From contig NZ_CP107960.1 of assembly GCF_036077095.1 (NCBI RefSeq), forward strand, positions 6,076,001 through 6,140,000: a DNA stretch of 64,000 nucleotides, given 5' to 3'. The notes under the pieces are model-generated. The model had not been told where the DNA came from, searched no databases, and saw only the letters and a program-made list of their open reading frames with translations. This document shows, piece by piece, positions 1-64,000 of this stretch. The DNA comes from Streptomyces sp. NBC_00376. Its GTDB lineage: Bacteria; Actinomycetota; Actinomycetes; Streptomycetales; Streptomycetaceae. The translations under genes were made by a program, and so were the position numbers. Within the stretch, counting starts at the first letter, position 1; each line of letters starts with the position of its first letter.

Positions 1-217
1 GACGTCTCCGCCCGGCCGTGCCGTGCGGGCGGCCCGCCGGTCCGCCGTCCTGTCCGGCTCCGGCCGGAGCGGAAACCGGCTTCGGGGCGTCCGGTGGCGA
101 GGTGCGCGCGGGCGGGGCAGGTCAGCTGCCGGATGCGGGTCTCGGGGCGCCGCCCGGCGCTTGGGCGGGGGTGCGCGGCACGGCTGCGCAGGTATGGGGC
201 GTATCGCCTGACGGCGA

Positions 218-278
218 ACAGAACGTCGCCGGAGTGTTCGGAGGGGATACGGCTCCGAACACTCCGGCGACGTTCTGT
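218..278. terminator. Perfect 25-bp inverted repeat, probable terminator
   Basis: Two arms, 218-242 and 254-278, are exact reverse complements across an 11-base loop. The arms begin ACAGAACGTCGCC and end GTGTTCGGA. No T-tract follows, which is usual for strong Streptomyces hairpins. It lies in the 534 bases before the HNH gene, where I see no convincing gene: the reading frames there are Gly/Ala/Arg-rich shadows. The likely job is to end transcription arriving from a gene left of the window. Confidence 0.6.
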
Positions 279-494
279 GGACCAGTGGCGGCAGGGGCCG
301 CGGCGGCGACGTGCCCCGGCGCTCTGCGGGCCGGGGCGGCAAAGGGGTTCCCGGGCGGTCGGCGGGCCGGCTCGGTGCCGTGCGCCGGCCACCGCTGCTC
401 CTCGGGCTCCCGGGTTGCGCGGGCGCCGGCCGGGACCGTCCGTACTCGGCTGAAAACGCGCCGGGGGCGGGGGTGGGGAAGGGGTGCGCCTGCG

Positions 495-529
495 GGTACG
501 GAGCCGTGCGGTGCGCACGGCTCCGTACC
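495..529 (-). terminator. Terminator hairpin after the HNH nuclease gene
   Basis: A 16-bp perfect stem (495-510 with 514-529) closes on a 3-base loop. It begins 6 bases beyond the stop codon of the leftward HNH gene, the standard place for a rho-independent terminator. No T-run is present. Confidence 0.7.
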
Positions 530-534
530 TTCGC

Positions 535-1179
535 TCAGCAGTTGTTCAGGATGGACTGCAGGGCGCTCTTCTCGGCCGAGTCGACGGTCAGGTCGTAGTA
601 GTGCTTCACGTGGACCCAGGCGCGTGCGTACGTGCACTTGTACGCGGTGCGTGAGGGCATCCAGTCGGCCGGGTCCTTGTCTCCCTTGGCCTGGTTGACG
701 TTGTCCGTGACCGCGATGAGCTGAGGACGCGTCAGGTCATTGGCGTACGCCTGGCGTTCGGCGGTCGTCCAGCTGCTGGCGCCCGACCGCCAGGCCTCGG
801 CGAGCGGAACCATGTGGTCGATGTCCAGATCGGAGGCGGCGGTCCAGGTGGCGCCGTCGTACTCCGAGTACCAAGTGCCGCTGACGGCGGCGCAGCTGGA
901 GTTCTGCGTCACGTTCGTGCCGTCGCGCTCCAGGACGACCTCGCGGGTGTTGCAGGCACCCGACTGGGTGATCCAGTGCGGGAACTTGTCGCGGCTGTAG
1001 CCGCTCGACGAGCCCTCCGCGGCGACGGTCAGTTCGCCGAGGTAGGTGCGGGCGGTGGAGGCGGAGACCGGGGTGGGCATGGCTGCCTGCGCGGTGGGGG
1101 CGGTGAGCAGGCCGGTGGTTGCGGCAAAGGCGGCGGATGTGGCGAGGACGGCGATGCGACGCGCGTAGACACCAGACAT
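535..1179 (-). CDS. Secreted HNH endonuclease family protein
   Basis: A 214-residue exported protein. The N-terminus has Arg residues, a hydrophobic core (about residues 8-32) and an AQAAM signal-peptidase-like site, so it should be secreted by Sec. The mature part carries the DIDHMVPLAEAW segment (about residues 118-129) typical of the DUF1524/HNH family, in which the Asp-His pair contributes to metal binding and catalysis; an N-D-x-x-N/L-x-x-V segment follows (TDNVNQAKGDKDP). Four cysteines, including the C-terminal residue, probably form disulfides outside the cell. Family members are non-specific or nutritional nucleases; the target of this one is not known. Start: ATG with AAGGGAG about 6 bases upstream. 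It stands alone, divergent from the FetB-type permease, and ends in a hairpin. Confidence 0.85.
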   Translation of the reverse strand: MSGVYARRIAVLATSAAFAATTGLLTAPTAQAAMPTPVSASTARTYLGELTVAAEGSSSGYSRDKFPHWITQSGACNTREVVLERDGTNVTQNSSCAAVSGTWYSEYDGATWTAASDLDIDHMVPLAEAWRSGASSWTTAERQAYANDLTRPQLIAVTDNVNQAKGDKDPADWMPSRTAYKCTYARAWVHVKHYYDLTVDSAEKSALQSILNNC

Positions 1180-1433
1180 GCGAACTCCCTTGATGTGGGG
1201 GGACCTTGAACGGGTGACCCGTGAAGCCCGGCCATCGTGGCCGTGCCAGGTTTCCGTGGGGTGGGCACCAGGTAACAGAGTGGCGACATGGTCACGTCAC
1301 ATCAAGAGTTCTGACGAACAGGGCTGGGGCATGGGGGCGTACGTCCGCATCTGCGCGGGCGTACGGGCTGACGCGGCGACAATTCAGTGGGGTGGGCTGC
1401 TGATTCGCGCGGCTGGTCGGGCCGGACCGGTCG

Positions 1434-1439
1434 TAGGGT
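1434..1439 (+). promoter_or_regulatory. TAGGGT -10 element, candidate leaderless promoter
   Basis: TAGGGT fits the streptomycete vegetative -10 consensus and ends 6 bases before the GTG of the permease gene, which has no Shine-Dalgarno site. Transcription would begin at or next to the start codon. No good -35 is visible. Similar arrangements stand before the genes at 14439, 35434 and 49580. Confidence 0.45.
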
Positions 1440-1445
1440 TGCGAC

Positions 1446-2180
1446 GTGCTGCTACCGGTCAACATCACGCTCGGGGTCGTACTCGCCCTGCTGCTCGCGG
1501 CGGCGGCCACGGTCGCCGCTCTGGCCTCGCTCGGCCGGTCGCGCGAGATCCTGCTGGCCGGGCTGCGTGCCGCGGTCCAACTCGCCGCCGTCTCCCTGCT
1601 CATCGGCTGGGTGGTCCGTTCGCTGCCGCCGCTGCTCGGGTTCGTGGCGCTGATGTACGCCGTGGCGGTACGGACCGCGGGGCGCCGGATCACCCGCAAT
1701 CGCACCTGGTGGTGGGCGGCGTTGCCGATCGCGGCAGGGGTCGTTCCGGTGGTCGCCCTGTTGCTGCTCACCGGGCTCGTGCCGGTCCGGGGCATCGCGC
1801 TGATCCCGGTGACCGGCATCCTCATCGGCGGTGCGCTGACCGCGACCGTGCTCGGCGGAAGGCGGGCGCTGGACGAGCTGACGACCCGGCGCGGGGAGGT
1901 TGAGGCGGGTATGGCGCTCGGGCTGCTCGACCGTGACGCGCGGCTGGAGATCGCCCGGCCCGCGGCGTCGGACGCGTTGCTGCCGGGGCTCGATCAGACC
2001 CGGACGGTGGGGCTCGTCACCTTGCCCGGGGCCTTCGTGGGCATGCTGCTGGGCGGCGCCTCACCGGTGCAGGCGGGGGCCGTGCAGCTGTTCGTACTGG
2101 TCGCCCTGATGGCCGTGCAGGCGGTGGCCGTCACGACGGTGCTCGAACTGGTGGCGCGGGGGCGGCTGCACCGGGAGTGA
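1446..2180 (+). CDS. FetB/UPF0014-type iron export ABC permease
   Basis: A 244-residue polytopic membrane protein with about seven hydrophobic segments. It belongs to UPF0014, whose E. coli member FetB is the permease of the FetAB iron exporter. The conserved stretch RRGEVEAGMALG followed by ALLPGLDQTRTVGLVTLPGAFVGMLL (about residues 146-202) is diagnostic. FetB normally works with the ATPase FetA, but no ATPase gene is adjacent: the neighbours are a nuclease and a HAD phosphatase. The partner must be elsewhere, or the protein works differently. Start chosen at GTG 1446, just after a TAGGGT box and without an SD, which suggests a leaderless transcript. It ends two bases from the convergent HAD gene. 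Confidence 0.8.
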   Translation: MLLPVNITLGVVLALLLAAAATVAALASLGRSREILLAGLRAAVQLAAVSLLIGWVVRSLPPLLGFVALMYAVAVRTAGRRITRNRTWWWAALPIAAGVVPVVALLLLTGLVPVRGIALIPVTGILIGGALTATVLGGRRALDELTTRRGEVEAGMALGLLDRDARLEIARPAASDALLPGLDQTRTVGLVTLPGAFVGMLLGGASPVQAGAVQLFVLVALMAVQAVAVTTVLELVARGRLHRE

Positions 2181-2182
2181 CG

Positions 2183-2845
2183 TCAGCGTGCGCTGATGTG
2201 CAGTCGGATCGAGCCGTCCGGGGCCGCTTCCATCCGGATCTGCGTCAGGTCCTCGACGTGCGCGTCGGGGGAGAGCGCTCCGGCGCGCGGGCCGACGCCC
2301 ACGATGCGCATGCCCGCCGCCCGGCCTGCCGCGATGCCCGCCTCCGAGTCCTCGAAGACGACGCAGTCCGCCGGGTCGAAGCCCAGCTCGGCCGCGCCCT
2401 TGAGGAAGCCCTCGGGGTCAGGCTTGCTGGCGCCCACGCTCTCGGCGGTGACGCGGACGGCGGGCATCCGCAGGCCCGACGCGGTCATCCGGGTCCGGGC
2501 CAGCGCCTCGTCCGCCGAGGTGACCAGGGCGTGCGGCAGCGCGGTGATCGCGTCCATGAAGGCGGGTGCGCCGCCGATCGGTACGACGCCTTCGGTGTCG
2601 GCGGTCTCCTCGGCGAGCATGGCCCGGTTGTCCGCGTAGTTCTGCTCCATCGGGCGGTCCGGGAGGAGCACCGCCATGGTGGCGTACCCCTGCCGTCCGT
2701 GGACGACCTTGAGCGCGGCCTCCGGGTCCAGTCCCTCGCGCAGCGCCCAGCGCCGCCAGCAGCGCTCCACGACGGCATCGGAGTTCACCAGGGTGCCGTC
2801 CATGTCCAGGAGGAGGGCGCGGGCGGTGATGACGGTGGCCGGCAT
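2183..2845 (-). CDS. HAD-IA family sugar-phosphatase-like hydrolase
   Basis: A 220-residue haloacid-dehalogenase superfamily phosphatase with all four motifs: DMDGTLVNSD near residue 14 (the first Asp is the nucleophile), a Thr-Ser pair in LVTSADE, the Lys of SKPDPEGF, and the acidic pair in VFEDSEAG. A helical cap sits between motifs I and II, as in beta-phosphoglucomutase and 2-deoxyglucose-6-phosphatase relatives. The expected reaction is Mg-dependent hydrolysis of a sugar phosphate or similar small phosphate in the cytoplasm; the substrate cannot be read from sequence. It converges tail to tail with the FetB-type gene. The gap of about 220 bases before it holds no other gene. Confidence 0.85.
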   Translation of the reverse strand: MPATVITARALLLDMDGTLVNSDAVVERCWRRWALREGLDPEAALKVVHGRQGYATMAVLLPDRPMEQNYADNRAMLAEETADTEGVVPIGGAPAFMDAITALPHALVTSADEALARTRMTASGLRMPAVRVTAESVGASKPDPEGFLKGAAELGFDPADCVVFEDSEAGIAAGRAAGMRIVGVGPRAGALSPDAHVEDLTQIRMEAAPDGSIRLHISAR

Positions 2846-3069
2846 GGGCGGGCTCCAGGGCGCGGGGGAGCGACGACGCCGGGAAGCGACGACGCGGGAA
2901 AGAGAACAAGCAGCCTCGCCCGCCGGTCAGGGGGTGGCGGGCGGAGGCTACTTTGTTCCATCACGATACAAAAACCTGTCCGAGAAAGCCAATTCCGTCG
3001 GTTTCGGGTGGTCGGTGCGGCGGGACGCGGGCGGAGGCGTCGGAACGCGACCGGCTGGTCGTCGACCGA

Positions 3070-4065
3070 TCACTGGCCGGTTGTCTCCGCCTCCAGCGTG
3101 CGGCGGGTGCTGGGGCCGTACACCCCGGGCGGATCGCCCTCGATGGACTTGTACGACTGGTAGACGCTCACCGCGTGCTCGACCTGGTTCGTGTAGTCGC
3201 CGTCGTCGCGTCCGTGGTACAGCCAGATCTCCTCCAGGCGGCGCTGCAGCTCGGCCACCGCGGGCCCCTGGTCGCCGCGGCGCAGCGTGGGGCCGGCCAG
3301 GGGTGCGGGCGGTTCGGCCGGCGGCGGGCTGCTCGCGGGGCGCGACGGTGCGACGGAGGCCGGCGGTGTGGAGGCGGTGGACGCGGAGGGGGACGGCGAG
3401 GTGCTGGCCGAAGGTGAGGGCGAGGCCGGTGCGGACGGTGACGCGGAGGCCGACGCGGAGGGCGAGGGCGGTCCGGAGGCCGGTGCCTGCTTCGTCGCGG
3501 GGATGCTCGCCTCGGGCACGTCGACCGCCGCGCCGGGCAGGGCCTGCCGCCGGTCCGTGTCCCCGTTGTCGCCACCGCCGAGCAGCCCGGTCGCGAAGGC
3601 CGCCGTGCTCACCACGGCGGCCAGGGCCGTCCCCACGGCGACGGCCACGAAGGGGCGGCGGCGCCGAGGGCCGCCGGGCTCCTCGTCGGGCGCCCCGGCG
3701 GGAAGACCGGGGCCGTCGTGACCGGCGGCGTCTGGCTGCGGGCCCGCCGTGGTCGGGCCGAGGAGGAGCGGCATCGTCGCGTCCGCGTCCTGCGGGGGGT
3801 GGTGCGGTCCGCGCTCCTGCGGGATCTCGTCGCCGCCCGCCGGGGCCCTGTCGACCCCCAGCGTCACGTACGGGCGTATCCGCAACGGATCGAAGTCCTC
3901 GGCGGCCGCCATCTCCGCCTTCTCGGCCGCCGACCGCTCGGCGGCCCGTTGCTGCTCGGCGGCCCGCCGCGCACATACGCACCCGGCTCCGGCCCCGGAC
4001 CCGTCGCCGAATCCGGCTCCGGGTCTGCTGTCCATACCGCACTCCGGGCATATATGTCCGGTCAT
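3070..4065 (-). CDS. Membrane-anchored peptidoglycan-binding protein with zinc-ribbon-like N-terminus
   Basis: A 331-residue protein with a modular layout. The N-terminus has Cys6-x2-Cys9 and Cys29-x-Cys31, a possible small metal-binding knot on the cytoplasmic side. A basic stretch (RRRR) precedes one transmembrane segment at about residues 137-162, then comes a long Pro/Ser/Ala-rich linker (about 185-255). The C-terminal 75 residues are a PG_binding_1 domain (LRRGDQGPAVAELQRRL, then YGPSTRRTLEAE). The topology places the binding domain outside, in the wall. A role in wall sensing or anchoring is inference. Start: ATG with GGGAGGG about 7 bases upstream. It is divergent from the MFS exporter. 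Confidence 0.8.
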   Translation of the reverse strand: MTGHICPECGMDSRPGAGFGDGSGAGAGCVCARRAAEQQRAAERSAAEKAEMAAAEDFDPLRIRPYVTLGVDRAPAGGDEIPQERGPHHPPQDADATMPLLLGPTTAGPQPDAAGHDGPGLPAGAPDEEPGGPRRRRPFVAVAVGTALAAVVSTAAFATGLLGGGDNGDTDRRQALPGAAVDVPEASIPATKQAPASGPPSPSASASASPSAPASPSPSASTSPSPSASTASTPPASVAPSRPASSPPPAEPPAPLAGPTLRRGDQGPAVAELQRRLEEIWLYHGRDDGDYTNQVEHAVSVYQSYKSIEGDPPGVYGPSTRRTLEAETTGQ

Positions 4066-4084
4066 TGTGGGTCCCTCCCCTTGA

Positions 4085-6289
<2,205 letters not shown>

Positions 6290-6301
6290 ACCCCACGAGC
6301 C

Positions 6302-6799
6302 CTACGGCCTCGTGCTCAGCTCCTTCGCGAACCAGTGCTCCGCGTACTGCCGCCGGTGGAACGCCGGGACCTCCCGGTAGCCGTGCTTGGCGTACAGCCC
6401 GCGCGCCTCGACCAGGTCGTCGCGGGTGTCGAGCCGGAGCGTGCGTACGCCGAAGGCGCGCGCCGCGTTCTCGATTGCCGTCAGGAGCAGTCCGCCACCG
6501 CCCGTGCCGCGGTGCTCGGGGCGTACGAACACCCGGGTCAGCTCCGCGGTGTCCGCGTCCACCACCAGCAGTCCGGCGCAGGCGGCCGGTCTTCCGTCGA
6601 ACCGGCCGACGACGAACTGACCGGTGGGCGGCACGAGCAGGTCGGCCCCGTCGCCGGTGAGCCCCTCGTCGATCTCCTCGACGGTGGCGGGCCGCCCCCA
6701 GTACCGGCTGGCGACCTCGTCGTAGTAGTCGCGGCGCAGGAGCGAGGAGTCGGGGGAGTCGAACGGTTCGGGGGTCAGCGTCCAGGTCATGCCGGTCAT
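6302..6799 (-). CDS. GNAT family N-acetyltransferase
   Basis: A 165-residue single-domain acetyltransferase. The acetyl-CoA loop is VFVRPEHRGTGGGGLLL (motif A, R/Q-x-x-G-x-G/A), preceded by the strand VVDADTAELTR and followed by LRLDTRDDLVEARGLYAKHGYREV (motif B). It would transfer an acetyl group to an amine on a small molecule or protein; the acceptor is not predictable. The start is uncertain: ATG 6799 and ATG 6790 are both possible and the frame is open further upstream, but the GNAT fold is complete from either. It sits alone between two convergent or unrelated genes. Confidence 0.8.
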   Translation of the reverse strand: MTGMTWTLTPEPFDSPDSSLLRRDYYDEVASRYWGRPATVEEIDEGLTGDGADLLVPPTGQFVVGRFDGRPAACAGLLVVDADTAELTRVFVRPEHRGTGGGGLLLTAIENAARAFGVRTLRLDTRDDLVEARGLYAKHGYREVPAFHRRQYAEHWFAKELSTRP

Positions 6800-6884
6800 T
6801 CTGACCTGAACACGATCAAGTGGACCAATGGTTTGGCGGGTACCGCCCTTCACCCCGTACGCAAGCATTCGAATCGCCCGGTGC

Positions 6885-8078
6885 TCATCTCACCGGCGCC
6901 GAAGGCGGCACCACGCCCGGCGCCGCACCCGGCGCCGCACGTCGCCGCCGGGCCCGCAGCCCCAGCAGCACCGCGGTGATCGCCACCACGGCCGCGAGCA
7001 GCGACAGTACCCAGACGGGGATGCCGCCCACGGTCAGCAACTGGTTCTCGTACACCTTCGTCCGGTACGGGGTGTCGGCGGCGGCCGCGCGCAGCTGATG
7101 ATCGCCGTGGATCCGCTCCGGCTGCGGGAACGACTGCTCGATCGCGGTGAGGAACACCGGCTTCTCGCCCGTCAGTTCCCGGAGCGCCCTCGTGTCGTCC
7201 ACCACCGACCGGGGATCGATCCTGCCCGCGTACGTCACCTCCGGCGCATCGCCGCCGATGGAGCTGCGCGGTTCCATCCGGTGCTCGGCGAGGACGTACA
7301 GGCCGAGCTGCTGGGGCGTCGAGGCGAGCTTCGACAGCCGCATCGGGTAGACCAGCCGGTCGCTGGCGAAGCGCAGCCGCAGCGGGTCGAGCGAGCCGAC
7401 GAGCGGAGTGCCGCTGTCCCGGGGCGCGAGGCGGATCGCGACGTACTCCCACTTCTGGTCGACGTAGGGCTTCAGCGCGGTCGCCAGCCGGTCGGGCAGG
7501 TCGAAGCCGTTGTCCCGCAGCCACTTCTCCAGCGCCTCCGGGTCGGTCGCGGCCAGCCGTGCCACATCGAAGGGGCCGAGCCGCTCCCGGCCGACCACCT
7601 CGACCGCCGGAGCCCCGGCCGACGGAGCGGCGGCCGAGTCCCCGACGCTGCCGGAGCCGGCGAACGGCCAGTCGTGGGAGCGGGGCCAGAAGTAGTGCCT
7701 GGTCACGAGTTCCGGCGCGGTGAGGACGGAGAGCTCGGAGAATAGCCCGGGATCACCGAGCTCCACGCTCGCGCGGCGCGGCACCGGCATGATCCAGGCG
7801 GCCTCGGGGGCGTTCCCGCGCACCGTGAGCCGCATGACGATCTGCTCGGTCCGGCCGTCCCAGTCCACCACCGACGTCTCCCGGTCGACCGAGACCTGGG
7901 CGTCCTTGCTCGGGACCATGGCCCCGCAGCCGCAGGCGTACGCCGGGCTGATCAGCGACCCCAGCTGCAGCGAAACCAGCATCAGCAGCAGTGACAGCGC
8001 CCGCGCCGGCCACCCGCGCTCCCCACCCCGCACGCCCCGCACGCCCCGCGCACTCCGCTCAACCCTTGCGCACCGCAT
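6885..8078 (-). CDS. DUF2330 domain secreted membrane-anchored protein
   Basis: A 397-residue exported protein. A signal peptide (about residues 24-48) ends at the conserved ACGCGAMVPS, the hallmark start of DUF2330 proteins. The ectodomain contains the family stretch EQIVMRLTVRGNAPEAAWIMPVPRRASVELGDPGLF, in which a Trp-Ile-Met-Pro-Val-Pro motif is constant. One transmembrane helix (about residues 350-372) and a basic tail hold it in the membrane. The function of DUF2330 is unknown. The gene is divergent from the GT87-PAP2 fusion; the 255 bases between contain two short direct repeats of GATCGACAA near 8101-8122 and no gene. Confidence 0.8.
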   Translation of the reverse strand: MRCARVERSARGVRGVRGGERGWPARALSLLLMLVSLQLGSLISPAYACGCGAMVPSKDAQVSVDRETSVVDWDGRTEQIVMRLTVRGNAPEAAWIMPVPRRASVELGDPGLFSELSVLTAPELVTRHYFWPRSHDWPFAGSGSVGDSAAAPSAGAPAVEVVGRERLGPFDVARLAATDPEALEKWLRDNGFDLPDRLATALKPYVDQKWEYVAIRLAPRDSGTPLVGSLDPLRLRFASDRLVYPMRLSKLASTPQQLGLYVLAEHRMEPRSSIGGDAPEVTYAGRIDPRSVVDDTRALRELTGEKPVFLTAIEQSFPQPERIHGDHQLRAAAADTPYRTKVYENQLLTVGGIPVWVLSLLAAVVAITAVLLGLRARRRRAAPGAAPGVVPPSAPVR

Positions 8079-8333
8079 GTTCCGTCCGGCTCCCCCGTGA
8101 TCGACAACTTGATCGACAACACGGGGGAGGACGTACCGGCCGTGGATCCGGTTCCGGCTCCGATATCGGCTCCGATTTCGACTGTACGAAAGCGTATTCG
8201 GATAAAACCGGCATGGCGGTCAAGCGTAGACAAGGCCGATTGTGACTGTCTCGTAGCGTAATGCGATGGTTTCACAGCGTGCCCGGATCGAATCGAGGGG
8301 CGGGCACCGGAACGGCGGGAGGGCCGGCGCGGC

Positions 8334-10388
8334 GTGGCGAATGCGGAGCACAGTGTGCGTGGAGATCCGGCGACCGGAGCGAGGACCGGGGCGGCCCGTG
8401 TCCTGCTCTGGCTGGTCGTGGCGGCGCTGGCCGTACGGCAGATGGCGGTGGTGATAGGGCAGCCACCGGCTGAACGGCTCACCGATCTGACGGCCTGGCT
8501 CAGCGGGAAGAGCGTCCTGCGCGTGCCGGGGTCGCTGTACGACAGCGACCGGTTCACCGGCACCCCGTTCGCCGGGCTGGTGCTGAAACCGCTGATCCGC
8601 AGCGCGGAACAGAACCTGGGCGTCGTCTGGACCTTCGGCTCGCTGCTGCTCGTCGCCGCGCTGGGCATCGTCGCCGCACGTGCGCTGCCGGGGCCGGTGG
8701 CCCGCCGCACCGCGCTGCTGGCCGCGCCCGTCGCGATCAGCCTGCTGATGCTCTCGCTGCCGGTCCGCAACGCGCTGCACCTGGGGCAGACCAGCGTCCT
8801 GCCCGTCCTGCTGGTGCTGCTGGGCTGTTCCGCGGTCCGCGGGGAACGTGCCCCGGGCGTCCTGATCGGGCTGGCGGCCGCGCTTCAGCCGACCGTGCTG
8901 CTCTTCGCCGTGCTCCTCCGGCTGACCGGGCGCCGGCAGGCCGCGTCGACCGGCGGCGTGGTGTTCGCCGTCTGCACGGTGCTCGCCTGGGCCGCGCTGC
9001 CAGGCGACTCGTGGACGTACTGGGTGCACCATGTCGCGGGCTCCGGGCTCGGCGGCAGCGCGGACAGCCTCGCCAACCAGTCCCTGCACGGCGCCCTGCT
9101 CCGGTTCGGGCTCACGGGCCCGTTGGAGGTCGCGCTCTTCGTGGCGCTGGCGGCCGCCGTCTGCCTCCTCGGGCTGCGCCGTGCCGCCCGGTACGCGGGC
9201 GACGGGCAGTTGCTCCTCGCCGTCGCCGTGACCGGCTGCGTCGCCGTCGCCGTCTCGCCGACCGCCTGGCAGTACCAGCTGCTCTGGGTACTGCTCGCCG
9301 TGGTCGGCCGGGTCGGGAGGCGGGCCCGCGACCGGCTGGTCTGGCCCGCCGTCGTGGTCCTCGTCATCACGCTGCCGGGGACGGTGCTGCTGCCGAACAT
9401 CGAGGCGCTCTTCCCCTTGCGTGACAACGTGCTGCTGATCGCCGCGCTCGCCGCGGCCTGCGCCGTGCCGTTCCTGCCGCGCACCTCGGAGTGCTGGCAG
9501 CACCCGGTTCCCACGGACCGCGCCGCCCCGGTCCCGGCCCGCCGGAGCCGGATTCCGCTGCTGCCGTTCTGGCGGCGGGTGCCGAACCGGCCCAACCTGC
9601 TGCTGGAACTGCTCCTGATCAGAGTCGTGTACTCCGCGTACGCCCAGGTCAGGCTCGCGGCGACGGCCGGCCGCGCCACCGCCGAACACCACGGCCGCCA
9701 GATCCACGCCGTCGAGCAGTGGCTGCACATCGACATCGAACACCGGGTCAACCGCGCGGTCGTGGACGTCGGCTGGCTGAGGGCCTTCTTCGACTACTAC
9801 TACTCGACGTTCCACTTCATCGCGCCGCTGGCGATCCTCGGTGCGCTCTACGTACGGTGCCCCGCCGAATACCGCTGGGCCCGCAGCACCATCGGCTCCG
9901 CCACACTGCTCGCGCTGGCCGGCTTCTGGCTCTACCCGCTGGCCCCGCCGCGCCTGATGCCGGGGCTCGGCTTCATCGACACGGTCCACGGCGTCCAGGA
10001 CTTCGCGAAGCCGGACTACGGGAGCCTGACCGCGATGACCAATCAGTACGCGGCGATGCCCTCGCTGCACTTCGGCTGGTCGCTCTGGTGCGGTGTGGTC
10101 GTCGTCGCGCTGGCCCCGAGGGCTTGGATGAAGGCGCTGGGGCTGCTGCACCCGCTGTTCACGGTCTCCGCGATCGTCGCCACGGCCAATCACTGGGTGC
10201 TGGACGCGGTGGGCGGAGCGACCGTGGTCACGCTCGGTTTCGCGCTCACCCATGCGCTGGCCGGGCCGCGGAGGCTGCTGCCGGTGGCCGTACCGGCGGC
10301 GGCCGAGCCGCGGGACGGCCCGGAGCGGCCGGCGCCGGTGCCGGAACCGAGAGCGACCGACGAGGCGCTGGGCAGCAAGCAGCCCTGA
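8334..10388 (+). CDS. Bifunctional GT87 mannosyltransferase-like / PAP2-type membrane protein
   Basis: A 684-residue fusion. Residues 1 to about 385 are a multi-helix GT87-like domain (the family of polyprenyl-phosphate-mannose-dependent alpha-mannosyltransferases) with the family-type acidic loop after TM1. From about 415 to 640 there is a PAP2/Aur1-like domain with the conserved AMPSLHFGWSLW and ATANHWVLDAVGG segments; the two His residues are the expected catalytic pair. Such fusions are found in actinomycetes. A plausible role is transfer and/or recycling of a lipid-linked sugar or phospholipid head group at the membrane, which is inference. Start: GTG 8334 with GGGAGGG 10 bases upstream. 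It converges with the AEC gene at a strong shared terminator. Confidence 0.82.
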   Translation: MANAEHSVRGDPATGARTGAARVLLWLVVAALAVRQMAVVIGQPPAERLTDLTAWLSGKSVLRVPGSLYDSDRFTGTPFAGLVLKPLIRSAEQNLGVVWTFGSLLLVAALGIVAARALPGPVARRTALLAAPVAISLLMLSLPVRNALHLGQTSVLPVLLVLLGCSAVRGERAPGVLIGLAAALQPTVLLFAVLLRLTGRRQAASTGGVVFAVCTVLAWAALPGDSWTYWVHHVAGSGLGGSADSLANQSLHGALLRFGLTGPLEVALFVALAAAVCLLGLRRAARYAGDGQLLLAVAVTGCVAVAVSPTAWQYQLLWVLLAVVGRVGRRARDRLVWPAVVVLVITLPGTVLLPNIEALFPLRDNVLLIAALAAACAVPFLPRTSECWQHPVPTDRAAPVPARRSRIPLLPFWRRVPNRPNLLLELLLIRVVYSAYAQVRLAATAGRATAEHHGRQIHAVEQWLHIDIEHRVNRAVVDVGWLRAFFDYYYSTFHFIAPLAILGALYVRCPAEYRWARSTIGSATLLALAGFWLYPLAPPRLMPGLGFIDTVHGVQDFAKPDYGSLTAMTNQYAAMPSLHFGWSLWCGVVVVALAPRAWMKALGLLHPLFTVSAIVATANHWVLDAVGGATVVTLGFALTHALAGPRRLLPVAVPAAAEPRDGPERPAPVPEPRATDEALGSKQP

Positions 10389-10416
10389 CAGCGCCGACGG
10401 GCCGAGGCCCCGGAGG

Positions 10417-10463
10417 GCCGAAGGGGTGCCGGGACGAACACATCGTCCCGGCACCCCTTCGGC
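10417..10463. terminator. Bidirectional terminator, 21-bp perfect stem
   Basis: Arms 10417-10437 and 10443-10463 pair perfectly across a 5-base loop (ACACA). It lies 28 bases after the stop of the GT87-PAP2 gene and 57 bases beyond the stop of the leftward AEC gene, so it can serve both. Confidence 0.85.
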
Positions 10464-10520
10464 GTGGATCGCCGCCTGACCAGCATCCGCCCGCCGGCCC
10501 GAGTCCGCCACTCGAACGGC

Positions 10521-11522
10521 TCAGGGGGCGGTCGTTCCCAGGGCCCAGGTGGCGAGGGAGAGCGTGCCCATGGAGACCACCGTCGAGGCCACCACGGCAT
10601 TGCGGGCCGGCCGGGTGTCCAGACCGTACTGCTGGGCGTAGATGAAGGCGTTCTGAGCGGTCGGCAGCGCCGAGCAGAGCACCACGGCGAGCAGTTGGTG
10701 TTCCGGCAGATGCAGCAGCGGGCCGCCGACGGCCAGGGCCGTCAGGGGCTGGACCAGCGTCTTGAGCGCCACCGCCACAGCGACCTCGGCACGCGCCGCG
10801 CGCTCCGGCCGCGCCGTGTTCTGTGCGACTTCCGCCGAACCGGGGGCGGCCGGGCGGGCGTTCAGGGACAGACCCAGTGTGATCAGGGCCGTCGGCACGG
10901 CGGCGGCGCCGAGCAGATCGCAGGAGTGGGCGAGCGCGTGCGGCAGCCGCAGTCCGAGCGCGGACACGGCCACCCCGAGCAACGAGGCCATGATGATGGG
11001 GTTGCGGACCGGCATGGTCAGCATCCGCCGGAACACGACCGCCTTCCCGGAGCCCGGCTTTGTCCCCGCCCCCGTCCCCGAGTCGAGCAGCGCGAGGATC
11101 ACCGGGGAGACCAACAGGACCTGGAACAGGATGATCTGGGCGACGAACGACGCGTCACCGAGGACCTGGACCGCCACCGGGATGCCGAGATTGGCGGAGT
11201 TGACGTAGCCCGACGTCATGCTGCCGATCGCCCGGTCCGCCGTACCCCGTCCGAAGAGCCGCCCGGCCGCCAGGAACCCGAGACCGCAGACCAGCGCGGT
11301 GCCCGCCGCGAAGGCCACCATCGAGGCGTTGGCGAAGGTGTTCAGCCGGGCCCCGGAGACCATGGTGAACAGCGCGGCGGGCATGGCCACATGGAAGACG
11401 AACCGGCCGAGCACCGCCTCCGCCTGCGCACCGAGCAGTCCGCTGCGGCCGACCGCGTAACCGATCGCGGTGAGTATCCAGATGGGCGCGAAGGCGGAGA
11501 GCAGGGCGTGCATGCCCGCCAT
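10521..11522 (-). CDS. AEC family transporter (auxin efflux carrier-like)
   Basis: A 333-residue membrane protein with about ten hydrophobic segments. The start FAPIWILTAIGYAVGRSGLL, the mid-protein GYVNSANLGIPVA (the conserved Asn-x-x-x-x-G-I/L-P crossover) and PTAQNAFIYAQQYG near the end are typical of AEC permeases, which in bacteria export or import organic acids and similar anions. It lies 102 bases downstream of the CYP125-type gene on the same strand, so it may be co-transcribed and move a product of that pathway, which is inference. Starts at ATG 11522 and ATG 11513 are both acceptable; a GAGG lies just upstream. Confidence 0.82.
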   Translation of the reverse strand: MAGMHALLSAFAPIWILTAIGYAVGRSGLLGAQAEAVLGRFVFHVAMPAALFTMVSGARLNTFANASMVAFAAGTALVCGLGFLAAGRLFGRGTADRAIGSMTSGYVNSANLGIPVAVQVLGDASFVAQIILFQVLLVSPVILALLDSGTGAGTKPGSGKAVVFRRMLTMPVRNPIIMASLLGVAVSALGLRLPHALAHSCDLLGAAAVPTALITLGLSLNARPAAPGSAEVAQNTARPERAARAEVAVAVALKTLVQPLTALAVGGPLLHLPEHQLLAVVLCSALPTAQNAFIYAQQYGLDTRPARNAVVASTVVSMGTLSLATWALGTTAP

Positions 11523-11624
11523 GATCCTCGCGCCGTTGTGCGCCTCCCGCACGGGGGTTCGGCGGGAGGCGCGTCTCCGGCGCAGGATTCCGGCGTACGT
11601 CTCCGGCGCACGGACGGCAGCGGG

Positions 11625-12875
11625 TCAGCTCCTGGTGGTGCTGACCTGAAGCTGCTTGATCCCGTTGAGCCACGCCGAGCGCAGCCGCCGCGGATCGCCG
11701 ACCAGCCGCAGATCGGGCAGTACGTCCGCGATCGCGTTGAAGATCAGGTTGATCTCCATCACGGCGAGGGACTTGCCGAGGCAGAAGTGCGGCCCGCCGC
11801 CGCCGAAGCCGAGGTGGGGGTTGGGATCGCGGCTGATGTCGAAGGTCTCCGGGTTCTCGAAGACCTCGGGGTCGTTGTTGGCCGACGAGTAGAACAGCCC
11901 GACCCGGTCCCCCTTCTTGATCCGCTGCCCGCCCAGTTCGGTGTCCTGGGTGGCGGTCCGCTGGAAGGAGACCACGGGCGTGGCCCAGCGGACGATCTCC
12001 TCGGCGGTCGTCTCCGGGCGCTCGCTCTTGTAGAGCTCCCACTGGTCGGGGTGGGTGAGGAAGGCGTGCATGCCGTGGCTGATGGCGTTGCGGGTGGTCT
12101 CGTTGCCGGCCACCGCGAGCAGGATCACGAAGAAGCCGAACTCGTCGGAGGAGAGGTTCCCCTCGCCCTCCGCGGCGACCAGCTGGGAGACGATGTCCTT
12201 GGCCGGGCACTCCTTGCGGGCGGCCGCCAGGTTCATCGAGTACGAGACGATCTCCATGGCCGCCTCGGTGCCGACCTCCTCGGTGATCGCGTACTCGGGA
12301 TCGTCGTACGCGGCCATCTTGTTGGACCAGTCGAAGATCTTGGACCGGTCCTCCTGCGGTACGCCGATGAGTTCCGCGATCGCCTGGAGCGGCAGCTCGA
12401 CGGCGATGTTGGTGACGAAGTCGAACGATCCGTCCTCGTCGGCGGAGGCGAGCGCGGTCTCGACGATCGAACGGGCGCGGTCGCGCAGCGCCTGCTCCAG
12501 GGAGCGCACCGCCCGGGGGGTGAAGCCTCGCTGGACGATCTGGCGGACCCGGGTGTGCTCGGGCGGGTCCATGTTCAGCATGATCAGCTTCTGGACCTCG
12601 ATCTGGTCCCGGCTGATCGACTCGTTGAAGCGGATGACCGCGGTGTTGGTGTTCGAGGAGAACAGCTCGGGGTGGGTGGAGACGTACTTGACGTCCGCAT
12701 GCCGGGTGACGACCCAGTAGCCCTCGTCGTCGAAACCCGAGATGCCGGTCGGCTGGGCGCACCACCAGACCGGTGCGGTCTGCCGCATCTGCGTGAACTC
12801 GGGGTGCGGGATGCGGGCTTGGAGCAGATCGGGATCGGTGAAGTCGAACCCTGCGGGCAGATGGGGGCAGGACAT
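11625..12875 (-). CDS. CYP125-type cytochrome P450 (steroid C26/C27 monooxygenase)
   Basis: A 416-residue soluble P450. The heme-binding loop is FGGGGPHFCLGKSLA with Cys about 365; the I-helix oxygen-activation motif is AGNETTRN (about 256-263); the ExxR motif is in AEEIVRW. PPEHTRVRQIVQRGFTPRAV and NMDPPEH are typical of the CYP125/CYP142 branch, whose mycobacterial members hydroxylate the terminal methyl of cholesterol or cholestenone and start side-chain breakdown. Context agrees: it is divergent from a FadA5-type thiolase, as cyp125 and fadA5 are in Mycobacterium, and the shared promoter holds KstR-like boxes. Electrons probably come from a 3Fe-4S ferredoxin such as the one at 26523. The true substrate here could be another sterol-like lipid. 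Confidence 0.85.
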   Translation of the reverse strand: MSCPHLPAGFDFTDPDLLQARIPHPEFTQMRQTAPVWWCAQPTGISGFDDEGYWVVTRHADVKYVSTHPELFSSNTNTAVIRFNESISRDQIEVQKLIMLNMDPPEHTRVRQIVQRGFTPRAVRSLEQALRDRARSIVETALASADEDGSFDFVTNIAVELPLQAIAELIGVPQEDRSKIFDWSNKMAAYDDPEYAITEEVGTEAAMEIVSYSMNLAAARKECPAKDIVSQLVAAEGEGNLSSDEFGFFVILLAVAGNETTRNAISHGMHAFLTHPDQWELYKSERPETTAEEIVRWATPVVSFQRTATQDTELGGQRIKKGDRVGLFYSSANNDPEVFENPETFDISRDPNPHLGFGGGGPHFCLGKSLAVMEINLIFNAIADVLPDLRLVGDPRRLRSAWLNGIKQLQVSTTRS

Positions 12876-12914
12876 CGGCAGCTCCAGGTCGGTCCGAGGG
12901 CCGCCCGGACGTTG

Positions 12915-12931
12915 CCTGACGACCCATCAGA
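12915..12931. promoter_or_regulatory. Degenerate copy of the TCTGAC-N5-GTCAGA operator
   Basis: CCTGAC-GACCC-ATCAGA matches 10 of the 12 fixed positions of the palindrome found exactly at 24951, 53130 and 63387. It lies 40 bases upstream of the CYP125 start codon and 15 bases from a KstR-like box, the same pairing seen at the ALDH and FadE34 promoters. Confidence 0.4.
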
Positions 12932-12946
12932 TGTTGACGGAAAGGT

Positions 12947-12960
12947 AGTAACGAGTTCTA
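12947..12960. promoter_or_regulatory. KstR-like operator, CYP125 side
   Basis: The bottom strand reads TAGAACTCGTTACT, matching 7 of the 8 fixed bases of the mycobacterial KstR consensus TNNAACNNGTTNNA (only the last A fails). It lies about 72 bases before the CYP125 start, in the shared promoter region with the thiolase gene. Confidence 0.6.
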
Positions 12961-13082
12961 CAACTGGCAAGAGCGGCGGTCCGTTCTGTTGCGTGAAGGG
13001 TGAGTGAGGCCGGTATGAAGTGGTGCGCAAGGGCGTGCAGCACTCTTGCGTACCGGGGGTAAGCCTCATAAGACTGCTTGCA

Positions 13083-14325
<1,243 letters not shown>

Positions 14326-14438
14326 CCGGAAGCGCACGCGGAGGGGTGACCCCCGGCCCGGGGGTGTCGTCAGGTGTACCCCGGGCCGGGGGGCCACGCC
14401 GATGTCGGCGCGGCGCCCGGCCGCATAGCGTCGCGGCC

Positions 14439-15752
14439 ATGGACAACGACAACATCCGTACGGAGCACCGGACTTCACGCAATCGGCGACGCATCGCCCG
14501 CCGGACGACGGCGGCCGCCGCGGTGATGGTCCTGGCCGCCCTCGGCATCGCACCGGCCGTGGCGCAACAGCCCGGAGGGACGCCCGGGGCCACCGGGACA
14601 CCTGGGGTGCCCGGGGCGCAGCACCCGTACACCGCGCACGGCAGAGGAACCCTGCTGAGCGTCACCCCCGTGGCCGACCTCGACCGCGCGGACGTCGCCC
14701 GGTTCCTCGCCTCGGGCGGCATGGACACCGGCACCGTCCGCCACGGACTGCGCGCCTACCGCCTCACCTACCGCACCGTCACCCCCCAGGGCGCGCCCAC
14801 CACCGCGACCGGCCTCCTCGCCCTGCCCAAGGGCGGCCCCCACCGGCTCGACCTGGTCTCCGACACCCACGGCACCATGGCCCACCGCGACTACGCACCC
14901 TCCGTCGGCGAGGACTTCGGCCGCTACGCCCCGTACCTCCACGCCTCGGCGGGCCGTGCCGTCGCCGCGCCTGACTATCTGGGCCTCGGCAAGGGGCCCG
15001 GACGCCACCCGTACATGGACACCAGGTCCTCCGTCACCGCCTCCGTCGACATGCTGAGGGCCGCCCGCACCGCCGCGCGGCGCCTGGACCGGCCGCTCAC
15101 CGGCGATGTGTACGCCAGCGGCTTCTCCCAGGGCGGCCAGGTCGCGATGGCCCTGGGCAAGGCGCTCGACGGCGGCGCCGACCGGCACTTCAGGCTCCGG
15201 GCGCTCGCCCCCGTATCGGGCCCCTACGACATCGAGCACGCGGAGACACCCGCCCTGTTCGACGGCCGGGTCAACGACATCAGCGCCGTCTTCTACATGT
15301 CGTACTACCTCACCGCGCAGAGCAGACTGCACCCGCTCTACAAGGACCCCTCCGAGGCGTTCCGGAAGCCGTACGCCGCGATCGTGGACGACCTCTTCGA
15401 CACGAACCACACCGAGGAGGAGATCATCCCGGCCCTGCCCGCGACACTGAAGGAACTGCTCACCGACGACTACTACCGCCGGCTCCAGCACCCCACCGGC
15501 GGACTGCTGGCCGCGGCGCGCGCCCAGGACGGCAACTGCGCCTGGAAGCCGGACGTTCCGGTGCGGCTCTACTCCTCGTCCGGCGACACCGACGTCCCGA
15601 TCGCCAACGCCCGCCACTGCGCCGCAGATCTGGCCGCGCGGGGCGTCGACGCCCCGGTGGTCGACCAGGGCGGGGCCGACCACAACACCACGTACATGAA
15701 GTCGGGTCCGCAGATCGTCCGCTGGTTCGACACGGTGGCCGCGCGGCGCTGA
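14439..15752 (+). CDS. Secreted alpha/beta hydrolase (lipase-like)
   Basis: A 437-residue exported protein. A long Arg-rich N-region and hydrophobic core (about residues 24-42) give a signal peptide ending VAQQP, followed by a short Gly/Pro-rich stretch (PGGTPGATGTPGVPG). The catalytic domain has the nucleophile elbow GFSQGG, a likely acid in SGDTDVPI, and the His in GGADHNTTYM. It resembles secretory lipase and alpha/beta hydrolase families acting on esters outside the cell; the substrate is not predictable. Start: ATG 14439; TAGCGT ends 7 bases before it (14426-14431) and no SD is present, so a leaderless mRNA is likely. The frame is open upstream but runs antisense-like through the thiolase gene. 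Confidence 0.78.
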   Translation: MDNDNIRTEHRTSRNRRRIARRTTAAAAVMVLAALGIAPAVAQQPGGTPGATGTPGVPGAQHPYTAHGRGTLLSVTPVADLDRADVARFLASGGMDTGTVRHGLRAYRLTYRTVTPQGAPTTATGLLALPKGGPHRLDLVSDTHGTMAHRDYAPSVGEDFGRYAPYLHASAGRAVAAPDYLGLGKGPGRHPYMDTRSSVTASVDMLRAARTAARRLDRPLTGDVYASGFSQGGQVAMALGKALDGGADRHFRLRALAPVSGPYDIEHAETPALFDGRVNDISAVFYMSYYLTAQSRLHPLYKDPSEAFRKPYAAIVDDLFDTNHTEEEIIPALPATLKELLTDDYYRRLQHPTGGLLAAARAQDGNCAWKPDVPVRLYSSSGDTDVPIANARHCAADLAARGVDAPVVDQGGADHNTTYMKSGPQIVRWFDTVAARR

Positions 15753-15813
15753 GCGAGCCGGCCCGTGGGGCGGGAGGAGCCGGGGGAGAGCAGGGGGAAG
15801 CGAGGGGTGTGGG

Positions 15814-15843
15814 GGACCCCGGCCGGTGCTCCGGCCGGGGTCC
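15814..15843. terminator. Terminator hairpin between convergent genes
   Basis: A 13-bp perfect GC-rich stem (15814-15826 with 15831-15843) closes on a TGCT loop. It sits between the stop of the rightward hydrolase gene and the stop of the leftward gene ending at 15870, so it may serve both. Confidence 0.75.
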
Positions 15844-15869
15844 GCGTCGTCGGGGCGACGGGGCGTGCC

Positions 15870-16679
15870 TCAGTACGGCACGTGGGTGGGGAAGGTGGCG
15901 GTGGGGCTGAACAGCGCCGCGTATCCCTCTTCGCGGCGGTGCCGCCCGGACCGGCTGACGTCCGCGACCGGGTGCGCGAGCGTGATCAGCCCGTCGTTGG
16001 CGAGTTCCTGTACGCGCATCAGCAGTGTTCGTACCTCCAGGCCGAGTTCGGCGGCCACCGTCTGCAGATCGAGGCCGGATTCCCAGCTCCACAGCAGCAC
16101 GGAGTCCATGCTCGGCGACCAGATGACGGTGTGCTCCACCTCGGCAGGCGGAGACTGAGCCGGGATGTGGGCCAGGACCCCGGTTGTCGCCGGGGCCGGA
16201 GCCGGCGCCGGAATCGGCGTCGGAGCCTGTGCGGGTGTCGGAGGCGCGGCCGGAGTGGGGGGTGCGGCCGCGGTCACGCTCACGGCCGGTGTCCGGGCCG
16301 GGGCGGGCCGCGGTGCGTCCGGCGGCGGTGCGGGGGTCTCGTCGGCCGGGTGCGGCACGGCGCGTCGGGGTGTGGCGGACGGCTTCCCCGCCGGTTCGCC
16401 CTTCGTCGGCGAGGCCTGGCTCAGGAGCTCCTGGGCAAGGGACCGTGCGTCACTGCGGCCGACGGTGCGTCGTGCTAATCGCACCTCGCGTTCGTTCAGG
16501 CCCATCAAGTCAGCGATCGAACCGTCGTCGCCGACCGTGACGGCGAAAGCGGCCAGCGTTCGGCTCCGCTCCGCCTGTGTCTCGTCCAGCACCGCCTGTG
16601 CGCGGCGCATACGTTCGTCGCTGGCGCAGAAAGCTTCCGCCAGGACGCTGTTCCGCTCCCAGATTTCTCGTGGTTCCAC
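15870..16679 (-). CDS. Hypothetical protein with Pro/Ala-rich linker between two helical domains
   Basis: About 269 residues, not recognised. The N-terminal 95 residues or so are helical and charged (ERNSVLAEAFCASDERMRRAQAVLDE) and include a possible helix-turn-helix (GSIADLMGLNEREVRLARR). A long Pro/Ala/Thr linker follows, then about 75 residues with a second winged-helix-like pattern (SMDSVLLWSWESGLDLQTVAAELGLEVRTLLMRVQELANDGLI). No signal or membrane segment is visible, so it is likely cytoplasmic and may bind DNA. The start is unclear: GTG 16679 is taken because codon use becomes gene-like only from there; a TTG at 16727 would add 16 residues. Third-position GC is lower near the start than in neighbours. 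Confidence 0.6.
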   Translation of the reverse strand: MEPREIWERNSVLAEAFCASDERMRRAQAVLDETQAERSRTLAAFAVTVGDDGSIADLMGLNEREVRLARRTVGRSDARSLAQELLSQASPTKGEPAGKPSATPRRAVPHPADETPAPPPDAPRPAPARTPAVSVTAAAPPTPAAPPTPAQAPTPIPAPAPAPATTGVLAHIPAQSPPAEVEHTVIWSPSMDSVLLWSWESGLDLQTVAAELGLEVRTLLMRVQELANDGLITLAHPVADVSRSGRHRREEGYAALFSPTATFPTHVPY

Positions 16680-16813
16680 GGAAGAGACAACGCGCCGGTC
16701 GCCGCTGGGAAAGGACGGGCGACCCAAAAGCCCCTAAATGGACTAACGCGTAATTAAGTTGGCCAAGTGATGTCAAGCGCCCTGTTGACTCGGGCGGGTG
16801 AGGTCGGGTACGG

Positions 16814-16844
16814 CGAAGGCCCCGACCGGTGGTCGGGGCCTTCG
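16814..16844 (-). terminator. Terminator after the SLT transglycosylase gene
   Basis: A 14-bp perfect stem (16814-16827 with 16831-16844) closes on a GGT loop. It starts 27 bases beyond the stop codon of the leftward transglycosylase gene. Confidence 0.8.
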
Positions 16845-16870
16845 GGTCTGCCTGCCTACGAACCGTCGGT

Positions 16871-17311
16871 TCAGTACCAGTGGTTGGCCTGCCAGAACGA
16901 CCAGGCGCCGCACGGGCTGCCGTAGCGGGAGTTCATGTAGTCCATGCCCCACTTGATCTGGGTGGAGGGGTTGGTCCTCCAGTCGGCACCGGCGGCGGCC
17001 ATCTTCGAGCCGGGCAGGGCCTGCACGAGACCGTAGGCGCCGGAGGAGGCGTTGGTCGCGGTGTGGTTCCAGCCGCTCTCGTGCTGGACGATGTTGCTGA
17101 AGCACTGGAACTGCGCGGCGTCGCCGATCATCGCCCTCGCCGTGGCCTGCGCGCTCGCTCCGACGGACGTCGGCGCGGCGGCCGGAGCGGCCATGGCCGG
17201 CGTGACACCGAGGCCCAGACCGGTGGCGCCGAGGAGTACGGCGGCGCCGGCGACGGCGGACTTGCGGCGGGCGGTGCGGGGCTTGGCGAGGATGTTGCGG
17301 GCGAACGACAC
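16871..17311 (-). CDS. Secreted SLT-type transglycosylase-like protein
   Basis: A 146-residue exported protein. A signal peptide (RRKSAVAGAAVLLGATGLGLGVTPAMA-A, cleavage near residue 42) precedes a compact C-terminal domain with HESGWNHTATNASSGAYGLVQALPGSKM and a DYMNSRYGSPCGAWSFW ending. This is the short lysozyme/SLT-like domain of streptomycete wall hydrolases. Glu in HESGW is the expected catalytic acid; the product would be cleaved glycan strands of peptidoglycan. Two cysteines may form a disulfide. It is monocistronic, followed by a strong terminator and preceded by a long untranslated region. Confidence 0.85.
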   Translation of the reverse strand: MSFARNILAKPRTARRKSAVAGAAVLLGATGLGLGVTPAMAAPAAAPTSVGASAQATARAMIGDAAQFQCFSNIVQHESGWNHTATNASSGAYGLVQALPGSKMAAAGADWRTNPSTQIKWGMDYMNSRYGSPCGAWSFWQANHWY

Positions 17312-17631
17312 AGAGAGTCCTGACGTCGGGTACGGGGGAGTCGCGGGCCGGTCCGGATCGTGCGGTCGTGCTGGTGGGCCGGTCTTCGTCGACCGCGGTC
17401 CGGTTCGGCGGACCCCGCGGTGCTCGGCGACTCATCCAGTGTTAGCGGCGGCGTTCAGCCATGGCAACGACCCCGGATGCGAGCCCGTCTCGTACCCGGA
17501 CCGAAGGGCCCCGGTCCGCCCCGACCGACCCGAAGGCGTCATGGCAGGTCGGATGGGGCGCCGAGCGGGCCCCACGATTCACGGCCGACCACTACCCCGC
17601 ATAGTGGAGGACCAAGGGCCTGTGGGAGCCC
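17312..17631. other. 320-base gap upstream of the SLT gene, no gene seen
   Basis: The region separates the start of the leftward transglycosylase gene from the stop of the leftward ECF operon. It should contain the transglycosylase promoter and a long 5' leader. Wall-hydrolase genes of Streptomyces often have a c-di-AMP (ydaO) riboswitch, so I looked for one. I could not find its conserved elements with confidence. No coding frame is convincing. Confidence 0.5.
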
Positions 17632-18450
17632 TCACTCGCGGGGAGCGTCAAATGTGACCTGGGCCTCGAAGTTGGCGCGGCGGGTGGCCCGTCGCAGCGC
17701 CTTCAGCAGCGCCGGACCGACGGCCAGCGTCAGTACCGCGGTGAGCACCGCCCGGCCCAGGTCCCAGCCGAGCGAGGTGGCCGCGCAGTACGCGAGGAAG
17801 CGGACCAGGTTGTCCGCCAGCGGATCGCCCGCGTGGAACGAGATGCCCGAGCCGGCCGGGGGCACGATCGTCCAGCCGTACAGGTTCATCACCGTGCCGT
17901 ACGCGAACGACGCCACGAAGCCGAACCCCGCCAGCATCAGCAGCTCTCCCCGCCCGCGCAGCCGGTCCGGGCCCGGCAGCAGGCCCGCGCCCATCGCGAA
18001 CCAGCCCATCGACAGCATCTGGAACGGCATCCACGGCCCCACCCCGCCGGTGAGCAGCGCGGAGGCGAACATCGTCACCGAGCCGAGCACGAAGCCGAAG
18101 CCGGGCCCGAGCACCCGGCCGCTCAGCACCATCAGGAAGAACATCGGCTCCAGCCCGGCCGTGCCCGCCCCCAGCGGCCGCAGGGCCGCGCCGACCGCGG
18201 CCAGCACCCCCAGCATCGCCACCGCCTTCGCGTCCAGACCGGAGTCCGCGATCATCGCGACGACCACCCCGACCAGCAGCGGCAGCAGCGCGGCGAACAG
18301 CCACGGCGCGTCCTGCGAGTGCGCCAGACCGGCACCGGGGTCGGCCAGCAGCGGCCAGCCGAACGCGACCACCCCGATCGCGCTGATGAGGACGAGCGCG
18401 GCGATCGCGCGCGGCCCGAGCCGTACCGGCCGCACCTGGCGGCCGCTCAT
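17632..18450 (-). CDS. ECF transporter substrate-binding (S) component, probably for cobalamin
   Basis: A 272-residue polytopic membrane protein with about six to seven hydrophobic segments, including GLEPMFFLMVLSGRVLGPGFGFVLGSVTMFASALLTGGVGPWMPFQMLSMGWFAMGAGLL, the small-residue-rich helices usual in ECF S components. It would bind the vitamin and topple in the membrane to deliver it. It is the last gene of a five-gene leftward operon and its ATG overlaps the ATPase stop (ATGA), so it is translationally coupled. Cobalamin as substrate is inferred from the cobalamin riboswitch at the head of the operon, not from this sequence. Confidence 0.8.
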   Translation of the reverse strand: MSGRQVRPVRLGPRAIAALVLISAIGVVAFGWPLLADPGAGLAHSQDAPWLFAALLPLLVGVVVAMIADSGLDAKAVAMLGVLAAVGAALRPLGAGTAGLEPMFFLMVLSGRVLGPGFGFVLGSVTMFASALLTGGVGPWMPFQMLSMGWFAMGAGLLPGPDRLRGRGELLMLAGFGFVASFAYGTVMNLYGWTIVPPAGSGISFHAGDPLADNLVRFLAYCAATSLGWDLGRAVLTAVLTLAVGPALLKALRRATRRANFEAQVTFDAPRE

Positions 18451-20159
18451 GACGGCTCTCCCAGCGCGGCACGCACCTGGGCCACGGTCAGCCACTCCTG
18501 CGGGGCGAGGATCTTCGCGGTCTGCGGGGCGAACGCCGGGGACGAGACCACCACCTGCCGGGTCTCCCCGTCCGCGACGACCTCCCCGTCGGCGAGGATC
18601 ACCACCCGGTGCGCCAGCTCCGCCGCGAGCTCCACATCGTGCGTGGCCAGCACGATCGCGTGGCCGTCGGCCGCGAGGCCCCGGAGCACCCCGACCAGCC
18701 GGGCCTTCGCCGCGTAGTCCAGGCCACGGGTCGGCTCGTCCAGGAGCAGCAGCGGGGGCCGCGCGGTGAGCACGACGGCCAGGGCGAGTGCGAGGCGCTG
18801 GCCCTCGGAGAGATCGCGGGGATGGGTGTCGTCCGGTACGCCGGGCAGCAGCTCGGAGACCAGGGCCCGGCAGCTGCCGGGGGCGGCGCCCGCGTCGCTG
18901 TCCGCCGCGGCGCACTCGGCGGCGACGGTGTCCGCGTACAGCAGATCGCGCGGTTCCTGCGGTACGAGCCCGACCCGGCGCACCATCTCGCGCGGCTGGG
19001 TGCGGTGCGGGGCCCGGCCGCCGACGAGGACGGTGCCGGTGGTGGGCTCGACCATGCCGACGAGGGCGGCCAGCAGGGTGGACTTGCCCGAGCCGTTGCG
19101 GCCCATCAGGGCGACGGTCTCGCCGGGGGCGACGGTGAGCGTCACCCGGCGCAGCGCCTCGACGCGCCCGCGCCGTACGCCGAGCCGTTCGACCCGGGCC
19201 GTGACGTCGGCGACCGGCTCGGGCACATCGGCCGTCCGCGCGCCGCGCCCCAGCAGCCGGGCCAGGACACCGCGCCGCACGGGGGAGGGGCTCAGCGGCA
19301 CCGGGGCGGGAGCGGCCACCGGCCCCGGAGCGGGCGGACGCACCGGCGCCAGCCGTTCGCGCAGGTCCGCCGCCCGGCGCCGGGCATCGCGGACCGAGAG
19401 CGGCAGCGGCTCCCACCCCGCCAGCCGGCCCAGCGCGACGACCGGCGGGCGGACCGGGGAGACGGCCATGACGTCCGCGGGCTCGCCCACGACCGGGGCG
19501 GCGCCCGGCGACGGCAGCAGGACGACCCGGTCCGCGTACTGCACCACCCGCTCCAGCCGGTGCTCCGCCATCAGGACCGTCGTACCCAGGTCGTGCACCA
19601 GCCGTTGCAGCACGGCGAGGACCTCCTCGGCCGCCGCCGGGTCCAGGGCGGACGTCGGCTCGTCGAGTACCAGGACCTTCGGGTGCGGGGTGAGGACGGA
19701 ACCGATCGCGACCCGCTGCTGCTGACCGCCGGAGAGCGTGGCGATCGGCCGGTCGCGCAGCCCGGCGAGCCCCAGCAGGTCCAGGGTCTCCTCGACCCGC
19801 CGCCGCATCACGTCGGGGGCCAGGCCCAGCGACTCCATGCCGTACGCCAGCTCGTCCTCGACCGTGTCGGTGACGAAGTGGGAGAGCGGGTCCTGGCCCA
19901 CCGTGCCGACCAGGTCGGCGAGTTCACGCGGTTTGTGGGTACGGGTGTCACGCCCGTCGACCGTGACCCGGCCGCTCATCGTGCCGCCGGTGAAGTGCGG
20001 CACCAGACCCGAAACGGCACCCAGCAGCGTCGACTTGCCGACCCCGGACGGGCCTACGAGCAGCACCAGCTCGCCCTCGGGCACGGTCAGGTCGACCCCG
20101 GACAGGGTGGGGCGCTCCGTCCCTTCGTACCGCACCGAGACCTGCTCGAACCGGATCAC
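18447..20159 (-). CDS. ECF transporter ATPase, two fused nucleotide-binding domains (A-A')
   Basis: A 570-residue cytoplasmic ATPase made of two complete ABC domains. Domain 1 has Walker A GPSGVGKST (about 35-43), signature LSGGQQQR and Walker B VLVLDEPTSALD. A Pro-rich linker (about 270-310) follows. Domain 2 has Walker A GRNGSGKST, signature LSEGQRLALA and Walker B LLLLDEPTRGLD. ECF importers use either two separate A proteins or, as here, one fused protein. It energises the T and S subunits encoded on either side. Start: GTG 20159 with AAGGAG 5 bases upstream, overlapping the T stop as GTGA. The second signature (SEGQ) departs from the usual SGGQ. Confidence 0.88.
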   Translation of the reverse strand: MIRFEQVSVRYEGTERPTLSGVDLTVPEGELVLLVGPSGVGKSTLLGAVSGLVPHFTGGTMSGRVTVDGRDTRTHKPRELADLVGTVGQDPLSHFVTDTVEDELAYGMESLGLAPDVMRRRVEETLDLLGLAGLRDRPIATLSGGQQQRVAIGSVLTPHPKVLVLDEPTSALDPAAAEEVLAVLQRLVHDLGTTVLMAEHRLERVVQYADRVVLLPSPGAAPVVGEPADVMAVSPVRPPVVALGRLAGWEPLPLSVRDARRRAADLRERLAPVRPPAPGPVAAPAPVPLSPSPVRRGVLARLLGRGARTADVPEPVADVTARVERLGVRRGRVEALRRVTLTVAPGETVALMGRNGSGKSTLLAALVGMVEPTTGTVLVGGRAPHRTQPREMVRRVGLVPQEPRDLLYADTVAAECAAADSDAGAAPGSCRALVSELLPGVPDDTHPRDLSEGQRLALALAVVLTARPPLLLLDEPTRGLDYAAKARLVGVLRGLAADGHAIVLATHDVELAAELAHRVVILADGEVVADGETRQVVVSSPAFAPQTAKILAPQEWLTVAQVRAALGEPS

Positions 20160-21325
20160 TGGATCTCCTTGGAATTCGCCGCGCCCACCGGCGCACCCAC
20201 CGTCGGCGGCACCGGCGCCACCACCGCGGGCAGCAGCCCGATCAGCACCGCCGCCGCGGGCCACAGCGGAAGCACCGGCGCGACCAGCGGGACGACCCCG
20301 GGGTGCAGCGCCGCCTCGTCGACAACGCTCGCCCAGATCATCGCCACCGCCACCGCGACTCCCGAACCCGCGACCAGCCAGGCCCGCGCACCCCACCGGT
20401 CGGGCCGGTAGCGGGTACGGACCGAGCGGGCCCCGCCGAGCCGCAGCCCGGCCATGGCGGCGACGAGCCCGGCGATCAGCACCGGCAGCCCGTACACCGC
20501 GCCCTGCGCGGCCAGCAGCCCGTACGTACCGGCGCACACCCCGAGCAGCCCGCCGAGCGTGAGGACGTTCGTGGTGCGGCGGACGGCGGGCGGGACCTGG
20601 GCGGTGCGCCCGTAGCCGCGCGCGTCCATCGACGCGGCCACCGCGACCGACCGCTCCAACGCGCCCTCCAGGACCGGCAGTCCGATCTGGAGGACCGCCT
20701 TGATGCCGCCGGTCGGACGGCCCCGCAGCCGCCGTGCGGTGCGCAGCCGCATCACGTCGGCGACCATGTTCGGCGCGAACGTCATCGCGACGACGACGGC
20801 GACCCCCGCCTCGTACAGCGCGCCGGGCAGCGATTTCAGCAGCCGGGCCGGGTTGGCGAGCGAGTTCGCCGCCCCGATACAGATCAGCAGCGTGGCCAGC
20901 TTCGCCCCGTCGTACAGCGCGAAGAGCAGCTGCTCGGTGGTGACCCGGCCGCCGATCCTGACCCCCTTCGCCCAGTCGGGCAGCGGCACTTCGGGGAGCG
21001 TGAACACCGTGTGCGTACCGGGGATCGGCGAACCGAGGAAGACGGAGAAGACGAGCCGCACACCGACCACGAACAGCCCGATCCGGATGAACGCCCCGTA
21101 CGAACGGGCCCACGGCGCGTCCGTGCGGCGTGCGGCGACCACATAGCCGGCCACCGCGATCAGCAGCCCGAGCAGCAGCGGATTGGTGGTCCGGGACGCG
21201 GCGGTGGCGAGTCCGAGCGCCCACAGCCACCACGCCCCGGCGGGCAGGGCGTTGCTCCGGGTCGCTTCGGGGGCGCGCAGCGGACGCCGGCGCGCCAGGA
21301 CGGCGGAGCCGGTCTGGGCGGTCAT
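20156..21325 (-). CDS. ECF transporter T component (CbiQ family)
   Basis: A 389-residue membrane protein. The diagnostic coupling segments are present: AMTFAPNMVADVMRLRTARRLRG and, further on, VAASMDARGYGR, matching the two short A-R-G-type motifs that contact the ATPases. About eight hydrophobic segments surround them. It forms the energy-coupling module with the fused ATPase encoded next. ATG 21325 overlaps the stop of the upstream gene by ATGA. It is longer than many CbiQ proteins (usually 220-270 residues); the extra length is in C-terminal membrane segments. Confidence 0.87.
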   Translation of the reverse strand: MTAQTGSAVLARRRPLRAPEATRSNALPAGAWWLWALGLATAASRTTNPLLLGLLIAVAGYVVAARRTDAPWARSYGAFIRIGLFVVGVRLVFSVFLGSPIPGTHTVFTLPEVPLPDWAKGVRIGGRVTTEQLLFALYDGAKLATLLICIGAANSLANPARLLKSLPGALYEAGVAVVVAMTFAPNMVADVMRLRTARRLRGRPTGGIKAVLQIGLPVLEGALERSVAVAASMDARGYGRTAQVPPAVRRTTNVLTLGGLLGVCAGTYGLLAAQGAVYGLPVLIAGLVAAMAGLRLGGARSVRTRYRPDRWGARAWLVAGSGVAVAVAMIWASVVDEAALHPGVVPLVAPVLPLWPAAAVLIGLLPAVVAPVPPTVGAPVGAANSKEIQ

Positions 21326-22008
21326 CCGCGGCGGCGGCGGGACTGCACGACCGCGGCGATGCCGAGCAGGAGTACGGCACCGACACCGACGAGCACCCCG
21401 GCGGACGGGCCGGAGGAGCCGCCGGAGCCGGAGGACGCGGCGGACCCGGCCGGTGTGGCCGAGGCGGACGCCGATCCGGCAGGCGTGCCCTGCCCGTCGC
21501 CGGAGACCTGTTCGCCGCAGCCGGAGCCCGGGTAGCCGGTGATGGCGCAGAGCATCGCGTCGCTGCTGTAGCGCAGCGGCTTCGCCACCGAGGCGAGCGC
21601 CTCCGCGGCGCTCGCGTCCGGGGCGACCCGCGCACACGCGGTACGCGGCGCGGGCGGAGTCTCACCGGCCGGGGCGTCCGCGGCCGTGCCCGGGTCGATG
21701 ACGAGCGCTATTCGCTTGGTGCCGTCCTTCGCCGGGGTGACCGCGCAGATCTTCGCGAAGTCGGGGGCGCGGCGAGGCTTCGCCGAGTCCTGGGAGTCCT
21801 CGCTGACCGAGAACCGGAAGCCCTGCACCGCCCCGTCGTCCGGCCGCACCAGGGACGGGCCCTGGGTGGCGTACGTCCAGTCGGAGCCGGAGCTCTCCCA
21901 GAACGACCAGTACCGGTAGCCGGCCGCCTGGGCCGGTCCCGCGCCGAGCACGGCCAGGACGGCGCCCAGGACCACCAGCAGCGCGGTGGTCCGTCCCGCG
22001 CGCCTCAC
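21322..22008 (-). CDS. SCO2322 family secreted, membrane-anchored protein
   Basis: A 228-residue surface protein. Layout: signal peptide (RTTALLVVLGAVLAVLGAGPAQA), a Trp/Tyr-rich domain beginning YRYWSFWESSGSDWTYATQGPSLVRPDDG, a four-Cys region (Cys in KICAVTP, TACARV, AMLCAITGYPGSGCGE), a Ser/Gly/Pro-rich stalk, one transmembrane helix (about 203-222) and a basic tail. The opening Trp-rich stretch resembles the small beta domain (DUF4430-like) that, joined to an alpha6/alpha6 domain, makes the animal B12 carriers. In this operon the alpha6-type protein is encoded immediately upstream. A role as a surface B12-binding partner of the ECF importer is inference. GTG 22008 overlaps the upstream stop (GTGA). 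Confidence 0.78.
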   Translation of the reverse strand: MRRAGRTTALLVVLGAVLAVLGAGPAQAAGYRYWSFWESSGSDWTYATQGPSLVRPDDGAVQGFRFSVSEDSQDSAKPRRAPDFAKICAVTPAKDGTKRIALVIDPGTAADAPAGETPPAPRTACARVAPDASAAEALASVAKPLRYSSDAMLCAITGYPGSGCGEQVSGDGQGTPAGSASASATPAGSAASSGSGGSSGPSAGVLVGVGAVLLLGIAAVVQSRRRRG

Positions 22009-23279
22009 GGCTGCCTGTTCTTCCGGCGACCGCTGATCAGGAAGAACGCGATCGCGGCGAGGACGAGGCCGATGCCGATGTACCACCACACGCCCCCGAT
22101 CACGTCGTCGCCGCTGTGGACCTGGTCCTTCTCCGTGGGCTCGTACCCGGTGTCGGCGGACGGGTCGGGCGTCACCACGGCGGCGGGCTCGGGGCCGGCC
22201 GCGTTCAGCCGGGCGACCAGGTCGACGCCGCCGAAGTCCCGGGCGTTGTTGCCGGTCGCGTGGGCGGCAAGGATCAGCTGGGCGTAGGCGGCGGGGCCGC
22301 TCCGGGCGGCCCAGTCCGCGGAGTTCTTCTTCAGCCAGGAGATGGCCCCGGCCGCCTTGTCCTGGTGGCCGGCCGCGGAGAGCGCGACGACCGCGTCCGC
22401 GGTGTTGCCGAAGTCGGGCTGCGGGGTGGTGTCGGTGGCACCGGGCATCGGCGCCTGGTTCAGGTGGCCGCTGCCGGCGAGGGCACCGGTGAGGTAGTGG
22501 GCGCCGTTCTGGGCGGCCTGCTCGGGCGTGAGCCCGGGACCGGGCCGGCAACTGGGCGCCTTGCCTGCGGCGTTGTTCCCGACCGCCATCGCCTTGCCCA
22601 TCGTGCCGAGCACGGCGGCCGCGGTGGCGTCCGCGTTGGCGGCGAGCCCGCCCTTCTTGTCGGCCTGGTACGCGAAGGCACCGCCGTCCTTCCCGCCGCA
22701 CGGGATCGCGAGCGCGAGCAGCGGGTCGTAGGGGGTCTTGCCGCCGGGCGTCGTGATGTCCGCGAGCCGCTGCCCCTGGCGGGCGAGGGCGCCGATCACC
22801 AGGGAGGTGGAGTTGGCGTCAGTGGGCGCGCCCGCGGTGTAGCCCCAGCCGCCGTCCTCGTTCTGCACGGACTTCAGCCAGCGCACCGAGTTGTTCACGG
22901 TCTCGCGGTGCCCGCCCACCTCGACCAGGGCCTGGGTGGCGGCCGCGGTGGCATTGGTGTCCCGCACGGTCTTCGCGTCGCACGGCTTGGCGGCATCGGG
23001 CCGGAACGCGGCGTAGGAACCGTCGGCGCACTGCTGGGAGATCAGCCAGTCCACCGACTTCGCGGCCGGGGTGACCCCTTCGAGCCGCTGGGCGAGGAAG
23101 GCCATCGACTGCCGCCACACGCCGTCGTAGGTGGGGTCCGCCGTGCCGTACAGCCCGGAAGGCAGCGCGACGGACGGCGAGGGCGACGGGGACGGCGCTG
23201 CCACCGCGACCGGCGCAGCGGCCGCGCAGAGCACGGCGGCGGTGGCGGCGAGCGTTGCTGCGCTGCGACGTACGGTCAT
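22005..23279 (-). CDS. Surface alpha6/alpha6 (prenyltransferase/squalene-oxidase-repeat) protein
   Basis: A 424-residue exported protein and first gene of the ECF operon. A signal peptide (about 1-27) precedes a helical toroid with repeated motifs: SVDWLISQQCADGSYAAF, SVRWLKSVQNEDGGWGY, AISWLKKNSADWAARSG. A C-terminal transmembrane helix (about 395-415) and a basic end anchor it to the membrane. Automatic names call such proteins prenyltransferases, but an extracellular, anchored toroid next to a vitamin transporter is better read as a binding protein. Intrinsic factor and transcobalamin have the same fold type. Four Cys residues probably form disulfides. Start: ATG 23279 with an AGGAGAGG upstream; it is controlled by the cobalamin riboswitch. 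Confidence 0.8.
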   Translation of the reverse strand: MTVRRSAATLAATAAVLCAAAAPVAVAAPSPSPSPSVALPSGLYGTADPTYDGVWRQSMAFLAQRLEGVTPAAKSVDWLISQQCADGSYAAFRPDAAKPCDAKTVRDTNATAAATQALVEVGGHRETVNNSVRWLKSVQNEDGGWGYTAGAPTDANSTSLVIGALARQGQRLADITTPGGKTPYDPLLALAIPCGGKDGGAFAYQADKKGGLAANADATAAAVLGTMGKAMAVGNNAAGKAPSCRPGPGLTPEQAAQNGAHYLTGALAGSGHLNQAPMPGATDTTPQPDFGNTADAVVALSAAGHQDKAAGAISWLKKNSADWAARSGPAAYAQLILAAHATGNNARDFGGVDLVARLNAAGPEPAAVVTPDPSADTGYEPTEKDQVHSGDDVIGGVWWYIGIGLVLAAIAFFLISGRRKNRQP

Positions 23280-23389
23280 GGCGGGCGGGGCCTCTCCTGC
23301 GGGGTGAACCGGGCACAGGCACGCTCAGGCACCAGGCTCCGGCTCCGTATACCTCGACGGTGCCGACCACCGGGGGATCCGGTGGTCCG

Positions 23390-23520
23390 AGCCGGTCACG
23401 ACCGCGGACAGGGCATTCCGACTCACCGCCTGCGAAGACGGTTCACGGCTGCGTGGTCAGTGCCGGATTCGCACCGGCTTCCCCCTGAACGGGCATGATG
23501 ACGACCCGCACACTGTACCG
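23390..23520 (-). promoter_or_regulatory. Cobalamin (B12) riboswitch
   Basis: Read leftward, the leader contains the B12 box GGTGCGAATCCGGCACTG at about 23458-23475, preceded by GGGGAAGCC, then CACGCAGCCGTGA in the place of the usual CCCGC-A-CGGTGA and GAGTCGGAATGCCCTG, matching the conserved core of the class. It lies 110-240 bases upstream of the surface-toroid gene. High adenosylcobalamin would lower expression of the whole ECF operon. The outer limits are approximate. Confidence 0.88.
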
Positions 23521-23636
23521 GGCGGGTCCGGGCGGGGGCCGGGCCGGGAGGAGCGCCCCCTGATCACACCGAGACGTACATCACTCCGTTCCGCTCCGCA
23601 CCGCAGGTCGCGCTCGCACCGCGAGGCACGCGACGG

Positions 23637-23741
23637 TCACACCGCGCCGCACCCCACCGGACCGCCACGCCTCACACCGTGCCGCACGCCACCGGACCGC
23701 CACCGCTCACACCGCGCCGCACGCCACCGGACCGCCACGCC
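23637..23741. repeat. Three tandem copies of a 35-bp repeat plus a decayed fourth
   Basis: Units begin TCACACCGCGCCGCACGCCA at 23637, 23672 and 23707 with 1-3 differences each. The next partial unit (from 23742) is the 3' end of the MBL hydrolase gene itself, including its stop codon, so the array looks like amplification of that gene's tail. The sequence between 23520 and 23637 holds no gene. Confidence 0.75.
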
Positions 23742-24782
23742 TCACACCGCGATGTACGCCACCGGATCGGCCCCCGGCACCGCCTCCGCGCGCCCGAGCT
23801 TCACCAGCCGCCGCAGATGCGCCTCCGCCTCCGAGACGGCGATGTTCCGGGAGCCGTGCGGGATCTGCTCCCAGGGCCGGTTCCACTCCATCCGCTCGGC
23901 CAGCTCCCACGGTGTCAGCGGCTCCGCCAGCAGCCCGAGCAGCCCGGTCAGCCGCTCCTCGTGATGCCCGAGGAGCTCCCGTACCCGCCCCGCCGCATCG
24001 GTGAAGGCGTATTGGTGGGCGGGCAGCACCTCGGCGGCCCCGAGCCGGCCGATCCGCTCCAGCGAGTCGAGGTAGTCGCCGAGGGGGTCGGTGGCCGTGG
24101 CATCGTCCGGGTCCTCGTACAGCCCGATGTGCGGACTGATCCCCGGCAGCAGGTGATCCCCCGAGAAGAGCCGCCCCCGGCCCGGCAGATTGCCCGGGTG
24201 CTCCTCCTCCAGGTGCAGGCACACATGCCCCGGCGTGTGCCCCGGCGTCCAGATCGCCCGCAGCCTGCGCCCCGCCAGATCGAGCAGCTCACCGGGGACG
24301 ATCTCGCGGTCCGGGAGCGCGGCCCGCAACCCCGGCAGCGTCCGCATCCGGCCCCCGTCGGCCGCGGCGGCCCGCAACGGCGCGAGATGCTCCTCGGGCG
24401 CTCCGACCGCGGTGAGCTTGGCCGCGAGATAAGTCAGCCACCTGCCGGGTTCGGACTCCCGGGTACGGCGCACGATCGCGGTGTCCGCCGCATGCATGGC
24501 GATCCAGGCCCCGGAGGCCTCGCGCACCTGCCCGGAGAGCCCGTGGTGGTCGGGGTGGTGGTGGGTGATGACCACCCCGTGGATGTCGGCCATCTCTGTG
24601 CCGACGGCGGCGAGCCCGGCACAGAGCGTGTCCCAGGCCTCGGGATCGTCCCATCCGGTGTCGATCAGGACCGGTCCCCGATCGGTGTCCAGGACGTGCA
24701 CGAGGGTGTGGCCCAGCGGATTGTCCGGGATGGGCACCTTGATGCTGTGCACGCCCCCGCCGTGGTCGGTCACCTGCGTCAT
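23742..24782 (-). CDS. MBL-fold metallo-hydrolase
   Basis: A 346-residue metallo-beta-lactamase-fold enzyme. The metal site is complete: THHHPDHHG (HxHxDH; about residues 77-84), the later His in WTPGHTPGHVCLH, Asp in LFSGDHLL and a final His in VLPAHQYAF. The C-terminal 100 residues are helical and include a winged-helix-like part (LTPWELAERMEWNRPWE). Glyoxalase-II/lactonase/thioesterase-type hydrolysis is expected; in a catabolic setting a CoA thioester is plausible but unproven. The start at ATG 24782 is chosen over ATG 24794 from spacing. It is divergent from the aldehyde dehydrogenase gene across a promoter region with two KstR-like boxes. Confidence 0.82.
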   Translation of the reverse strand: MTQVTDHGGGVHSIKVPIPDNPLGHTLVHVLDTDRGPVLIDTGWDDPEAWDTLCAGLAAVGTEMADIHGVVITHHHPDHHGLSGQVREASGAWIAMHAADTAIVRRTRESEPGRWLTYLAAKLTAVGAPEEHLAPLRAAAADGGRMRTLPGLRAALPDREIVPGELLDLAGRRLRAIWTPGHTPGHVCLHLEEEHPGNLPGRGRLFSGDHLLPGISPHIGLYEDPDDATATDPLGDYLDSLERIGRLGAAEVLPAHQYAFTDAAGRVRELLGHHEERLTGLLGLLAEPLTPWELAERMEWNRPWEQIPHGSRNIAVSEAEAHLRRLVKLGRAEAVPGADPVAYIAV

Positions 24783-24860
24783 GGAGGTCCCCATCTCTCT
24801 CGGCGACGTGCTGCTGCGATCCGTCGCGCCCGCGTGTGGGTGCGTCGGGCCCACTGTAAC

Positions 24861-24874
24861 GAGAACTTGTTCCA
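24861..24874. promoter_or_regulatory. KstR-like operator, MBL side
   Basis: GAGAACTTGTTCCA matches 7 of the 8 fixed positions of TNNAACNNGTTNNA (the first T is G). It lies 79 bases before the leftward MBL start, in the shared MBL/aldehyde dehydrogenase promoter region. Confidence 0.6.
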
Positions 24875-24934
24875 GTAGTAGCCCCGGTCGACCATCTCGT
24901 TCGGGGTGCTGTCACGGACGTGGACACCTGGAAC

Positions 24935-24952
24935 TGGAACTGGTATCAGTTC
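24935..24952. promoter_or_regulatory. KstR-like operator, ALDH side
   Basis: TGGAACTGGTATCA (24935-24948) has one mismatch to TNNAACNNGTTNNA. It overlaps a 6-bp inverted repeat GAACTG-GTAT-CAGTTC (24937-24952). It sits about 110 bases upstream of the aldehyde dehydrogenase start and directly abuts the second palindrome at 24951. Confidence 0.55.
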
Positions 24953-24967
24953 TGACACAGAGTCAGA
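24951..24967. promoter_or_regulatory. Palindromic operator TCTGAC-ACAGA-GTCAGA
   Basis: An exact 6+6 palindrome with a 5-base spacer, overlapping the end of the KstR-like site. The same 12 fixed bases occur at 53130-53146 and 63387-63403, each in front of a gene that fits lipid or steroid oxidation. Probably the site of a TetR-type regulator; the regulator itself is not identified. Confidence 0.6.
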
Positions 24968-25062
24968 TCCTGGGTCGGGCACCCGGTCGGATACCGAGTC
25001 GGATGCCGATCCGGACCGGACGCCGATTCGGGCAACGCACCGCGCCGCGGGAGGCAGCAGTC

Positions 25063-26523
25063 ATGACCGAGCTTGTCGAACACGGAAAACTGTTCATCGG
25101 CGGGGAGCTGGTCGATCCGCTGGGCCGGGACACCATCGAGGTCGTCTCGCCCCACACCGAGCAGGTCATCGGCCGGGTGCCGCATGCGTGTGAGGCGGAC
25201 GTGGACGCGGCCGTCGCCGCCGGGCGGCGGGCGTTCGACGAGGGGCCCTGGCCCCGGATGAGCCTGGACGAGCGGATCGCGGTGGTGACCAGGATCAAGG
25301 ACGCGTTCGCCGTCCGCTACGAGGAGATCGCCCGGGTCATCAGCTCGGAGAACGGCACGCCGTACACGTCGAGCGTCATGGTGCAGGCCCTCGCCGCGAT
25401 GATGGTGTGGGACTCGGCGATCACCGTCGCCCGCGAATTCGCGTACGAGGAGCGGCGGACCGGGGCGCTCGGGCCGCTGCTGGTGCGCCGGGAGCCGGTC
25501 GGGGTGGTCGCGGCCGTGGTGCCGTGGAACGTTCCGCAGTTCACCGCCGCCGCCAAGCTCGCGCCCGCGCTGCTGGCCGGCTGCTCCGCCGTGCTCAAGG
25601 TCTCGCCCGAATCGCCGCTGGACGCCTACATCCTGGCCGAGATCGCCGCCGATGCCGGACTGCCGGAGGGCGTGCTCTCCATCCTCCCGGCCGACCGCGA
25701 GGTCAGCGAGTACCTGGTCGGGCACCCCGGCATCGACAAGGTGTCGTTCACCGGGTCGGTGGCCGCCGGGCGCCGGGTGATGGAGGTCGCCTCCCGCAAT
25801 CTCACCCGGGTCACCCTGGAGCTGGGCGGCAAGTCCGCCGCCGTGATCCTCCCCGACGCCGATCTGGACGCCGCCGTCGCGGGCATCGTCCCCTTCGCCT
25901 GGATGATCAACGGCCAGGCGTGCGTGGCCCAGACCCGCATTCTCGTACCGCGCTCCTGCTACGACGAGACGGCGGAGGCGTTCGCCGCCGCGGCGGGTGC
26001 GCTGAAGGTCGGCGACCCGCTCGACCCGGCCACCGAACTCGGCCCGCTGGTCGCGCGGCGCCAGCAGCAGCGCTCGCTGGACTACATCAGGATCGGGCAG
26101 GACGAAGGCGCCAAGATCCTTACCGGTGGCGGCCGTCCGGCGTCCCAGGAACGGGGCTGGTACGTCGAACCGACCCTCTTCGGAGACGTGGAAAACTCCA
26201 TGCGCATCGCCCGCGAGGAGATCTTCGGCCCCGTCATCTGCCTGCTGCCGTACGGCGACGAGGACGAGGCCGTACGGATCGCCAACGACTCCGACTACGG
26301 CCTCAGCGGCAGCGTCTGGACCGCCGACACCGAACGCGGCATCGACATCGCCCGCCGGGTCAGGACGGGCACGTACAGCGTGAACACCTTCAGCCTCGAC
26401 ATGCTCGGCCCGTTCGGCGGGTACAAGAACTCAGGCCTGGGGCGGGAGTTCGGGCCCGAGGGCTACGGCGAGTACTTCGAGCACAAGATGATCCACCTGC
26501 CGGCCGGATACGAGGGGGCATGA
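25063..26523 (+). CDS. Aldehyde dehydrogenase (NAD(P)-dependent)
   Basis: A 486-residue cytosolic ALDH, normal family length. Visible motifs: VPWNVPQFTAAAKLAPALLAGC (cofactor and Asn), SFTGSVAAGRRVME (Rossmann turn), TLELGGKSA with the general base Glu, and NGQACVAQTRILVPRS with catalytic Cys in GQAC; EEIFGPVICLL follows. It would oxidise an aldehyde to an acid. Next to a P450-type ferredoxin and under KstR-like boxes, a fitting substrate is a steroid side-chain aldehyde made by the CYP125-type P450, which is inference. Start: ATG 25063 with GGGAGG 9 bases upstream. The stop overlaps the ferredoxin start. Confidence 0.87.
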   Translation: MTELVEHGKLFIGGELVDPLGRDTIEVVSPHTEQVIGRVPHACEADVDAAVAAGRRAFDEGPWPRMSLDERIAVVTRIKDAFAVRYEEIARVISSENGTPYTSSVMVQALAAMMVWDSAITVAREFAYEERRTGALGPLLVRREPVGVVAAVVPWNVPQFTAAAKLAPALLAGCSAVLKVSPESPLDAYILAEIAADAGLPEGVLSILPADREVSEYLVGHPGIDKVSFTGSVAAGRRVMEVASRNLTRVTLELGGKSAAVILPDADLDAAVAGIVPFAWMINGQACVAQTRILVPRSCYDETAEAFAAAAGALKVGDPLDPATELGPLVARRQQQRSLDYIRIGQDEGAKILTGGGRPASQERGWYVEPTLFGDVENSMRIAREEIFGPVICLLPYGDEDEAVRIANDSDYGLSGSVWTADTERGIDIARRVRTGTYSVNTFSLDMLGPFGGYKNSGLGREFGPEGYGEYFEHKMIHLPAGYEGA

Positions 26524-26756
26524 TGGGGGACCGCTGGGCCGTCGAGGTCGACCGGAGCATCTGCATCGGCTCCGGGATGTGCCTGAACCACGCGCCGGGC
26601 CGGTTCGCGCTGGACTCCGCCCGGCAGTCGCGCCCGTCGGACCCGGAGACCGGCGCCGACGAGAAGGTCCTCACGGCCGCCGAGGGATGCCCGGTCGAGG
26701 CGATCACGATCACGTTGATCGGGACGGGGGAGGTCGTCTTTCCGCCGGAGGACTGA
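26523..26756 (+). CDS. 3Fe-4S ferredoxin, P450 partner type
   Basis: A 77-residue ferredoxin. The cluster ligands are the two Cys in ICIGSGMCLNHAPGRF (Cys-x5-Cys, with Gly-Ser where a fourth ligand would be) and a distal Cys-Pro in EGCPVEAI. This is the one-[3Fe-4S]-cluster pattern of actinobacterial ferredoxins that feed P450s. The only obvious P450 in the window is the CYP125-type enzyme 14 kb away. ATGs at 26520 and 26523 are both in frame; the second has better spacing from GAGG. It overlaps the ALDH gene end, so the two are one operon. Confidence 0.85.
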   Translation: MGDRWAVEVDRSICIGSGMCLNHAPGRFALDSARQSRPSDPETGADEKVLTAAEGCPVEAITITLIGTGEVVFPPED

Positions 26757-26799
26757 GGGCTGACGAGTGAGAACTGAGGACCGAGGGCTGTCCGGCGGG

Positions 26800-27123
26800 T
26801 CACTTGTCGAAGACGAACGAGATGTGGTCGTCATCCAGGTACTTGATATCGACCTCGCAGCCTTTCTGTACCTGCGACGAGCGGCGGGCAAGGATGGTTT
26901 CCCGGCCTTCCACGTATTTGGTCTCGCCGTCCTCGTGCCATGAGAGCCGGTATTCGATGGTGATGGACCCGCCGTCATATTCGGCGACGCGGCGAACGTC
27001 CTCCACCAGGGCCCGAATGTCCCGGCCATGTGCATCGATCATTCGGTCGCGGAGGGAAAGGTGGATGATATAGGAGACGGTGCCCACGGCGATGGCGGCG
27101 GAAAAGATGTAAACGAACAGCAT
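26800..27123 (-). CDS. Small membrane protein, DUF3592-like, unknown function
   Basis: A 107-residue protein: one N-terminal transmembrane helix (MLFVYIFSAAIAVGTVSYIIHL), a charged helical linker (about 25-48) and a beta-rich domain (GGSITIEYRLSWHEDGETKYVEG, then GCEVDIKYLDDDHISFVFDK) that resembles DUF3592-type modules. Codon use is less GC-rich than in all neighbours (GAT, TTT, TAT, CTT occur), hinting at acquisition or relaxed selection. Start at ATG 27123 is preceded by a G-rich stretch; the frame is open upstream but Arg-rich and not credible. Confidence 0.65.
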   Translation of the reverse strand: MLFVYIFSAAIAVGTVSYIIHLSLRDRMIDAHGRDIRALVEDVRRVAEYDGGSITIEYRLSWHEDGETKYVEGRETILARRSSQVQKGCEVDIKYLDDDHISFVFDK

Positions 27124-27671
27124 GGCGGCCCCCCCGGGTGAGTATTTCTGCGGTCCCGATTCGGTGGCCGCGGTCCGACCCCGTCGTCGGTGTGCGGGCG
27201 ATGCGGCGCGCGCACACCGGTGGCGGGGTCGTGTCATGTTGCCGAGATGACTTTATCGTTGAAGTGGCGCGGGACCGCAGTCCATCGGGTGACCCCGGTA
27301 TTGACCGGTGCCGGCAATGCGTAAGTGTTCCCGGTCGAAATGCCTGAGTGCGCGGTACGGGAAGGCATGTGGCTGCGACTTCCCGGTTCCGTCAAACGAT
27401 CGGTCAAGCAACAGGTACGAAACGTTCAACCTCTGACCAAGGATCCCTCGGACGCGGGGCCGAAACACTCCGCAGGGCGCCACGCAGGTGCGCCCCTCAT
27501 CTGCGGACATGTCTGACCGTGTTCGTGTCGTCACGTTGAGATGCGCCAACTCGGCACCGTTGTCGGGTTGTTGCCGGGCGTACCGTCTCAACAGATTGTT
27601 GATCAAGATCCCGATCCCCCGGGGTGCCGGAGGGGTACGGGTCAATTCGCCATGTCCTCAAAGGAGATGAC
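27124..27671. other. 548-base intergenic region upstream of the urease operon
   Basis: No credible gene: frames here lack Streptomyces codon bias and GC falls below that of the surroundings. It must contain the promoter for the urea transporter/urease genes and the promoter of the small leftward gene ending at 26800. A possible GlnR half-site pair is listed separately. Confidence 0.6.
27408..27423 (+). promoter_or_regulatory. Possible GlnR box of the urease operon
   Basis: GCAAC-AGGTAC-GAAAC resembles the actinobacterial GlnR site GTNAC-N6-GAAAC with one deviation in the first half. Urease genes are GlnR targets in Streptomyces, which is why I looked. The match is weak on its own. Confidence 0.3.
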
Positions 27672-28700
27672 ATGCCCGCAGCGGAACAGGCGGCGCCGGG
27701 ACCGGACCGGCCTTCTCTCCGCGCCGGACTGGTGCAACTGCGCGGCGTTGCCCAGGTGGCACTCGTCTCCAGCCCCTGGTCCGGGCTGCTGTTCACCCTC
27801 GCGCTGTTCACCGGCGGCTGGCGTATCGGGGTGTACGGCCTGCTCGGCGCCGCCTCGTCCGCCGGGGCGGCGGTCCTGCTGGGTGCCGACCGGCAGGGAG
27901 TGGGCAAAGGGCTTCAGGGCTACTGCGGTTGCCTTACCGGCATCGCCCTCGTCGTACGGCTCGGCGCCTCGTGGCAGACCGCGGTGCTGGCCGTGCTCGG
28001 TGCGGCCGTCTGCTCGGTGCCGGCCGCTGCCGCGGGGCGGCTCCTCGCTCCGCTCGGGCTGCCGGTCCTGACGGCCCCTTACTGTCTGGTCGCCGGAGCG
28101 TTGACGATCGCGCTGCCCGGCGCCCCGGTCACCGCGGGCGTGGCCGCCCGGGTTCCGGGGTTCACCGAGCTGACGGCCGCCGAGGCCTGGCACGCGTTCT
28201 GCAACAACATCGGCCAGATCTTCTTCCTGGACAACTGGTACGCGGGCCTGATCCTGCTCGCCGGGCTCCTCGTCGCCTCCCGGACCGCGGCCCTCGCAGC
28301 GGTCTGCGGCAGCGTTCTCGCGCTGCTCACCGCCTGCGCGGCCGGGCTGCCCGCGGACAGGATCACCGAGGGCCTGTACGGCTACAACGCGGTGCTCTGC
28401 GCGATCGCACTGGCCGCCACCTTCCTGACCCCCACCCCGTGGACCACCGGGTACGCCGCGCTCGCCGCCGTGGCCTCGGTCCCCTTCAGTGCTGCCTGGG
28501 AAGCCTTCGCCCAGCCGTCCGGCACAACCCCCTTCACCTGGCCGTTCACCGTGACGACCTGGCTCTTCCTGGCCGCCGCTCCGGCCCTGGACCGGCCCGG
28601 GTTCTCCTTCGGGAGACAACTTCGAGAAACAACTCAAGAAAGCAACTCCGAGAAACGCCTCCGAGAAACGCCTTCGAGGAAACTCCTTCGAGAAAGCTGA
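27672..28700 (+). CDS. Urea transporter (UT family)
   Basis: A 342-residue channel-like transporter of the UT family (PF03253). About ten hydrophobic segments are arranged as two related halves; LVLLLG-type GYCGCLTGIALVVRLG and GLYGYNAVLCAIALAATF are the paired GxNxxLx-type segments that line the pore. It admits urea for the urease encoded directly downstream. Start: ATG 27672 with AAGGAGATG upstream. The last 25 residues or so (RETTQESNSEKRLRETPSRKLLRES) come from a 13-bp tandem repeat and are not part of the family fold. The stop is 9 bases before ureA. Confidence 0.87.
   Translation: MPAAEQAAPGPDRPSLRAGLVQLRGVAQVALVSSPWSGLLFTLALFTGGWRIGVYGLLGAASSAGAAVLLGADRQGVGKGLQGYCGCLTGIALVVRLGASWQTAVLAVLGAAVCSVPAAAAGRLLAPLGLPVLTAPYCLVAGALTIALPGAPVTAGVAARVPGFTELTAAEAWHAFCNNIGQIFFLDNWYAGLILLAGLLVASRTAALAAVCGSVLALLTACAAGLPADRITEGLYGYNAVLCAIALAATFLTPTPWTTGYAALAAVASVPFSAAWEAFAQPSGTTPFTWPFTVTTWLFLAAAPALDRPGFSFGRQLRETTQESNSEKRLRETPSRKLLRES
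28608..28697 (+). repeat. 13-bp tandem repeat at the 3' end of the urea transporter gene
   Basis: Seven units resembling TTCGAGAAACAAC or TCCGAGAAACGCC start at 28608, 28621, 28634, 28647, 28660, 28673 (14 bases) and 28687. Because 13 is not a multiple of three, successive units are read in rotating frames. A gain or loss of one unit would change the tail and stop codon. The array is AT-richer than the gene. Confidence 0.75.
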
Positions 28701-28709
28701 CGTGACGCC

Positions 28710-29015
28710 ATGAACCTCGCACCGCGGGAAATCGACAAACTCCACGTCTACGTGGTCGCGGACCTGGCCCGCCGCCGCAGGGACCGGGGGACCAAGCTCA
28801 ACTACAGCGAAGCCGCCGCCCTGATCACCGAGGCCGTCCTGGAGGCCGCGCGCGACGGCCACACCGTCGCCGAATGCATGGAGCTGGGCCGCAGGGTCGT
28901 CTCGGGCGACGACGTGATGCCCGGCGTACGGGAGATGCTCACCGTCCTCCAGGTCGAGACGGCCTTCGTCGACGGGACGAAGCTGGTCACCTGCCACGAC
29001 CCGATCAGCGCCTGA
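28710..29015 (+). CDS. ureA: Urease subunit gamma
   Basis: A 101-residue cytoplasmic subunit, standard length. It begins [23 protein letters not shown] and contains [10 protein letters not shown] and [26 protein letters not shown], all conserved in UreA. Gamma, beta and alpha assemble as (abg)3 around the nickel site of alpha. Urease splits urea into ammonia and carbamate. It is the first structural gene of the operon, 9 bases after the transporter. Confidence 0.95.
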
Positions 29016-29033
29016 AAGACCGAGGAGACACAC

Positions 29034-29444
29034 ATGTCGGGCGGAGCCCAATACCTCTACGGGGACGAACCCGTGGAGATCAACGCCGACCGTGCCAGGA
29101 CCAGGCTCACCGTCGCCAACACCGGTGACCGGGCCGTCCAGGTCGGTTCCCACTACCACTTCTTCGAGATCAACCGCGCCCTGCGCTTCGACCGCGAGGC
29201 CGCCTACGGCATGCGCCTGGACATTCCCTCCGGGACCGCCGTGCGCTTCGAGCCCGGCGACACCCGCGAGGTGGAGCTGTGCGCCTTCGGCGGCACCGGC
29301 CGGCTCAACGGCTTCGCCGGACTCGTCAACGGCGGCCTGTCGGCCCCGGACACCCGGCGCGACGCGCTCCGCCGCGCCGCGGAACTCGGCTTCGTGCAGC
29401 CCGGGTCCGGAACCGAGAAGAACAACGCAGAGGAGCGGAACTGA
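29034..29444 (+). CDS. ureB: Urease subunit beta
   Basis: A 136-residue subunit. [42 protein letters not shown] and [15 protein letters not shown] are the UreB signatures. The C-terminal extension after the core (about 25 residues, ending EKNNAEERN) is somewhat longer than in Klebsiella. Start: ATG with GAGGAG upstream. The stop shares one base with the ureC start (TGATG), coupling translation. Confidence 0.95.
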
Positions 29445-31168
29445 TGGCGATCATCCCGCGCAAGCAGTACACGGACCTGTTCGGTCCCACCGTGGGCGAC
29501 CGGTTCCACCTGGCCGACACCAACCTGATCGTCGAGGTCGAGTACGACCACAACGCCGGTTCCTACGGGGAAGAGGCCGTCTACGGGGGCGGCAAGGCCA
29601 TCCGGGACGGCATGGCCCAGGACCCCTCCGCGCTGAACCGCGAGGGCGCCCTGGACCTCGTCATCACCAACGTCGTGGTCCTCGACCCGGTCCTCGGCGT
29701 GGTCAAGGGCGACATCGGGGTCCGCGGCGGCCTGATCGTCGGCGTCGGCAAGGCGGGGAACCCGCATCTGCAGAACGGTGTCGACCCCAAGCTCGTCATC
29801 GGCCCCGGCACCGAGGTGATCTCCGGCGAGCACCTCATCGCCACCGCCGGGGGCGTCGACACGCACATCCACTTCATCGCACCCCAGCAGGCCCAGGAGG
29901 GCCTGTCCAACGGCATCACCACCTTCTTCGGCGGCGGCACCGGACCCACCGACGGAACCAACGGCACCACCTGCACCCCCGGACCCTGGAACATCCACCG
30001 GATGCTGGAGGCCGTGGAGGACCTGCCGGTCAACGTGGGACTGCTCGGCAAGGGCAACGGCAGCCTGCCCGAGGCGCTGCGGGAGCAGGTCGAGGCGGGA
30101 GCGGCCGGGCTGAAGGTGCACGAGGACTGGGGCGCCACCCCCGCCGCGATCGACACCGCGCTGCGGGTCGCCGACGAGCACGACGTACAGATGGCCATCC
30201 ACACCGACACCCTCAACGAGGGCGGTTTCTACGAGGACACCCTCTCGGCGATCGACGGCCGGACCATCCACACCTTCCACACCGAGGGCGCGGGCGGCGG
30301 TCACGCCCCCGACATCATCCGGGTGTCGGGCGAGGCCAACGTACTGCCGGCCTCCACCAACCCGACCCTGCCCTACACGGTCAACGCGGTGGACGAGCTG
30401 CTGGACATGGTGATGGTCTGCCACCACCTGTCCCGTGACATCCCCGAGGACGTCTCGTTCGCCGACAGCCGGGTGCGGGCCGAGACGATCGCGGCCGAGA
30501 CCGTGCTGCACGACCTCGGCGTCATCAGCATCTTCTCCTCCGACTCCCAGGCCATGGGCCGGGTCGGCGAGTCCTTCCTGCGCGCCTTCCAGACGGCGCA
30601 CCACTGCAAGGAGATGCGCGGCCCGCTGGCCGAGGACAGCTCCCGCAACGACAACGCGCGGGTCCTGCGCTACCTGGCCAAGCTGACGATCAACCCCGCG
30701 ACGGCGGTCGGCGCCGCGGACGTGATCGGTTCCCTGGAGCCCGGCAAGCTCGCCGACATCGTGCTCTGGCCGATCCACTCCTTCGCCGCCAAGCCCAGGC
30801 TCATCATCAAGGGCGGCATGGTCAACTGGGCCCTGATGGGCGACCCGAACGCCTCGCTGCCGACGCCCCAACCGGTCTACTACCGGCCGATGTTCGGCAC
30901 CCACGGCCGGGCGAAGCAGCGCACCTCGGTGACGTTCATGTCGCAGGCGTCCATCGCCGCCGGGGTCCCCGGGGAGCTGGGGCTGCAACGGCGGATCGAG
31001 CCCGTGCAGCGCTGCCGGACCATCGGCAAGCAGCACATGGTGCGCAACGACGCGCTGCCGCGCATCGAGGTGGACCCGGAGACGTACAAGGTCACCGTGG
31101 ACGGCGAGCCCGCGACCATCGAGCCGGCCGAGCGGCTGCCGCTCAACCACCTCTTCTACATCGTCTGA
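29444..31168 (+). CDS. ureC: Urease subunit alpha, catalytic
   Basis: A 574-residue catalytic subunit. All nickel ligands and catalytic residues are visible, at +7 relative to Klebsiella numbering: His141 and His143 (DTHIHF), carbamylated Lys224 (GLKVHEDWG), His253 ([10 protein letters not shown]), His279 ([12 protein letters not shown]), the flap His327 (VCHHLS) and Asp367 (SSDSQAMGR). The enzyme hydrolyses urea to supply nitrogen and raise pH. Start: ATG 29444, overlapping the ureB stop by one base, with GAGGAGCGG upstream. Confidence 0.97.
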
Positions 31169-31225
31169 CGACCGCATCGCCCGACGACCGCATCGCCTCA
31201 CGACCGCCCGAACGGAAATCCCGGT

Positions 31226-31924
31226 GTGAACGACCCGATCCCGATCCCGGCCCTGCTGACCGGACTCCAGCTCACCGACTCGGCCTTCCCCAGCGGCTAC
31301 TACACCCTCTCCCACGGCCTGGAGGGCTTCCAGCAGGCCCGCGCGGTCACCCCGTCCGGCCTGCCGGCGCTCCTGCACGACCTGCTGCGCCACAGCGTGG
31401 GCCCGGCCGACGCCACCGCCCTCGCGCTCGCCCACCGTGCGGTCACCGCCGACGACTGGGAGGAGGTGGTGGCCGTGGAGCAGCGGCTGCACGCCACCAA
31501 ACTGGGCCGCGAGGCCCGGCAGGCCGCCGTCCGCACCGGACGGCAGCTGCTGGACCTGGCCGGCGAGGTGTACGGCACCGCGCCCGTCGAGCGGTATCGG
31601 GACCTCTACCGGGACGGTGCCGTACGCGGCTGCCAGCCGGTCGTCGCCGCCGTCGTCCACGCGGGCAACGGGCTGCCCGTCCGCCAGGCGGTCACCTGCG
31701 AACTGTTCGCCTTCGCGGCCAGTTTCGTGGGGGCCGCCCTGCGGCTGCGGCTGACCGACCACCGCCGGGCGCAGGTCGTCCTGCACGGCGCCGCCCCGGT
31801 GATCGAGAAGACCGTCGAAGCCGCTCTGGGGCGGGAACCGGCCGACATCGGGGGCTGCGTCCCGGTGGCGGACGTCATGGCCGGTCGCCACGAGCGCGCC
31901 GAAGCACGGCTGTTCGCCAGCTGA
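31226..31924 (+). CDS. ureF: Urease accessory protein UreF
   Basis: A 232-residue helical accessory protein: QLTDSAFPSGYYTLSHGLEGF and AVTCELFAFAASFVGAALRLRLTDH are typical. UreF bridges UreD and UreG in the maturation complex that delivers nickel and CO2 to apo-urease. GTG start at 31226; 57 bases separate it from ureC. The gene order C-F-G-D without ureE is the common actinomycete one. Confidence 0.93.
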   Translation: MNDPIPIPALLTGLQLTDSAFPSGYYTLSHGLEGFQQARAVTPSGLPALLHDLLRHSVGPADATALALAHRAVTADDWEEVVAVEQRLHATKLGREARQAAVRTGRQLLDLAGEVYGTAPVERYRDLYRDGAVRGCQPVVAAVVHAGNGLPVRQAVTCELFAFAASFVGAALRLRLTDHRRAQVVLHGAAPVIEKTVEAALGREPADIGGCVPVADVMAGRHERAEARLFAS

Positions 31925-31990
31925 GGGCTGTCCCGCAGGCACCCTTCGCATCCCTTCCACCCGCACCCACACCACCAGGACAGGAACACC

Positions 31991-32698
31991 ATGCACGACC
32001 CCATGCAGGCCAGGCACAACCACGACCACGGCCACGACGAGCTCATGCGGCGGCCGAAGGACGGCGTGCTGCGCGTCGGGATCGCCGGACCGGTCGGTTC
32101 CGGGAAGACGGCCCTGATCGAGGCGCTCGTCCCGGTGCTGATCGAGCGCGGCCGGACCCCCGCCGTCATCACCAACGACATCTTCACCACCGAGGACGCC
32201 GCGCATGTGCGCCGCACCCTGGCCGGGATCCTCGACGCCGACCGGATCGTCGGTGTGGAGACCGGGGCCTGTCCGCACACCGCCGTCCGTGACGACCCGA
32301 CGATGAACCAGGCCGCCGCCGACGAGCTCATGGAGCGCTTCCCCGAGGTGGACACCCTGCTCTTCGAGAGCGGCGGGGACAACCTGACCCTCACCTTCAG
32401 CCCGGCCCTGGTCGACCTGTTCCTGTTCGTGCTGGACACCGCCGAGGGCGACAAGATGCCGCGCAAGCGCGGACCGGGCATCACCGAGTGCGAGCTGCTC
32501 GTCATCAACAAGGTGGACATCGCCCCCTACGTACGGTGCGATCTCGGCGTCATGGAGTCGGACGCGCACCGCGTCCGGGACGGCCGGCCGGTGGTGCTGA
32601 CCAATTCGCTCACCGGGGACGGACTCGGCACCATCGCCGACTTCCTGCTGTCGCACGAAGCCGCCCACGAAGCCGCGCAGGAGACGGCCTCCGCGTGA
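31991..32698 (+). CDS. ureG: Urease accessory GTPase UreG
   Basis: A 235-residue SIMIBI-class GTPase. P-loop GPVGSGKT at residues 33-40; nickel-binding Cys-Pro-His in ETGACPHTAVRDD; ESGGDN and NKVDIAPYV for the G3/G4 motifs. The N-terminus is His/Asp-rich (MHDPMQARHNHDHGHDE), an extension that can store or hand over nickel and may compensate for the missing UreE. It powers nickel insertion into UreC. Its stop overlaps the ureD start (GTGA). Confidence 0.95.
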   Translation: MHDPMQARHNHDHGHDELMRRPKDGVLRVGIAGPVGSGKTALIEALVPVLIERGRTPAVITNDIFTTEDAAHVRRTLAGILDADRIVGVETGACPHTAVRDDPTMNQAAADELMERFPEVDTLLFESGGDNLTLTFSPALVDLFLFVLDTAEGDKMPRKRGPGITECELLVINKVDIAPYVRCDLGVMESDAHRVRDGRPVVLTNSLTGDGLGTIADFLLSHEAAHEAAQETASA

Positions 32699-33636
32699 CC
32701 GAGGCGCCCGCGCGGCTGGATCCCGCGCACTACGAACCCCGGCGGATACCGGCCCCGATGCTCGGACTCGCCGGCACCCCGGACACCCTGGCCGCCGGGC
32801 GCCCCGGCAAGGTCGGCCTGCTCGAACTGGGCTACGCGCGGGTGGGCGGGCGGACCGAACTCGTCGACCGGTACCAGAAGTCACCGCTCCAGATCATGCG
32901 CCCGCTGTACATCGACCCGTTGCGGCCCGACCTTCCGGTGACCTATCTGATGTCGACCGGCGGCGGCATCATCCAGGCCGACCGCAACCGGATCGACATC
33001 GACTGCGGCCCCGGCACCTCGGTCCACCTGACCACCCAGGCCGCGACCAAGGTGCACCGGATGGAGTTCGACCACGCGACCCAGATCGTCAACCTGACTG
33101 CGGGGGAGGGGAGTTACGTCGAGTATCTGCCGGACGCCCTCATCCCCTACCGGGACGCCCGCTTCTACCAGCACACCCGGGTGACCGTCGACCCGACCGC
33201 CACCGTGCTGCTGGGCGAGACGATCGCGGCGGGGCGGCTCGCCCGGGGCGAACGGCACGCCTACCGCATGCTCTTCAGCGATCTGGAGATCCGCCGCCCC
33301 GACGGGACGCTCCTGGCCGTGGACACCGTCCGCCTCGATCCGCAGGGGCCGGGCGGGGTCACCGGGCACGCCGTCTTCGGCGACCACGACCTGATGGCCT
33401 CGCTGTACGCGGTCACCCCGCTCGCCTCCGCCGCGAGCGTCGCCGACGCCCTCCACGAGGCGCTCGCACCGGCCGGCCCGGTCTTCGGCGTGAGCACCCT
33501 GCCCGACGACTGCGGGGCGTGGGTCCGGATCGTCGGCAGCGACCCGCCCGCCCTCACCCGTGCGATGCGCGCCGCGTGGGACGCCCTGCGGCGGCTGCTC
33601 ATCGGCGTCCCGGCCCCGGACCTGCGCAAGACCTGA
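32695..33636 (+). CDS. ureD: Urease accessory protein UreD
   Basis: A 313-residue accessory protein. STGGGIIQADRNRIDIDCGPGTSVHLTTQAATKVHRME is the UreD/UreH core, followed by EYLPDALIPYRDARFYQ. UreD is the platform that binds apo-urease and channels nickel from UreG via UreF. GTG 32695 overlaps the ureG stop by four bases. It is the last gene of the operon. The 36 bases to the convergent PHB depolymerase stop contain an imperfect GC-rich hairpin (about 33638-33664) that may terminate both. Confidence 0.92.
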   Translation: MTEAPARLDPAHYEPRRIPAPMLGLAGTPDTLAAGRPGKVGLLELGYARVGGRTELVDRYQKSPLQIMRPLYIDPLRPDLPVTYLMSTGGGIIQADRNRIDIDCGPGTSVHLTTQAATKVHRMEFDHATQIVNLTAGEGSYVEYLPDALIPYRDARFYQHTRVTVDPTATVLLGETIAAGRLARGERHAYRMLFSDLEIRRPDGTLLAVDTVRLDPQGPGGVTGHAVFGDHDLMASLYAVTPLASAASVADALHEALAPAGPVFGVSTLPDDCGAWVRIVGSDPPALTRAMRAAWDALRRLLIGVPAPDLRKT

Positions 33637-33672
33637 CCGCGCCGGTCCGGGACCGGGCGCGCGGGGTGCCTC

Positions 33673-35142
33673 TCAGGCGGCGCACCCCGTGTCCGCGATC
33701 ACGAAGTGTCCGGGCGGCGACTCCCGCAGGGTGTGGGTGACGAAGACGTTGTACAGGCCCATGTTCTGGTCCGAGCCGTTGGCGTACACGAGACCGCCGG
33801 TGGTGTGTGCCCGGCCCGCCGCCACCTGTGCGTAGTTGGTCGCCGTGAAGCACCGCGCCGGGGCGGCGCCGGTCGTGGTAGCCGTCACCTGGGGCGAGGC
33901 GGTGCCGGGGATGCCCGATCCGTCGATCGCCGCCACCGTGTAGCGGTACGCCGTGCCGGCGGTGAGACCCGGGTCCGTGTACGAGGCGGAGGCGGTGGTG
34001 GCGACCTTCGCGCCGTCGCGGTGCACCGCGTACGAGTCCGCGCCCGCCACCGCGTCCCAGGCCAGCGAGACGCTGTCCGCCGTGACGCCGGTGACCCGCA
34101 GGCCGGACGGGGCGGGCAACTGCTCACCGCCGCCGGGGACGTCCTGGTCCAGGCCCCAGAAGACGCCGGTGTGATACGTCGAGCAGATGGCGTTCAGGAA
34201 GTACGCGGCCGTCGCCCCGCACTGCTCGGTGCCCGAGCCGGGGCTCACGGCCAGACCGTGGCCCATGCCGGACACGGAGTACGTCACCACCGCGGGATTG
34301 CCCGAGGCGTCGTCGTACACGCTGCGCGTGGTGCTGCCGGGGAGGGTGTCGGTGGCCGCCGGGGTCTGGCCGATGCCCCAGACGTCCGTCCACTGGTCGC
34401 GCAGGGCCGAGGCGTTGGCGGGGTACACGGTGTAGTCGGCGGTGCCCTGCCAGATCGCCACCCGGGGCCAGGGCCCCGTGTACCCGGGGTGGGCGCCGCG
34501 CACCTTGTCGCCCCACTGCGCGGGCGTCAGCTTCTGCGGCCCGGTCTGGCAGCCGGACGCGCCCGCCTGGCTCGTCGCGCACTGGGCGGGCAGGCCCGAG
34601 GCCACGGAGCCGCCCGCGAACACGTCCGGGTACGCGGCCAGCAGGTCGGCCGTCATACCGCCGCCCGCCGAGAGGCCGGTGACGTACACCCGGCGGCCGT
34701 CCGAGCCGTACTGCTGCGCGGCGTACTCCACCATCTGCACGATCGAGGCGGCCTCGCCCCGGCCCCTGCTGTCCTCGGCCGGATCGAACCAGCCGAAGCA
34801 GGACAGCGCGTTGTTGGCGGCCGAGGTCTGCGGGAAGACCACGGCGAAGCCCCAAAGGTCGGCGTACTTCGGCCAGCCCGAGAAGGCGTAGTAGTCGTTC
34901 GCGGTCTGGGTGCAGCCGTGCAGCGCGACGACCAGCGGCGCGTTCGCGGGCAGTCCGGCCGGGGCGTACTCGTACATCTGGAGGTTCCCGGGATTCGAAC
35001 CGAAGCCGGTGACCTGTTGCAGACCGCCGGCGGCCGAGGCCGGCTGCACGGCCGCGGCCGTGCTCAGCGTCGCCGCGACGAGGGCGAGAGCGGCGGTGGA
35101 GGCGACGCGCCGGAGCAGGCGTCGCAGGATCGATGGGCGCAC
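33673..35142 (-). CDS. Extracellular poly(3-hydroxybutyrate) depolymerase
   Basis: A 489-residue secreted esterase. Signal peptide to about residue 38 (QPASAAG). Catalytic domain about 40-325 with oxyanion-hole HGCTQT, nucleophile elbow GLSAGGGM, Asp in GTADYTVYP and His in GMGHGLAV. A fibronectin type III domain (about 345-425) acts as linker, and the last 60 residues (ARCFTATNYAQVAAGRAHTTGGLVYANGS to DTGC) are the substrate-binding domain of PHB depolymerases. It would release 3-hydroxybutyrate oligomers from environmental polyester. The next gene, divergent, encodes the dehydrogenase that uses 3-hydroxybutyrate. GTG start with GGGAGG 7 bases upstream. Confidence 0.88.
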   Translation of the reverse strand: MRPSILRRLLRRVASTAALALVAATLSTAAAVQPASAAGGLQQVTGFGSNPGNLQMYEYAPAGLPANAPLVVALHGCTQTANDYYAFSGWPKYADLWGFAVVFPQTSAANNALSCFGWFDPAEDSRGRGEAASIVQMVEYAAQQYGSDGRRVYVTGLSAGGGMTADLLAAYPDVFAGGSVASGLPAQCATSQAGASGCQTGPQKLTPAQWGDKVRGAHPGYTGPWPRVAIWQGTADYTVYPANASALRDQWTDVWGIGQTPAATDTLPGSTTRSVYDDASGNPAVVTYSVSGMGHGLAVSPGSGTEQCGATAAYFLNAICSTYHTGVFWGLDQDVPGGGEQLPAPSGLRVTGVTADSVSLAWDAVAGADSYAVHRDGAKVATTASASYTDPGLTAGTAYRYTVAAIDGSGIPGTASPQVTATTTGAAPARCFTATNYAQVAAGRAHTTGGLVYANGSDQNMGLYNVFVTHTLRESPPGHFVIADTGCAA

Positions 35143-35433
35143 GGGTGCCTCCCTGTGGGGGGTGGTCCGGCTCCTGGGTGGGGAACCGCGGTGCGGACGC
35201 TAGGGGGCGGCGGAGTCCGCGCCCATGGGCCCGGCGGACAACGCCCCGCTCCCGGCTGTGTGCGGCGCCGCCGTTGCGTCCCTCGTGCCACCGCCGCGGC
35301 GCCCGGGGCCCGTCCGGCGCACCGACGGCCCGCCGCCGGACCCGCCCCATGTGCGCCGCCACCATGCCGGTGTACGACGGTGTGTGCACCGGCCCCGTGT
35401 GACGGGGGCCCCGGCCTCCTTACGGTGACGGCC

Positions 35434-36240
35434 ATGGAGACTCCTCAGCGCCCGGCCCCCGGGCCCGCCCCGCTCACCGCCCCGCCCTCCGCGAACCCGC
35501 CGCTCGCCGGCCGCACCGCGCTGGTGACCGGCGCCGCGAGCGGTATCGGGCGGGCCTGCGCACAGGCCCTGGCGGCGTCCGGCGCCCATGTGCACGTGGT
35601 GGACAAGGCCGCCGAGGCGGCGAAGAGCCTGGCGGCGGAGATCGGCGGGACGGCGTGGGTGGTCGACCTCGCCGTCCCCGACGCGGTGGACACCCTGCCC
35701 ACCGACGCGGACATCGTGGTCAACAACGCCGGGCTCCAGCACGTCGCGCCCGTGCACGAATTCCCGCCGGACCGCTTCGCACTGATCCAGCGCGTCATGG
35801 TGGAGACCCCGTTCCGCATCTTGCGCCGGACCCTGCCGGGCATGTACGAACGCGGCTGGGGGCGCGTGGTCAACATCTCGTCGGTGCACGGACTGCGGGC
35901 CAGCCCCTACAAGTCGGCCTATGTGACGGCCAAGCACGCACTGGAGGGACTCAGCAAGGTGGTCGCGCTCGAAGCGGCGGAGCACGGGGTGACGAGCAAC
36001 TGCGTCTGCCCCGGGTACGTACGCACCCCGCTGGTCGAGAACCAGATCGCCGACCAGGCCCGTACGCACGGCATCTCCGAGGAGGAGGTGGTGGGCCGGG
36101 TCATGCTGGAACGCAGCGCCATCAAGCGGCTGATCGAACCCGCTGACGTCGCCGAGGCCGTGCTGTGGCTCTGCGGGCCGCGCACCGGGCACATCACCGG
36201 AACCTCGCTCTCCATGGACGGCGGCTGGACCGCCAACTGA
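35434..36240 (+). CDS. 3-hydroxybutyrate dehydrogenase (SDR family)
   Basis: A 268-residue short-chain dehydrogenase. Rossmann motif TGAASGIGRACA, NNAG in VVNNAGLQHV, catalytic Ser in NISSVHG and Y-x-x-x-K in SAYVTAKHALEG. LQHVAPVHEFP and the long CPGYVRTPLVENQIADQA segment are typical of D-3-hydroxybutyrate dehydrogenases, giving acetoacetate and NADH. It is divergent from the PHB depolymerase gene, an arrangement that makes a polymer-to-acetoacetate route. ATG 35434 lies 7 bases after a TACGGT (35421-35426) and has no SD, so it may be leaderless. A Pro-rich N-terminal extension of about 25 residues precedes the fold. Confidence 0.83.
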   Translation: METPQRPAPGPAPLTAPPSANPPLAGRTALVTGAASGIGRACAQALAASGAHVHVVDKAAEAAKSLAAEIGGTAWVVDLAVPDAVDTLPTDADIVVNNAGLQHVAPVHEFPPDRFALIQRVMVETPFRILRRTLPGMYERGWGRVVNISSVHGLRASPYKSAYVTAKHALEGLSKVVALEAAEHGVTSNCVCPGYVRTPLVENQIADQARTHGISEEEVVGRVMLERSAIKRLIEPADVAEAVLWLCGPRTGHITGTSLSMDGGWTAN

Positions 36241-36333
36241 CCTCCCGGGGCGGAGGCCGGACCGCCGACCGAACCCCCGGGTCGGCACCCGGACCGACAA
36301 CCGCCCCCCGCCCCCTACGAATCCTGGCCGCCC

Positions 36334-38328
36334 ATGTCTGAACCGTCCGCCTCCGCCTCCGCCGCCTCCGCCGCGCCCCATCTGCGACGCCTGCTCGACC
36401 TGCTGGCCGACGACGCCCCCGCCGAGGCGCTGGGCGCCGTCTCCTCGCAGGCGCGGGCCGCCGGGGTGCCCGCCGGCGACCTGGCGGAGGTGGAGCGGGC
36501 CACCGCCACCGCCCTGCGGATCAGGGGCGCCCTGCGTCAGCACCGCCGCCGCGAGCTCCAGCTCACCGCGCTCTTCGACACGGCGGGCGACCTGGCCGCC
36601 TCCCGCGACCTAGACGACGTGCTCAAGGCGATCGTCCGCCGGGCCAGGATGCTGCTCGGCACGGACACCGCCTACCTCACCCTCCCCGACGAGGAGGCGG
36701 GCGACACCTACATGCGGGTCACCGACGGATCGGTGTCGGTGGTCTTCCAGCGGCTGCGGCTGGAGCTCGGCCACGGGCTGGGCGGCCTGGTGGCACAGAC
36801 CGCGCGACCGTACGCGACCCCCGATTACCGCACCGACGACCGCTTCCACCACACCCGCAACATCAACGCCGGGGTACTGGACGAGGGGCTCGTCGCCATC
36901 CTGGGCGTGCCGCTCCTCCTCGGCTCCAGCCGCGGCGGGACCGGAAAGGTCATCGGCGTCCTCTTCGCCGCCGACCGGTCGCCCCGCGTCTTCAGCCCCG
37001 ACGAGGTCGCCCTGCTCTGCTCGCTCGCCGCCCATGCCGCGATCGCCATCGACACCGCCCGCGCGCTCGCCGACACCCGGTCCGCACTGGACGAACTGGC
37101 GGGCGCGAACGCCGAGCTGGCCGAGGCCAACGCGGCGGTACGGGCGCACTCGGCGGCCATGCGACGGGCCGAGGAGTCCCACGACCGGCTGACCGACCTG
37201 GTGCTGCGCGGCCGGGACGTCAAGGACGTCGCGACGGCGGTCGCGGGGCTGCTGGACTCCCCGCTGACCATCCACGACCCCGGCGGGCGGCCCCTGGCGG
37301 CCGTCCGGCCCGACGGCGCGGACTTCGCCGCCGACGGCATGGACGCCGGATGGCTGGCCGAGACCGCCGAGGAGTCCCGTACCGGCGCCCGCGCCGTGCA
37401 CCGCGACGGCCGGTGGATCTGCGCCGTCCTCGCCGGGCAGGAACTCCTGGCCGGACTGGTCCTGCACCGGCGCGGACAGCTCGACGACTCCGACCGGCGG
37501 CTGTTCGAGCGGGCCTCGGTGGTCACCGGACTGCTCCTGCTGCTGCGGCGCACCGTCGCCGAGACCGAGAACCGGATACGCGGCGAGCTGGTCTCCGACC
37601 TGCTGACCGACGCGGACCGCGACCCGGCCGGACTCACCGAACGCGGCCGGCGCCTGGGCATCGACCTCGACCGCCCGCATCTGCTGCTGGTGGCCGAGGG
37701 CGGGGCCCGGGAGCGGCTGGCCCCCGCCGCGATGCGCTATCTGTTCGGCGGGGGCATCCACGGGGTGAGCGCGGAACACGCCGGGGCCGTGGTGCTGCTG
37801 GTGGCGGCCGGTGACCCCGGACCGGCCGCGGGCGACGCGGCCCGCGCGGCGGCGGCCCAGCTCGGCCGGCTCGCCCAGACCTCCGTCACCGTCGCCGCCG
37901 CCGGCCCGGCACGCGGCGCCCGGGAACTGGCCGCCGCGTACGGGGAGGCCGCCCGCTGTCTGCGCGCGATGCGGGTCCTCGGGCGCACGGGCGAAGGGGC
38001 CTGCGTCGAGGAACTCGGCTTCCTGGGCGTGGTGCTGGGCAACGCGCAGGACGTCGACGGCTTCGTCTCCGCGACGCTCGGCCCGCTGCTGGAGTACGAC
38101 GCACAGCGCGGCACCCACCTGGTGCGCACCCTCGGCGCCTACTTCGGCTCCGGGGGCAGCCTCGTCCGGGCCAAGGACGAACTCCACGTGCACGTCAACA
38201 CGGTGGTGCAGCGGCTGGACCGGGTGCAGGTGCTGCTGGGACGCGACTGGAACGAGCCGGGGCGCGCCCTGGAACTGCAACTCGCCCTGCGGCTCCACCT
38301 GCTGGCGGGCGGCGGCCGGGACCGGTAG
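36334..38328 (+). CDS. GAF-domain transcriptional regulator with PucR-type HTH
   Basis: A 664-residue regulator. An N-terminal helical part (about 1-75), then a GAF domain (about 80-245; LFDTAGDLAASRDLDDVLKAIVRRARMLLGTDTAYL), a coiled-coil linker (TRSALDELAGANAELAEANAAV), a second sensor-like region (about 290-400), and a C-terminal PucR/CdaR-type helix-turn-helix (FGSGGSLVRAKDELHVHVNTVVQRLDRVQVLLG). The C-terminal HTH is the family's DNA-binding element. It is 93 bases downstream of the hydroxybutyrate dehydrogenase on the same strand, so control of PHB/hydroxybutyrate genes is likely but unproven. The GAF ligand is unknown. Confidence 0.83.
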   Translation: MSEPSASASAASAAPHLRRLLDLLADDAPAEALGAVSSQARAAGVPAGDLAEVERATATALRIRGALRQHRRRELQLTALFDTAGDLAASRDLDDVLKAIVRRARMLLGTDTAYLTLPDEEAGDTYMRVTDGSVSVVFQRLRLELGHGLGGLVAQTARPYATPDYRTDDRFHHTRNINAGVLDEGLVAILGVPLLLGSSRGGTGKVIGVLFAADRSPRVFSPDEVALLCSLAAHAAIAIDTARALADTRSALDELAGANAELAEANAAVRAHSAAMRRAEESHDRLTDLVLRGRDVKDVATAVAGLLDSPLTIHDPGGRPLAAVRPDGADFAADGMDAGWLAETAEESRTGARAVHRDGRWICAVLAGQELLAGLVLHRRGQLDDSDRRLFERASVVTGLLLLLRRTVAETENRIRGELVSDLLTDADRDPAGLTERGRRLGIDLDRPHLLLVAEGGARERLAPAAMRYLFGGGIHGVSAEHAGAVVLLVAAGDPGPAAGDAARAAAAQLGRLAQTSVTVAAAGPARGARELAAAYGEAARCLRAMRVLGRTGEGACVEELGFLGVVLGNAQDVDGFVSATLGPLLEYDAQRGTHLVRTLGAYFGSGGSLVRAKDELHVHVNTVVQRLDRVQVLLGRDWNEPGRALELQLALRLHLLAGGGRDR

Positions 38329-38397
38329 CGCCCCGACCCCGCCCCTCAGGCTCCGGCCGCGACCGGTGGCGCCCCGGCCCCCGCCCCTCAGGCCCCC
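38320..38397. repeat. Direct repeat of about 35 bp spanning two convergent gene ends
   Basis: GACCGGTAGCGCCCCGACCC at 38320 and GACCGGTGGCGCCCCGGCCC at 38361 begin two near-identical copies, each continuing to CGCCCCTCAGGC. Copy A holds the end and stop of the regulator gene; copy B runs into the 3' end of the hydrolase gene. It looks like a local duplication. Confidence 0.6.
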
Positions 38398-39272
38398 GAC
38401 AGGTCCAGGAGCCGGCGTGCGACCTCCTTGCCGCCCGCGTCCCCGGTCAGCACCGTGTAGTGGTTGACGTCCCGGACCGCCACCGGGGTCACCCGCGTAC
38501 CCCCGAGCTCCGCCGCCGCCAGCCGGTTCTCGTCGTACAGCCCCTGCTCCTCGTCCATCAGCCCGCGCTGCGCCCACAGCAGCGTCGCCGGGGCGGGCAG
38601 CTTCCGCACCGCCGACAGCACCTCCTCGTCGAAGAGGTTGATGCCGTCCGTGCGCACCGCCTCGATCCGGCAGGTGGAGCGCAGGGCGGGCTCGTCCCCG
38701 GTCAGATCGCGCTGGATGTACGCGTCCACCTCGTCCGACCAGGCATCCGCGAACGCGGGGTGCGCCCGCCAGAACGAGCGGTACGCGGCCCGGTCCGGAA
38801 AGGTCATCGACAGCCGGTCCATGGCCGGGCCGATCACGGCGGTCATCAGCTCGTCCGGGGACAGGTGGGTGGGGGCGGGGAAGCCGATGCCGCCGTCGAC
38901 CAGCAGCAGCGGCCCGAACCGCTCCGGGTGCCGTACGGCGGCCAGCGCCGCCACGAACGCGCCCATCGAATGGCCCGCCAGCACCACCCGGCCCGTGCCC
39001 AGCGCCGCGGCCACGGCGGCCGCGTCGTCGGCGTGCGCGGCGATCCCGTACGGACCGGGCAGCGCCGAACTCCCGGCCCGGCCGCGCAGATCCGGCGCGA
39101 CCAGCGTGACCCGGCCGTCCAGCAGCCTCGCCACCGGCCCCCAGGACAGCGCGTTGGCCGTGATGCCGTGCAGGGCGACGACGACCGGGGCGCCGGGCTC
39201 CCGGGCCGGCCACCGCAGCACCGCCAACTCGCCCCCGGTCACGGGGACTCGTACCTCTTCGTATGCGATCAC
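38388..39272 (-). CDS. Alpha/beta hydrolase coupled to the Liv-type operon
   Basis: A 294-residue cytoplasmic hydrolase. HGITANALSW (oxyanion region), nucleophile Ser in AGHSMGAFVAAL, a likely Asp in LLWAQRGLMDE and catalytic His in VRDVNHYTVLTG. Its ATG overlaps the stop of the LivM-type gene by ATGA, so it is the last gene of the importer operon. The natural reading is that it hydrolyses the imported compound (an ester, lactone or amide), which is inference. Last 10 bases lie in a direct repeat. Confidence 0.8.
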   Translation of the reverse strand: MIAYEEVRVPVTGGELAVLRWPAREPGAPVVVALHGITANALSWGPVARLLDGRVTLVAPDLRGRAGSSALPGPYGIAAHADDAAAVAAALGTGRVVLAGHSMGAFVAALAAVRHPERFGPLLLVDGGIGFPAPTHLSPDELMTAVIGPAMDRLSMTFPDRAAYRSFWRAHPAFADAWSDEVDAYIQRDLTGDEPALRSTCRIEAVRTDGINLFDEEVLSAVRKLPAPATLLWAQRGLMDEEQGLYDENRLAAAELGGTRVTPVAVRDVNHYTVLTGDAGGKEVARRLLDLSGA

Positions 39273-40423
39273 GGGCGTCCGTTCTCCTTCCGGGACTTCC
39301 TGTCCATGGACGTTTCGGCGCCGGCGGGCGTACGGCGTGCCGCGCGCAGCCGGGACGGCAGCCGGGCCAGTCCGCCGGGCAGCAGGTGTACCACGGCCAC
39401 GAACAGCACACCGAGCAGGAACAGCGGCTGGGAGAGCGGCACCCGCAGCACCGCGGGCAGTTCGGCGACCGCGCCCGAGCCGGCCAGATCACCGAGCCGG
39501 TGATCGGCCCAGGTGTAGAGGATGCCGCCGGCCATCGGCCCCCACCGGGTGCCGGACCCGCCCAGCACCACCATCACCAGCAGCGACAGGGTGAAGTCGG
39601 AGGTGGTGGTCTGCGGGGTCGAGCCGCCGGTGAGCAGCAGGTGCACCAGACCGCCGAGCGCCGCCAGCGCGCCCGCCAGGACGAAGGCGGTGAGCTTGAA
39701 CCCGTACGGCTTCAGCCCCAGCACCTCCACCCGGCGCTCGTTCTCCTTGATGCCCTCCCAGACGCGCCCGGTGGGGGAGTTGACCGCCCGGTGGACGACG
39801 GCGAGCGTCAGGACGAGGTAGGCGAGGGCCAGCCAGTAGAGGTTCGCGGTGTTCTCGATGCCCACCAGCCCGGACGGCAGCAGCTCGGCGGGGGCGGCCC
39901 GGCCCTCCTCGCCGCCGGTCAGACCGCCCGGGTTGCGGGAGACCAGGATCGACCCGGCCTGGGCGAACGCCAGCGTCACCATGGAGAAGCCGATGCCGGT
40001 GACCCGCAGGCTCACCGACCCCAGGACCAGCGCGAGCGCGATCCCGCAGCAGACGCCGAGCAGTGCAGACACGGCGAACGGGAGGCCCGCCTCCAGCAGG
40101 AACGTGTTCGTGGCGTAGCTGCCCGCCGCGAAGTACAGGGCGTGCCCGAAGGAGAGCAGCCCGGTGCGGCCGAGCAGCAGGTCGTAACCGGTCGCCAGTG
40201 CGCCGAACAGCAGGCAGGTGGCGATGAGTTGGAGACTCCCCGGGCTGCCCAGCGGTCCGTCCAGGAGTCCCGGCAGCGGCAGTGCGCTGAACGGGGCGAG
40301 GGCCAGGACCAGCAGTGCGGCGGCGGGCCACCAGCGGCGCAGCAGCCGGGCGGTGTTCCCCGGCGCCCGCGCGGCCGGGTGTTCCTCGCCGGTGCGGTGG
40401 TGTGTCTCGGTGGCGGTGCTCAC
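39269..40423 (-). CDS. Branched-chain amino acid-type ABC permease (LivM family)
   Basis: A 384-residue permease with about ten hydrophobic segments. LLLGRTGLLSFGHALYFAAGSYATN and IKENERRVEVLGLKPYGFKLTAFVLAGALAALGG (the cytoplasmic coupling loop EAA-like region) are LivM signatures. It pairs with the LivH-type permease. GTG 40423 overlaps the LivH stop (GTGA). The C-terminal 30 residues (RRTPAGAETSMDRKSRKENGRP) are charged and cytoplasmic. Confidence 0.88.
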   Translation of the reverse strand: MSTATETHHRTGEEHPAARAPGNTARLLRRWWPAAALLVLALAPFSALPLPGLLDGPLGSPGSLQLIATCLLFGALATGYDLLLGRTGLLSFGHALYFAAGSYATNTFLLEAGLPFAVSALLGVCCGIALALVLGSVSLRVTGIGFSMVTLAFAQAGSILVSRNPGGLTGGEEGRAAPAELLPSGLVGIENTANLYWLALAYLVLTLAVVHRAVNSPTGRVWEGIKENERRVEVLGLKPYGFKLTAFVLAGALAALGGLVHLLLTGGSTPQTTTSDFTLSLLVMVVLGGSGTRWGPMAGGILYTWADHRLGDLAGSGAVAELPAVLRVPLSQPLFLLGVLFVAVVHLLPGGLARLPSRLRAARRTPAGAETSMDRKSRKENGRP

Positions 40424-41307
40424 GCGAGCCTCCCGGTCAGTCCGCGCGGCCGTACGAGCAGCAGCGCGGCGAGCAGGACGACGACGGCCAGGTCGCCGAG
40501 GCCCGCTGCGGTGTAGTAGTTGGCGAACTGCTGGACCAGGCCGATGACGACGGACGCCACGGCGGCGCCGCTCACCGACCCCATGCCCCCGGTGACCACC
40601 ACGACGAACGCGAAGATCAGCAGCGAGGTGCCCTGGCGCGGGTCGACCGAGCCGAAGTACAGGCCGCCGAGCGCCCCGCCGAGCGCGGCCACGCAGCCGC
40701 CGATCGCGAAGACGAGCGTGAACGCCTTCCGCACGTCGATGCCGAGCGCGGTGACCATCGCCCGGTCCTCGACCCCGGCCCGTACGACCAGACCGTGCCG
40801 GGTGCGGCCCAGGAAGAGCCGCAGCGCCACGAGCACGACGAGGGCCGCCGCGACCAGGACCAGCCGGTTGACCGGCACCTGGGCACCGAACAGCCCGAAG
40901 GTGCCGGACAGCGCCTTCGGGCCCGGGAAGGTACGGGCGTCCGAACCCCAGATGCCCGACAGCAACGCCGGGACGGCGAGCCCCACCCCGACCGTGGCGA
41001 GCACCTGCTCGCGCGGCCGGGTGTAGAGCGGGCGGACGACGGCGAGTTCCAGCAGCACGGCGGCCGCGGTGCCCACCGCCGTACCGAACAGGACCGCGAG
41101 GACGAAGCCCGCCCCGCCGGGACCGGCGCCGGGCAGATGGCCGGAGGCCGCCCACCAGGTGCCGTACGCGCCGATGGACAGCAGCGCCCCGTGCGCGAAG
41201 TTGAGCACGTCCATCAGGCCGAAGATCAGCGAGAGTCCCGACGCGATCAGGAAGTAGAGGGCTCCCAGACCGAGTCCGGTCATGGTGAGCAGAACGACGG
41301 TGGACAT
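40420..41307 (-). CDS. Branched-chain amino acid-type ABC permease (LivH family)
   Basis: A 295-residue permease. GLGLGALYFLIASGLSLIFGLMDVLNFAHGALLSIGAYG near the start and RAGVEDRAMVTALGIDVRKAFTLVFAIGGCVAALGG in the coupling loop are typical LivH. It forms the translocation path with LivM. Its ATG shares one base with the stop of the LivF-type gene (TGATG). Confidence 0.9.
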   Translation of the reverse strand: MSTVVLLTMTGLGLGALYFLIASGLSLIFGLMDVLNFAHGALLSIGAYGTWWAASGHLPGAGPGGAGFVLAVLFGTAVGTAAAVLLELAVVRPLYTRPREQVLATVGVGLAVPALLSGIWGSDARTFPGPKALSGTFGLFGAQVPVNRLVLVAAALVVLVALRLFLGRTRHGLVVRAGVEDRAMVTALGIDVRKAFTLVFAIGGCVAALGGALGGLYFGSVDPRQGTSLLIFAFVVVVTGGMGSVSGAAVASVVIGLVQQFANYYTAAGLGDLAVVVLLAALLLVRPRGLTGRLA

Positions 41308-42053
41308 CAGGAATCCGCCTCCACGGAAGGTGCTTCGGTGGCCGGGCCGTGTCCGACACCCAGCAGCCGCCGTGCCGTCTCCGCGTCTCCCAGCAGCTCG
41401 GCGGCCGGTCCCTGGTGGGCCGTCCGGCCGTCGGCGAGCACCGCGCAGTGCTCGGCCAGGCGCCGCACGACGGCGAGGTTCTGCTCCACGAGCAGCACCG
41501 GCACCGCCTCGGCCGCCCGCTCCAGCACCTGGGCGACCTCGGTGACCACCTTGGGCGCCAGGCCCTTGGTGGGTTCGTCGGCGATGATCAGCCGGTTGCC
41601 GTTGAGCAGGGTGCGGCCGATCGCCACCATCTGCTGCTGCCCGCCGGACAGCGTCCCCGCCAACTGCCGCTCCCGGCGCTTCAGTTCGGGGAACAGCTCA
41701 TGGACGAGTCCGTACGCGGGCCCCTCGGCGCCGCGCCGCTCGGCCAGCCGCAGGTTCTCCGCGACGGTCAGCCCGGCGAAGACACCCCGGTCCTCGGGGG
41801 CGTAACCGATGCCGAGGCGCACCACGGTGTGGGTGGGCATCGCCACGGTCTCCTCGCCGTCCAGCCGTACGCTGCCGGTGCGCGGGACGAGACCGAGGAC
41901 GCCGCGCACGGTCGTGGTCTTCCCGGCGCCGTTGCGGCCGAGCAGCGCGGTCACGCCGTGCCGGGCCACGTCCAGGTCGACGCCGTGCAGGATGTGCCGG
42001 CCGCCGATCAGGACCCGCAGGTCCCGTACGGCGAGCAGGGGTCCGGTGGTCAC
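41307..42053 (-). CDS. Liv-type ABC ATPase (LivF family)
   Basis: A 248-residue ATPase. Walker A LGRNGAGKTT, signature LSGGQQQM, Walker B NRLIIADEPTKGLAP and the H/Q-loop residues are in place; LGIGYAPEDRGVFAGLTVAENLRL is typical of LivF. It forms a heterodimer with LivG. GTG 42053 overlaps the LivG stop by GTGA. Confidence 0.9.
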   Translation of the reverse strand: MTTGPLLAVRDLRVLIGGRHILHGVDLDVARHGVTALLGRNGAGKTTTVRGVLGLVPRTGSVRLDGEETVAMPTHTVVRLGIGYAPEDRGVFAGLTVAENLRLAERRGAEGPAYGLVHELFPELKRRERQLAGTLSGGQQQMVAIGRTLLNGNRLIIADEPTKGLAPKVVTEVAQVLERAAEAVPVLLVEQNLAVVRRLAEHCAVLADGRTAHQGPAAELLGDAETARRLLGVGHGPATEAPSVEADS

Positions 42054-42841
42054 AGCCCCTCCCCGAGATAGGCCTGCTGGACGGTCGGGTCGGCGGTCAC
42101 TGCCTCGGGGGTGTCCAGCGCCAGCAGCTTTCCGTGGTGCATCACGGCGAGCCGGTCGGCCAGCCCCAGCAGTACGTCCATGTGGTGCTCGACCATCAGG
42201 ACGGTGCGGCCCTCGTCGCGGTGCAGGGTGCGGATGAGTTCGGTGAGTGCGGGGACCTCCTCCGCGCTGACCCCGGCCATCGGCTCGTCGAGCAGCATGA
42301 GGCGCGGCTCGCCCACCAGCAGCACCGCGAGCTCCAGTTTCCGCTTCTCGCCGTGCGACAGCTCGGCCGCCGTCGCCCGTGCCCGGTGTCCCAGGCCGGT
42401 GCGCTCCAGCACGCCGTCCACCTCGGCGGCGTACCGGGAGGCCCGCCGCCACAGCCGGTAGGAGCCGCCCCGGGCCGCCTGGGCGGCCAGCCGGACGTGG
42501 TCGGCCACGCTCATCGCCGGCCAGAGGCTGGACGTCTGGAAGGTGCGGCCGATGCCGCGCCGCGCCCGTGCGTGCGCGGGGTCGGCCGTCATGTCCGTGC
42601 CGTCCAGCGCGATGGTGCCGGAGGTGGCCGTGGTCAGCCCACTGATCAGGTTGAACAGGGAGGTCTTGCCCGCCCCGTTGGGGCCGATGAAGGCCAGGAA
42701 CTCGCCCTCGTGGACGCCGAGCGTGACGTCCTCGACGATCGTCGCCCCGCCGACGCCCCAGCCGAGCCCCGTCAGCTGGAGCACCGGGGCGGTGCTCCGC
42801 GCCCCGGCCGTGTGCCGTGCGGTGGTGTCCGGTACGGCCAC
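42050..42841 (-). CDS. Liv-type ABC ATPase (LivG family)
   Basis: A 263-residue ATPase. Walker A GPNGAGKTS, the LivG-specific GIGRTFQTSSLWPAMSVADHVRL, signature LSHGEKRKLELAVLL and Walker B LMLLDEPMAGV. LSHGE replaces LSGGQ, which is normal in LivG proteins. It stands 3 bases after the binding-protein stop. Confidence 0.9.
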   Translation of the reverse strand: MAVPDTTARHTAGARSTAPVLQLTGLGWGVGGATIVEDVTLGVHEGEFLAFIGPNGAGKTSLFNLISGLTTATSGTIALDGTDMTADPAHARARRGIGRTFQTSSLWPAMSVADHVRLAAQAARGGSYRLWRRASRYAAEVDGVLERTGLGHRARATAAELSHGEKRKLELAVLLVGEPRLMLLDEPMAGVSAEEVPALTELIRTLHRDEGRTVLMVEHHMDVLLGLADRLAVMHHGKLLALDTPEAVTADPTVQQAYLGEGL

Positions 42842-42844
42842 CGG

Positions 42845-44086
42845 TCAGCCCGCCGAGGGCTTGGCGGGCGGCGCCACCTCGTCCATCGGCGCGGTGCTCA
42901 CCAGCTCCGGCCGGGCAGCGGCGCCCTTCCCCTTGAGCTTCGCGACGAACATCGGCTGCACCAGGGCGTGGTCCTCGGCCCGGACCTGCTCCTTGCCCTT
43001 CACCCCGTCGAAGCTCCAGCCCTCCAGGGCCTTCACCATGGCGGCGGTGTCGGTGGCGCCGCCCTCCTCGATCGCGCGCACCACCATCTGCGCGGCGGTG
43101 AAGCCGTCGGGGGTGAACAGGTCCGGAGTGCCGCCGGCCTTCCCGACCGCGTCGATCATGGACTTCTCCACGGCGTTGCCGCCGCCCGCGCCGGGGAAGT
43201 AGTGCGCCAGGAACGACACCTTGGAGCCGGCGTCGCCGAAGACCGGGTACGAGGCCGTTCCGGCCAGGCCCGTGACGACCTTGCCCGCCTCCAGCACGCC
43301 CTGCTGGTCCAGCGCGGTCCACAGCGCGGGCGCGGTCGAGCCGGCCCAGGCGACGAAGACCAGATCGGGCCCGCCCGCTTTGACCTGCCGGGCGAACGGG
43401 GTCAGGTCGGTGGCGCTGGGCGGAGCCAGTACGGAGCCGACCTTCGCGCCCCTGGCGCCGAGGACCGCCTTCACGGCGGCGACATTGGCCTGGCCGAACG
43501 TGGAGTCCTGGGCCAGCACCGTGACCTTCTTGCCCTTGGCCTCGCCGAGCATCGTCCCGGCGGTGAGGATGTCCTGGTAGGACTGCCGGCCCGAGCGGAA
43601 GGTGTACTCGTTGATGCCGGTCACGGCGTCGGTGGCGGCCGGGCCGCTGATGTACAGCACCTTGTTCTGGGCGGCGAGCGGCGCCATCTGGAGCGCCACG
43701 CCGGAATCGGTGGTGCCGGCCAGCACCTTGTAGCCCTTGCCTATCAGGTTCTTGGCGGCGGAGACCGCCTTGCCGGGGTCGCCCGCGTCGTCCTGCTCGG
43801 TGACCTCGACCCGGTGCCCGGCCACCTTGCCGGTGCCCTTCGTGGCATGGTCCAGGCCCGCCATGAACCCGTCCCGGTACTGCTTCCCGTAGTCCGCGAG
43901 GAGCCCGGTCCGGGAGTACACAAGACCCACCTTGACGGTGCCGTCCTTCGAGCCCCCGCCGGAGTCGCTCTCACCGGCCTTCCCGGCGGCGGTGCACCCG
44001 GCGAGCACGAGACCGGCGGAGGTCAGCGCGACGGCGGCGTGGAGGGATCTGCGGTGACGGGCGGTGCCTCTGGCTCTGCGACGCAT
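42845..44086 (-). CDS. Liv-type substrate-binding lipoprotein
   Basis: A 413-residue lipoprotein. Signal with lipobox LVLAGC (Cys about 30), then a type I periplasmic-binding fold: VKVGLVYSRTGLLADYGKQYRDGFMAGL, VLAGTTDSGVALQMAPLAAQNKVLYIS and VAWAGSTAPALWTALDQQG. It captures the substrate outside and hands it to the LivHM permeases. Members of this family bind branched-chain amino acids, urea, short amides or aromatic acids; the ligand here cannot be told. First gene of a six-gene leftward operon. ATG 44086 with GAGGAG 9 bases upstream. Confidence 0.87.
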   Translation of the reverse strand: MRRRARGTARHRRSLHAAVALTSAGLVLAGCTAAGKAGESDSGGGSKDGTVKVGLVYSRTGLLADYGKQYRDGFMAGLDHATKGTGKVAGHRVEVTEQDDAGDPGKAVSAAKNLIGKGYKVLAGTTDSGVALQMAPLAAQNKVLYISGPAATDAVTGINEYTFRSGRQSYQDILTAGTMLGEAKGKKVTVLAQDSTFGQANVAAVKAVLGARGAKVGSVLAPPSATDLTPFARQVKAGGPDLVFVAWAGSTAPALWTALDQQGVLEAGKVVTGLAGTASYPVFGDAGSKVSFLAHYFPGAGGGNAVEKSMIDAVGKAGGTPDLFTPDGFTAAQMVVRAIEEGGATDTAAMVKALEGWSFDGVKGKEQVRAEDHALVQPMFVAKLKGKGAAARPELVSTAPMDEVAPPAKPSAG

Positions 44087-44221
44087 GGTGACCGGCTCCT
44101 CGGCGTGTTCATGTGATGTCGCCGAACCGTATGAACACCGTGGAGCCGTCGACATGGTGCAGACCGCCCCACCTGACACGATGCGCATGTGGGGGCCGCA
44201 CATGGGCCCGGAAACGCCGAA

Positions 44222-44262
44222 GCCGCGCCGGGGAACCGGATCGTACGGTTCCCCGGCGCGGC
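44222..44262 (-). terminator. Terminator after the DUF4190 gene
   Basis: A 17-bp perfect stem (44222-44238 with 44246-44262) closes on a 7-base loop, 36 bases past the stop of the leftward DUF4190 gene. It separates that gene from the Liv-type operon promoter. Confidence 0.8.
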
Positions 44263-44297
44263 CGGTACGCGGTGCGCGATTTCTGGGCGGTGGCCCG

Positions 44298-44648
44298 TTA
44301 CATCGCGCCGATGCCCTGGACCGTGGCGACGATGATGCCGAGCACTGCGAACGCGATGCCGACGCTGCCCATCACGATGCCGGCGACCGCCTGGCCGCGG
44401 CCGCCGCCCTCGCCCCGGTCGGCCATCCGCTTGGCCGAGATGCCCAGGCACAGCGCGATGATCGGCGGGATGATCGGGATGAGTACCAGGCCGAGGATGC
44501 CGAGAACCATCGAGGCGGTCGCCTTGCCGCTGGGCAGCGCAGCACCGCCGGGGTACCCGTAACCGGCCGGCGGCTGGGCGCCGAATCCCGGTCCGCCCGG
44601 GGCCTGCATGCCCGCTGCGCCGCCTGCGGTTACTGACTGGTCAGCCAT
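44298..44648 (-). CDS. DUF4190 small membrane protein
   Basis: A 116-residue protein. A Gly/Pro/Tyr-rich head (GGPGFGAQPPAGYGYPGG) precedes two transmembrane helices (SMVLGILGLVLIPIIPPIIALCLGISA and AVAGIVMGSVGIAFAVLGIIVATV), the DUF4190 pattern. Function unknown; the Gly/Tyr-rich head is a common cytoplasmic tag in such Streptomyces proteins. ATG 44648 with GAGAGGAAG upstream. Monocistronic. Confidence 0.82.
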   Translation of the reverse strand: MADQSVTAGGAAGMQAPGGPGFGAQPPAGYGYPGGAALPSGKATASMVLGILGLVLIPIIPPIIALCLGISAKRMADRGEGGGRGQAVAGIVMGSVGIAFAVLGIIVATVQGIGAM

Positions 44649-44763
44649 GTCTTCCTCTCCATCGGTACTGGTCATGACCATGGTAAGTAGCCGCTTGTGG
44701 CCCTTTCGGTCAGAACGGTGAGAGGAGTGTGATGAAAACGCCGCGAAACGGGGTCTGGATGTG

Positions 44764-45375
44764 CTAGTGGGCTTCCGTGGGCCTCGTCACGTCGATCAGC
44801 CGGCAGACCATCTCGATGTCGATCTTCACCTGGGCGATCGACGCCCGCCCCGAGAGCCAGGTGATCAGCGCCGAGTGCCAGGTGTGCTCGATGACGCGGA
44901 CCGCGGACAGCTGCTCCGGCGTCGGATGCTCCAGGCCCATCGCGTCCAGGATGATCGCCGTGGTGATCCGCGAGACGGTGTCCACCTCCGGGCTGACGCT
45001 GCGGTCCGCGAAGGTCAGCGCCCGCACCATCGCGTCCGCCAGATGCGGCTCGCGCTGGAGCGCGCGGAAGGCCCGCATCAGGGTGTCGGCGACCCGCTGC
45101 GCCGGGTCCGTGCCGGCCGGGGGACGTTTGTGCAGCGTCGTGTGCATGTGCTGGAGCTGGTCCTGCATGGTGGCGACCAGCAGATGGATCTTGGACGGGA
45201 AGTAGCGGTACAGCGTGCCCAGGGCGACCCCGGCCTCCTCCGCGACCTCGCGCATCTGCACCGCCTCGAAACCGCCCCGGCCGGCGAGCTGGGCGCTGGC
45301 GTGCAGGATGCGGCGGCGGCGGGCCTCCTGGCGTTCGGTCAGGGGCGGCGATGCCGACTTGGCCTCAGCTGTCAT
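44764..45375 (-). CDS. kstR: KstR-type TetR family repressor of sterol catabolism
   Basis: A 203-residue TetR-family protein. The DNA-binding part reads RRRRILHASAQLAGRGGFEAVQMREVAEEAGVALGTLYRYFPSKIHLLVATM; EAVQMR-x-VA and AxGTLYRYFPSK-x-HLLV match mycobacterial KstR almost residue for residue, much closer than generic TetR proteins. The C-terminal ligand-binding part also resembles KstR (ADAMVRALTFADRSVSPEVD). In Mycobacterium KstR is released by 3-oxo-4-cholestenoyl-CoA. A perfect KstR box lies in its own promoter region at 45538, consistent with autoregulation. The ATG at 45375 was preferred over an upstream in-frame start because it gives the family length. Its targets in the window are listed at the operator entries. 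Confidence 0.88.
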   Translation of the reverse strand: MTAEAKSASPPLTERQEARRRRILHASAQLAGRGGFEAVQMREVAEEAGVALGTLYRYFPSKIHLLVATMQDQLQHMHTTLHKRPPAGTDPAQRVADTLMRAFRALQREPHLADAMVRALTFADRSVSPEVDTVSRITTAIILDAMGLEHPTPEQLSAVRVIEHTWHSALITWLSGRASIAQVKIDIEMVCRLIDVTRPTEAH

Positions 45376-45537
45376 GTGTCCCCATCCATGGCTTCTGTCC
45401 GCGACCGGAGGGAGGCGCTCGGTCTCCCGGGGGCGCACAGCATGCCAGCGTGCCCGGTGGTGGCGCGAATCACCTGATCCGGCCGTTGCACCGACGCTAC
45501 CTGCCGGTAGATTCGTAGCTCATTGAACGATCCAGTC

Positions 45538-45551
45538 TGAAACTTGTTCTA
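45538..45551. promoter_or_regulatory. Perfect KstR operator between kstR and the glycosyltransferase operon
   Basis: TGAAACTTGTTCTA fits all eight fixed bases of TNNAACNNGTTNNA. It lies 55 bases before the rightward glycosyltransferase start and 162 bases before the kstR start, so it could control both. Confidence 0.75.
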
Positions 45552-45605
45552 GATTAGCGTGAGCGGTTACGCTCCGGCGAACACGCAGGGAGAAGGGGGC
45601 CGAGT

Positions 45606-46937
45606 GTGACCGCTGAGGCCATAGAGTCGGGCCCCCGAACGGGCAGCGACACGTCCGGCACCGCCGACGACCGCCCGTTGCGCATCGCACTCCTCACCTA
45701 CAAGGGCAACCCCTTCTGCGGCGGCCAGGGCGTCTACGTACGCCACCTCGCCCGCGAGCTCGCCCGCCTCGGCCACAGCGTCGAGGTGATAGGCGCCCAG
45801 CCCTACCCGGTGCTCGACGAGGGCGTCCCGCTCACCGAACTGCCGAGCCTGGACCTCTACCGCCAGCCCGACCCGTTCCGCACCCCGAAGCGCGGCGAGT
45901 ACCGCGACTGGATCGACGCCGCCGAGGTCGCCACCATGTGGACCGGCGGCTTCCCGGAACCGCTCACCTTCAGCCTGCGAGCCCGGCGCCATCTCGCCGC
46001 CCGCCGCGGCGAGTTCGACGTCATCCACGACAACCAGACGCTCGGCTACGGGCTGCTCGCGGACCTCGGCGCCCCGCTCGTCACCACGATCCACCACCCC
46101 ATCACCGTCGACCGGCAGCTCGACCTGGACGCCGCCGACACCCGCCGCCGACGCGCCTCCGTACGCCGCTGGTACGGCTTCACCCGCATGCAGAAGCGGG
46201 TCGCCCGCCGGCTGCCCTCGGTGCTCACCGTCTCCGGCTCCTCCCAGCAGGAGATCGTCGACCACCTCGGGGTGCGCCCAGGCCGCATCCACGTCGTGCA
46301 CATCGGCGCGGACACCGACCTCTGGTCGCCGGACCCCTCGGTCGCCGAGGTGCCCGGCCGGATCGTCACCACCTCCAGCGCCGACGTCCCGCTCAAGGGC
46401 CTCGTCCACCTCGTCGAGGCGCTCGCCAAGCTCCGTACCGGGAACCCGAAGGCGCACCTCGTGGTCGTCGGCAAGCGGGCCGAGGACGGACCGGTCGCCC
46501 AGGCCATCGAGCGGCACGGACTCCAGGACGCCGTCGAGTTCGTCAAGGGCATCAGCGACGCCGAGCTCGTCGACCTGGTGCGCGGCGCCCAGATCGCCTG
46601 CGTCCCCTCGCTGTACGAAGGCTTCTCGCTGCCCGCCGCCGAGGCCATGGCCACCGGCACCCCGCTCGTCGCCACCACCGGCGGCGCGATCCCCGAGGTC
46701 GCGGGCCCGGACGGCGAGACCTGCCTGGCCGTCCCGCCCGCCGACGCCGGGGCGCTGGCCGACGCGCTCGCCCGGCTGCTCGGCGACCCGGAGCTGCGCA
46801 CCCGGCTCGGCGCCGCGGGCCGCGAGCGGGTGCTCTCCCGCTTCACCTGGAAGCAGGCCGCCATCGGAACCGCCGCCCTCTACCGCGAGGCGATCGCCGC
46901 CCGGTACGGAGCCACGCGCCCCGGCCGCCGTCGTTGA
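45606..46937 (+). CDS. Glycosyltransferase family 4 protein
   Basis: A 443-residue GT-B fold glycosyltransferase. TYKGNPFCGGQGVYVRHLARELARLGHSVEVIG is the N-terminal acceptor-side loop; the donor site is in VPLKGLVHLVEALAKL, VVGKRAEDGP and the E-x7-E stretch PSLYEGFSLPAAEAMATGTPLVATTGGAIPEV. It would use a nucleotide-sugar to glycosylate a cytoplasmic acceptor. GTG 45606 has GGAGAAGGGG upstream. It is the first gene of an operon with a methyltransferase and an alpha6-barrel protein; the KstR box 55 bases upstream suggests a link to sterol metabolism. Confidence 0.85.
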   Translation: MTAEAIESGPRTGSDTSGTADDRPLRIALLTYKGNPFCGGQGVYVRHLARELARLGHSVEVIGAQPYPVLDEGVPLTELPSLDLYRQPDPFRTPKRGEYRDWIDAAEVATMWTGGFPEPLTFSLRARRHLAARRGEFDVIHDNQTLGYGLLADLGAPLVTTIHHPITVDRQLDLDAADTRRRRASVRRWYGFTRMQKRVARRLPSVLTVSGSSQQEIVDHLGVRPGRIHVVHIGADTDLWSPDPSVAEVPGRIVTTSSADVPLKGLVHLVEALAKLRTGNPKAHLVVVGKRAEDGPVAQAIERHGLQDAVEFVKGISDAELVDLVRGAQIACVPSLYEGFSLPAAEAMATGTPLVATTGGAIPEVAGPDGETCLAVPPADAGALADALARLLGDPELRTRLGAAGRERVLSRFTWKQAAIGTAALYREAIAARYGATRPGRRR

Positions 46938-47000
46938 CACCGCCGACCGTTCCCGTCGTACCCGCCCCCGCCCTCCCCCCGACCGCGAAAGCAGGCATTC

Positions 47001-47759
47001 GTGCTGACCGTGGACTTCACCCGCTTCCCGCTCGCCGCAGGTGACCGAGTGCTCGACCTGGGCTGCGGCGCCGGACGTCACGCCTTCGAGTGCTACCGGC
47101 GCGGCGCCCAGGTCGTGGCCCTCGACCAGAACGGCGAGGAGATCCGCGAGGTCGCGAAGTGGTTCGCCGCGATGAAGGAGGCCGGCGAGGCCCCCGAGGG
47201 CGCCACCGCCACCGCGATGGAGGGCGACGCGCTCAACCTGCCGTTCCCCGACGAGTCCTTCGACGTCGTGATCATCTCCGAGGTCATGGAGCACATCCCC
47301 GACGACAAGGGCGTACTCGCCGAGATGGTCCGGGTCCTCAGGCCCGGCGGCCGGATCGCGATCACCGTGCCGCGCTACGGCCCCGAGAAGGTCTGCTGGA
47401 CGCTCTCCGACGCCTACCACGAGGTCGAGGGCGGCCACATCCGCATCTACAAGGCCGACGAACTGCTCGGCAAGATCCGCGGAGCCGGCCTCAAGCCGTA
47501 CGGCACCCACCACGCCCACGCCCTGCACTCGCCGTACTGGTGGCTCAAGTGCGCCTTCGGCGTGGACAACGACAAAGCGCTGCCGGTCCGCGCGTACCAC
47601 AAGCTGCTGGTCTGGGACATCATGAAGAAGCCCATGGCCACCCGGGTCGCCGAGCAGCTGCTCAACCCGGTCGTCGGCAAGAGCTTCGTGGCGTACGCGA
47701 CCAAGCCGCACCTGCCCGTGGCCGCCGCAGCCGAGGACCTCACCAAGGCCGAGGCGTGA
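47001..47759 (+). CDS. Class I SAM-dependent methyltransferase
   Basis: A 252-residue methyltransferase. Motif I VLDLGCGAGRHAFE, acidic residue in VVALDQNGEE, EGDALNLPFPDESFDVVIISEVMEHIPDDKG and LRPGGRIAITVPR are the SAM-binding motifs. The C-terminal half (KCAFGVDNDKALPVRAYHKLLVWDIMKKPMATRVAEQLLNPVVGKSF) is family-specific and presumably binds the acceptor. GTG start 63 bases after the glycosyltransferase; its stop overlaps the next start (GTGA). Substrate unknown; a glycosylated lipid is plausible from context. Confidence 0.85.
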   Translation: MLTVDFTRFPLAAGDRVLDLGCGAGRHAFECYRRGAQVVALDQNGEEIREVAKWFAAMKEAGEAPEGATATAMEGDALNLPFPDESFDVVIISEVMEHIPDDKGVLAEMVRVLRPGGRIAITVPRYGPEKVCWTLSDAYHEVEGGHIRIYKADELLGKIRGAGLKPYGTHHAHALHSPYWWLKCAFGVDNDKALPVRAYHKLLVWDIMKKPMATRVAEQLLNPVVGKSFVAYATKPHLPVAAAAEDLTKAEA

Positions 47760-48829
47760 CCGTTCCCGAGCAGACCGAGCACCTCGTACTGCCCGGGGTC
47801 CTCACCGCCGAGCAGGCCGCCGAGACCGTCGCGGCCCTCCTCGCCGTGCAGCGCGAGGACGGCGCCCTGCCCTGGTTCCGCGGCCACCACCTCGACCCGT
47901 GGGACCACACCGAGGCCGCCATGGCCCTCGACGTGGCGGGCGAACACGCCGCCGCGGAGCGCGCGTACGACTGGCTGGCCCGGCACCAGAACGAGGACGG
48001 CTCCTGGTACGCCGCGTACCACGACGGCGACCCGGACCGACCGACCGACCGCTCGCTGGAGACCAACTTCTGCGCGTACGTGGCCGTCGGCGTCTGGCAC
48101 CACTACCTCGCCACCGGTGACGACGCGTTCGTCGACCGGATGTGGCCGACCGTCTACGCCGCCGTCGAGTTCGTCCTGCGGCTCCAGCAGCCCGGCGGCC
48201 AGATCGGCTGGAAGCGCGAGGCCGACGGAACCCCCGTCGACGACGCGCTGCTGACCGGCTGCTCCTCCATCCACCAGGCGCTGCGCTGCGCGCTCGCCAT
48301 CGCCGAACGGCGCGAGGAGCCGCAGCCCGACTGGGAGTTGGCGACCGGAGCGCTGAGCCATGCGATCCGCAACCACCCGGAACGCTTCCTGGACAAGAGC
48401 CACTACTCGATGGACTGGTACTACCCGGTCCTCGGCGGCGCGCTCACCGGGGCGGCCGCCAAGGAGCGCATCGAGGAGAGCTGGGACCGCTTCGTCGTCC
48501 CCGGCCTCGGGGTGCGCTGCGTGCTGCCCAACCCCTGGGTGACCGGCGGCGAGAGCTGTGAACTCGCCCTGGCGCTCTGGGTGATGGGCGAGTCCGACCG
48601 GGCGCTGGAGATCCTCCAGTCCATCCAGCACCTGCGCGCCGAGGGCGGCATGTACTGGACCGGTTACGTCTTCGAGGGCGACCGGGACTTCTGGCCCCAG
48701 GAGCTCACCACCTGGACGGCCGGATCGCTGCTGCTCGCCGTCGCCGCGCTCGGCGGGGACGAGGCGACCGCGGAGGTCTTCGGCGGCGCACACCTGCCGC
48801 GCGGACTGGAGCCGGACTGCTGCCGTTAG
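47756..48829 (+). CDS. Alpha6-barrel protein annotated as prenyltransferase, function unclear
   Basis: A 357-residue cytoplasmic protein with repeated helical motifs: QREDGALPWFRGHHLDPWDHTEAAMAL, WLARHQNEDGSWYAAYHDGD, VEFVLRLQQPGGQIGWKREADG and EGGMYWTGYVFEGDRDFWPQE. These resemble both squalene-cyclase-type repeats and (alpha/alpha)6 glycosidases; acidic pairs such as WDHTEA and EGDRDFWP could be catalytic. There is no DDxxD prenyl-diphosphate motif, so the usual name prenyltransferase is doubtful. GTG 47756 overlaps the methyltransferase stop. A hairpin follows at 48857. Confidence 0.75.
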   Translation: MTVPEQTEHLVLPGVLTAEQAAETVAALLAVQREDGALPWFRGHHLDPWDHTEAAMALDVAGEHAAAERAYDWLARHQNEDGSWYAAYHDGDPDRPTDRSLETNFCAYVAVGVWHHYLATGDDAFVDRMWPTVYAAVEFVLRLQQPGGQIGWKREADGTPVDDALLTGCSSIHQALRCALAIAERREEPQPDWELATGALSHAIRNHPERFLDKSHYSMDWYYPVLGGALTGAAAKERIEESWDRFVVPGLGVRCVLPNPWVTGGESCELALALWVMGESDRALEILQSIQHLRAEGGMYWTGYVFEGDRDFWPQELTTWTAGSLLLAVAALGGDEATAEVFGGAHLPRGLEPDCCR

Positions 48830-48856
48830 GTCCTGTCCGGGGACGGATCGGGACCC

Positions 48857-48886
48857 GGACGGCGTTGCCCGAGTGGCACGCCGTCC
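48857..48886 (+). terminator. Hairpin after the glycosyltransferase operon
   Basis: Arms GGACGGCGT (48857-48865) and ACGCCGTCC (48878-48886) pair perfectly, with a further short GCC/GGC pairing inside the loop. It starts 28 bases after the last stop of the operon. Confidence 0.6.
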
Positions 48887-48972
48887 AGGGCCGGGCGAAC
48901 CTTACCGAGAGTGGCTAATTTCGTCACTCACCGTAGAGATCGCCCTGATGTGCCCGGCCAGGGAGGCCCGCT

Positions 48973-49539
48973 GTGCCCAGTTCCGCCGTGACCGGTTCCG
49001 CACCGTTGCGCCGTCTCGTCGTCCCGCCGCTGCTGTGCTGCGCCCTGGTCGTGGGCGCAGCAGGGTGCGGTGGCGGCGACAGCAACAGCGCGAGCAGTTC
49101 CGCGTCCCCGAGCGGCACGTCGTCGGCCCAGGCGCAGAAGTTCGCCAAGGCGCGGTTCGTCGCCAACGCAGGGCTCGCGGCCGGTGCGACGTACCAGTGG
49201 ATCGTGAAGCCGTACCGGGCGGGCAAGTTCAAGAAGGGCGCGGACGGGCGGACGCTCGCCCTGGTCAAGGCCGGGCTCGCGGGCAGCTTCACCTACAACC
49301 GGCTGAAGGCGGCGGTGGCCAACGCCAAGGGCGATCCGCTGCTGTCCAAGGCGGTCGCGCCGCTGACGGCGGGCATCGAATCGCTCAAGGGGCTCGGCGA
49401 GAAGCTCCGCAAGGGCGAGGCGGGCGCGGGTGACATCGGCGCCTTCGAGGGCGTGATCAACAGCATCAAATCGGCCGGCAGCAGCGCGGGCGCCGAGGTG
49501 AAGGACAAGGTGCCAAGCGCCTCGCAGCTCGGCGGGTAA
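48973..49539 (+). CDS. Putative lipoprotein, unknown function
   Basis: A 188-residue exported protein. The signal ends at a lipobox-like VVGAAGC (Cys about 32), then a Gly/Ser-rich spacer (GGGDSNSASSSASPSGTSS) and a helical domain of about 130 residues with KFAKARFVANAGLAAGATYQWIVKPYRAGKF. I do not recognise the domain. GTG start with GGGAGG about 8 bases upstream. It should sit on the outer face of the membrane. Confidence 0.7.
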   Translation: MPSSAVTGSAPLRRLVVPPLLCCALVVGAAGCGGGDSNSASSSASPSGTSSAQAQKFAKARFVANAGLAAGATYQWIVKPYRAGKFKKGADGRTLALVKAGLAGSFTYNRLKAAVANAKGDPLLSKAVAPLTAGIESLKGLGEKLRKGEAGAGDIGAFEGVINSIKSAGSSAGAEVKDKVPSASQLGG

Positions 49540-49566
49540 TCGGTGGGGTTCGGCCCGTGACCGAAC

Positions 49567-49572
49567 TAGGGT
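49567..49572 (+). promoter_or_regulatory. TAGGGT -10 element, candidate leaderless promoter
   Basis: TAGGGT ends 7 bases before the ATG at 49580 and no SD is present, so the transcript probably begins at the start codon. No clear -35 is seen. Confidence 0.45.
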
Positions 49573-49579
49573 GCGTGGC

Positions 49580-50356
49580 ATGAGCCGACTCACGCACGAC
49601 CAGTACTGTGACGAAATCATCGCCCGCACCGACGCGTTGAGAGCCACGATCCGTGGCGCGGACCTCGGTGCCACCGTCCCGACCTGCCCGGACTGGACCC
49701 TGCGCGAGCTCGTTCTCCACGTCGGCCGGGCCCATCGCTGGGTCGGCGAGATCGTACGCACCCGGGCCACCGAGGTGGTCCCGCCGGAGCGGGTACCGGA
49801 CTCCGCCCCCGGGAGCGACGACCCCGCCGCGCTCGACGCCTGGCTGGCGGAGGGCGCGGCCGGAACCGTCGAGGAGCTGCGGGCCGCGGGCCCGGAACAG
49901 AAGGTGTGGTCCTGGGGCTGGGAGGGGAGCACCGGCTTCTGGGCACGCCGGATGGCGCACGAGACGATCGTCCACCACGCCGACGCGGCGCTCACCGCGC
50001 GGACCGGGTACGAGGTGGCGCCGGAGCTGGCCGCCGACACGATCGAGGAGTGGCTGGAGATCGTCGCCTTCGTGCGGGCCGCGGGCGACAGGGAGGCCGC
50101 CGAGCTGACCGGGGCCGGGCGCTCCATCCATCTGCACGCCACGGACGTGCCCGGCGCCGAATGGCTGATCGAGTTCGGCGAGGACGGCTTCGCCTGGCGC
50201 CGCGCCCACGAGAAGGCCACCGTCGCGCTGCGCGGCCCGCTCACCGACGTCATGCTGGTCTTCAACCGGCGCCTGGCGCCGGACAGCGACCGGGTCGAGG
50301 TGCTCGGTGACGCGGAGCTGCTGGACTTCTGGCTGGAGCGCGCCGCGTTCGGCTGA
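49580..50356 (+). CDS. TIGR03083/maleylpyruvate-isomerase-like family protein
   Basis: A 258-residue member of the DinB/MDMPI-like group. TVPTCPDWTLRELVLHVGRAHRWVGEIVR at residues 33-62 is the N-terminal helix-bundle motif with the metal-binding His; WARRMAHETIVHHADAALTARTG carries the other two His residues. Mycothiol-dependent isomerases and related enzymes belong here; the reaction of this one is not known. ATG 49580 was chosen over GTG 49571 because of the TAGGGT element just upstream. Confidence 0.8.
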   Translation: MSRLTHDQYCDEIIARTDALRATIRGADLGATVPTCPDWTLRELVLHVGRAHRWVGEIVRTRATEVVPPERVPDSAPGSDDPAALDAWLAEGAAGTVEELRAAGPEQKVWSWGWEGSTGFWARRMAHETIVHHADAALTARTGYEVAPELAADTIEEWLEIVAFVRAAGDREAAELTGAGRSIHLHATDVPGAEWLIEFGEDGFAWRRAHEKATVALRGPLTDVMLVFNRRLAPDSDRVEVLGDAELLDFWLERAAFG

Positions 50357-50449
50357 GCGGTCACCCGGTGCCGCTGTGCGGGCCGGGCCGGGCTGAGCGA
50401 AGCTGGATGGGAGAGCCCGTAAGTGTCCGGCGGCCCCGTGGAGGTGCCG

Positions 50450-51538
50450 ATGGAGCCCGTCCGCGCCCTGAAACGGATCGCCTTCCTGCTCGAACGCGGC
50501 AGGGCCGACACCTACCGTGTGCGGGCGTTCCGCGCTGCCGCCGACGCGGTGGCCGCGATGCCGGACGGCGAGGCGGGCCGGTGTGCGGCGGCCGGTTCGC
50601 TGGAGGCGGTCAAGGGCATCGGCCCGAAGACCGCGCAGGTGATCCGGGAGGCGGTGGCCGGGGACGTACCCGGCTATCTGGAACGGCTGGAGGCGGAGGC
50701 GGAGGCGGAGGCCACGGCCCGGCCCGCCGAGGGCGGCGAGGAGCTCCTCGCCCTCCAGCGCGGCGACTGCCATCTGCACTCCGACTGGTCGGACGGCGGC
50801 AGCCCGATCGAGGAGATGGGCCGCACCGCGGCGGAGCTGGGCCACGAGTGGGCGGCCCTCACCGACCACTCGCCCCGGCTGACCGTGGCGAACGGACTCT
50901 CCCCGGACCGGCTGCGCCGCCAGCTGGACGCGGTCGCCGAGCTCAACGCGCGGTGGGCGCCGTTCCGGCTGCTCACCGGCATCGAGTGCGACATCCTCCC
51001 CGACGGCTCACTCGACCAGGAGGACGAGCTGCTGGAGCGGCTGGACGTCGTGGTGGTCTCCGCCCACTCCAAGCTCCGGATGGACCCGGCAGCGATGACC
51101 AGGCGCCTGATCGCGGCCGTCCGCCACCCGCGGGCGGACATCCTCGGGCACTGCACGGGGCGGCTGGTCGCGGACCGGAAACGCCCGGAGTCCCGGTTCG
51201 ACGCGGACGCGGTCTTCGCCGCATGCGCGGAGGCCGGCACCGCGGTGGAGATCAACAGCCGGCCGGAACGGCTCGACCCGCCCCGCAGGCTGCTGAGCCG
51301 CGCAGTCGCTGCGGGCACCCTCTTCGCCATCGACACCGACGCCCACGCGCCCGGACAGCTGGACTGGCAGATCCACGGCTGCGCCCGGGCCGAGGAGTGC
51401 CTGGTCCCGGCGGAACGCGTCGTCACCACCTGGCCGGCCGGTGAACTCCTGGCCTGGTCACGCGGGGGCACGATCCCGGAGCGGGCCCGCTCCGGGGCGG
51501 ACGGGGCCATCGGCGCAGCCCCGGGACAGGAGCGGTGA
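50450..51538 (+). CDS. HhH-PHP domain phosphoesterase (PolX-like without polymerase core)
   Basis: A 362-residue protein. The N-terminal 85 residues or so are helix-hairpin-helix-like (LKRIAFLLERGRADTYRVRAFRAAADAV, AVKGIGPKTAQVI), as at the start of PolX DNA polymerases. Residues about 105-340 are a PHP domain with metal ligands in GDCHLHSDWSDG, LTDHSPRL, TGIECDILPDG, VVSAHSK, GHCTG, EINSR and DTDAHAP. The polymerase palm, fingers and thumb are absent. It may cut or trim DNA or a small phosphate. A strong GTGGAGGTG precedes ATG 50450, so the upstream GTG 50423 was not used. Confidence 0.82.
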   Translation: MEPVRALKRIAFLLERGRADTYRVRAFRAAADAVAAMPDGEAGRCAAAGSLEAVKGIGPKTAQVIREAVAGDVPGYLERLEAEAEAEATARPAEGGEELLALQRGDCHLHSDWSDGGSPIEEMGRTAAELGHEWAALTDHSPRLTVANGLSPDRLRRQLDAVAELNARWAPFRLLTGIECDILPDGSLDQEDELLERLDVVVVSAHSKLRMDPAAMTRRLIAAVRHPRADILGHCTGRLVADRKRPESRFDADAVFAACAEAGTAVEINSRPERLDPPRRLLSRAVAAGTLFAIDTDAHAPGQLDWQIHGCARAEECLVPAERVVTTWPAGELLAWSRGGTIPERARSGADGAIGAAPGQER

Positions 51539-51542
51539 AGCC

Positions 51543-52109
51543 ATGACGGCCACAAGCGTGCGAGGCATCGACCACATCGGGGTGACGGTCCCCGACCTGG
51601 AGACCGCAACCCTCTTCCTCACCAGGGCCTTCGGCGCCGAGGTGCTCTACGACACCCTGCGCCGCCAGGACGGCCCGAACGGCGGCCCGGACGTCGAGCG
51701 TCGGCTCGGCGTACCGGCGGGCACCCAGCAACTGGCGGTCAGGATGCTGGCCCTCCCCGGCGGCGGTCCGGGCATCGAGCTCTGCGAGTTCGAGGGCCCC
51801 CGTCGCGAACCCCCGGCGCGGCCCTGCGACTTCGGCTGGCAGCACGTGGCGCTGTACGCCGACGACCTGGACGCGGCCGTCCGGGACTGCGTGGCCGCGG
51901 GCGCCTCGCTGCTCGCCGGACCGCAGCCGCTGCCGGGCCCCGAGGCGGGGGAGCACAACCGGTTCGCGTATCTGCGCACCCCGTGGGGCAGCACTCTGCA
52001 ACTCCTGACCTACCCCGACCCCCAGCCCTGGGAGCGCACCGCGACACGACGGAGCGGACGCCCGGCCGCCACCTGGCCGACCGATCCGGCCCGCCCAGGC
52101 CCTAGTTGA
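51543..52109 (+). CDS. VOC family (glyoxalase/epimerase-like) protein
   Basis: A 188-residue vicinal-oxygen-chelate protein with two beta-alpha-beta modules: IDHIGVTVPDLETATLFLTRAFGAE (first His ligand) and WQHVALYADDLDAAVRDCVAAGASLLAG (second His), plus a Glu in GIELCEFEG and a late strand FAYLRTPWGSTLQLLTYPD. Methylmalonyl-CoA epimerases and glyoxalases share this layout; the reaction is not predictable. ATG 51543, with AGGAG upstream, is 4 bases after the PHP gene. Its last 8 bases overlap the convergent F420 oxidoreductase gene. Confidence 0.78.
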   Translation: MTATSVRGIDHIGVTVPDLETATLFLTRAFGAEVLYDTLRRQDGPNGGPDVERRLGVPAGTQQLAVRMLALPGGGPGIELCEFEGPRREPPARPCDFGWQHVALYADDLDAAVRDCVAAGASLLAGPQPLPGPEAGEHNRFAYLRTPWGSTLQLLTYPDPQPWERTATRRSGRPAATWPTDPARPGPS

Positions 52110-53109
52110 GCTCCGCGAGCACCCGCAGTGTGTGCGGGTCCGGTGCCGTCACCAGGAGATCGGTGACCGGTCCCTTGCGCCACAACTCCAGCCGCTCCGC
52201 GATCCGTTCACGTGGCCCGACGAGCGAGATCTCGTCCGCGAAGGCGTCCGGTACCGCCAGTACCGCCTCCTGCTTGCGCCCTTCGAGGAACAGTTGCTGG
52301 ATCCGCCGCGCCTCCTCCTCGAACCCCATCCGCGCCATCAGATCGGCATGGAAGTTACGGGCCGCGTGGCCCATCCCCCCGATGTAGAAGCCGAGCATCG
52401 CCTTCACCGGCAGCAGCCCCTCGGCGACATCGTCACAGACCCGGGCCCGCGCCATCGGCGCGATCATGAACCCCTCGGGCAGGTCCGTGAGCGAGGCCTC
52501 GTACACATCGGTGCGCATCGGCGACCAGTACAGCGGCAGCCAGCCGTCGGCGATCCTTGTCGTCTGCGCGATGTTCCTCGGCCCCTCCGCCCCGAGCAGC
52601 ACGGGCAGCCCCGGCCGCAGCGGATGGGTGATCGGCTTCAGCGGCTTGCCCAGACCGGTGGCGTCCGGACCGTTGTACGGGTGGGAGTGGAACCGGCCGT
52701 CCAGCTCGACGGGGGCCTCGCGGGCCAGGACCTGGCGGATGACGTCGACGTACTCCCGGGTCGCGGTCAGCGGGCTCTTCGGGAACGGCCGCCCGTACCA
52801 GCCCTCCACCACCTGCGGCCCGGACAGCCCGAGGCCGAGTATCATCCGGCCGCCGGAGAGATGGTCGAGGGTGAGGGCGTGCATGGCGGTCGCGGTCGGG
52901 GTGCGCGCCGCCATCTGCGCGATGCCGGTGCCCAGCCGGATCCGGGAGGTGTGGGCGGCGATCCAGGTCAGCGGGGTGAAGGCGTCCGAGCCCCAGGCCT
53001 CCGCCGTCCACACCGACGCGTACCCCAGCGCCTCGGCCTCCCCGGCCAGCTCCAGATGGGCGGGGTTCGGGCCGCGGCCCCAGTATCCGAGCGCCAGTCC
53101 GAGCCGCAT
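52102..53109 (-). CDS. LLM-class F420-dependent oxidoreductase (Rv3520c-like)
   Basis: A 335-residue TIM-barrel flavin/F420 enzyme. LGYWGRGPNPAHLELAGEAEALGYASVWTAEAWGSDAFTPLTWIAAHTSRIRLGTGI and LTLDHLSGGRMILGLGLSGPQVVEGWYGRPFPKSPL match the luciferase-like monooxygenase fold. The GYWGRGP start is, as I recall, typical of the Rv3520c family, linked to cholesterol degradation in mycobacteria. It uses F420H2 to reduce, or F420 to oxidise, an unknown substrate. The exact palindrome TCTGAC-N5-GTCAGA at 53130 ties it to the ALDH and FadE34 promoters. Confidence 0.8.
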   Translation of the reverse strand: MRLGLALGYWGRGPNPAHLELAGEAEALGYASVWTAEAWGSDAFTPLTWIAAHTSRIRLGTGIAQMAARTPTATAMHALTLDHLSGGRMILGLGLSGPQVVEGWYGRPFPKSPLTATREYVDVIRQVLAREAPVELDGRFHSHPYNGPDATGLGKPLKPITHPLRPGLPVLLGAEGPRNIAQTTRIADGWLPLYWSPMRTDVYEASLTDLPEGFMIAPMARARVCDDVAEGLLPVKAMLGFYIGGMGHAARNFHADLMARMGFEEEARRIQQLFLEGRKQEAVLAVPDAFADEISLVGPRERIAERLELWRKGPVTDLLVTAPDPHTLRVLAELN

Positions 53110-53129
53110 GTCCGCCGCCTCCCAGTAGT

Positions 53130-53146
53130 TCTGACGATGCGTCAGA
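53130..53146. promoter_or_regulatory. Palindromic operator TCTGAC-GATGC-GTCAGA
   Basis: An exact copy of the 6+5+6 palindrome, located 20 bases upstream of the F420 oxidoreductase start. The arms extend by one more base pair (TCTGACG and CGTCAGA). No KstR-like box accompanies it here. Confidence 0.6.
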
Positions 53147-53165
53147 GAATGAGGTACGGACGGAG

Positions 53166-53216
53166 GGTACGGCAGCGGCCCCCCGCCCGGAAGGGGCGGA
53201 GGGCCGCTGTCGTACC
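53166..53216 (-). terminator. Terminator after the four-TM membrane protein gene
   Basis: A 16-bp stem (53166-53181 with 53201-53216, one G-U type mismatch) encloses a second GC-rich hairpin. It starts 13 bases past the stop of the leftward gene ending at 53230 and separates it from the operator of the oxidoreductase gene. Confidence 0.7.
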
Positions 53217-53229
53217 GCGTGTGGTGGGC

Positions 53230-54060
53230 TCAGCCTCGCTGGATGCCCGTGGTGTCCTGGAGCACGCCGCGACGGCCGTCCTGGGTCTGGGCGATCAGGC
53301 CCGGACCGCGCTGCTCCACCGCGAGGTACCAGGTACCGGGCGCCAGTTCGGCGATCGGTGACGGCGAACCGTCCTCCCCGTACAGCGGGCGGGCCACCGG
53401 CACCGCGAACCAGAACGGGGTGAAGTCACCGGCCGGCGCACCCGCCGCGGGAGCCTGCTGGGCGTTCCCCTGGGGCTGCGGCTCCGGCCGGCCGGGCTGC
53501 GGCTGCGCACCGTAGGGCTGCTGCTGACCCGGCTGGCCGCCGTACGAGGGCTGCTGGGCACCCGGGTAGCCGTATCCCTGGCCGGGCTGCGGCTGGCCGC
53601 CGTACGGCGGCTGCACGGCCTGCGGGCGGGGGGCGCTCACCAGCGGGGCCTTGAGCGCGGGGACCAGCGGGGTGGCGATCGCGCCGCCCGCGAGCGCGAT
53701 CGTGGCCAGCAGGCCGAGGATCATTCCGGCGCCCGCGTCGGGGGCGTCGATGGTCGTCCAGAAGCCCGACCACAGCGCGAAGACACAGAAGGCGGCACCG
53801 AATTGACCGAGGTCGAGACCGACGACCTTGCGGGCCGGCATGGAACGGCCGACAACGACCAGTGCCGCACCGATGATCCCGGCCAGGAAGATGCTCATCA
53901 GCACACTGAGCGAGTCCCAGGCGTTCGGGGAGTTGTAGTTGGAGCAGTTGATGCCCGCGGGGCAGTCGAAGCCGGAGAGGTCGAGGAAAGAGGCGATGAA
54001 CAGCACCACCGCTGCTCCGATCACCACGCCGTCGCCTCGAGTGAGGGAGCGGATATTCAC
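53230..54060 (-). CDS. Four-TM membrane protein with Gln/Pro/Gly-rich segment, DUF5336-like
   Basis: A 276-residue protein. Four transmembrane helices fill the first 130 residues or so (GVVIGAAVVLFIASFLDLSGF, LSVLMSIFLAGIIGAALVVV, FGAAFCVFALWSGFWTTI, GMILGLLATIALAGGAIATPLV) with two Cys in the first outer loop (DCPAGINCSN). A Tyr/Gln/Pro/Gly-rich stretch follows (about 150-225), then a beta-rich C-terminus. Function unknown. GTG 54060 is used because AAGGA precedes it at good spacing; the frame runs on upstream but is not credible. Confidence 0.7.
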   Translation of the reverse strand: MNIRSLTRGDGVVIGAAVVLFIASFLDLSGFDCPAGINCSNYNSPNAWDSLSVLMSIFLAGIIGAALVVVGRSMPARKVVGLDLGQFGAAFCVFALWSGFWTTIDAPDAGAGMILGLLATIALAGGAIATPLVPALKAPLVSAPRPQAVQPPYGGQPQPGQGYGYPGAQQPSYGGQPGQQQPYGAQPQPGRPEPQPQGNAQQAPAAGAPAGDFTPFWFAVPVARPLYGEDGSPSPIAELAPGTWYLAVEQRGPGLIAQTQDGRRGVLQDTTGIQRG

Positions 54061-54252
54061 GTGAAGGTCCTTAGTCGGTCGTCTCGTCGGGGCGGTCGTC
54101 GCTGCCGCCTGTACGGGTACGGCGGGCACAACGTGAAGCTCGGGGGCGGCTCCCCATCGTACGGATGAATCTATCGTCTGCCCGGCCGGGTTGTGCCCCT
54201 GCCCGGCCCTCGGACGCACTTCCCCCCAATATCGCCTCAGAACTATCTCTTG

Positions 54253-55191
54253 CTACCCGTTGAGGTAGCTGCTGATGCCATCGGCGATGCCCTGCGCCGC
54301 CTTCTGGCGCCAGCCTGAACTGGTCAGCAGTGCAGCGTCCTTCGGATCACGCATATTGCCGCATTCGATGAACACTTTGGGCACGGTCGACAAATTAAGT
54401 CCGCCCAGATCCTTTCGGGTGTCCAACCCGCTATTGCCGCCGACGTAATTGGAAGGTGCACTTCCGGTATCGCGGACGAAGAAACCGGCGATCCTGGTTC
54501 CGAGATCGCGTGAGAGCTCGACGATCTTCGAGGTGTCGGCCTTCCCGCCCCGCACCGACGCGGGAAGGATCACATGGAAGCCTCGGTTGCCGACCGCGGA
54601 ACCGTCCGCGTGCACCGAGACCACGGCATCGGCCCGCGCCTCGTTGCCGATCCGGGCCCGCTCATCGACACACGGCCCGTACGCGCGGTCGTTGTCGTAC
54701 GTCAGCACGACCTTCGCGCCCTGTTCCTGGAGGAGGGTGCGCAGCCGGTGCGACACGTCGAGGGTGAACCGGGCCTCCGCGTAACCGGAGTTGGTGGACG
54801 TGCCGGTGGTGTCGCACTCCTTGTGCGTGGTGCCGATGTCCACCTGGCGGTTGATCTCGCCGGTGTGCAGATGGTTGTTGGGGTTGTGCCCGGGGTCGAT
54901 GACGACGGTCTTCCCGGACAGCGGCCCGGTGGCCCCGCCGCCCGTGGGCTTCGATGCCTTCGCGGAGGGTGTGGGGGACGCGGACGTCTTCTCCTTCTCC
55001 GGCGCCGGAGCGCTCTTCGACGGCGGCGGGGCCGAGGTACCGCCACCGCCCTGCCGGGGCTCGGCCCGTGTCCCGCCGACGTCGCCCGCACCGCAGCCCG
55101 CGGCGGTCAGGCACACGGCGACGAGCGCGGTGGCGGCGAGCAGGGACCGGCGGCGCCGGGTGGGGGGAACACTCTCGTCGTACGGCACCAC
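54253..55191 (-). CDS. N-acetylmuramoyl-L-alanine amidase, lipoprotein (Amidase_3)
   Basis: A 312-residue lipoprotein. Signal with lipobox VCLTAAGC (Cys about 33), a Pro/Ser/Lys-rich linker (about 45-90), then an Amidase_3 catalytic domain: VVIDPGHNPNN (zinc His), ARIGNEARADAVVSVHADGS (second His) and VPKVFIECGNMRDPKDA with catalytic Glu. It cuts the amide bond between MurNAc and the stem peptide at the outer membrane face. The 3' half has less GC-rich codons than the 5' half. It is leftward, 33 bases from the neighbouring methyltransferase. Confidence 0.87.
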   Translation of the reverse strand: MVPYDESVPPTRRRRSLLAATALVAVCLTAAGCGAGDVGGTRAEPRQGGGGTSAPPPSKSAPAPEKEKTSASPTPSAKASKPTGGGATGPLSGKTVVIDPGHNPNNHLHTGEINRQVDIGTTHKECDTTGTSTNSGYAEARFTLDVSHRLRTLLQEQGAKVVLTYDNDRAYGPCVDERARIGNEARADAVVSVHADGSAVGNRGFHVILPASVRGGKADTSKIVELSRDLGTRIAGFFVRDTGSAPSNYVGGNSGLDTRKDLGGLNLSTVPKVFIECGNMRDPKDAALLTSSGWRQKAAQGIADGISSYLNG

Positions 55192-55223
55192 GCGATGCTA
55201 TCCGGGCACCCCGGCGGCTGCCC

Positions 55224-55880
55224 TCAGATGCCGGTTCCGGTACGCCGCAGCACCCGCAGCGAATCCGTCACGGACACCTCGGTGAACGCGCCGGACTCCA
55301 GCGCCCGCAGGTAGACGCGGTACGGGGCCTGGCCGCCGTGCGCGGGATCCGGGAACACATCGTGGATCACCAGCAGCCCGCCCTCGGCGACATGCGGCGC
55401 CCAGCCCTCGTAGTCGCCGTTCGCGTGCTCGTCGGTGTGGCCGCCGTCGATGAAGACGAACCCGAGCTTCCCGCCCCAGACCGCCGCGACCTGCGGGGAC
55501 CGTCCGACCAGCGCCACGACGTGGTCCTCCAGACCTGCCGCGTGCAGGGTCCGGCGGAAGGTCGGCAGCGTGTCCATCCGCCCGACCTCCGGGTCCACCA
55601 CGGTCGGGTCGTGGTACTCCCAGCCCGGCTGCTGCTCCTCGCTGCCCCGGTGGTGGTCGACGGTGAGGGCCGTCACACCGGCCGCCCGCGCCGCGTCGGC
55701 GAGCAGGATCGTGGAGCGCCCGCAGTACGTACCGACCTCCAGGACGGGCAGCCCCAGCGCGGCGGCCTCGGTGGCGGCCGCGTACAGCGCGAGCCCCTCG
55801 CCCACCGGCATGAAGCCCTTGGCGGCCTGGAAGGCGGCGAGAATCTCGGGCGACGGCTCGACGACGGACTCGGCGGGCAC
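55224..55880 (-). CDS. Class I SAM-dependent methyltransferase (Methyltransf_24-like)
   Basis: A 218-residue methyltransferase. Motif I is PVLEVGTYCGRSTILLADAARAAG; acidic residue in ALTVDHHRGS; GFVFIDGGHTDEHANGDYEGWAPHVAEGGLLVIHDVFPD carries the metal-binding type Asp-His cluster found in CmcI and O-methyltransferase relatives. Substrate unknown. GTG 55880 has AGGAGGA 5 bases upstream. It stands in front of the amidase gene on the same strand and may share a transcript with it. Confidence 0.82.
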   Translation of the reverse strand: MPAESVVEPSPEILAAFQAAKGFMPVGEGLALYAAATEAAALGLPVLEVGTYCGRSTILLADAARAAGVTALTVDHHRGSEEQQPGWEYHDPTVVDPEVGRMDTLPTFRRTLHAAGLEDHVVALVGRSPQVAAVWGGKLGFVFIDGGHTDEHANGDYEGWAPHVAEGGLLVIHDVFPDPAHGGQAPYRVYLRALESGAFTEVSVTDSLRVLRRTGTGI

Positions 55881-55940
55881 GGGTTCCTCCTGGTGGGGAC
55901 GGTGGCGAGGGGTACGTGTTTCGACGGCGCCCCATCGTGC

Positions 55941-55977
55941 CGTACGCCCCCGCCGATGGTGTCGGCGGGGGCGTACG
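55941..55977 (-). terminator. Terminator after the M20 peptidase operon
   Basis: A 16-bp perfect stem (55941-55956 with 55962-55977) closes on a TGGTG loop, 43 bases past the stop of the leftward M20 gene. Confidence 0.8.
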
Positions 55978-56019
55978 AGGGGTGAGCCCGGGTCAGGGCG
56001 GTTCGGTCGGGTCGTGAGG

Positions 56020-57348
56020 TCAGCAGCTCTGCCAGAGGCGGGTCATGACGCGGACGCCGAAGCGCAGGCCCTCCAGCGGGACGCGCTCGTCCACGCCGTG
56101 GAAGAGGCGGCCGTAGTCCAGGTCGTGCGGGAGCTTGAGGCCCTTGAAGCCGAAGCAGCGGATGCCGAGGTGGGTGAAGGCCTTGGCGTCGGTGCCGCCC
56201 GGGTTGCAGTACGGGACGGGGTGGCCGTCCGGGTCCTCGGCACGCACGGCCTCGCACATGGCATCGACCAGCGGGCCGTCGAACGTCGTCTCCAGCGCGA
56301 TGTCGTGGTTGACCCACTCCCGGGTGACCGAGGGGAGCAGCAGCTTGTCGATGGTGTCGATCAGCTCCTGCTCGTGGCCGGGGAGGAAGCGGCCGTCCAC
56401 CCGGGCGGTCGCCTTTCCGGGGATGACGTTGGTCTGGTAACCGGCGTTGAACATGGTGGGGTTCGCGGAGTTGCGGAGCACCACCTGCATGAAGTCGGAG
56501 ACCGGGCCCAGCTTCGCGAGGCTGCCCTCGATGTCGTCCTCGTCGAACTCGACGCCGTAGAGGCGGGCCGCCTCCTCCAGCAGGGCGCGGACCGGCTCGA
56601 TCAGCCGGATCGGGAAGGTCTCGCGGCCGATCCGGGTGAGCGACTCGGCGAGGTCGGTGACCGCGTTCTCGTCGTTGGGGGAGGAGCCGTGGCCGGCCCG
56701 GCCGGTGGCGGTGAGCTCCATCCAGGCCATGCCGCGCTGGGCGTTCTCGATCGGGTAGAGGCGGCGGGTGTCGTCGATGGCGAAGGAGAAGCCGCCGCCC
56801 TCGCCGATCGCCTCGGTGACCCCGGCGAACAGCTCCGGGCGGTGCTCGACCAGCCAGTGGGCGCCGAACTTGCCGCCCGCCTCCTCGTCGGCGAGGAAGG
56901 CGAGGACCAGATCGCGCGACGGCCTGGTGCCGGTGCGGGCGAAGTGGCGGGCGGTGGCCAGCATGACGGCCACCGTGTCCTTCATGTCGATCGCGCCGCG
57001 GCCCCACAGGTAGCCGTCGCGGATCTCGCCGGAGAACGGCGGGACCTGCCACTCGGAGGCGTCGGCCGGGACGACGTCCAGGTGGCCGTGGACCAGGAGG
57101 GCACCACGCTCGGGGTCGGCGCCCGCGATCCGGGCGATGACACTGGCGCGGCCCGGGGCGGACTCGACCAGCTCGGACTCGATGCCCACCTCGGCGAGGC
57201 GGCCCACCACCCAGTCGGCGCTCGCGCGCTCGTTGCTGGTGGGGTTGGAGGTGTCGAACCTGATCAGTTCGGCGCAGAGTTCGACGGCCTCGTCCTGGGC
57301 CTGGTCGGAGGCCGGGACGAAGGGGACGGAAAAACCGGCGGTGGTCAT
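56020..57348 (-). CDS. M20 family metallo-hydrolase (ArgE/DapE/ACY1-like)
   Basis: A 442-residue dizinc peptidase. LVHGHLDVVPAD (first metal His-x-Asp), GRGAIDMKDTVAVML (bridging Asp), LADEEAGGKFGAHWL (catalytic Glu and metal Glu) and the final His in RLFHGVDERVPLEGL are all present, as is the dimerisation lid (about 190-310). It hydrolyses an amide or N-acyl/carbamoyl bond; the substrate is open. Its ATG overlaps the permease stop by ATGA, so the M20, NCS1 and DUF1177 genes form one operon. Confidence 0.85.
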   Translation of the reverse strand: MTTAGFSVPFVPASDQAQDEAVELCAELIRFDTSNPTSNERASADWVVGRLAEVGIESELVESAPGRASVIARIAGADPERGALLVHGHLDVVPADASEWQVPPFSGEIRDGYLWGRGAIDMKDTVAVMLATARHFARTGTRPSRDLVLAFLADEEAGGKFGAHWLVEHRPELFAGVTEAIGEGGGFSFAIDDTRRLYPIENAQRGMAWMELTATGRAGHGSSPNDENAVTDLAESLTRIGRETFPIRLIEPVRALLEEAARLYGVEFDEDDIEGSLAKLGPVSDFMQVVLRNSANPTMFNAGYQTNVIPGKATARVDGRFLPGHEQELIDTIDKLLLPSVTREWVNHDIALETTFDGPLVDAMCEAVRAEDPDGHPVPYCNPGGTDAKAFTHLGIRCFGFKGLKLPHDLDYGRLFHGVDERVPLEGLRFGVRVMTRLWQSC

Positions 57349-58736
57349 GCTGCTCCCACGGGGGTTGTCGCGCGGGCGGCGGGGGCGGCGGTGTCGTCCT
57401 CGTCGTCCAGGGTGGAGGTGCCGTACGGCTTCACCCAGCCCAGCAGGCCGAGGGCGCTGTACAGGATGAAGGCGGTGGCCAGGGAGTTCAGGGCCGGGAT
57501 GCCGCCGTCGTAGAACTTGCCGACGCAGAACGCCGCGATCCAGATGACGATGGACATCGGGACCCAGGTCGGCGAGGTCTTCGGCAGGGTCTCGGACTCG
57601 CGGGTCTCGTCCAGCGGCTTGCGCATCTTCTTCACGACCCAGTACTCGGCCACGATGATGCCGCCGATCGGCGGGATCGCGACGCCGAGGATGGAGAGGA
57701 ACTCGGTGAAGTGGGTCATGATCCCGACCGCGGACAGGACCGTGCCCGCGATGCCGAGGACGATCGTGACCGCGCCGCGGTGGATCCGCTTGCCGAAGAC
57801 GACCTGGAAGAAGTTGACGACGCCGAGCGAGGAGCCGTACAGGTTCCAGTCGTTGATCTTGGCGGTGGACATCAGGACCACGATGACGCCGAAGGCGCCG
57901 GAGGTGGAGAGCACGATGTGCGAGACCTCGTTGCTCTTGACCAGGTGCCCCAGGAGCACGCCGGTCAGGCCGACGATGTACTCGGAGAGGATCATCGACG
58001 AGGCGCTCTGCAGGAAGACGTGCGAGCCCTTGCGGTTGTACCGGGTCATCTCCGGGGACACGATCGCGCCGGTCATGTAGCCGCCCGCGATGGCGGTGGC
58101 GGCGACGGCGAGCGGGATCGTCTGGCCGGGCGGCGGCGAGTGGATCAGCTCGCTGAGCGAGTGGTCCTTCAGCGTCGAGATGATCGACCAGGCGACCATC
58201 GCGAAGAACAGCGGCGTCACGATCTTGGCGAAGACGGCCATGTACTTGAAGCCGAAGATCACCAGCGCGGTGATGGCGATGCCCGCCAGCACGCACCACA
58301 TCCAGGACGGGCCGCCGACCAGCGCCGAGACGCTGTTGCCGAAGATCGTGTTCTGGACGCCGAACCAGCCGACCAGGCTGACCGCGATGACGAAGCTGAC
58401 CAGCGCCGAGCCGTTGCGGCCGAAGCCGACCCAGCGGGTCAGCATCGGGGTCGCCAGGCCCTCGCGCATACCGGCCAGGCCGATCGCGAAGATCACGATC
58501 TCCAGGATCACCGCGCCGAGCGTGAAGGCGAGGAAGGCGTCCCCGAAAGTCATGCCGACACCGATGGTGGCGCCGAGGGTGAACTGCGAGATCGAGCCGG
58601 ACTGGGCGAGCCACTGGAGCAGCATCGACCAGAAGCCGAACCGCTTGTCGCGCGGCACACGGGAGAGCGCGTAGTCGTCGCTGCCGATGTTCTTGGCCTC
58701 GGGGGCCACGGCCTCGGCCTGCGGGGTGGCTGCCAT
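57345..58736 (-). CDS. NCS1 family purine/cytosine/hydantoin permease
   Basis: A 463-residue transporter with about 12 hydrophobic segments. LLQWLAQSGSISQFTLGATIGVGMTF, NTIFGNSVSALVG and GGYMTGAIVSPEMTRYNRKGSHVF match nucleobase:cation symporter-1 proteins. It would import a nucleobase or hydantoin-like ring with Na+ or H+. It starts one base from the DUF1177 stop (TGATG overlap) and is followed by the M20 hydrolase. Confidence 0.87.
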   Translation of the reverse strand: MAATPQAEAVAPEAKNIGSDDYALSRVPRDKRFGFWSMLLQWLAQSGSISQFTLGATIGVGMTFGDAFLAFTLGAVILEIVIFAIGLAGMREGLATPMLTRWVGFGRNGSALVSFVIAVSLVGWFGVQNTIFGNSVSALVGGPSWMWCVLAGIAITALVIFGFKYMAVFAKIVTPLFFAMVAWSIISTLKDHSLSELIHSPPPGQTIPLAVAATAIAGGYMTGAIVSPEMTRYNRKGSHVFLQSASSMILSEYIVGLTGVLLGHLVKSNEVSHIVLSTSGAFGVIVVLMSTAKINDWNLYGSSLGVVNFFQVVFGKRIHRGAVTIVLGIAGTVLSAVGIMTHFTEFLSILGVAIPPIGGIIVAEYWVVKKMRKPLDETRESETLPKTSPTWVPMSIVIWIAAFCVGKFYDGGIPALNSLATAFILYSALGLLGWVKPYGTSTLDDEDDTAAPAARATTPVGAA

Positions 58737-59689
58737 CAGGACTCCTGGGGTGTACGGCCGAAGGTCTGCAGGTGCGTCAGTGACCCGTAGCGGCTGACGA
58801 GGTTGTCGAACTCCACCGCGTCGTGGAAGTCCAGTTGACCGCCGCCGAAGGCCTTGGCGACCTCCACGGCGTAGCGGGCGGCGGATGCGATGTCCGTCTC
58901 GTGGCTCGCGCCCGTACCGCAGCCGGGCACCGCGGCGGCCGAGGTGATGGCCAGGCCGACGACCGGGGCGGCCGTCGCGGTGGAGGGCTGCAGGATCGAA
59001 TTGATGTGGTGTGCCCCATTACCGTACGGGGTGATGTCCTGCGTGGTCACGGGGTACGTGACCAACGGCTCACCGGTCACCACGGCCAGCAGCTCGCCGA
59101 GCTGCTCGCTGACCCGGAGCACCCAGCCCTCCTTGACGGTGGGCGACAGGGCGAGGCCCTTGTGGTTGATGATCCGGTTGCCCTTGGTGGTGTCGATGGA
59201 GAGCACGGCCTCCATCTCGCCGGTCACCTCGTGGCGGTTCATGGTGGCGATGTCCACGGGCGAGCCCATGAACGGCACCGGGTCGTGCGGCTCGGTCGGC
59301 GCGTCCGGGCAGATGTGGGTGGCGACGATCACGTCGCCGGGCAGCACATCGCCGCGGCGGCGCATGTCGAGCAGCTTGGCGGCGGTGGCGATCGCCGAGG
59401 CGGCGCCGTCGGCGTCGGAGACCAGACCGGTCACCTCGGGCCGGGCGCCGATGCCGCCGAGCCGGCCCACCACGCCCAGCGTGCGGGCGCTGCCACCGGA
59501 CGTACGTCCGTGCGAGCCCGGGATGCGGACCATCACGAAGTCCGTAGAGCCCTGCTCGCCGGCGACCGTGGTGACCTGTGCGGACGAGCCCTCGGTCCCG
59601 CTCACGGAGTCGAGGTACTCGACGACCGTCTTGCCATTGACCTGGGGATCGTCCAGAAGATCGACGATGTCCAGCACGTACTTCAACAT
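58736..59689 (-). CDS. DUF1177 domain protein
   Basis: A 317-residue cytoplasmic protein filling the whole DUF1177 family. Conserved segments are MLKYVLDIVDLLDDPQVNG, GDVIVATHICPDAPTEPHDPVPFMGSPVDIATMN and NRIINHKGLALSPTVKEGWVLRVSEQLG. His-Asp-Pro clusters could bind metal. The function of the family is not known to me. First gene of the operon with the NCS1 permease and M20 hydrolase; ATG 59689 has AAAGG upstream. Confidence 0.88.
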   Translation of the reverse strand: MLKYVLDIVDLLDDPQVNGKTVVEYLDSVSGTEGSSAQVTTVAGEQGSTDFVMVRIPGSHGRTSGGSARTLGVVGRLGGIGARPEVTGLVSDADGAASAIATAAKLLDMRRRGDVLPGDVIVATHICPDAPTEPHDPVPFMGSPVDIATMNRHEVTGEMEAVLSIDTTKGNRIINHKGLALSPTVKEGWVLRVSEQLGELLAVVTGEPLVTYPVTTQDITPYGNGAHHINSILQPSTATAAPVVGLAITSAAAVPGCGTGASHETDIASAARYAVEVAKAFGGGQLDFHDAVEFDNLVSRYGSLTHLQTFGRTPQES

Positions 59690-59791
59690 GGGGGGCCTTT
59701 CTCGCTCATCCGGGCACCCGGGCCGGCGCTGGGGCCTGTCCGGCGGGGGAAGCGCGGGGCGGGGTGCTGAGGCCACATTCGGGATCGGATA

Positions 59792-59830
59792 GCGTTGAAC
59801 GCAACTGTTTCCCGTTATTTGCAATTCAGG
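59792..59830. promoter_or_regulatory. Possible IclR-type operator between the DUF1177 operon and its regulator
   Basis: The AT-rich stretch GCGTTGAACGCAAC followed by TTTCCCGTTATTTGCAATTC contains two TTGC/GCAA-type inverted half-sites (GTTG-AACG-CAAC, and TTTGCAA), the general form of IclR-family sites. It is centred about 20-50 bases upstream of the regulator start. Confidence 0.35.
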
Positions 59831-59843
59831 TCTGAATGGTGAG

Positions 59844-60677
59844 ATGACGATGGCGGACTTCGATCTGGACCGGCGCACCCCCGCCGGAGCCCTGCAAACC
59901 GTCGACCGGGCGCTTCTGGTGCTGCTCGCCTTCGAGCGGACCCGGCCCGACTGGGGGGTCACCGAGGTCGCCGAGGAGTTCGGCTGGGACACCTCGGTGG
60001 CCCAGCGGCTGCTCGCCACCCTCGCCGGGCGCGGCTTCCTGGTCTCCGACCCGGTCACCCGCCGCTACCGCATCGGCCCCGCCGTGCTGCGCCTGGGCAG
60101 GCTCTGGGAGCGCTCCGGATCGCTGGAGCTGCTGGCCGGGCCGGTCCTGGAGGAGCTGCGCCGGGTCACCGGCGACACCGTGCTCTTCTGCCTGCCGGAC
60201 AGCTTCCACATGCGGTGCGTCGCCGCCGAGGAGGGGGAGGCCGGGCCGCTGCGGTACTACCCGCTGGTCGGCGAGCTCTACCCGGCGCACGCCGGGGCGA
60301 CCAGCAAGTCGTACTACGCGTACCTCCCCGACGAGCAGCGCCACCGGCTCTTCCGGGGCCGCCCGATGGCCCGCTTCACCGACCGGACGGTCACCGACCC
60401 GGACCGGCTGGAGGAGGAGTTCCTCAAGATCCGCGCCCAGGGGTACGCGTGGACGGTCGGCGAGTACGACACCGGCATCGCGACCGTCGCCGTACCGGTC
60501 TTCCTGGGGCGCGAACCGTACGGCAGCCTCAGCCTCGGCGGCGCCTCGGAGCTCTTCCGGGACGCGCCGGACGACCGGCTCGACGCACTGCGCCACGCGG
60601 CCCAGCTGCTGGAGCGGCGGCTCACCCACCCTCCGCAGCGCCCGAAGCCCCGCACCCGTCGCCCCCGTACCGCCTGA
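59844..60677 (+). CDS. IclR family transcriptional regulator
   Basis: A 277-residue regulator. The N-terminal winged helix (ALQTVDRALLVLLAFERTRPDWGVTEVAEEFGWDTSVAQRLLATLAGRGFL) is followed by an effector domain (GATSKSYYAYLPDEQRHRLF, EYDTGIATVAVPVFLGREPYGSLSLGG). IclR proteins act as tetramers or dimers that repress or activate a neighbouring catabolic operon. Here that would be the divergent DUF1177, NCS1 and M20 genes and perhaps the pepE gene downstream. The basic tail KPRTRRPRTA is unusual. ATG 59844. Confidence 0.86.
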   Translation: MTMADFDLDRRTPAGALQTVDRALLVLLAFERTRPDWGVTEVAEEFGWDTSVAQRLLATLAGRGFLVSDPVTRRYRIGPAVLRLGRLWERSGSLELLAGPVLEELRRVTGDTVLFCLPDSFHMRCVAAEEGEAGPLRYYPLVGELYPAHAGATSKSYYAYLPDEQRHRLFRGRPMARFTDRTVTDPDRLEEEFLKIRAQGYAWTVGEYDTGIATVAVPVFLGREPYGSLSLGGASELFRDAPDDRLDALRHAAQLLERRLTHPPQRPKPRTRRPRTA

Positions 60678-60706
60678 TGATCCGGAAGAGAACCAAGAGG
60701 AACCCC

Positions 60707-61435
60707 ATGAATCTGCTGCTGCTCTCCAACTCCACCCAGCACGGCCGCGGTTATCTGGAACACGCCATCGACACCGTCACCGGCTTCCTGCCCGCAGGCG
60801 CCCGGCTGGCCTTCGTCCCCTACGCGCTCGCCGACTACACCGCCTACACCGCACGCGTCCGCGAGGCCCTCGAACCCCACGGCATCACCGTCCGCGGGGT
60901 CCACGAGAACGCCGACCCGGTCGCCGAACTCGCCGCGTCCGACGCCGTGTTCATCGGCGGCGGCAACTCCTTCCGGCTGCTGAGCGCCCTGTACCGGACC
61001 GGTCTGCGGGACGCCGTGACCGAGGCGGTACGCAACGGACTGCCGTACATGGGGGCCAGCGCCGGGACGAACATGGCAGCGCCCACCCTGCGCACCACCA
61101 ACGACATGCCCATCGTGCAGCCGCCGTCCTTCGAGACGCTCGGCCTCGTCCCGTTCCAGATCAACCCGCACTACCTGGACCCGGACCCGGCCAGCACCCA
61201 CAAGGGCGAGACCCGCGAGGAGCGGCTCACCGAATTCCTGGAGGAGAACGACGTACCGGTGCTCGGCCTGCGCGAGGGATCGTGGCTGCGGGTCGACGGG
61301 CGCCAGGCGCGGGTGCAGGGCGCCCGCCCCGCCCGGCTGTTCACCCGCGGCGCGCAGCCGCAGGAGCTCCCGGCGGGGTCGGACGTCTCTCATCTGCTCA
61401 CGACGACACCGCGGTTCGACGCTCCGGTGCGCTGA
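60707..61435 (+). CDS. pepE: Dipeptidase E (peptidase S51)
   Basis: A 242-residue cytoplasmic peptidase. VFIGGGNSFRLLSAL, the nucleophile Ser in YMGASAGTNMAAP, and FQINPHYLDPDP with a His correspond to the S51 Ser-His-Glu triad. It splits alpha-aspartyl dipeptides (Asp-X). It is 29 bases after the IclR gene on the same strand, with AAGAGG 6 bases upstream of ATG 60707. Its last 38 bases overlap the 3' end of the convergent exporter gene. Confidence 0.88.
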   Translation: MNLLLLSNSTQHGRGYLEHAIDTVTGFLPAGARLAFVPYALADYTAYTARVREALEPHGITVRGVHENADPVAELAASDAVFIGGGNSFRLLSALYRTGLRDAVTEAVRNGLPYMGASAGTNMAAPTLRTTNDMPIVQPPSFETLGLVPFQINPHYLDPDPASTHKGETREERLTEFLEENDVPVLGLREGSWLRVDGRQARVQGARPARLFTRGAQPQELPAGSDVSHLLTTTPRFDAPVR

Positions 61436-63200
61436 CACCCAGCACCAGATCGGCGTCGACGGGCAGGCCGTCGCCCGGGTACGCGGCCGGGCGGGCGCTC
61501 GGCGTGTACCCGGTCGCGGACCCGGCCAGCACGAAGTCGCCGCCGTGCGGCGCGGCCAGCGCGTAGTGGCCGTCCTCGTCCGTCACGGTGAGACCGGCCT
61601 GCCGGCCCCGGTGGTCGATCAGCGTGACGTTGGCGCGGACCACCGGGGCGCCGCCCCCGTCCAGCACCCGGCCGCGGAAGCCGCCCGAACCGGCGACAGG
61701 GCGGGAGGTGCCCGGTACCGGGGCCGGGTCCTGGGCGTCCCCGGCGCTGCTCGCCAGCAGCGCCGGGCGCATCGCCTCGCGCCGCGACGGCAGGAACGAG
61801 GCCAGCACCAGCCCGATCACCACCGCACCCGTCGCGATCAGGAACGAGATGCGGAACCCCTCCATCGAGGGCAGCACCGCCCCGCCGCTGCGCACCGAGG
61901 TGTTGGCCAGCACCATGCCGATCACGGCGCTCGACACCGACGTACCGATCGACCGCATCAGGGTGTTCAGGCCGTTGGCGGCACCCGTCTCCGACGGATC
62001 GACGGCCCCGATGATCAGCGCGGGCAGCGAGGAGTAGGCGAGCCCGATGCCGGCGCCGAGCATCACCGCGATCACCACCGTCTGCCAGGCGGCGCTCATC
62101 AGCCCGAGCCCGGCCCCGTAACCGATCGCGATGACCAGCATGCCGAGCATCAGCGAGACCTTGGGGCCCCGGCGGGCGGACAGCCGGGCGTACAGCGGGG
62201 CGACGAGCATCATCGTCAGGCCGAGCGGCGCCACGCACAGCCCCGCGACCACCATCGACTGCCCGAGGCCGTACCCCGTCGACGCCGGCAGCTGGAGCAG
62301 CTGCGGCAGGACCAGTGAGACGGCGTAGAAGGCGACCCCGACCATGATCGAGGCGAGGTTGGTGAGCAGCACCTCGCGCCGGGCCGTGGTCCGCAGATCG
62401 ACCAGCGGGGCCGGGCTGCGCAGCTCGAACAGGCCCCACAGGACGAGGATCGCCAGCGAGGCGCCGATCAGCCCGAGGGTGCTGCCCGAGGTCCAGCCCC
62501 AGTCGCTGCCCTTGGTGATGGGCAGCAACAGGCAGACCAGGCCGAGCGACAGCCCCAGCGCGCCGACGAGGTCGAACCGGCCGGGCGCGCGCAGCGTGGG
62601 CTCCGGCACGACCAGGACGGTGAGCGCCATCGACAGCACACCGAGACCGGCCGCGCCGAGGAACAGGGTGTGCCAGTCGGAGTGCTGGGCGACCAGCGCG
62701 GCGGCGGGCAGCGCCAGGCCGCCGCCGACCCCGATCGAGGAGCTCATCAGCGCCATCGCCGAGCCGAGCCGCTCGGGCGGCAGCTCGTCGCGCATGATGC
62801 CGATGCCCAGCGGGATGGCGCCCATGGCGAAGCCCTGGAGCGCGCGTCCCACGATCATGATCACGAGGTCGTCGGTGGAGGCGCATATCAATGAGCCGGC
62901 CACCATCACGGCGAGGCTGGCGAGCAGCATCCTCCGCTTGCCGTAGAGGTCACCGAGCCGCCCCATGATCGGGGTGGAGACGGCCCCCGCGAGCAGCGTC
63001 GCGGTCATCACCCAGGTGGCGTTCGACGGGTCGGTGTGGAGAAGGGCGGGCAGGTCCTTGATGACGGGGACGAGCAGGGTCTGCATCACCGCGACGGTGA
63101 TGCCCGCGAAGGCGAGCACGGGGACGACCCCGCCACCCGCCCTGCGCGGCCTCGGATCGGGGAGTTCCCCGGTGTGCTGTCCGTTCGTCGTCTGTGGCAT
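61398..63200 (-). CDS. DHA2-type MFS exporter with C-terminal carboxypeptidase-regulatory-like domain
   Basis: A 600-residue protein. Residues about 30-500 form a 14-helix MFS exporter: LVPVIKDLPALLHTDPSNATWVMTATLLAGAVSTPIMGRLGDLYGKRRM includes motif A (GRLGDLYGKRR). The last 90 residues or so, beyond the final helix, are a beta-sandwich of the CarboxypepD_reg type (GGFRGRVLDGGGAPVVRANVTLI, VTDEDGHYALAAPHGGDFVLAGSATGY). This addition is unusual for an exporter and may contact the cell envelope or sense substrate. ATG 63200 with GGAGG 7 bases upstream. It is divergent from the FadE34-type gene across a KstR box. Confidence 0.85.
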   Translation of the reverse strand: MPQTTNGQHTGELPDPRPRRAGGGVVPVLAFAGITVAVMQTLLVPVIKDLPALLHTDPSNATWVMTATLLAGAVSTPIMGRLGDLYGKRRMLLASLAVMVAGSLICASTDDLVIMIVGRALQGFAMGAIPLGIGIMRDELPPERLGSAMALMSSSIGVGGGLALPAAALVAQHSDWHTLFLGAAGLGVLSMALTVLVVPEPTLRAPGRFDLVGALGLSLGLVCLLLPITKGSDWGWTSGSTLGLIGASLAILVLWGLFELRSPAPLVDLRTTARREVLLTNLASIMVGVAFYAVSLVLPQLLQLPASTGYGLGQSMVVAGLCVAPLGLTMMLVAPLYARLSARRGPKVSLMLGMLVIAIGYGAGLGLMSAAWQTVVIAVMLGAGIGLAYSSLPALIIGAVDPSETGAANGLNTLMRSIGTSVSSAVIGMVLANTSVRSGGAVLPSMEGFRISFLIATGAVVIGLVLASFLPSRREAMRPALLASSAGDAQDPAPVPGTSRPVAGSGGFRGRVLDGGGAPVVRANVTLIDHRGRQAGLTVTDEDGHYALAAPHGGDFVLAGSATGYTPSARPAAYPGDGLPVDADLVLGVSAPERRTAVSS

Positions 63201-63386
63201 ACGTGCGCCTCCGGGCGGCGTGATCGAGGTTCTGGGCAGGCATGCGGGCGGCGCGGGCGGGCAGCGCCCGACCGCCAAGTGTGTGCAGCGTGAAACCTTC
63301 CCGGTGTCGGCGGTATTCCGGTGAACGCGGTGCGAACGGGGGCACTACGGCGCACTCGGCCGGAGCGCGCGGAGATCCCTCCGTCA

Positions 63387-63403
63387 TCTGACCTTCCGTC
63401 AGA
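63387..63403. promoter_or_regulatory. Palindromic operator TCTGAC-CTTCC-GTCAGA
   Basis: An exact 6+5+6 copy of the palindrome, one base before the KstR box at 63405. It lies about 57 bases upstream of the FadE34-type start and about 187 bases upstream of the leftward exporter start. Confidence 0.6.
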
Positions 63404-63404
63404 A

Positions 63405-63418
63405 TGGAACGTGTTCTA
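63405..63418. promoter_or_regulatory. Perfect KstR operator in front of the FadE34-type gene
   Basis: TGGAACGTGTTCTA fits all eight fixed bases of TNNAACNNGTTNNA. It is 42 bases from the acyl-CoA dehydrogenase start codon, a position suited to repression. Confidence 0.75.
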
Positions 63419-63459
63419 CTCTTGCGCCGTTCCAGTGGCTGCGACCGGCGAGGATCCGC

Positions 63460-64000
63460 ATGGGCATCGGAATCACCGAAGAACACAGGGAGTTGGCGCA
63501 GTCCGTACGGGGCTGGCTGGCGCGCGCCGTACCTCCGAAGGAGATCCGCGCACTCCTCGACGCGGACCCGCCCGGTACCTCCGGCGTGCGCCCCGGGTAC
63601 TGGGACGGGCTCGCCGGACAGGGCCTGCTCGCCATCCATCTGCCCGAGGAGCACGGGGGCGGGGGCGGCCGGCTCCTCGATCTGGCCGTGGTCCTCGAAG
63701 AGGCCGGCCGGGCCGCGCTCCCCGGCCCGTACCTGTCGAGCGCCCTGGCCTCCGCCGTACTGCACACGGCGGGCCCGCCCGGCCTCGTGCGCGACCTCGC
63801 GTCCGGTACGCGCATCGGCGCCGTCGCCCTCGGACCCGGCACCCTCACCGCCGTCGAGCGCGAGGACGGCCATCTGCTCGACGGCACGGCGCCGCCCATC
63901 CTCTCCGGAGCCGAGGCCGACCTGCTGCTCCTGCCCGCCGAATCGGCCACCGGCACCCTCTGGTTCGCCGTCGACTCCGCCACCGCCGGGCTGACCGCGC
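63460..64000 (+). CDS. FadE34-type acyl-CoA dehydrogenase, 3' end beyond the window
   Basis: The first 180 residues are seen; the gene runs off the right edge. MGIGITEEHRELAQSVRGWLARA and LAGQGLLAIHLPEEHGGGGGRLLDLAVVLEEAGRAALPGPYLSSALASAVLHTAG match the N-terminal domain of mycobacterial FadE34 (ChsE3), an acyl-CoA dehydrogenase acting on the 3-carbon or 5-carbon sterol side-chain CoA. FadE34 is a double-length fused protein of about 700 residues; whether that holds here cannot be seen. It sits under a perfect KstR box and the second palindrome. ATG 63460 has GAGGAT about 6 bases upstream. Confidence 0.82.
   Translation, partial: MGIGITEEHRELAQSVRGWLARAVPPKEIRALLDADPPGTSGVRPGYWDGLAGQGLLAIHLPEEHGGGGGRLLDLAVVLEEAGRAALPGPYLSSALASAVLHTAGPPGLVRDLASGTRIGAVALGPGTLTAVEREDGHLLDGTAPPILSGAEADLLLLPAESATGTLWFAVDSATAGLTA

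Follow-up and report, generated by a model that had tools for sequence, protein, structure and literature searches.

A TCTGAC-N5-GTCAGA palindrome at steroid- and lipid-type catabolic promoters of Streptomyces as the probable operator of a PF19352 TetR protein

Palindromes, KstR-like boxes and genes of the window

The stretch of DNA analysed here (hereafter the window; 64 kb of the genome of Streptomyces sp. NBC_00376) carries three exact copies of the palindrome TCTGAC-N5-GTCAGA, each a proposed operator. The first, TCTGACACAGAGTCAGA (24951..24967), lies upstream of an aldehyde dehydrogenase (ALDH) gene (25063..26523, + strand; best NCBIfam match TIGR04284, under the cut-off); a divergent gene for an MBL-fold protein starts 165 bp away. 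The second, TCTGACGATGCGTCAGA (53130..53146), is centred 29 bp upstream of the start of an LLM-class F420-dependent oxidoreductase gene (52102..53109, - strand), which scores over the cut-off of TIGR03559 (Rv3520c subfamily). The third, TCTGACCTTCCGTCAGA (63387..63403), precedes the gene for a FadE34-like acyl-CoA dehydrogenase, of which the N-terminal part (63460..63999, + strand) is cut by the window end and a further 545 aa are called in the next contig stretch (L019:3-1640); the name FadE34 was given from context in the preliminary description, and the best NCBIfam match of the protein is IpdE2, far under the cut-off. A degenerate palindrome, CCTGACGACCCATCAGA (12915..12931; 10 of 12 bases), is located between the divergent genes for a cytochrome P450 (11625..12875, - strand), called CYP125-like from context rather than by a model, and a FadA5-like steroid 3-ketoacyl-CoA thiolase (13156..14325, + strand; NF005889 over the cut-off). 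All four copies had been reported, and placed in promoters, by the preliminary description, and all four were recovered as intergenic sequences no more than 250 bp upstream of a start called with a simple codon-usage caller (offsets of +104 for ALDH, -29 for the F420 oxidoreductase, +65 for the FadE34-like gene, -48 for the P450 and +233 for the thiolase).

Two further features of the window deserve mention in their own right. The MBL-fold hydrolase (23742-24794) belongs to the Strvi_7410 family (NF053820 over the cut-off), and its gene, divergent from that of ALDH, shares with it the region of the 24951 palindrome. A urease-like gene group (27756-33636), comprising, by eye, a transporter, subunits and accessory proteins, is embedded amid the steroid-type genes.

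The window also encodes a TetR repressor (44764..45375, - strand) that matches the NCBIfam KstR model NF033703 with 198.4 bits against a cut-off of 280 and is, by this measure, KstR-like but short of a full KstR equivalog. An intergenic KstR-like box, TGAAACTTGTTCTA (45538..45551), upstream of this gene makes its autoregulation probable. Boxes of the same kind (core AACNNGTT) accompany some of the palindromes: TGGAACGTGTTCTA (63405..63418) is separated by 1 bp from the palindrome of the FadE34-like gene, in a composite that is kept in other Streptomyces, AGTAACGAGTTCTA (12947..12960) by 15 bp from the degenerate copy and GAGAACTTGTTCCA (24861..24874) by 76 bp from the copy at 24951. Thus, a KstR-like box within 15 bp, previously claimed for three sites, is present at 63387 and 12915, whereas at 24951 it is more distant and at 53130 there is none within 120 bp.

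Three exact palindromes compare with 0.02 expected from shuffling the window, and none of the 100 shuffles contained as many as three, in line with the earlier estimate that chance copies should number well below one. When up to two mismatches are allowed, four copies are found and 2.31 expected, so that the copy at 12915 is not significant alone; with up to three mismatches, the 19 observed copies compare with 21.8 expected. Within the window, significance by themselves is accordingly limited to the exact copies. The copy at 12915 draws its only support from the adjacent KstR-like box and from CYP125-like promoters of another family in which the intact core is combined with such a box.

The palindrome across the genome

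The complete assembly (10.04 Mb, three contigs) contains seven exact palindromes and, in the genome-wide search that the preliminary description had proposed, 36 places in which no more than one base deviates, as opposed to five for a reversed control. Codon use is not matched in this control, and counts obtained with more relaxed patterns were set aside. We also dropped the core-only pattern CTGAC-N5-GTCAG as evidence, given that many matches occur in genomes lacking exact sites (92 in G017 and 34 in G129); for this pattern, the reversed control is unfair because CTG-ACN-NNN-NGT-CAG probably represents a favoured coding frame. In two genomes of a single genus (G017 and G015; family f3, genus g6), there are 92 and 61 core copies, respectively, and not one exact 12-base palindrome, the controls yielding 4 and 0; codon use as the source of this excess is a guess only.

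All seven exact copies are intergenic, at about 105 bp or less from a start, and several lie between divergent genes; copies accumulating inside coding regions, which would have spoken against regulation, were thus not encountered among them. By our own reading, 23 of the 36 places are intergenic sequences with a start no more than 250 bp downstream; one of them, in L043, reaches the end of a doubtful frame as well. For 10 of these 23, the palindrome is centred 24-36 bp upstream of the start codon. The other 13 places comprise five in genes, three on stop codons (four, if the doubtful frame at L043 is counted), one in a tRNA-Arg gene and four elsewhere in intergenic DNA. The extended consensus derived from 33 inspected sites, including a few non-promoter ones, is aTCTGACGnnnCGTCAGAt. 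A separate set of four CTGACCAGCAGTCAG copies is found at a chromosome end and on a plasmid (C1:138141, C3:25098, C3:124427 and C3:212120); the one that was inspected (L024) coincides with the stop codon that ends a lipoprotein-like gene, and rather than operators, these copies probably mark a repeated gene.

The densest group of sites (C1, 3.756-3.808 Mb) combines seven places that have one mismatch or none and four intergenic ones that have two. The genes behind them include those for two amidohydrolases, an acyl-CoA dehydrogenase, thiolase-type proteins, a flavin monooxygenase, a flavin reductase and a cyclase-family protein. One amidohydrolase belongs to PF04909; the other shares 73% identity with an amidohydrolase of Actinomadura, to which the first is likewise a match. 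Other sites in the genome precede genes for an MFE-2-type hydratase, LLM oxidoreductases, acyl-CoA dehydrogenase, enoyl-CoA hydratase, and isochorismatase-type and nitronate-monooxygenase-type proteins.

A KstR-like box core lies within 120 bp of 5 of the 33 inspected palindromes (0.68 expected; p ~7e-4), with gaps of 1, 15, 27, 49 and 76 bp; the promoters concerned are those of the FadE34-like gene, the P450/thiolase pair, an EchA-thiolase operon, an MFE-2 hydratase operon and ALDH. The composite of core palindrome, 1-30 bp and AACNNGTTC is present in 76 of the 197 genomes of the order, as compared to none of 197 for the reversed control, which agrees with the earlier suggestion of a regulator acting together with KstR. 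Among 30 composite loci, 12 belong to a FadE34-like gene or the MFS gene divergent from it, nine to a CYP125-like P450 in the other family and one to an MFE-2 hydratase; five are located in genes and three are unassigned. The layout seen at the FadE34-like promoter of the window, GTCAG-N5-AACGTGTTC, recurs in 44 genomes by hand count. The association with KstR-like boxes is thus a conserved feature of promoters of FadE34-like and CYP125-like genes.

Inverted repeats of this kind could instead be terminators or other hairpins, or a by-product of codon use, with no operator function. Such an origin fits the places on stop codons and in genes mentioned above and, in particular, the palindromes of family f15 (five genomes with 6-56 exact sites each, 56 in G277). 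Of 15 f15 sites inspected (5 of 56 in G277, 5 of 6 in G247 and 5 of 9 in G208), seven are in genes, six of those reading CTG-ACN-NNN-NGT-CAG in frame, and six of the eight intergenic ones overlap a stop codon, with TGA within an arm; among these loci (L139-L153), two stop-codon sites fall between convergent genes and resemble compact terminators. The seven exact copies of the Streptomyces genome, by contrast, all lie upstream of starts, several of them between divergent genes, the reversed pattern, which would form an equally strong hairpin, is found next to never, other loop lengths are not enriched and the linkage with KstR-like boxes is recurrent. For the palindrome at large, we therefore regard a hairpin or codon-use origin as the least credible of the alternatives considered here.

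A PF19352 TetR protein as the candidate regulator

The sole TetR gene inside the densest group of sites (C1:3770753-3771406 of the same genome, G000, equivalent to L033:4754-5410) is 2.3 Mb away from the window and is our candidate for the regulator. Its product matches PF19352 (TetR_C_38) over the full length of the model (positions 1-135 of 135; 246.9 bits, cut-off 23.9) and the TetR_N helix-turn-helix domain PF00440 (26.7 bits, cut-off 24), and has an all-helical TetR fold. The genome contains at least 124 TetR_N matches (150 of 349 candidates scored); among the 108 listed chromosomal TetR genes, the one for the PF19352 protein is the closest to a listed site (2.6 kb, L033), none of the listed TetR genes being within 2 kb of any of 55 sites. 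Structural neighbours of the protein include EthR, FasR, FadR and DesT, regulators with targets other than those considered here.

The start codon of the TetR gene lies inside a degenerate copy of the palindrome, CTGAC-NNN-ATGACAG, which differs from the palindrome core by a single base. This copy is invariably present in the 67 Streptomyces loci and in a set of 31 Streptomyces-type loci (30 genomes, our own represented twice), and a TAAGCT element six bases before the ATG shares its CT with that of CTGAC. The corresponding region reads TAAACTGACGGCATGACAG in Yinghuangia and TAA[AG]CTGACGGTATGCCAG in all four Actinomadura loci. Outside the order, a copy with at most two mismatches occurs in the TetR promoter of 11 of the 14 loci that do not belong to f15, and was not found in L123, L124 and L131. 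This self-operator departs from the consensus. The arrangement looks like that of a leaderless, self-repressed gene.

Some TetR proteins are activators, and FasR, one of the structural neighbours, is called an activator in NCBIfam, so that the PF19352 TetR might bind the palindrome and activate instead of repressing. However, operators centred 24-36 bp from starts, as well as a self-operator placed over the start codon and joined to the TAAACT/TAAGCT element, occupy positions typical of repressors; activation is unlikely, if the foremost among the alternatives, and we favour repression.

The linkage between palindrome and TetR gene is not confined to the genome of origin. In 80 loci picked by the TetR protein alone, the flanks contain 131 sites (67 Streptomyces loci) and 25 sites (13 others), and the reversed control yields none in either group; when half-site spacings of 0-15 are compared, 156 matches have spacing 5 and no other spacing has more than three. 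The TetR neighbours in other actinobacteria are, judging by family matches and gene order, genes of CoA-thioester and steroid-ring type. In a Frankiales MAG (L154) and in Yinghuangia (L161), TetR adjoins an SDR gene followed by a divergent exact palindrome and an EchA20-type hydratase (NF005925 over the cut-off), and in L154 these are followed by two CoA-transferase subunits (PF01144) and a FabK/nitronate-monooxygenase-like, IpdC-like protein; the names EchA20, IpdA, IpdB and IpdC are those of mycobacteria, which we take to apply here on the basis of gene order and family. In Pseudofrankia, genes for TetR, SDR, alcohol dehydrogenase and ALDH are accompanied by a divergent F420 oxidoreductase gene, with a two-mismatch palindrome between, and common to, the latter two. 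The ALDH and LLM proteins of the window are 57-59% and 58-59% identical, respectively, to those encoded beside the PF19352 TetR in Pseudofrankia (57% and 59%) and G301. In Actinomadura, palindromes precede each of two genes whose products, an acyl-CoA synthetase (66% identity) and an amidohydrolase (73% identity), have counterparts in our own cluster. A stretch of about 7 kb in Parafrankia combines the PF19352 TetR gene with a KstR-like one and with that of a FadA5-like thiolase. KstR-like and PF19352 TetR genes less than 7 kb apart were observed in Parafrankia (L160:3970-4620 and L160:9818-10621) and in G250 (L122:3842-4492 and L122:9422-10255).

Within the order, the TetR protein is nearly universal (196 of 197 genomes with E of 1.2e-75 or better; G002 only 1.3e-4). 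Exact sites are present in 150 of the 197 genomes, commonly 4-10 per genome, so that the motif is conserved among relatives, and absent from 47, including G002. The TetR orthologue of a second family in the order (G003 and G019) resides in a cluster of 36-50 kb with 4-6 exact sites. The cluster amidohydrolase was detected in all 30 genomes picked as site-rich, as opposed to 2 of 30 picked as site-free. Thus, it is the catabolic cluster, rather than the near-universal TetR, that the sites follow within Streptomyces and, given that site-free genomes retain TetR, this protein is not sufficient for the sites. Either the TetR has a further role in genomes that have lost its targets, or another factor that was lost with the cluster may bind the palindrome, the PF19352 TetR being a mere neighbour. 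LysR-like, LuxR-type response regulator and MerR-like genes, recognized by eye in or near the cluster, would be candidates for such a factor. Nevertheless, none of these is, by eye, common to the clusters of the other family, Actinomadura, Frankiaceae, Yinghuangia and the Frankiales MAG, whereas TetR is; moreover, the motif is found at the start region of the TetR gene itself in Streptomyces, Yinghuangia and Actinomadura, and the size of the inverted repeat fits a TetR dimer, for which 17-19 bp is usual. A different, cluster-borne regulator is consequently improbable, slightly more so than activation, and the PF19352 TetR probably has another duty, at least control of its own gene.

In a sample of 197 genomes of the class, TetR (E ≤1e-30) was found in 35, of which 19 are outside the order. 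Two or more exact sites are present in 13 of these 19 and in only 1 of 162 genomes without TetR (p = 1.6e-14). Family f15, in which TetR is divergent (35-37% identity to the Frankiales TetR, three aligned) and the site excess consists of stop-codon and coding matches, was dropped as support; without it, the fractions are 8 of 14 and 1 of 162 (p = 1.3e-9), counts that represent few independent lineages. The single genome with two or more sites and without a detected TetR (G336, seven sites) is 68% complete. Conversely, six genomes with TetR have only 0-1 exact sites (G217, G226, G250, G291, G301 and G320).

Alternatively, the KstR-like repressor itself, or a KstR2 orthologue, could use the palindrome as a second operator of divergent sequence, as the KstR-like boxes near 5 of the 33 palindromes and the position of TetR beside EchA20/IpdAB-like genes in the Frankiales MAG and Yinghuangia might suggest; in Nocardioides simplex, genes of the latter kind are listed under the KstR2 regulon (PMC7807495). 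KstR, used as a control for the pathway, was found in 63 genomes of the class sample at 1e-30, 48 of them outside the order and 13 over the cut-off. Among the 35 KstR-positive genomes outside the order that lack the PF19352 TetR, 34 have 0-1 sites, the exception being again G336, and each of the 13 genomes with KstR over the cut-off has 0-1 sites, including G226, which also encodes the PF19352 TetR. It is therefore the PF19352 TetR, rather than KstR, that the palindrome accompanies. Furthermore, the box core AACNNGTT differs from the palindrome, the five weak NCBIfam matches of the PF19352 TetR do not include KstR, and a sequence search of solved structures retrieved EthR and neither KstR nor KstR2; KstR2 is absent from the sequence matches with E ≤0.01 and from the best 50 fold matches listed. 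The PF19352 TetR may be a distant relative of KstR2, but a KstR or KstR2 operator is a very unlikely identity for the palindrome. The suggestion of the preliminary description that a second regulator, encoded outside the window, operates besides KstR is thus supported, in that the palindrome tracks the PF19352 TetR and not the KstR-like TetR of the window.

Known systems, proposed mechanism and implications

Topic searches of the open literature retrieved no description of the palindrome, and motif strings gave no match, a result that applies to the open literature searched and does not establish absence from print; the strings were fixed at N5, and a TCTGAC site with other spacing in PMC10933834 was outside their reach. 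That site is the nearest published operator found: the review table in this source lists TCTGAC-N10-GTCAGA and ACTGAC-N10-GTCAGT as operators of SAV151, a TetR repressor of S. avermitilis that controls a dehydrogenase/hydrolase operon (PMC10933834). The half-sites are identical to ours, but they are 10 bases apart instead of five. We rejected SAV151 as the regulator because spacing 10 is not enriched: the window contains no such pattern with up to two mismatches, and the 80 TetR loci contain two, as compared to 156 at spacing 5. SAV151 may nevertheless be a relative of the PF19352 TetR, and the conjecture that the regulator is possibly undescribed is compatible with the literature searched.

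A functional parallel is the KstR regulon, which serves cholesterol catabolism in mycobacteria as well as rhodococci and where, as here, a TetR-type repressor recognizes a short palindrome before genes of side-chain and ring degradation; the operator (AACNNGTT) and the TetR subfamily differ from CTGAC-N5-GTCAG and the PF19352 TetR. Another parallel is KstR2, which governs degradation of the steroid C/D rings with HIP-CoA as effector and is echoed by the EchA20-, IpdA/IpdB- and IpdC-like genes beside the PF19352 TetR in the Frankiales MAG and Yinghuangia. The KstR2 operator is of the CAAG type. No IpdA/IpdB relative was found in the site regions fetched from our own genome, and the Streptomyces regulon therefore probably differs from that of KstR2. 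Additional steroid regulators are already known: in Nocardioides simplex, SRTF1 is a TetR that acts beside KstR and KstR2 in the steroid response and resembles the present case in having a palindromic operator near its own gene, but differs in the length of the palindrome (22 bp), the three binding sites in its cluster and the ketosteroid dehydrogenase genes there (PMC7062782). What is unusual here is the wide distribution and the conserved double operator.

The computed enrichment of the motif, its location in promoters, the linkage and co-occurrence with the TetR gene, the conserved self-operator and the conserved pairing with KstR-like boxes together make it very probable that the palindrome is the operator of one PF19352 TetR repressor encoded outside the window. 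DNA binding, repression, the class of ligand and an AND-type logic are what we infer from sequence for this repressor. A TetR dimer would occupy the region of the transcription start and block transcription. A small ligand would release it, the most probable candidates being CoA thioesters or related intermediates derived from the steroid-like or branched acyl compounds that the TetR targets would degrade. The protein would also repress its own gene through the weaker operator that overlaps the start codon. At the P450/thiolase, FadE34-like, MFE-2-type hydratase and EchA/thiolase promoters, the predicted operator is near a KstR-like box, so that these promoters would open only after relief of both repressors.

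A broader proposition, which we advance tentatively and would not yet back over its negation, is that the near-universal PF19352 TetR acts in mycolate-free actinobacteria as an additional global regulator for the catabolism of steroid-type compounds and branched acyl-CoAs, which replaces KstR2 in Frankiales and Yinghuangia and forms with KstR a conserved, fixed-gap, two-lock promoter. On the narrower reading of the palindrome as a PF19352 TetR operator, a DNA site, a set of targets and a testable function can be proposed for a TetR protein that is present in all 181 sampled genomes of the genus. The palindrome ties functionally unassigned amidohydrolases, F420 oxidoreductases and lipid-transfer-type thiolases into one candidate regulon, and the paired sites offer a two-repressor promoter ready for the study of combinatorial control. 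Collectively, these findings point to a second layer of control over steroid/sterol-type degradation outside mycobacteria, which would be useful for work on steroid-transforming strains.
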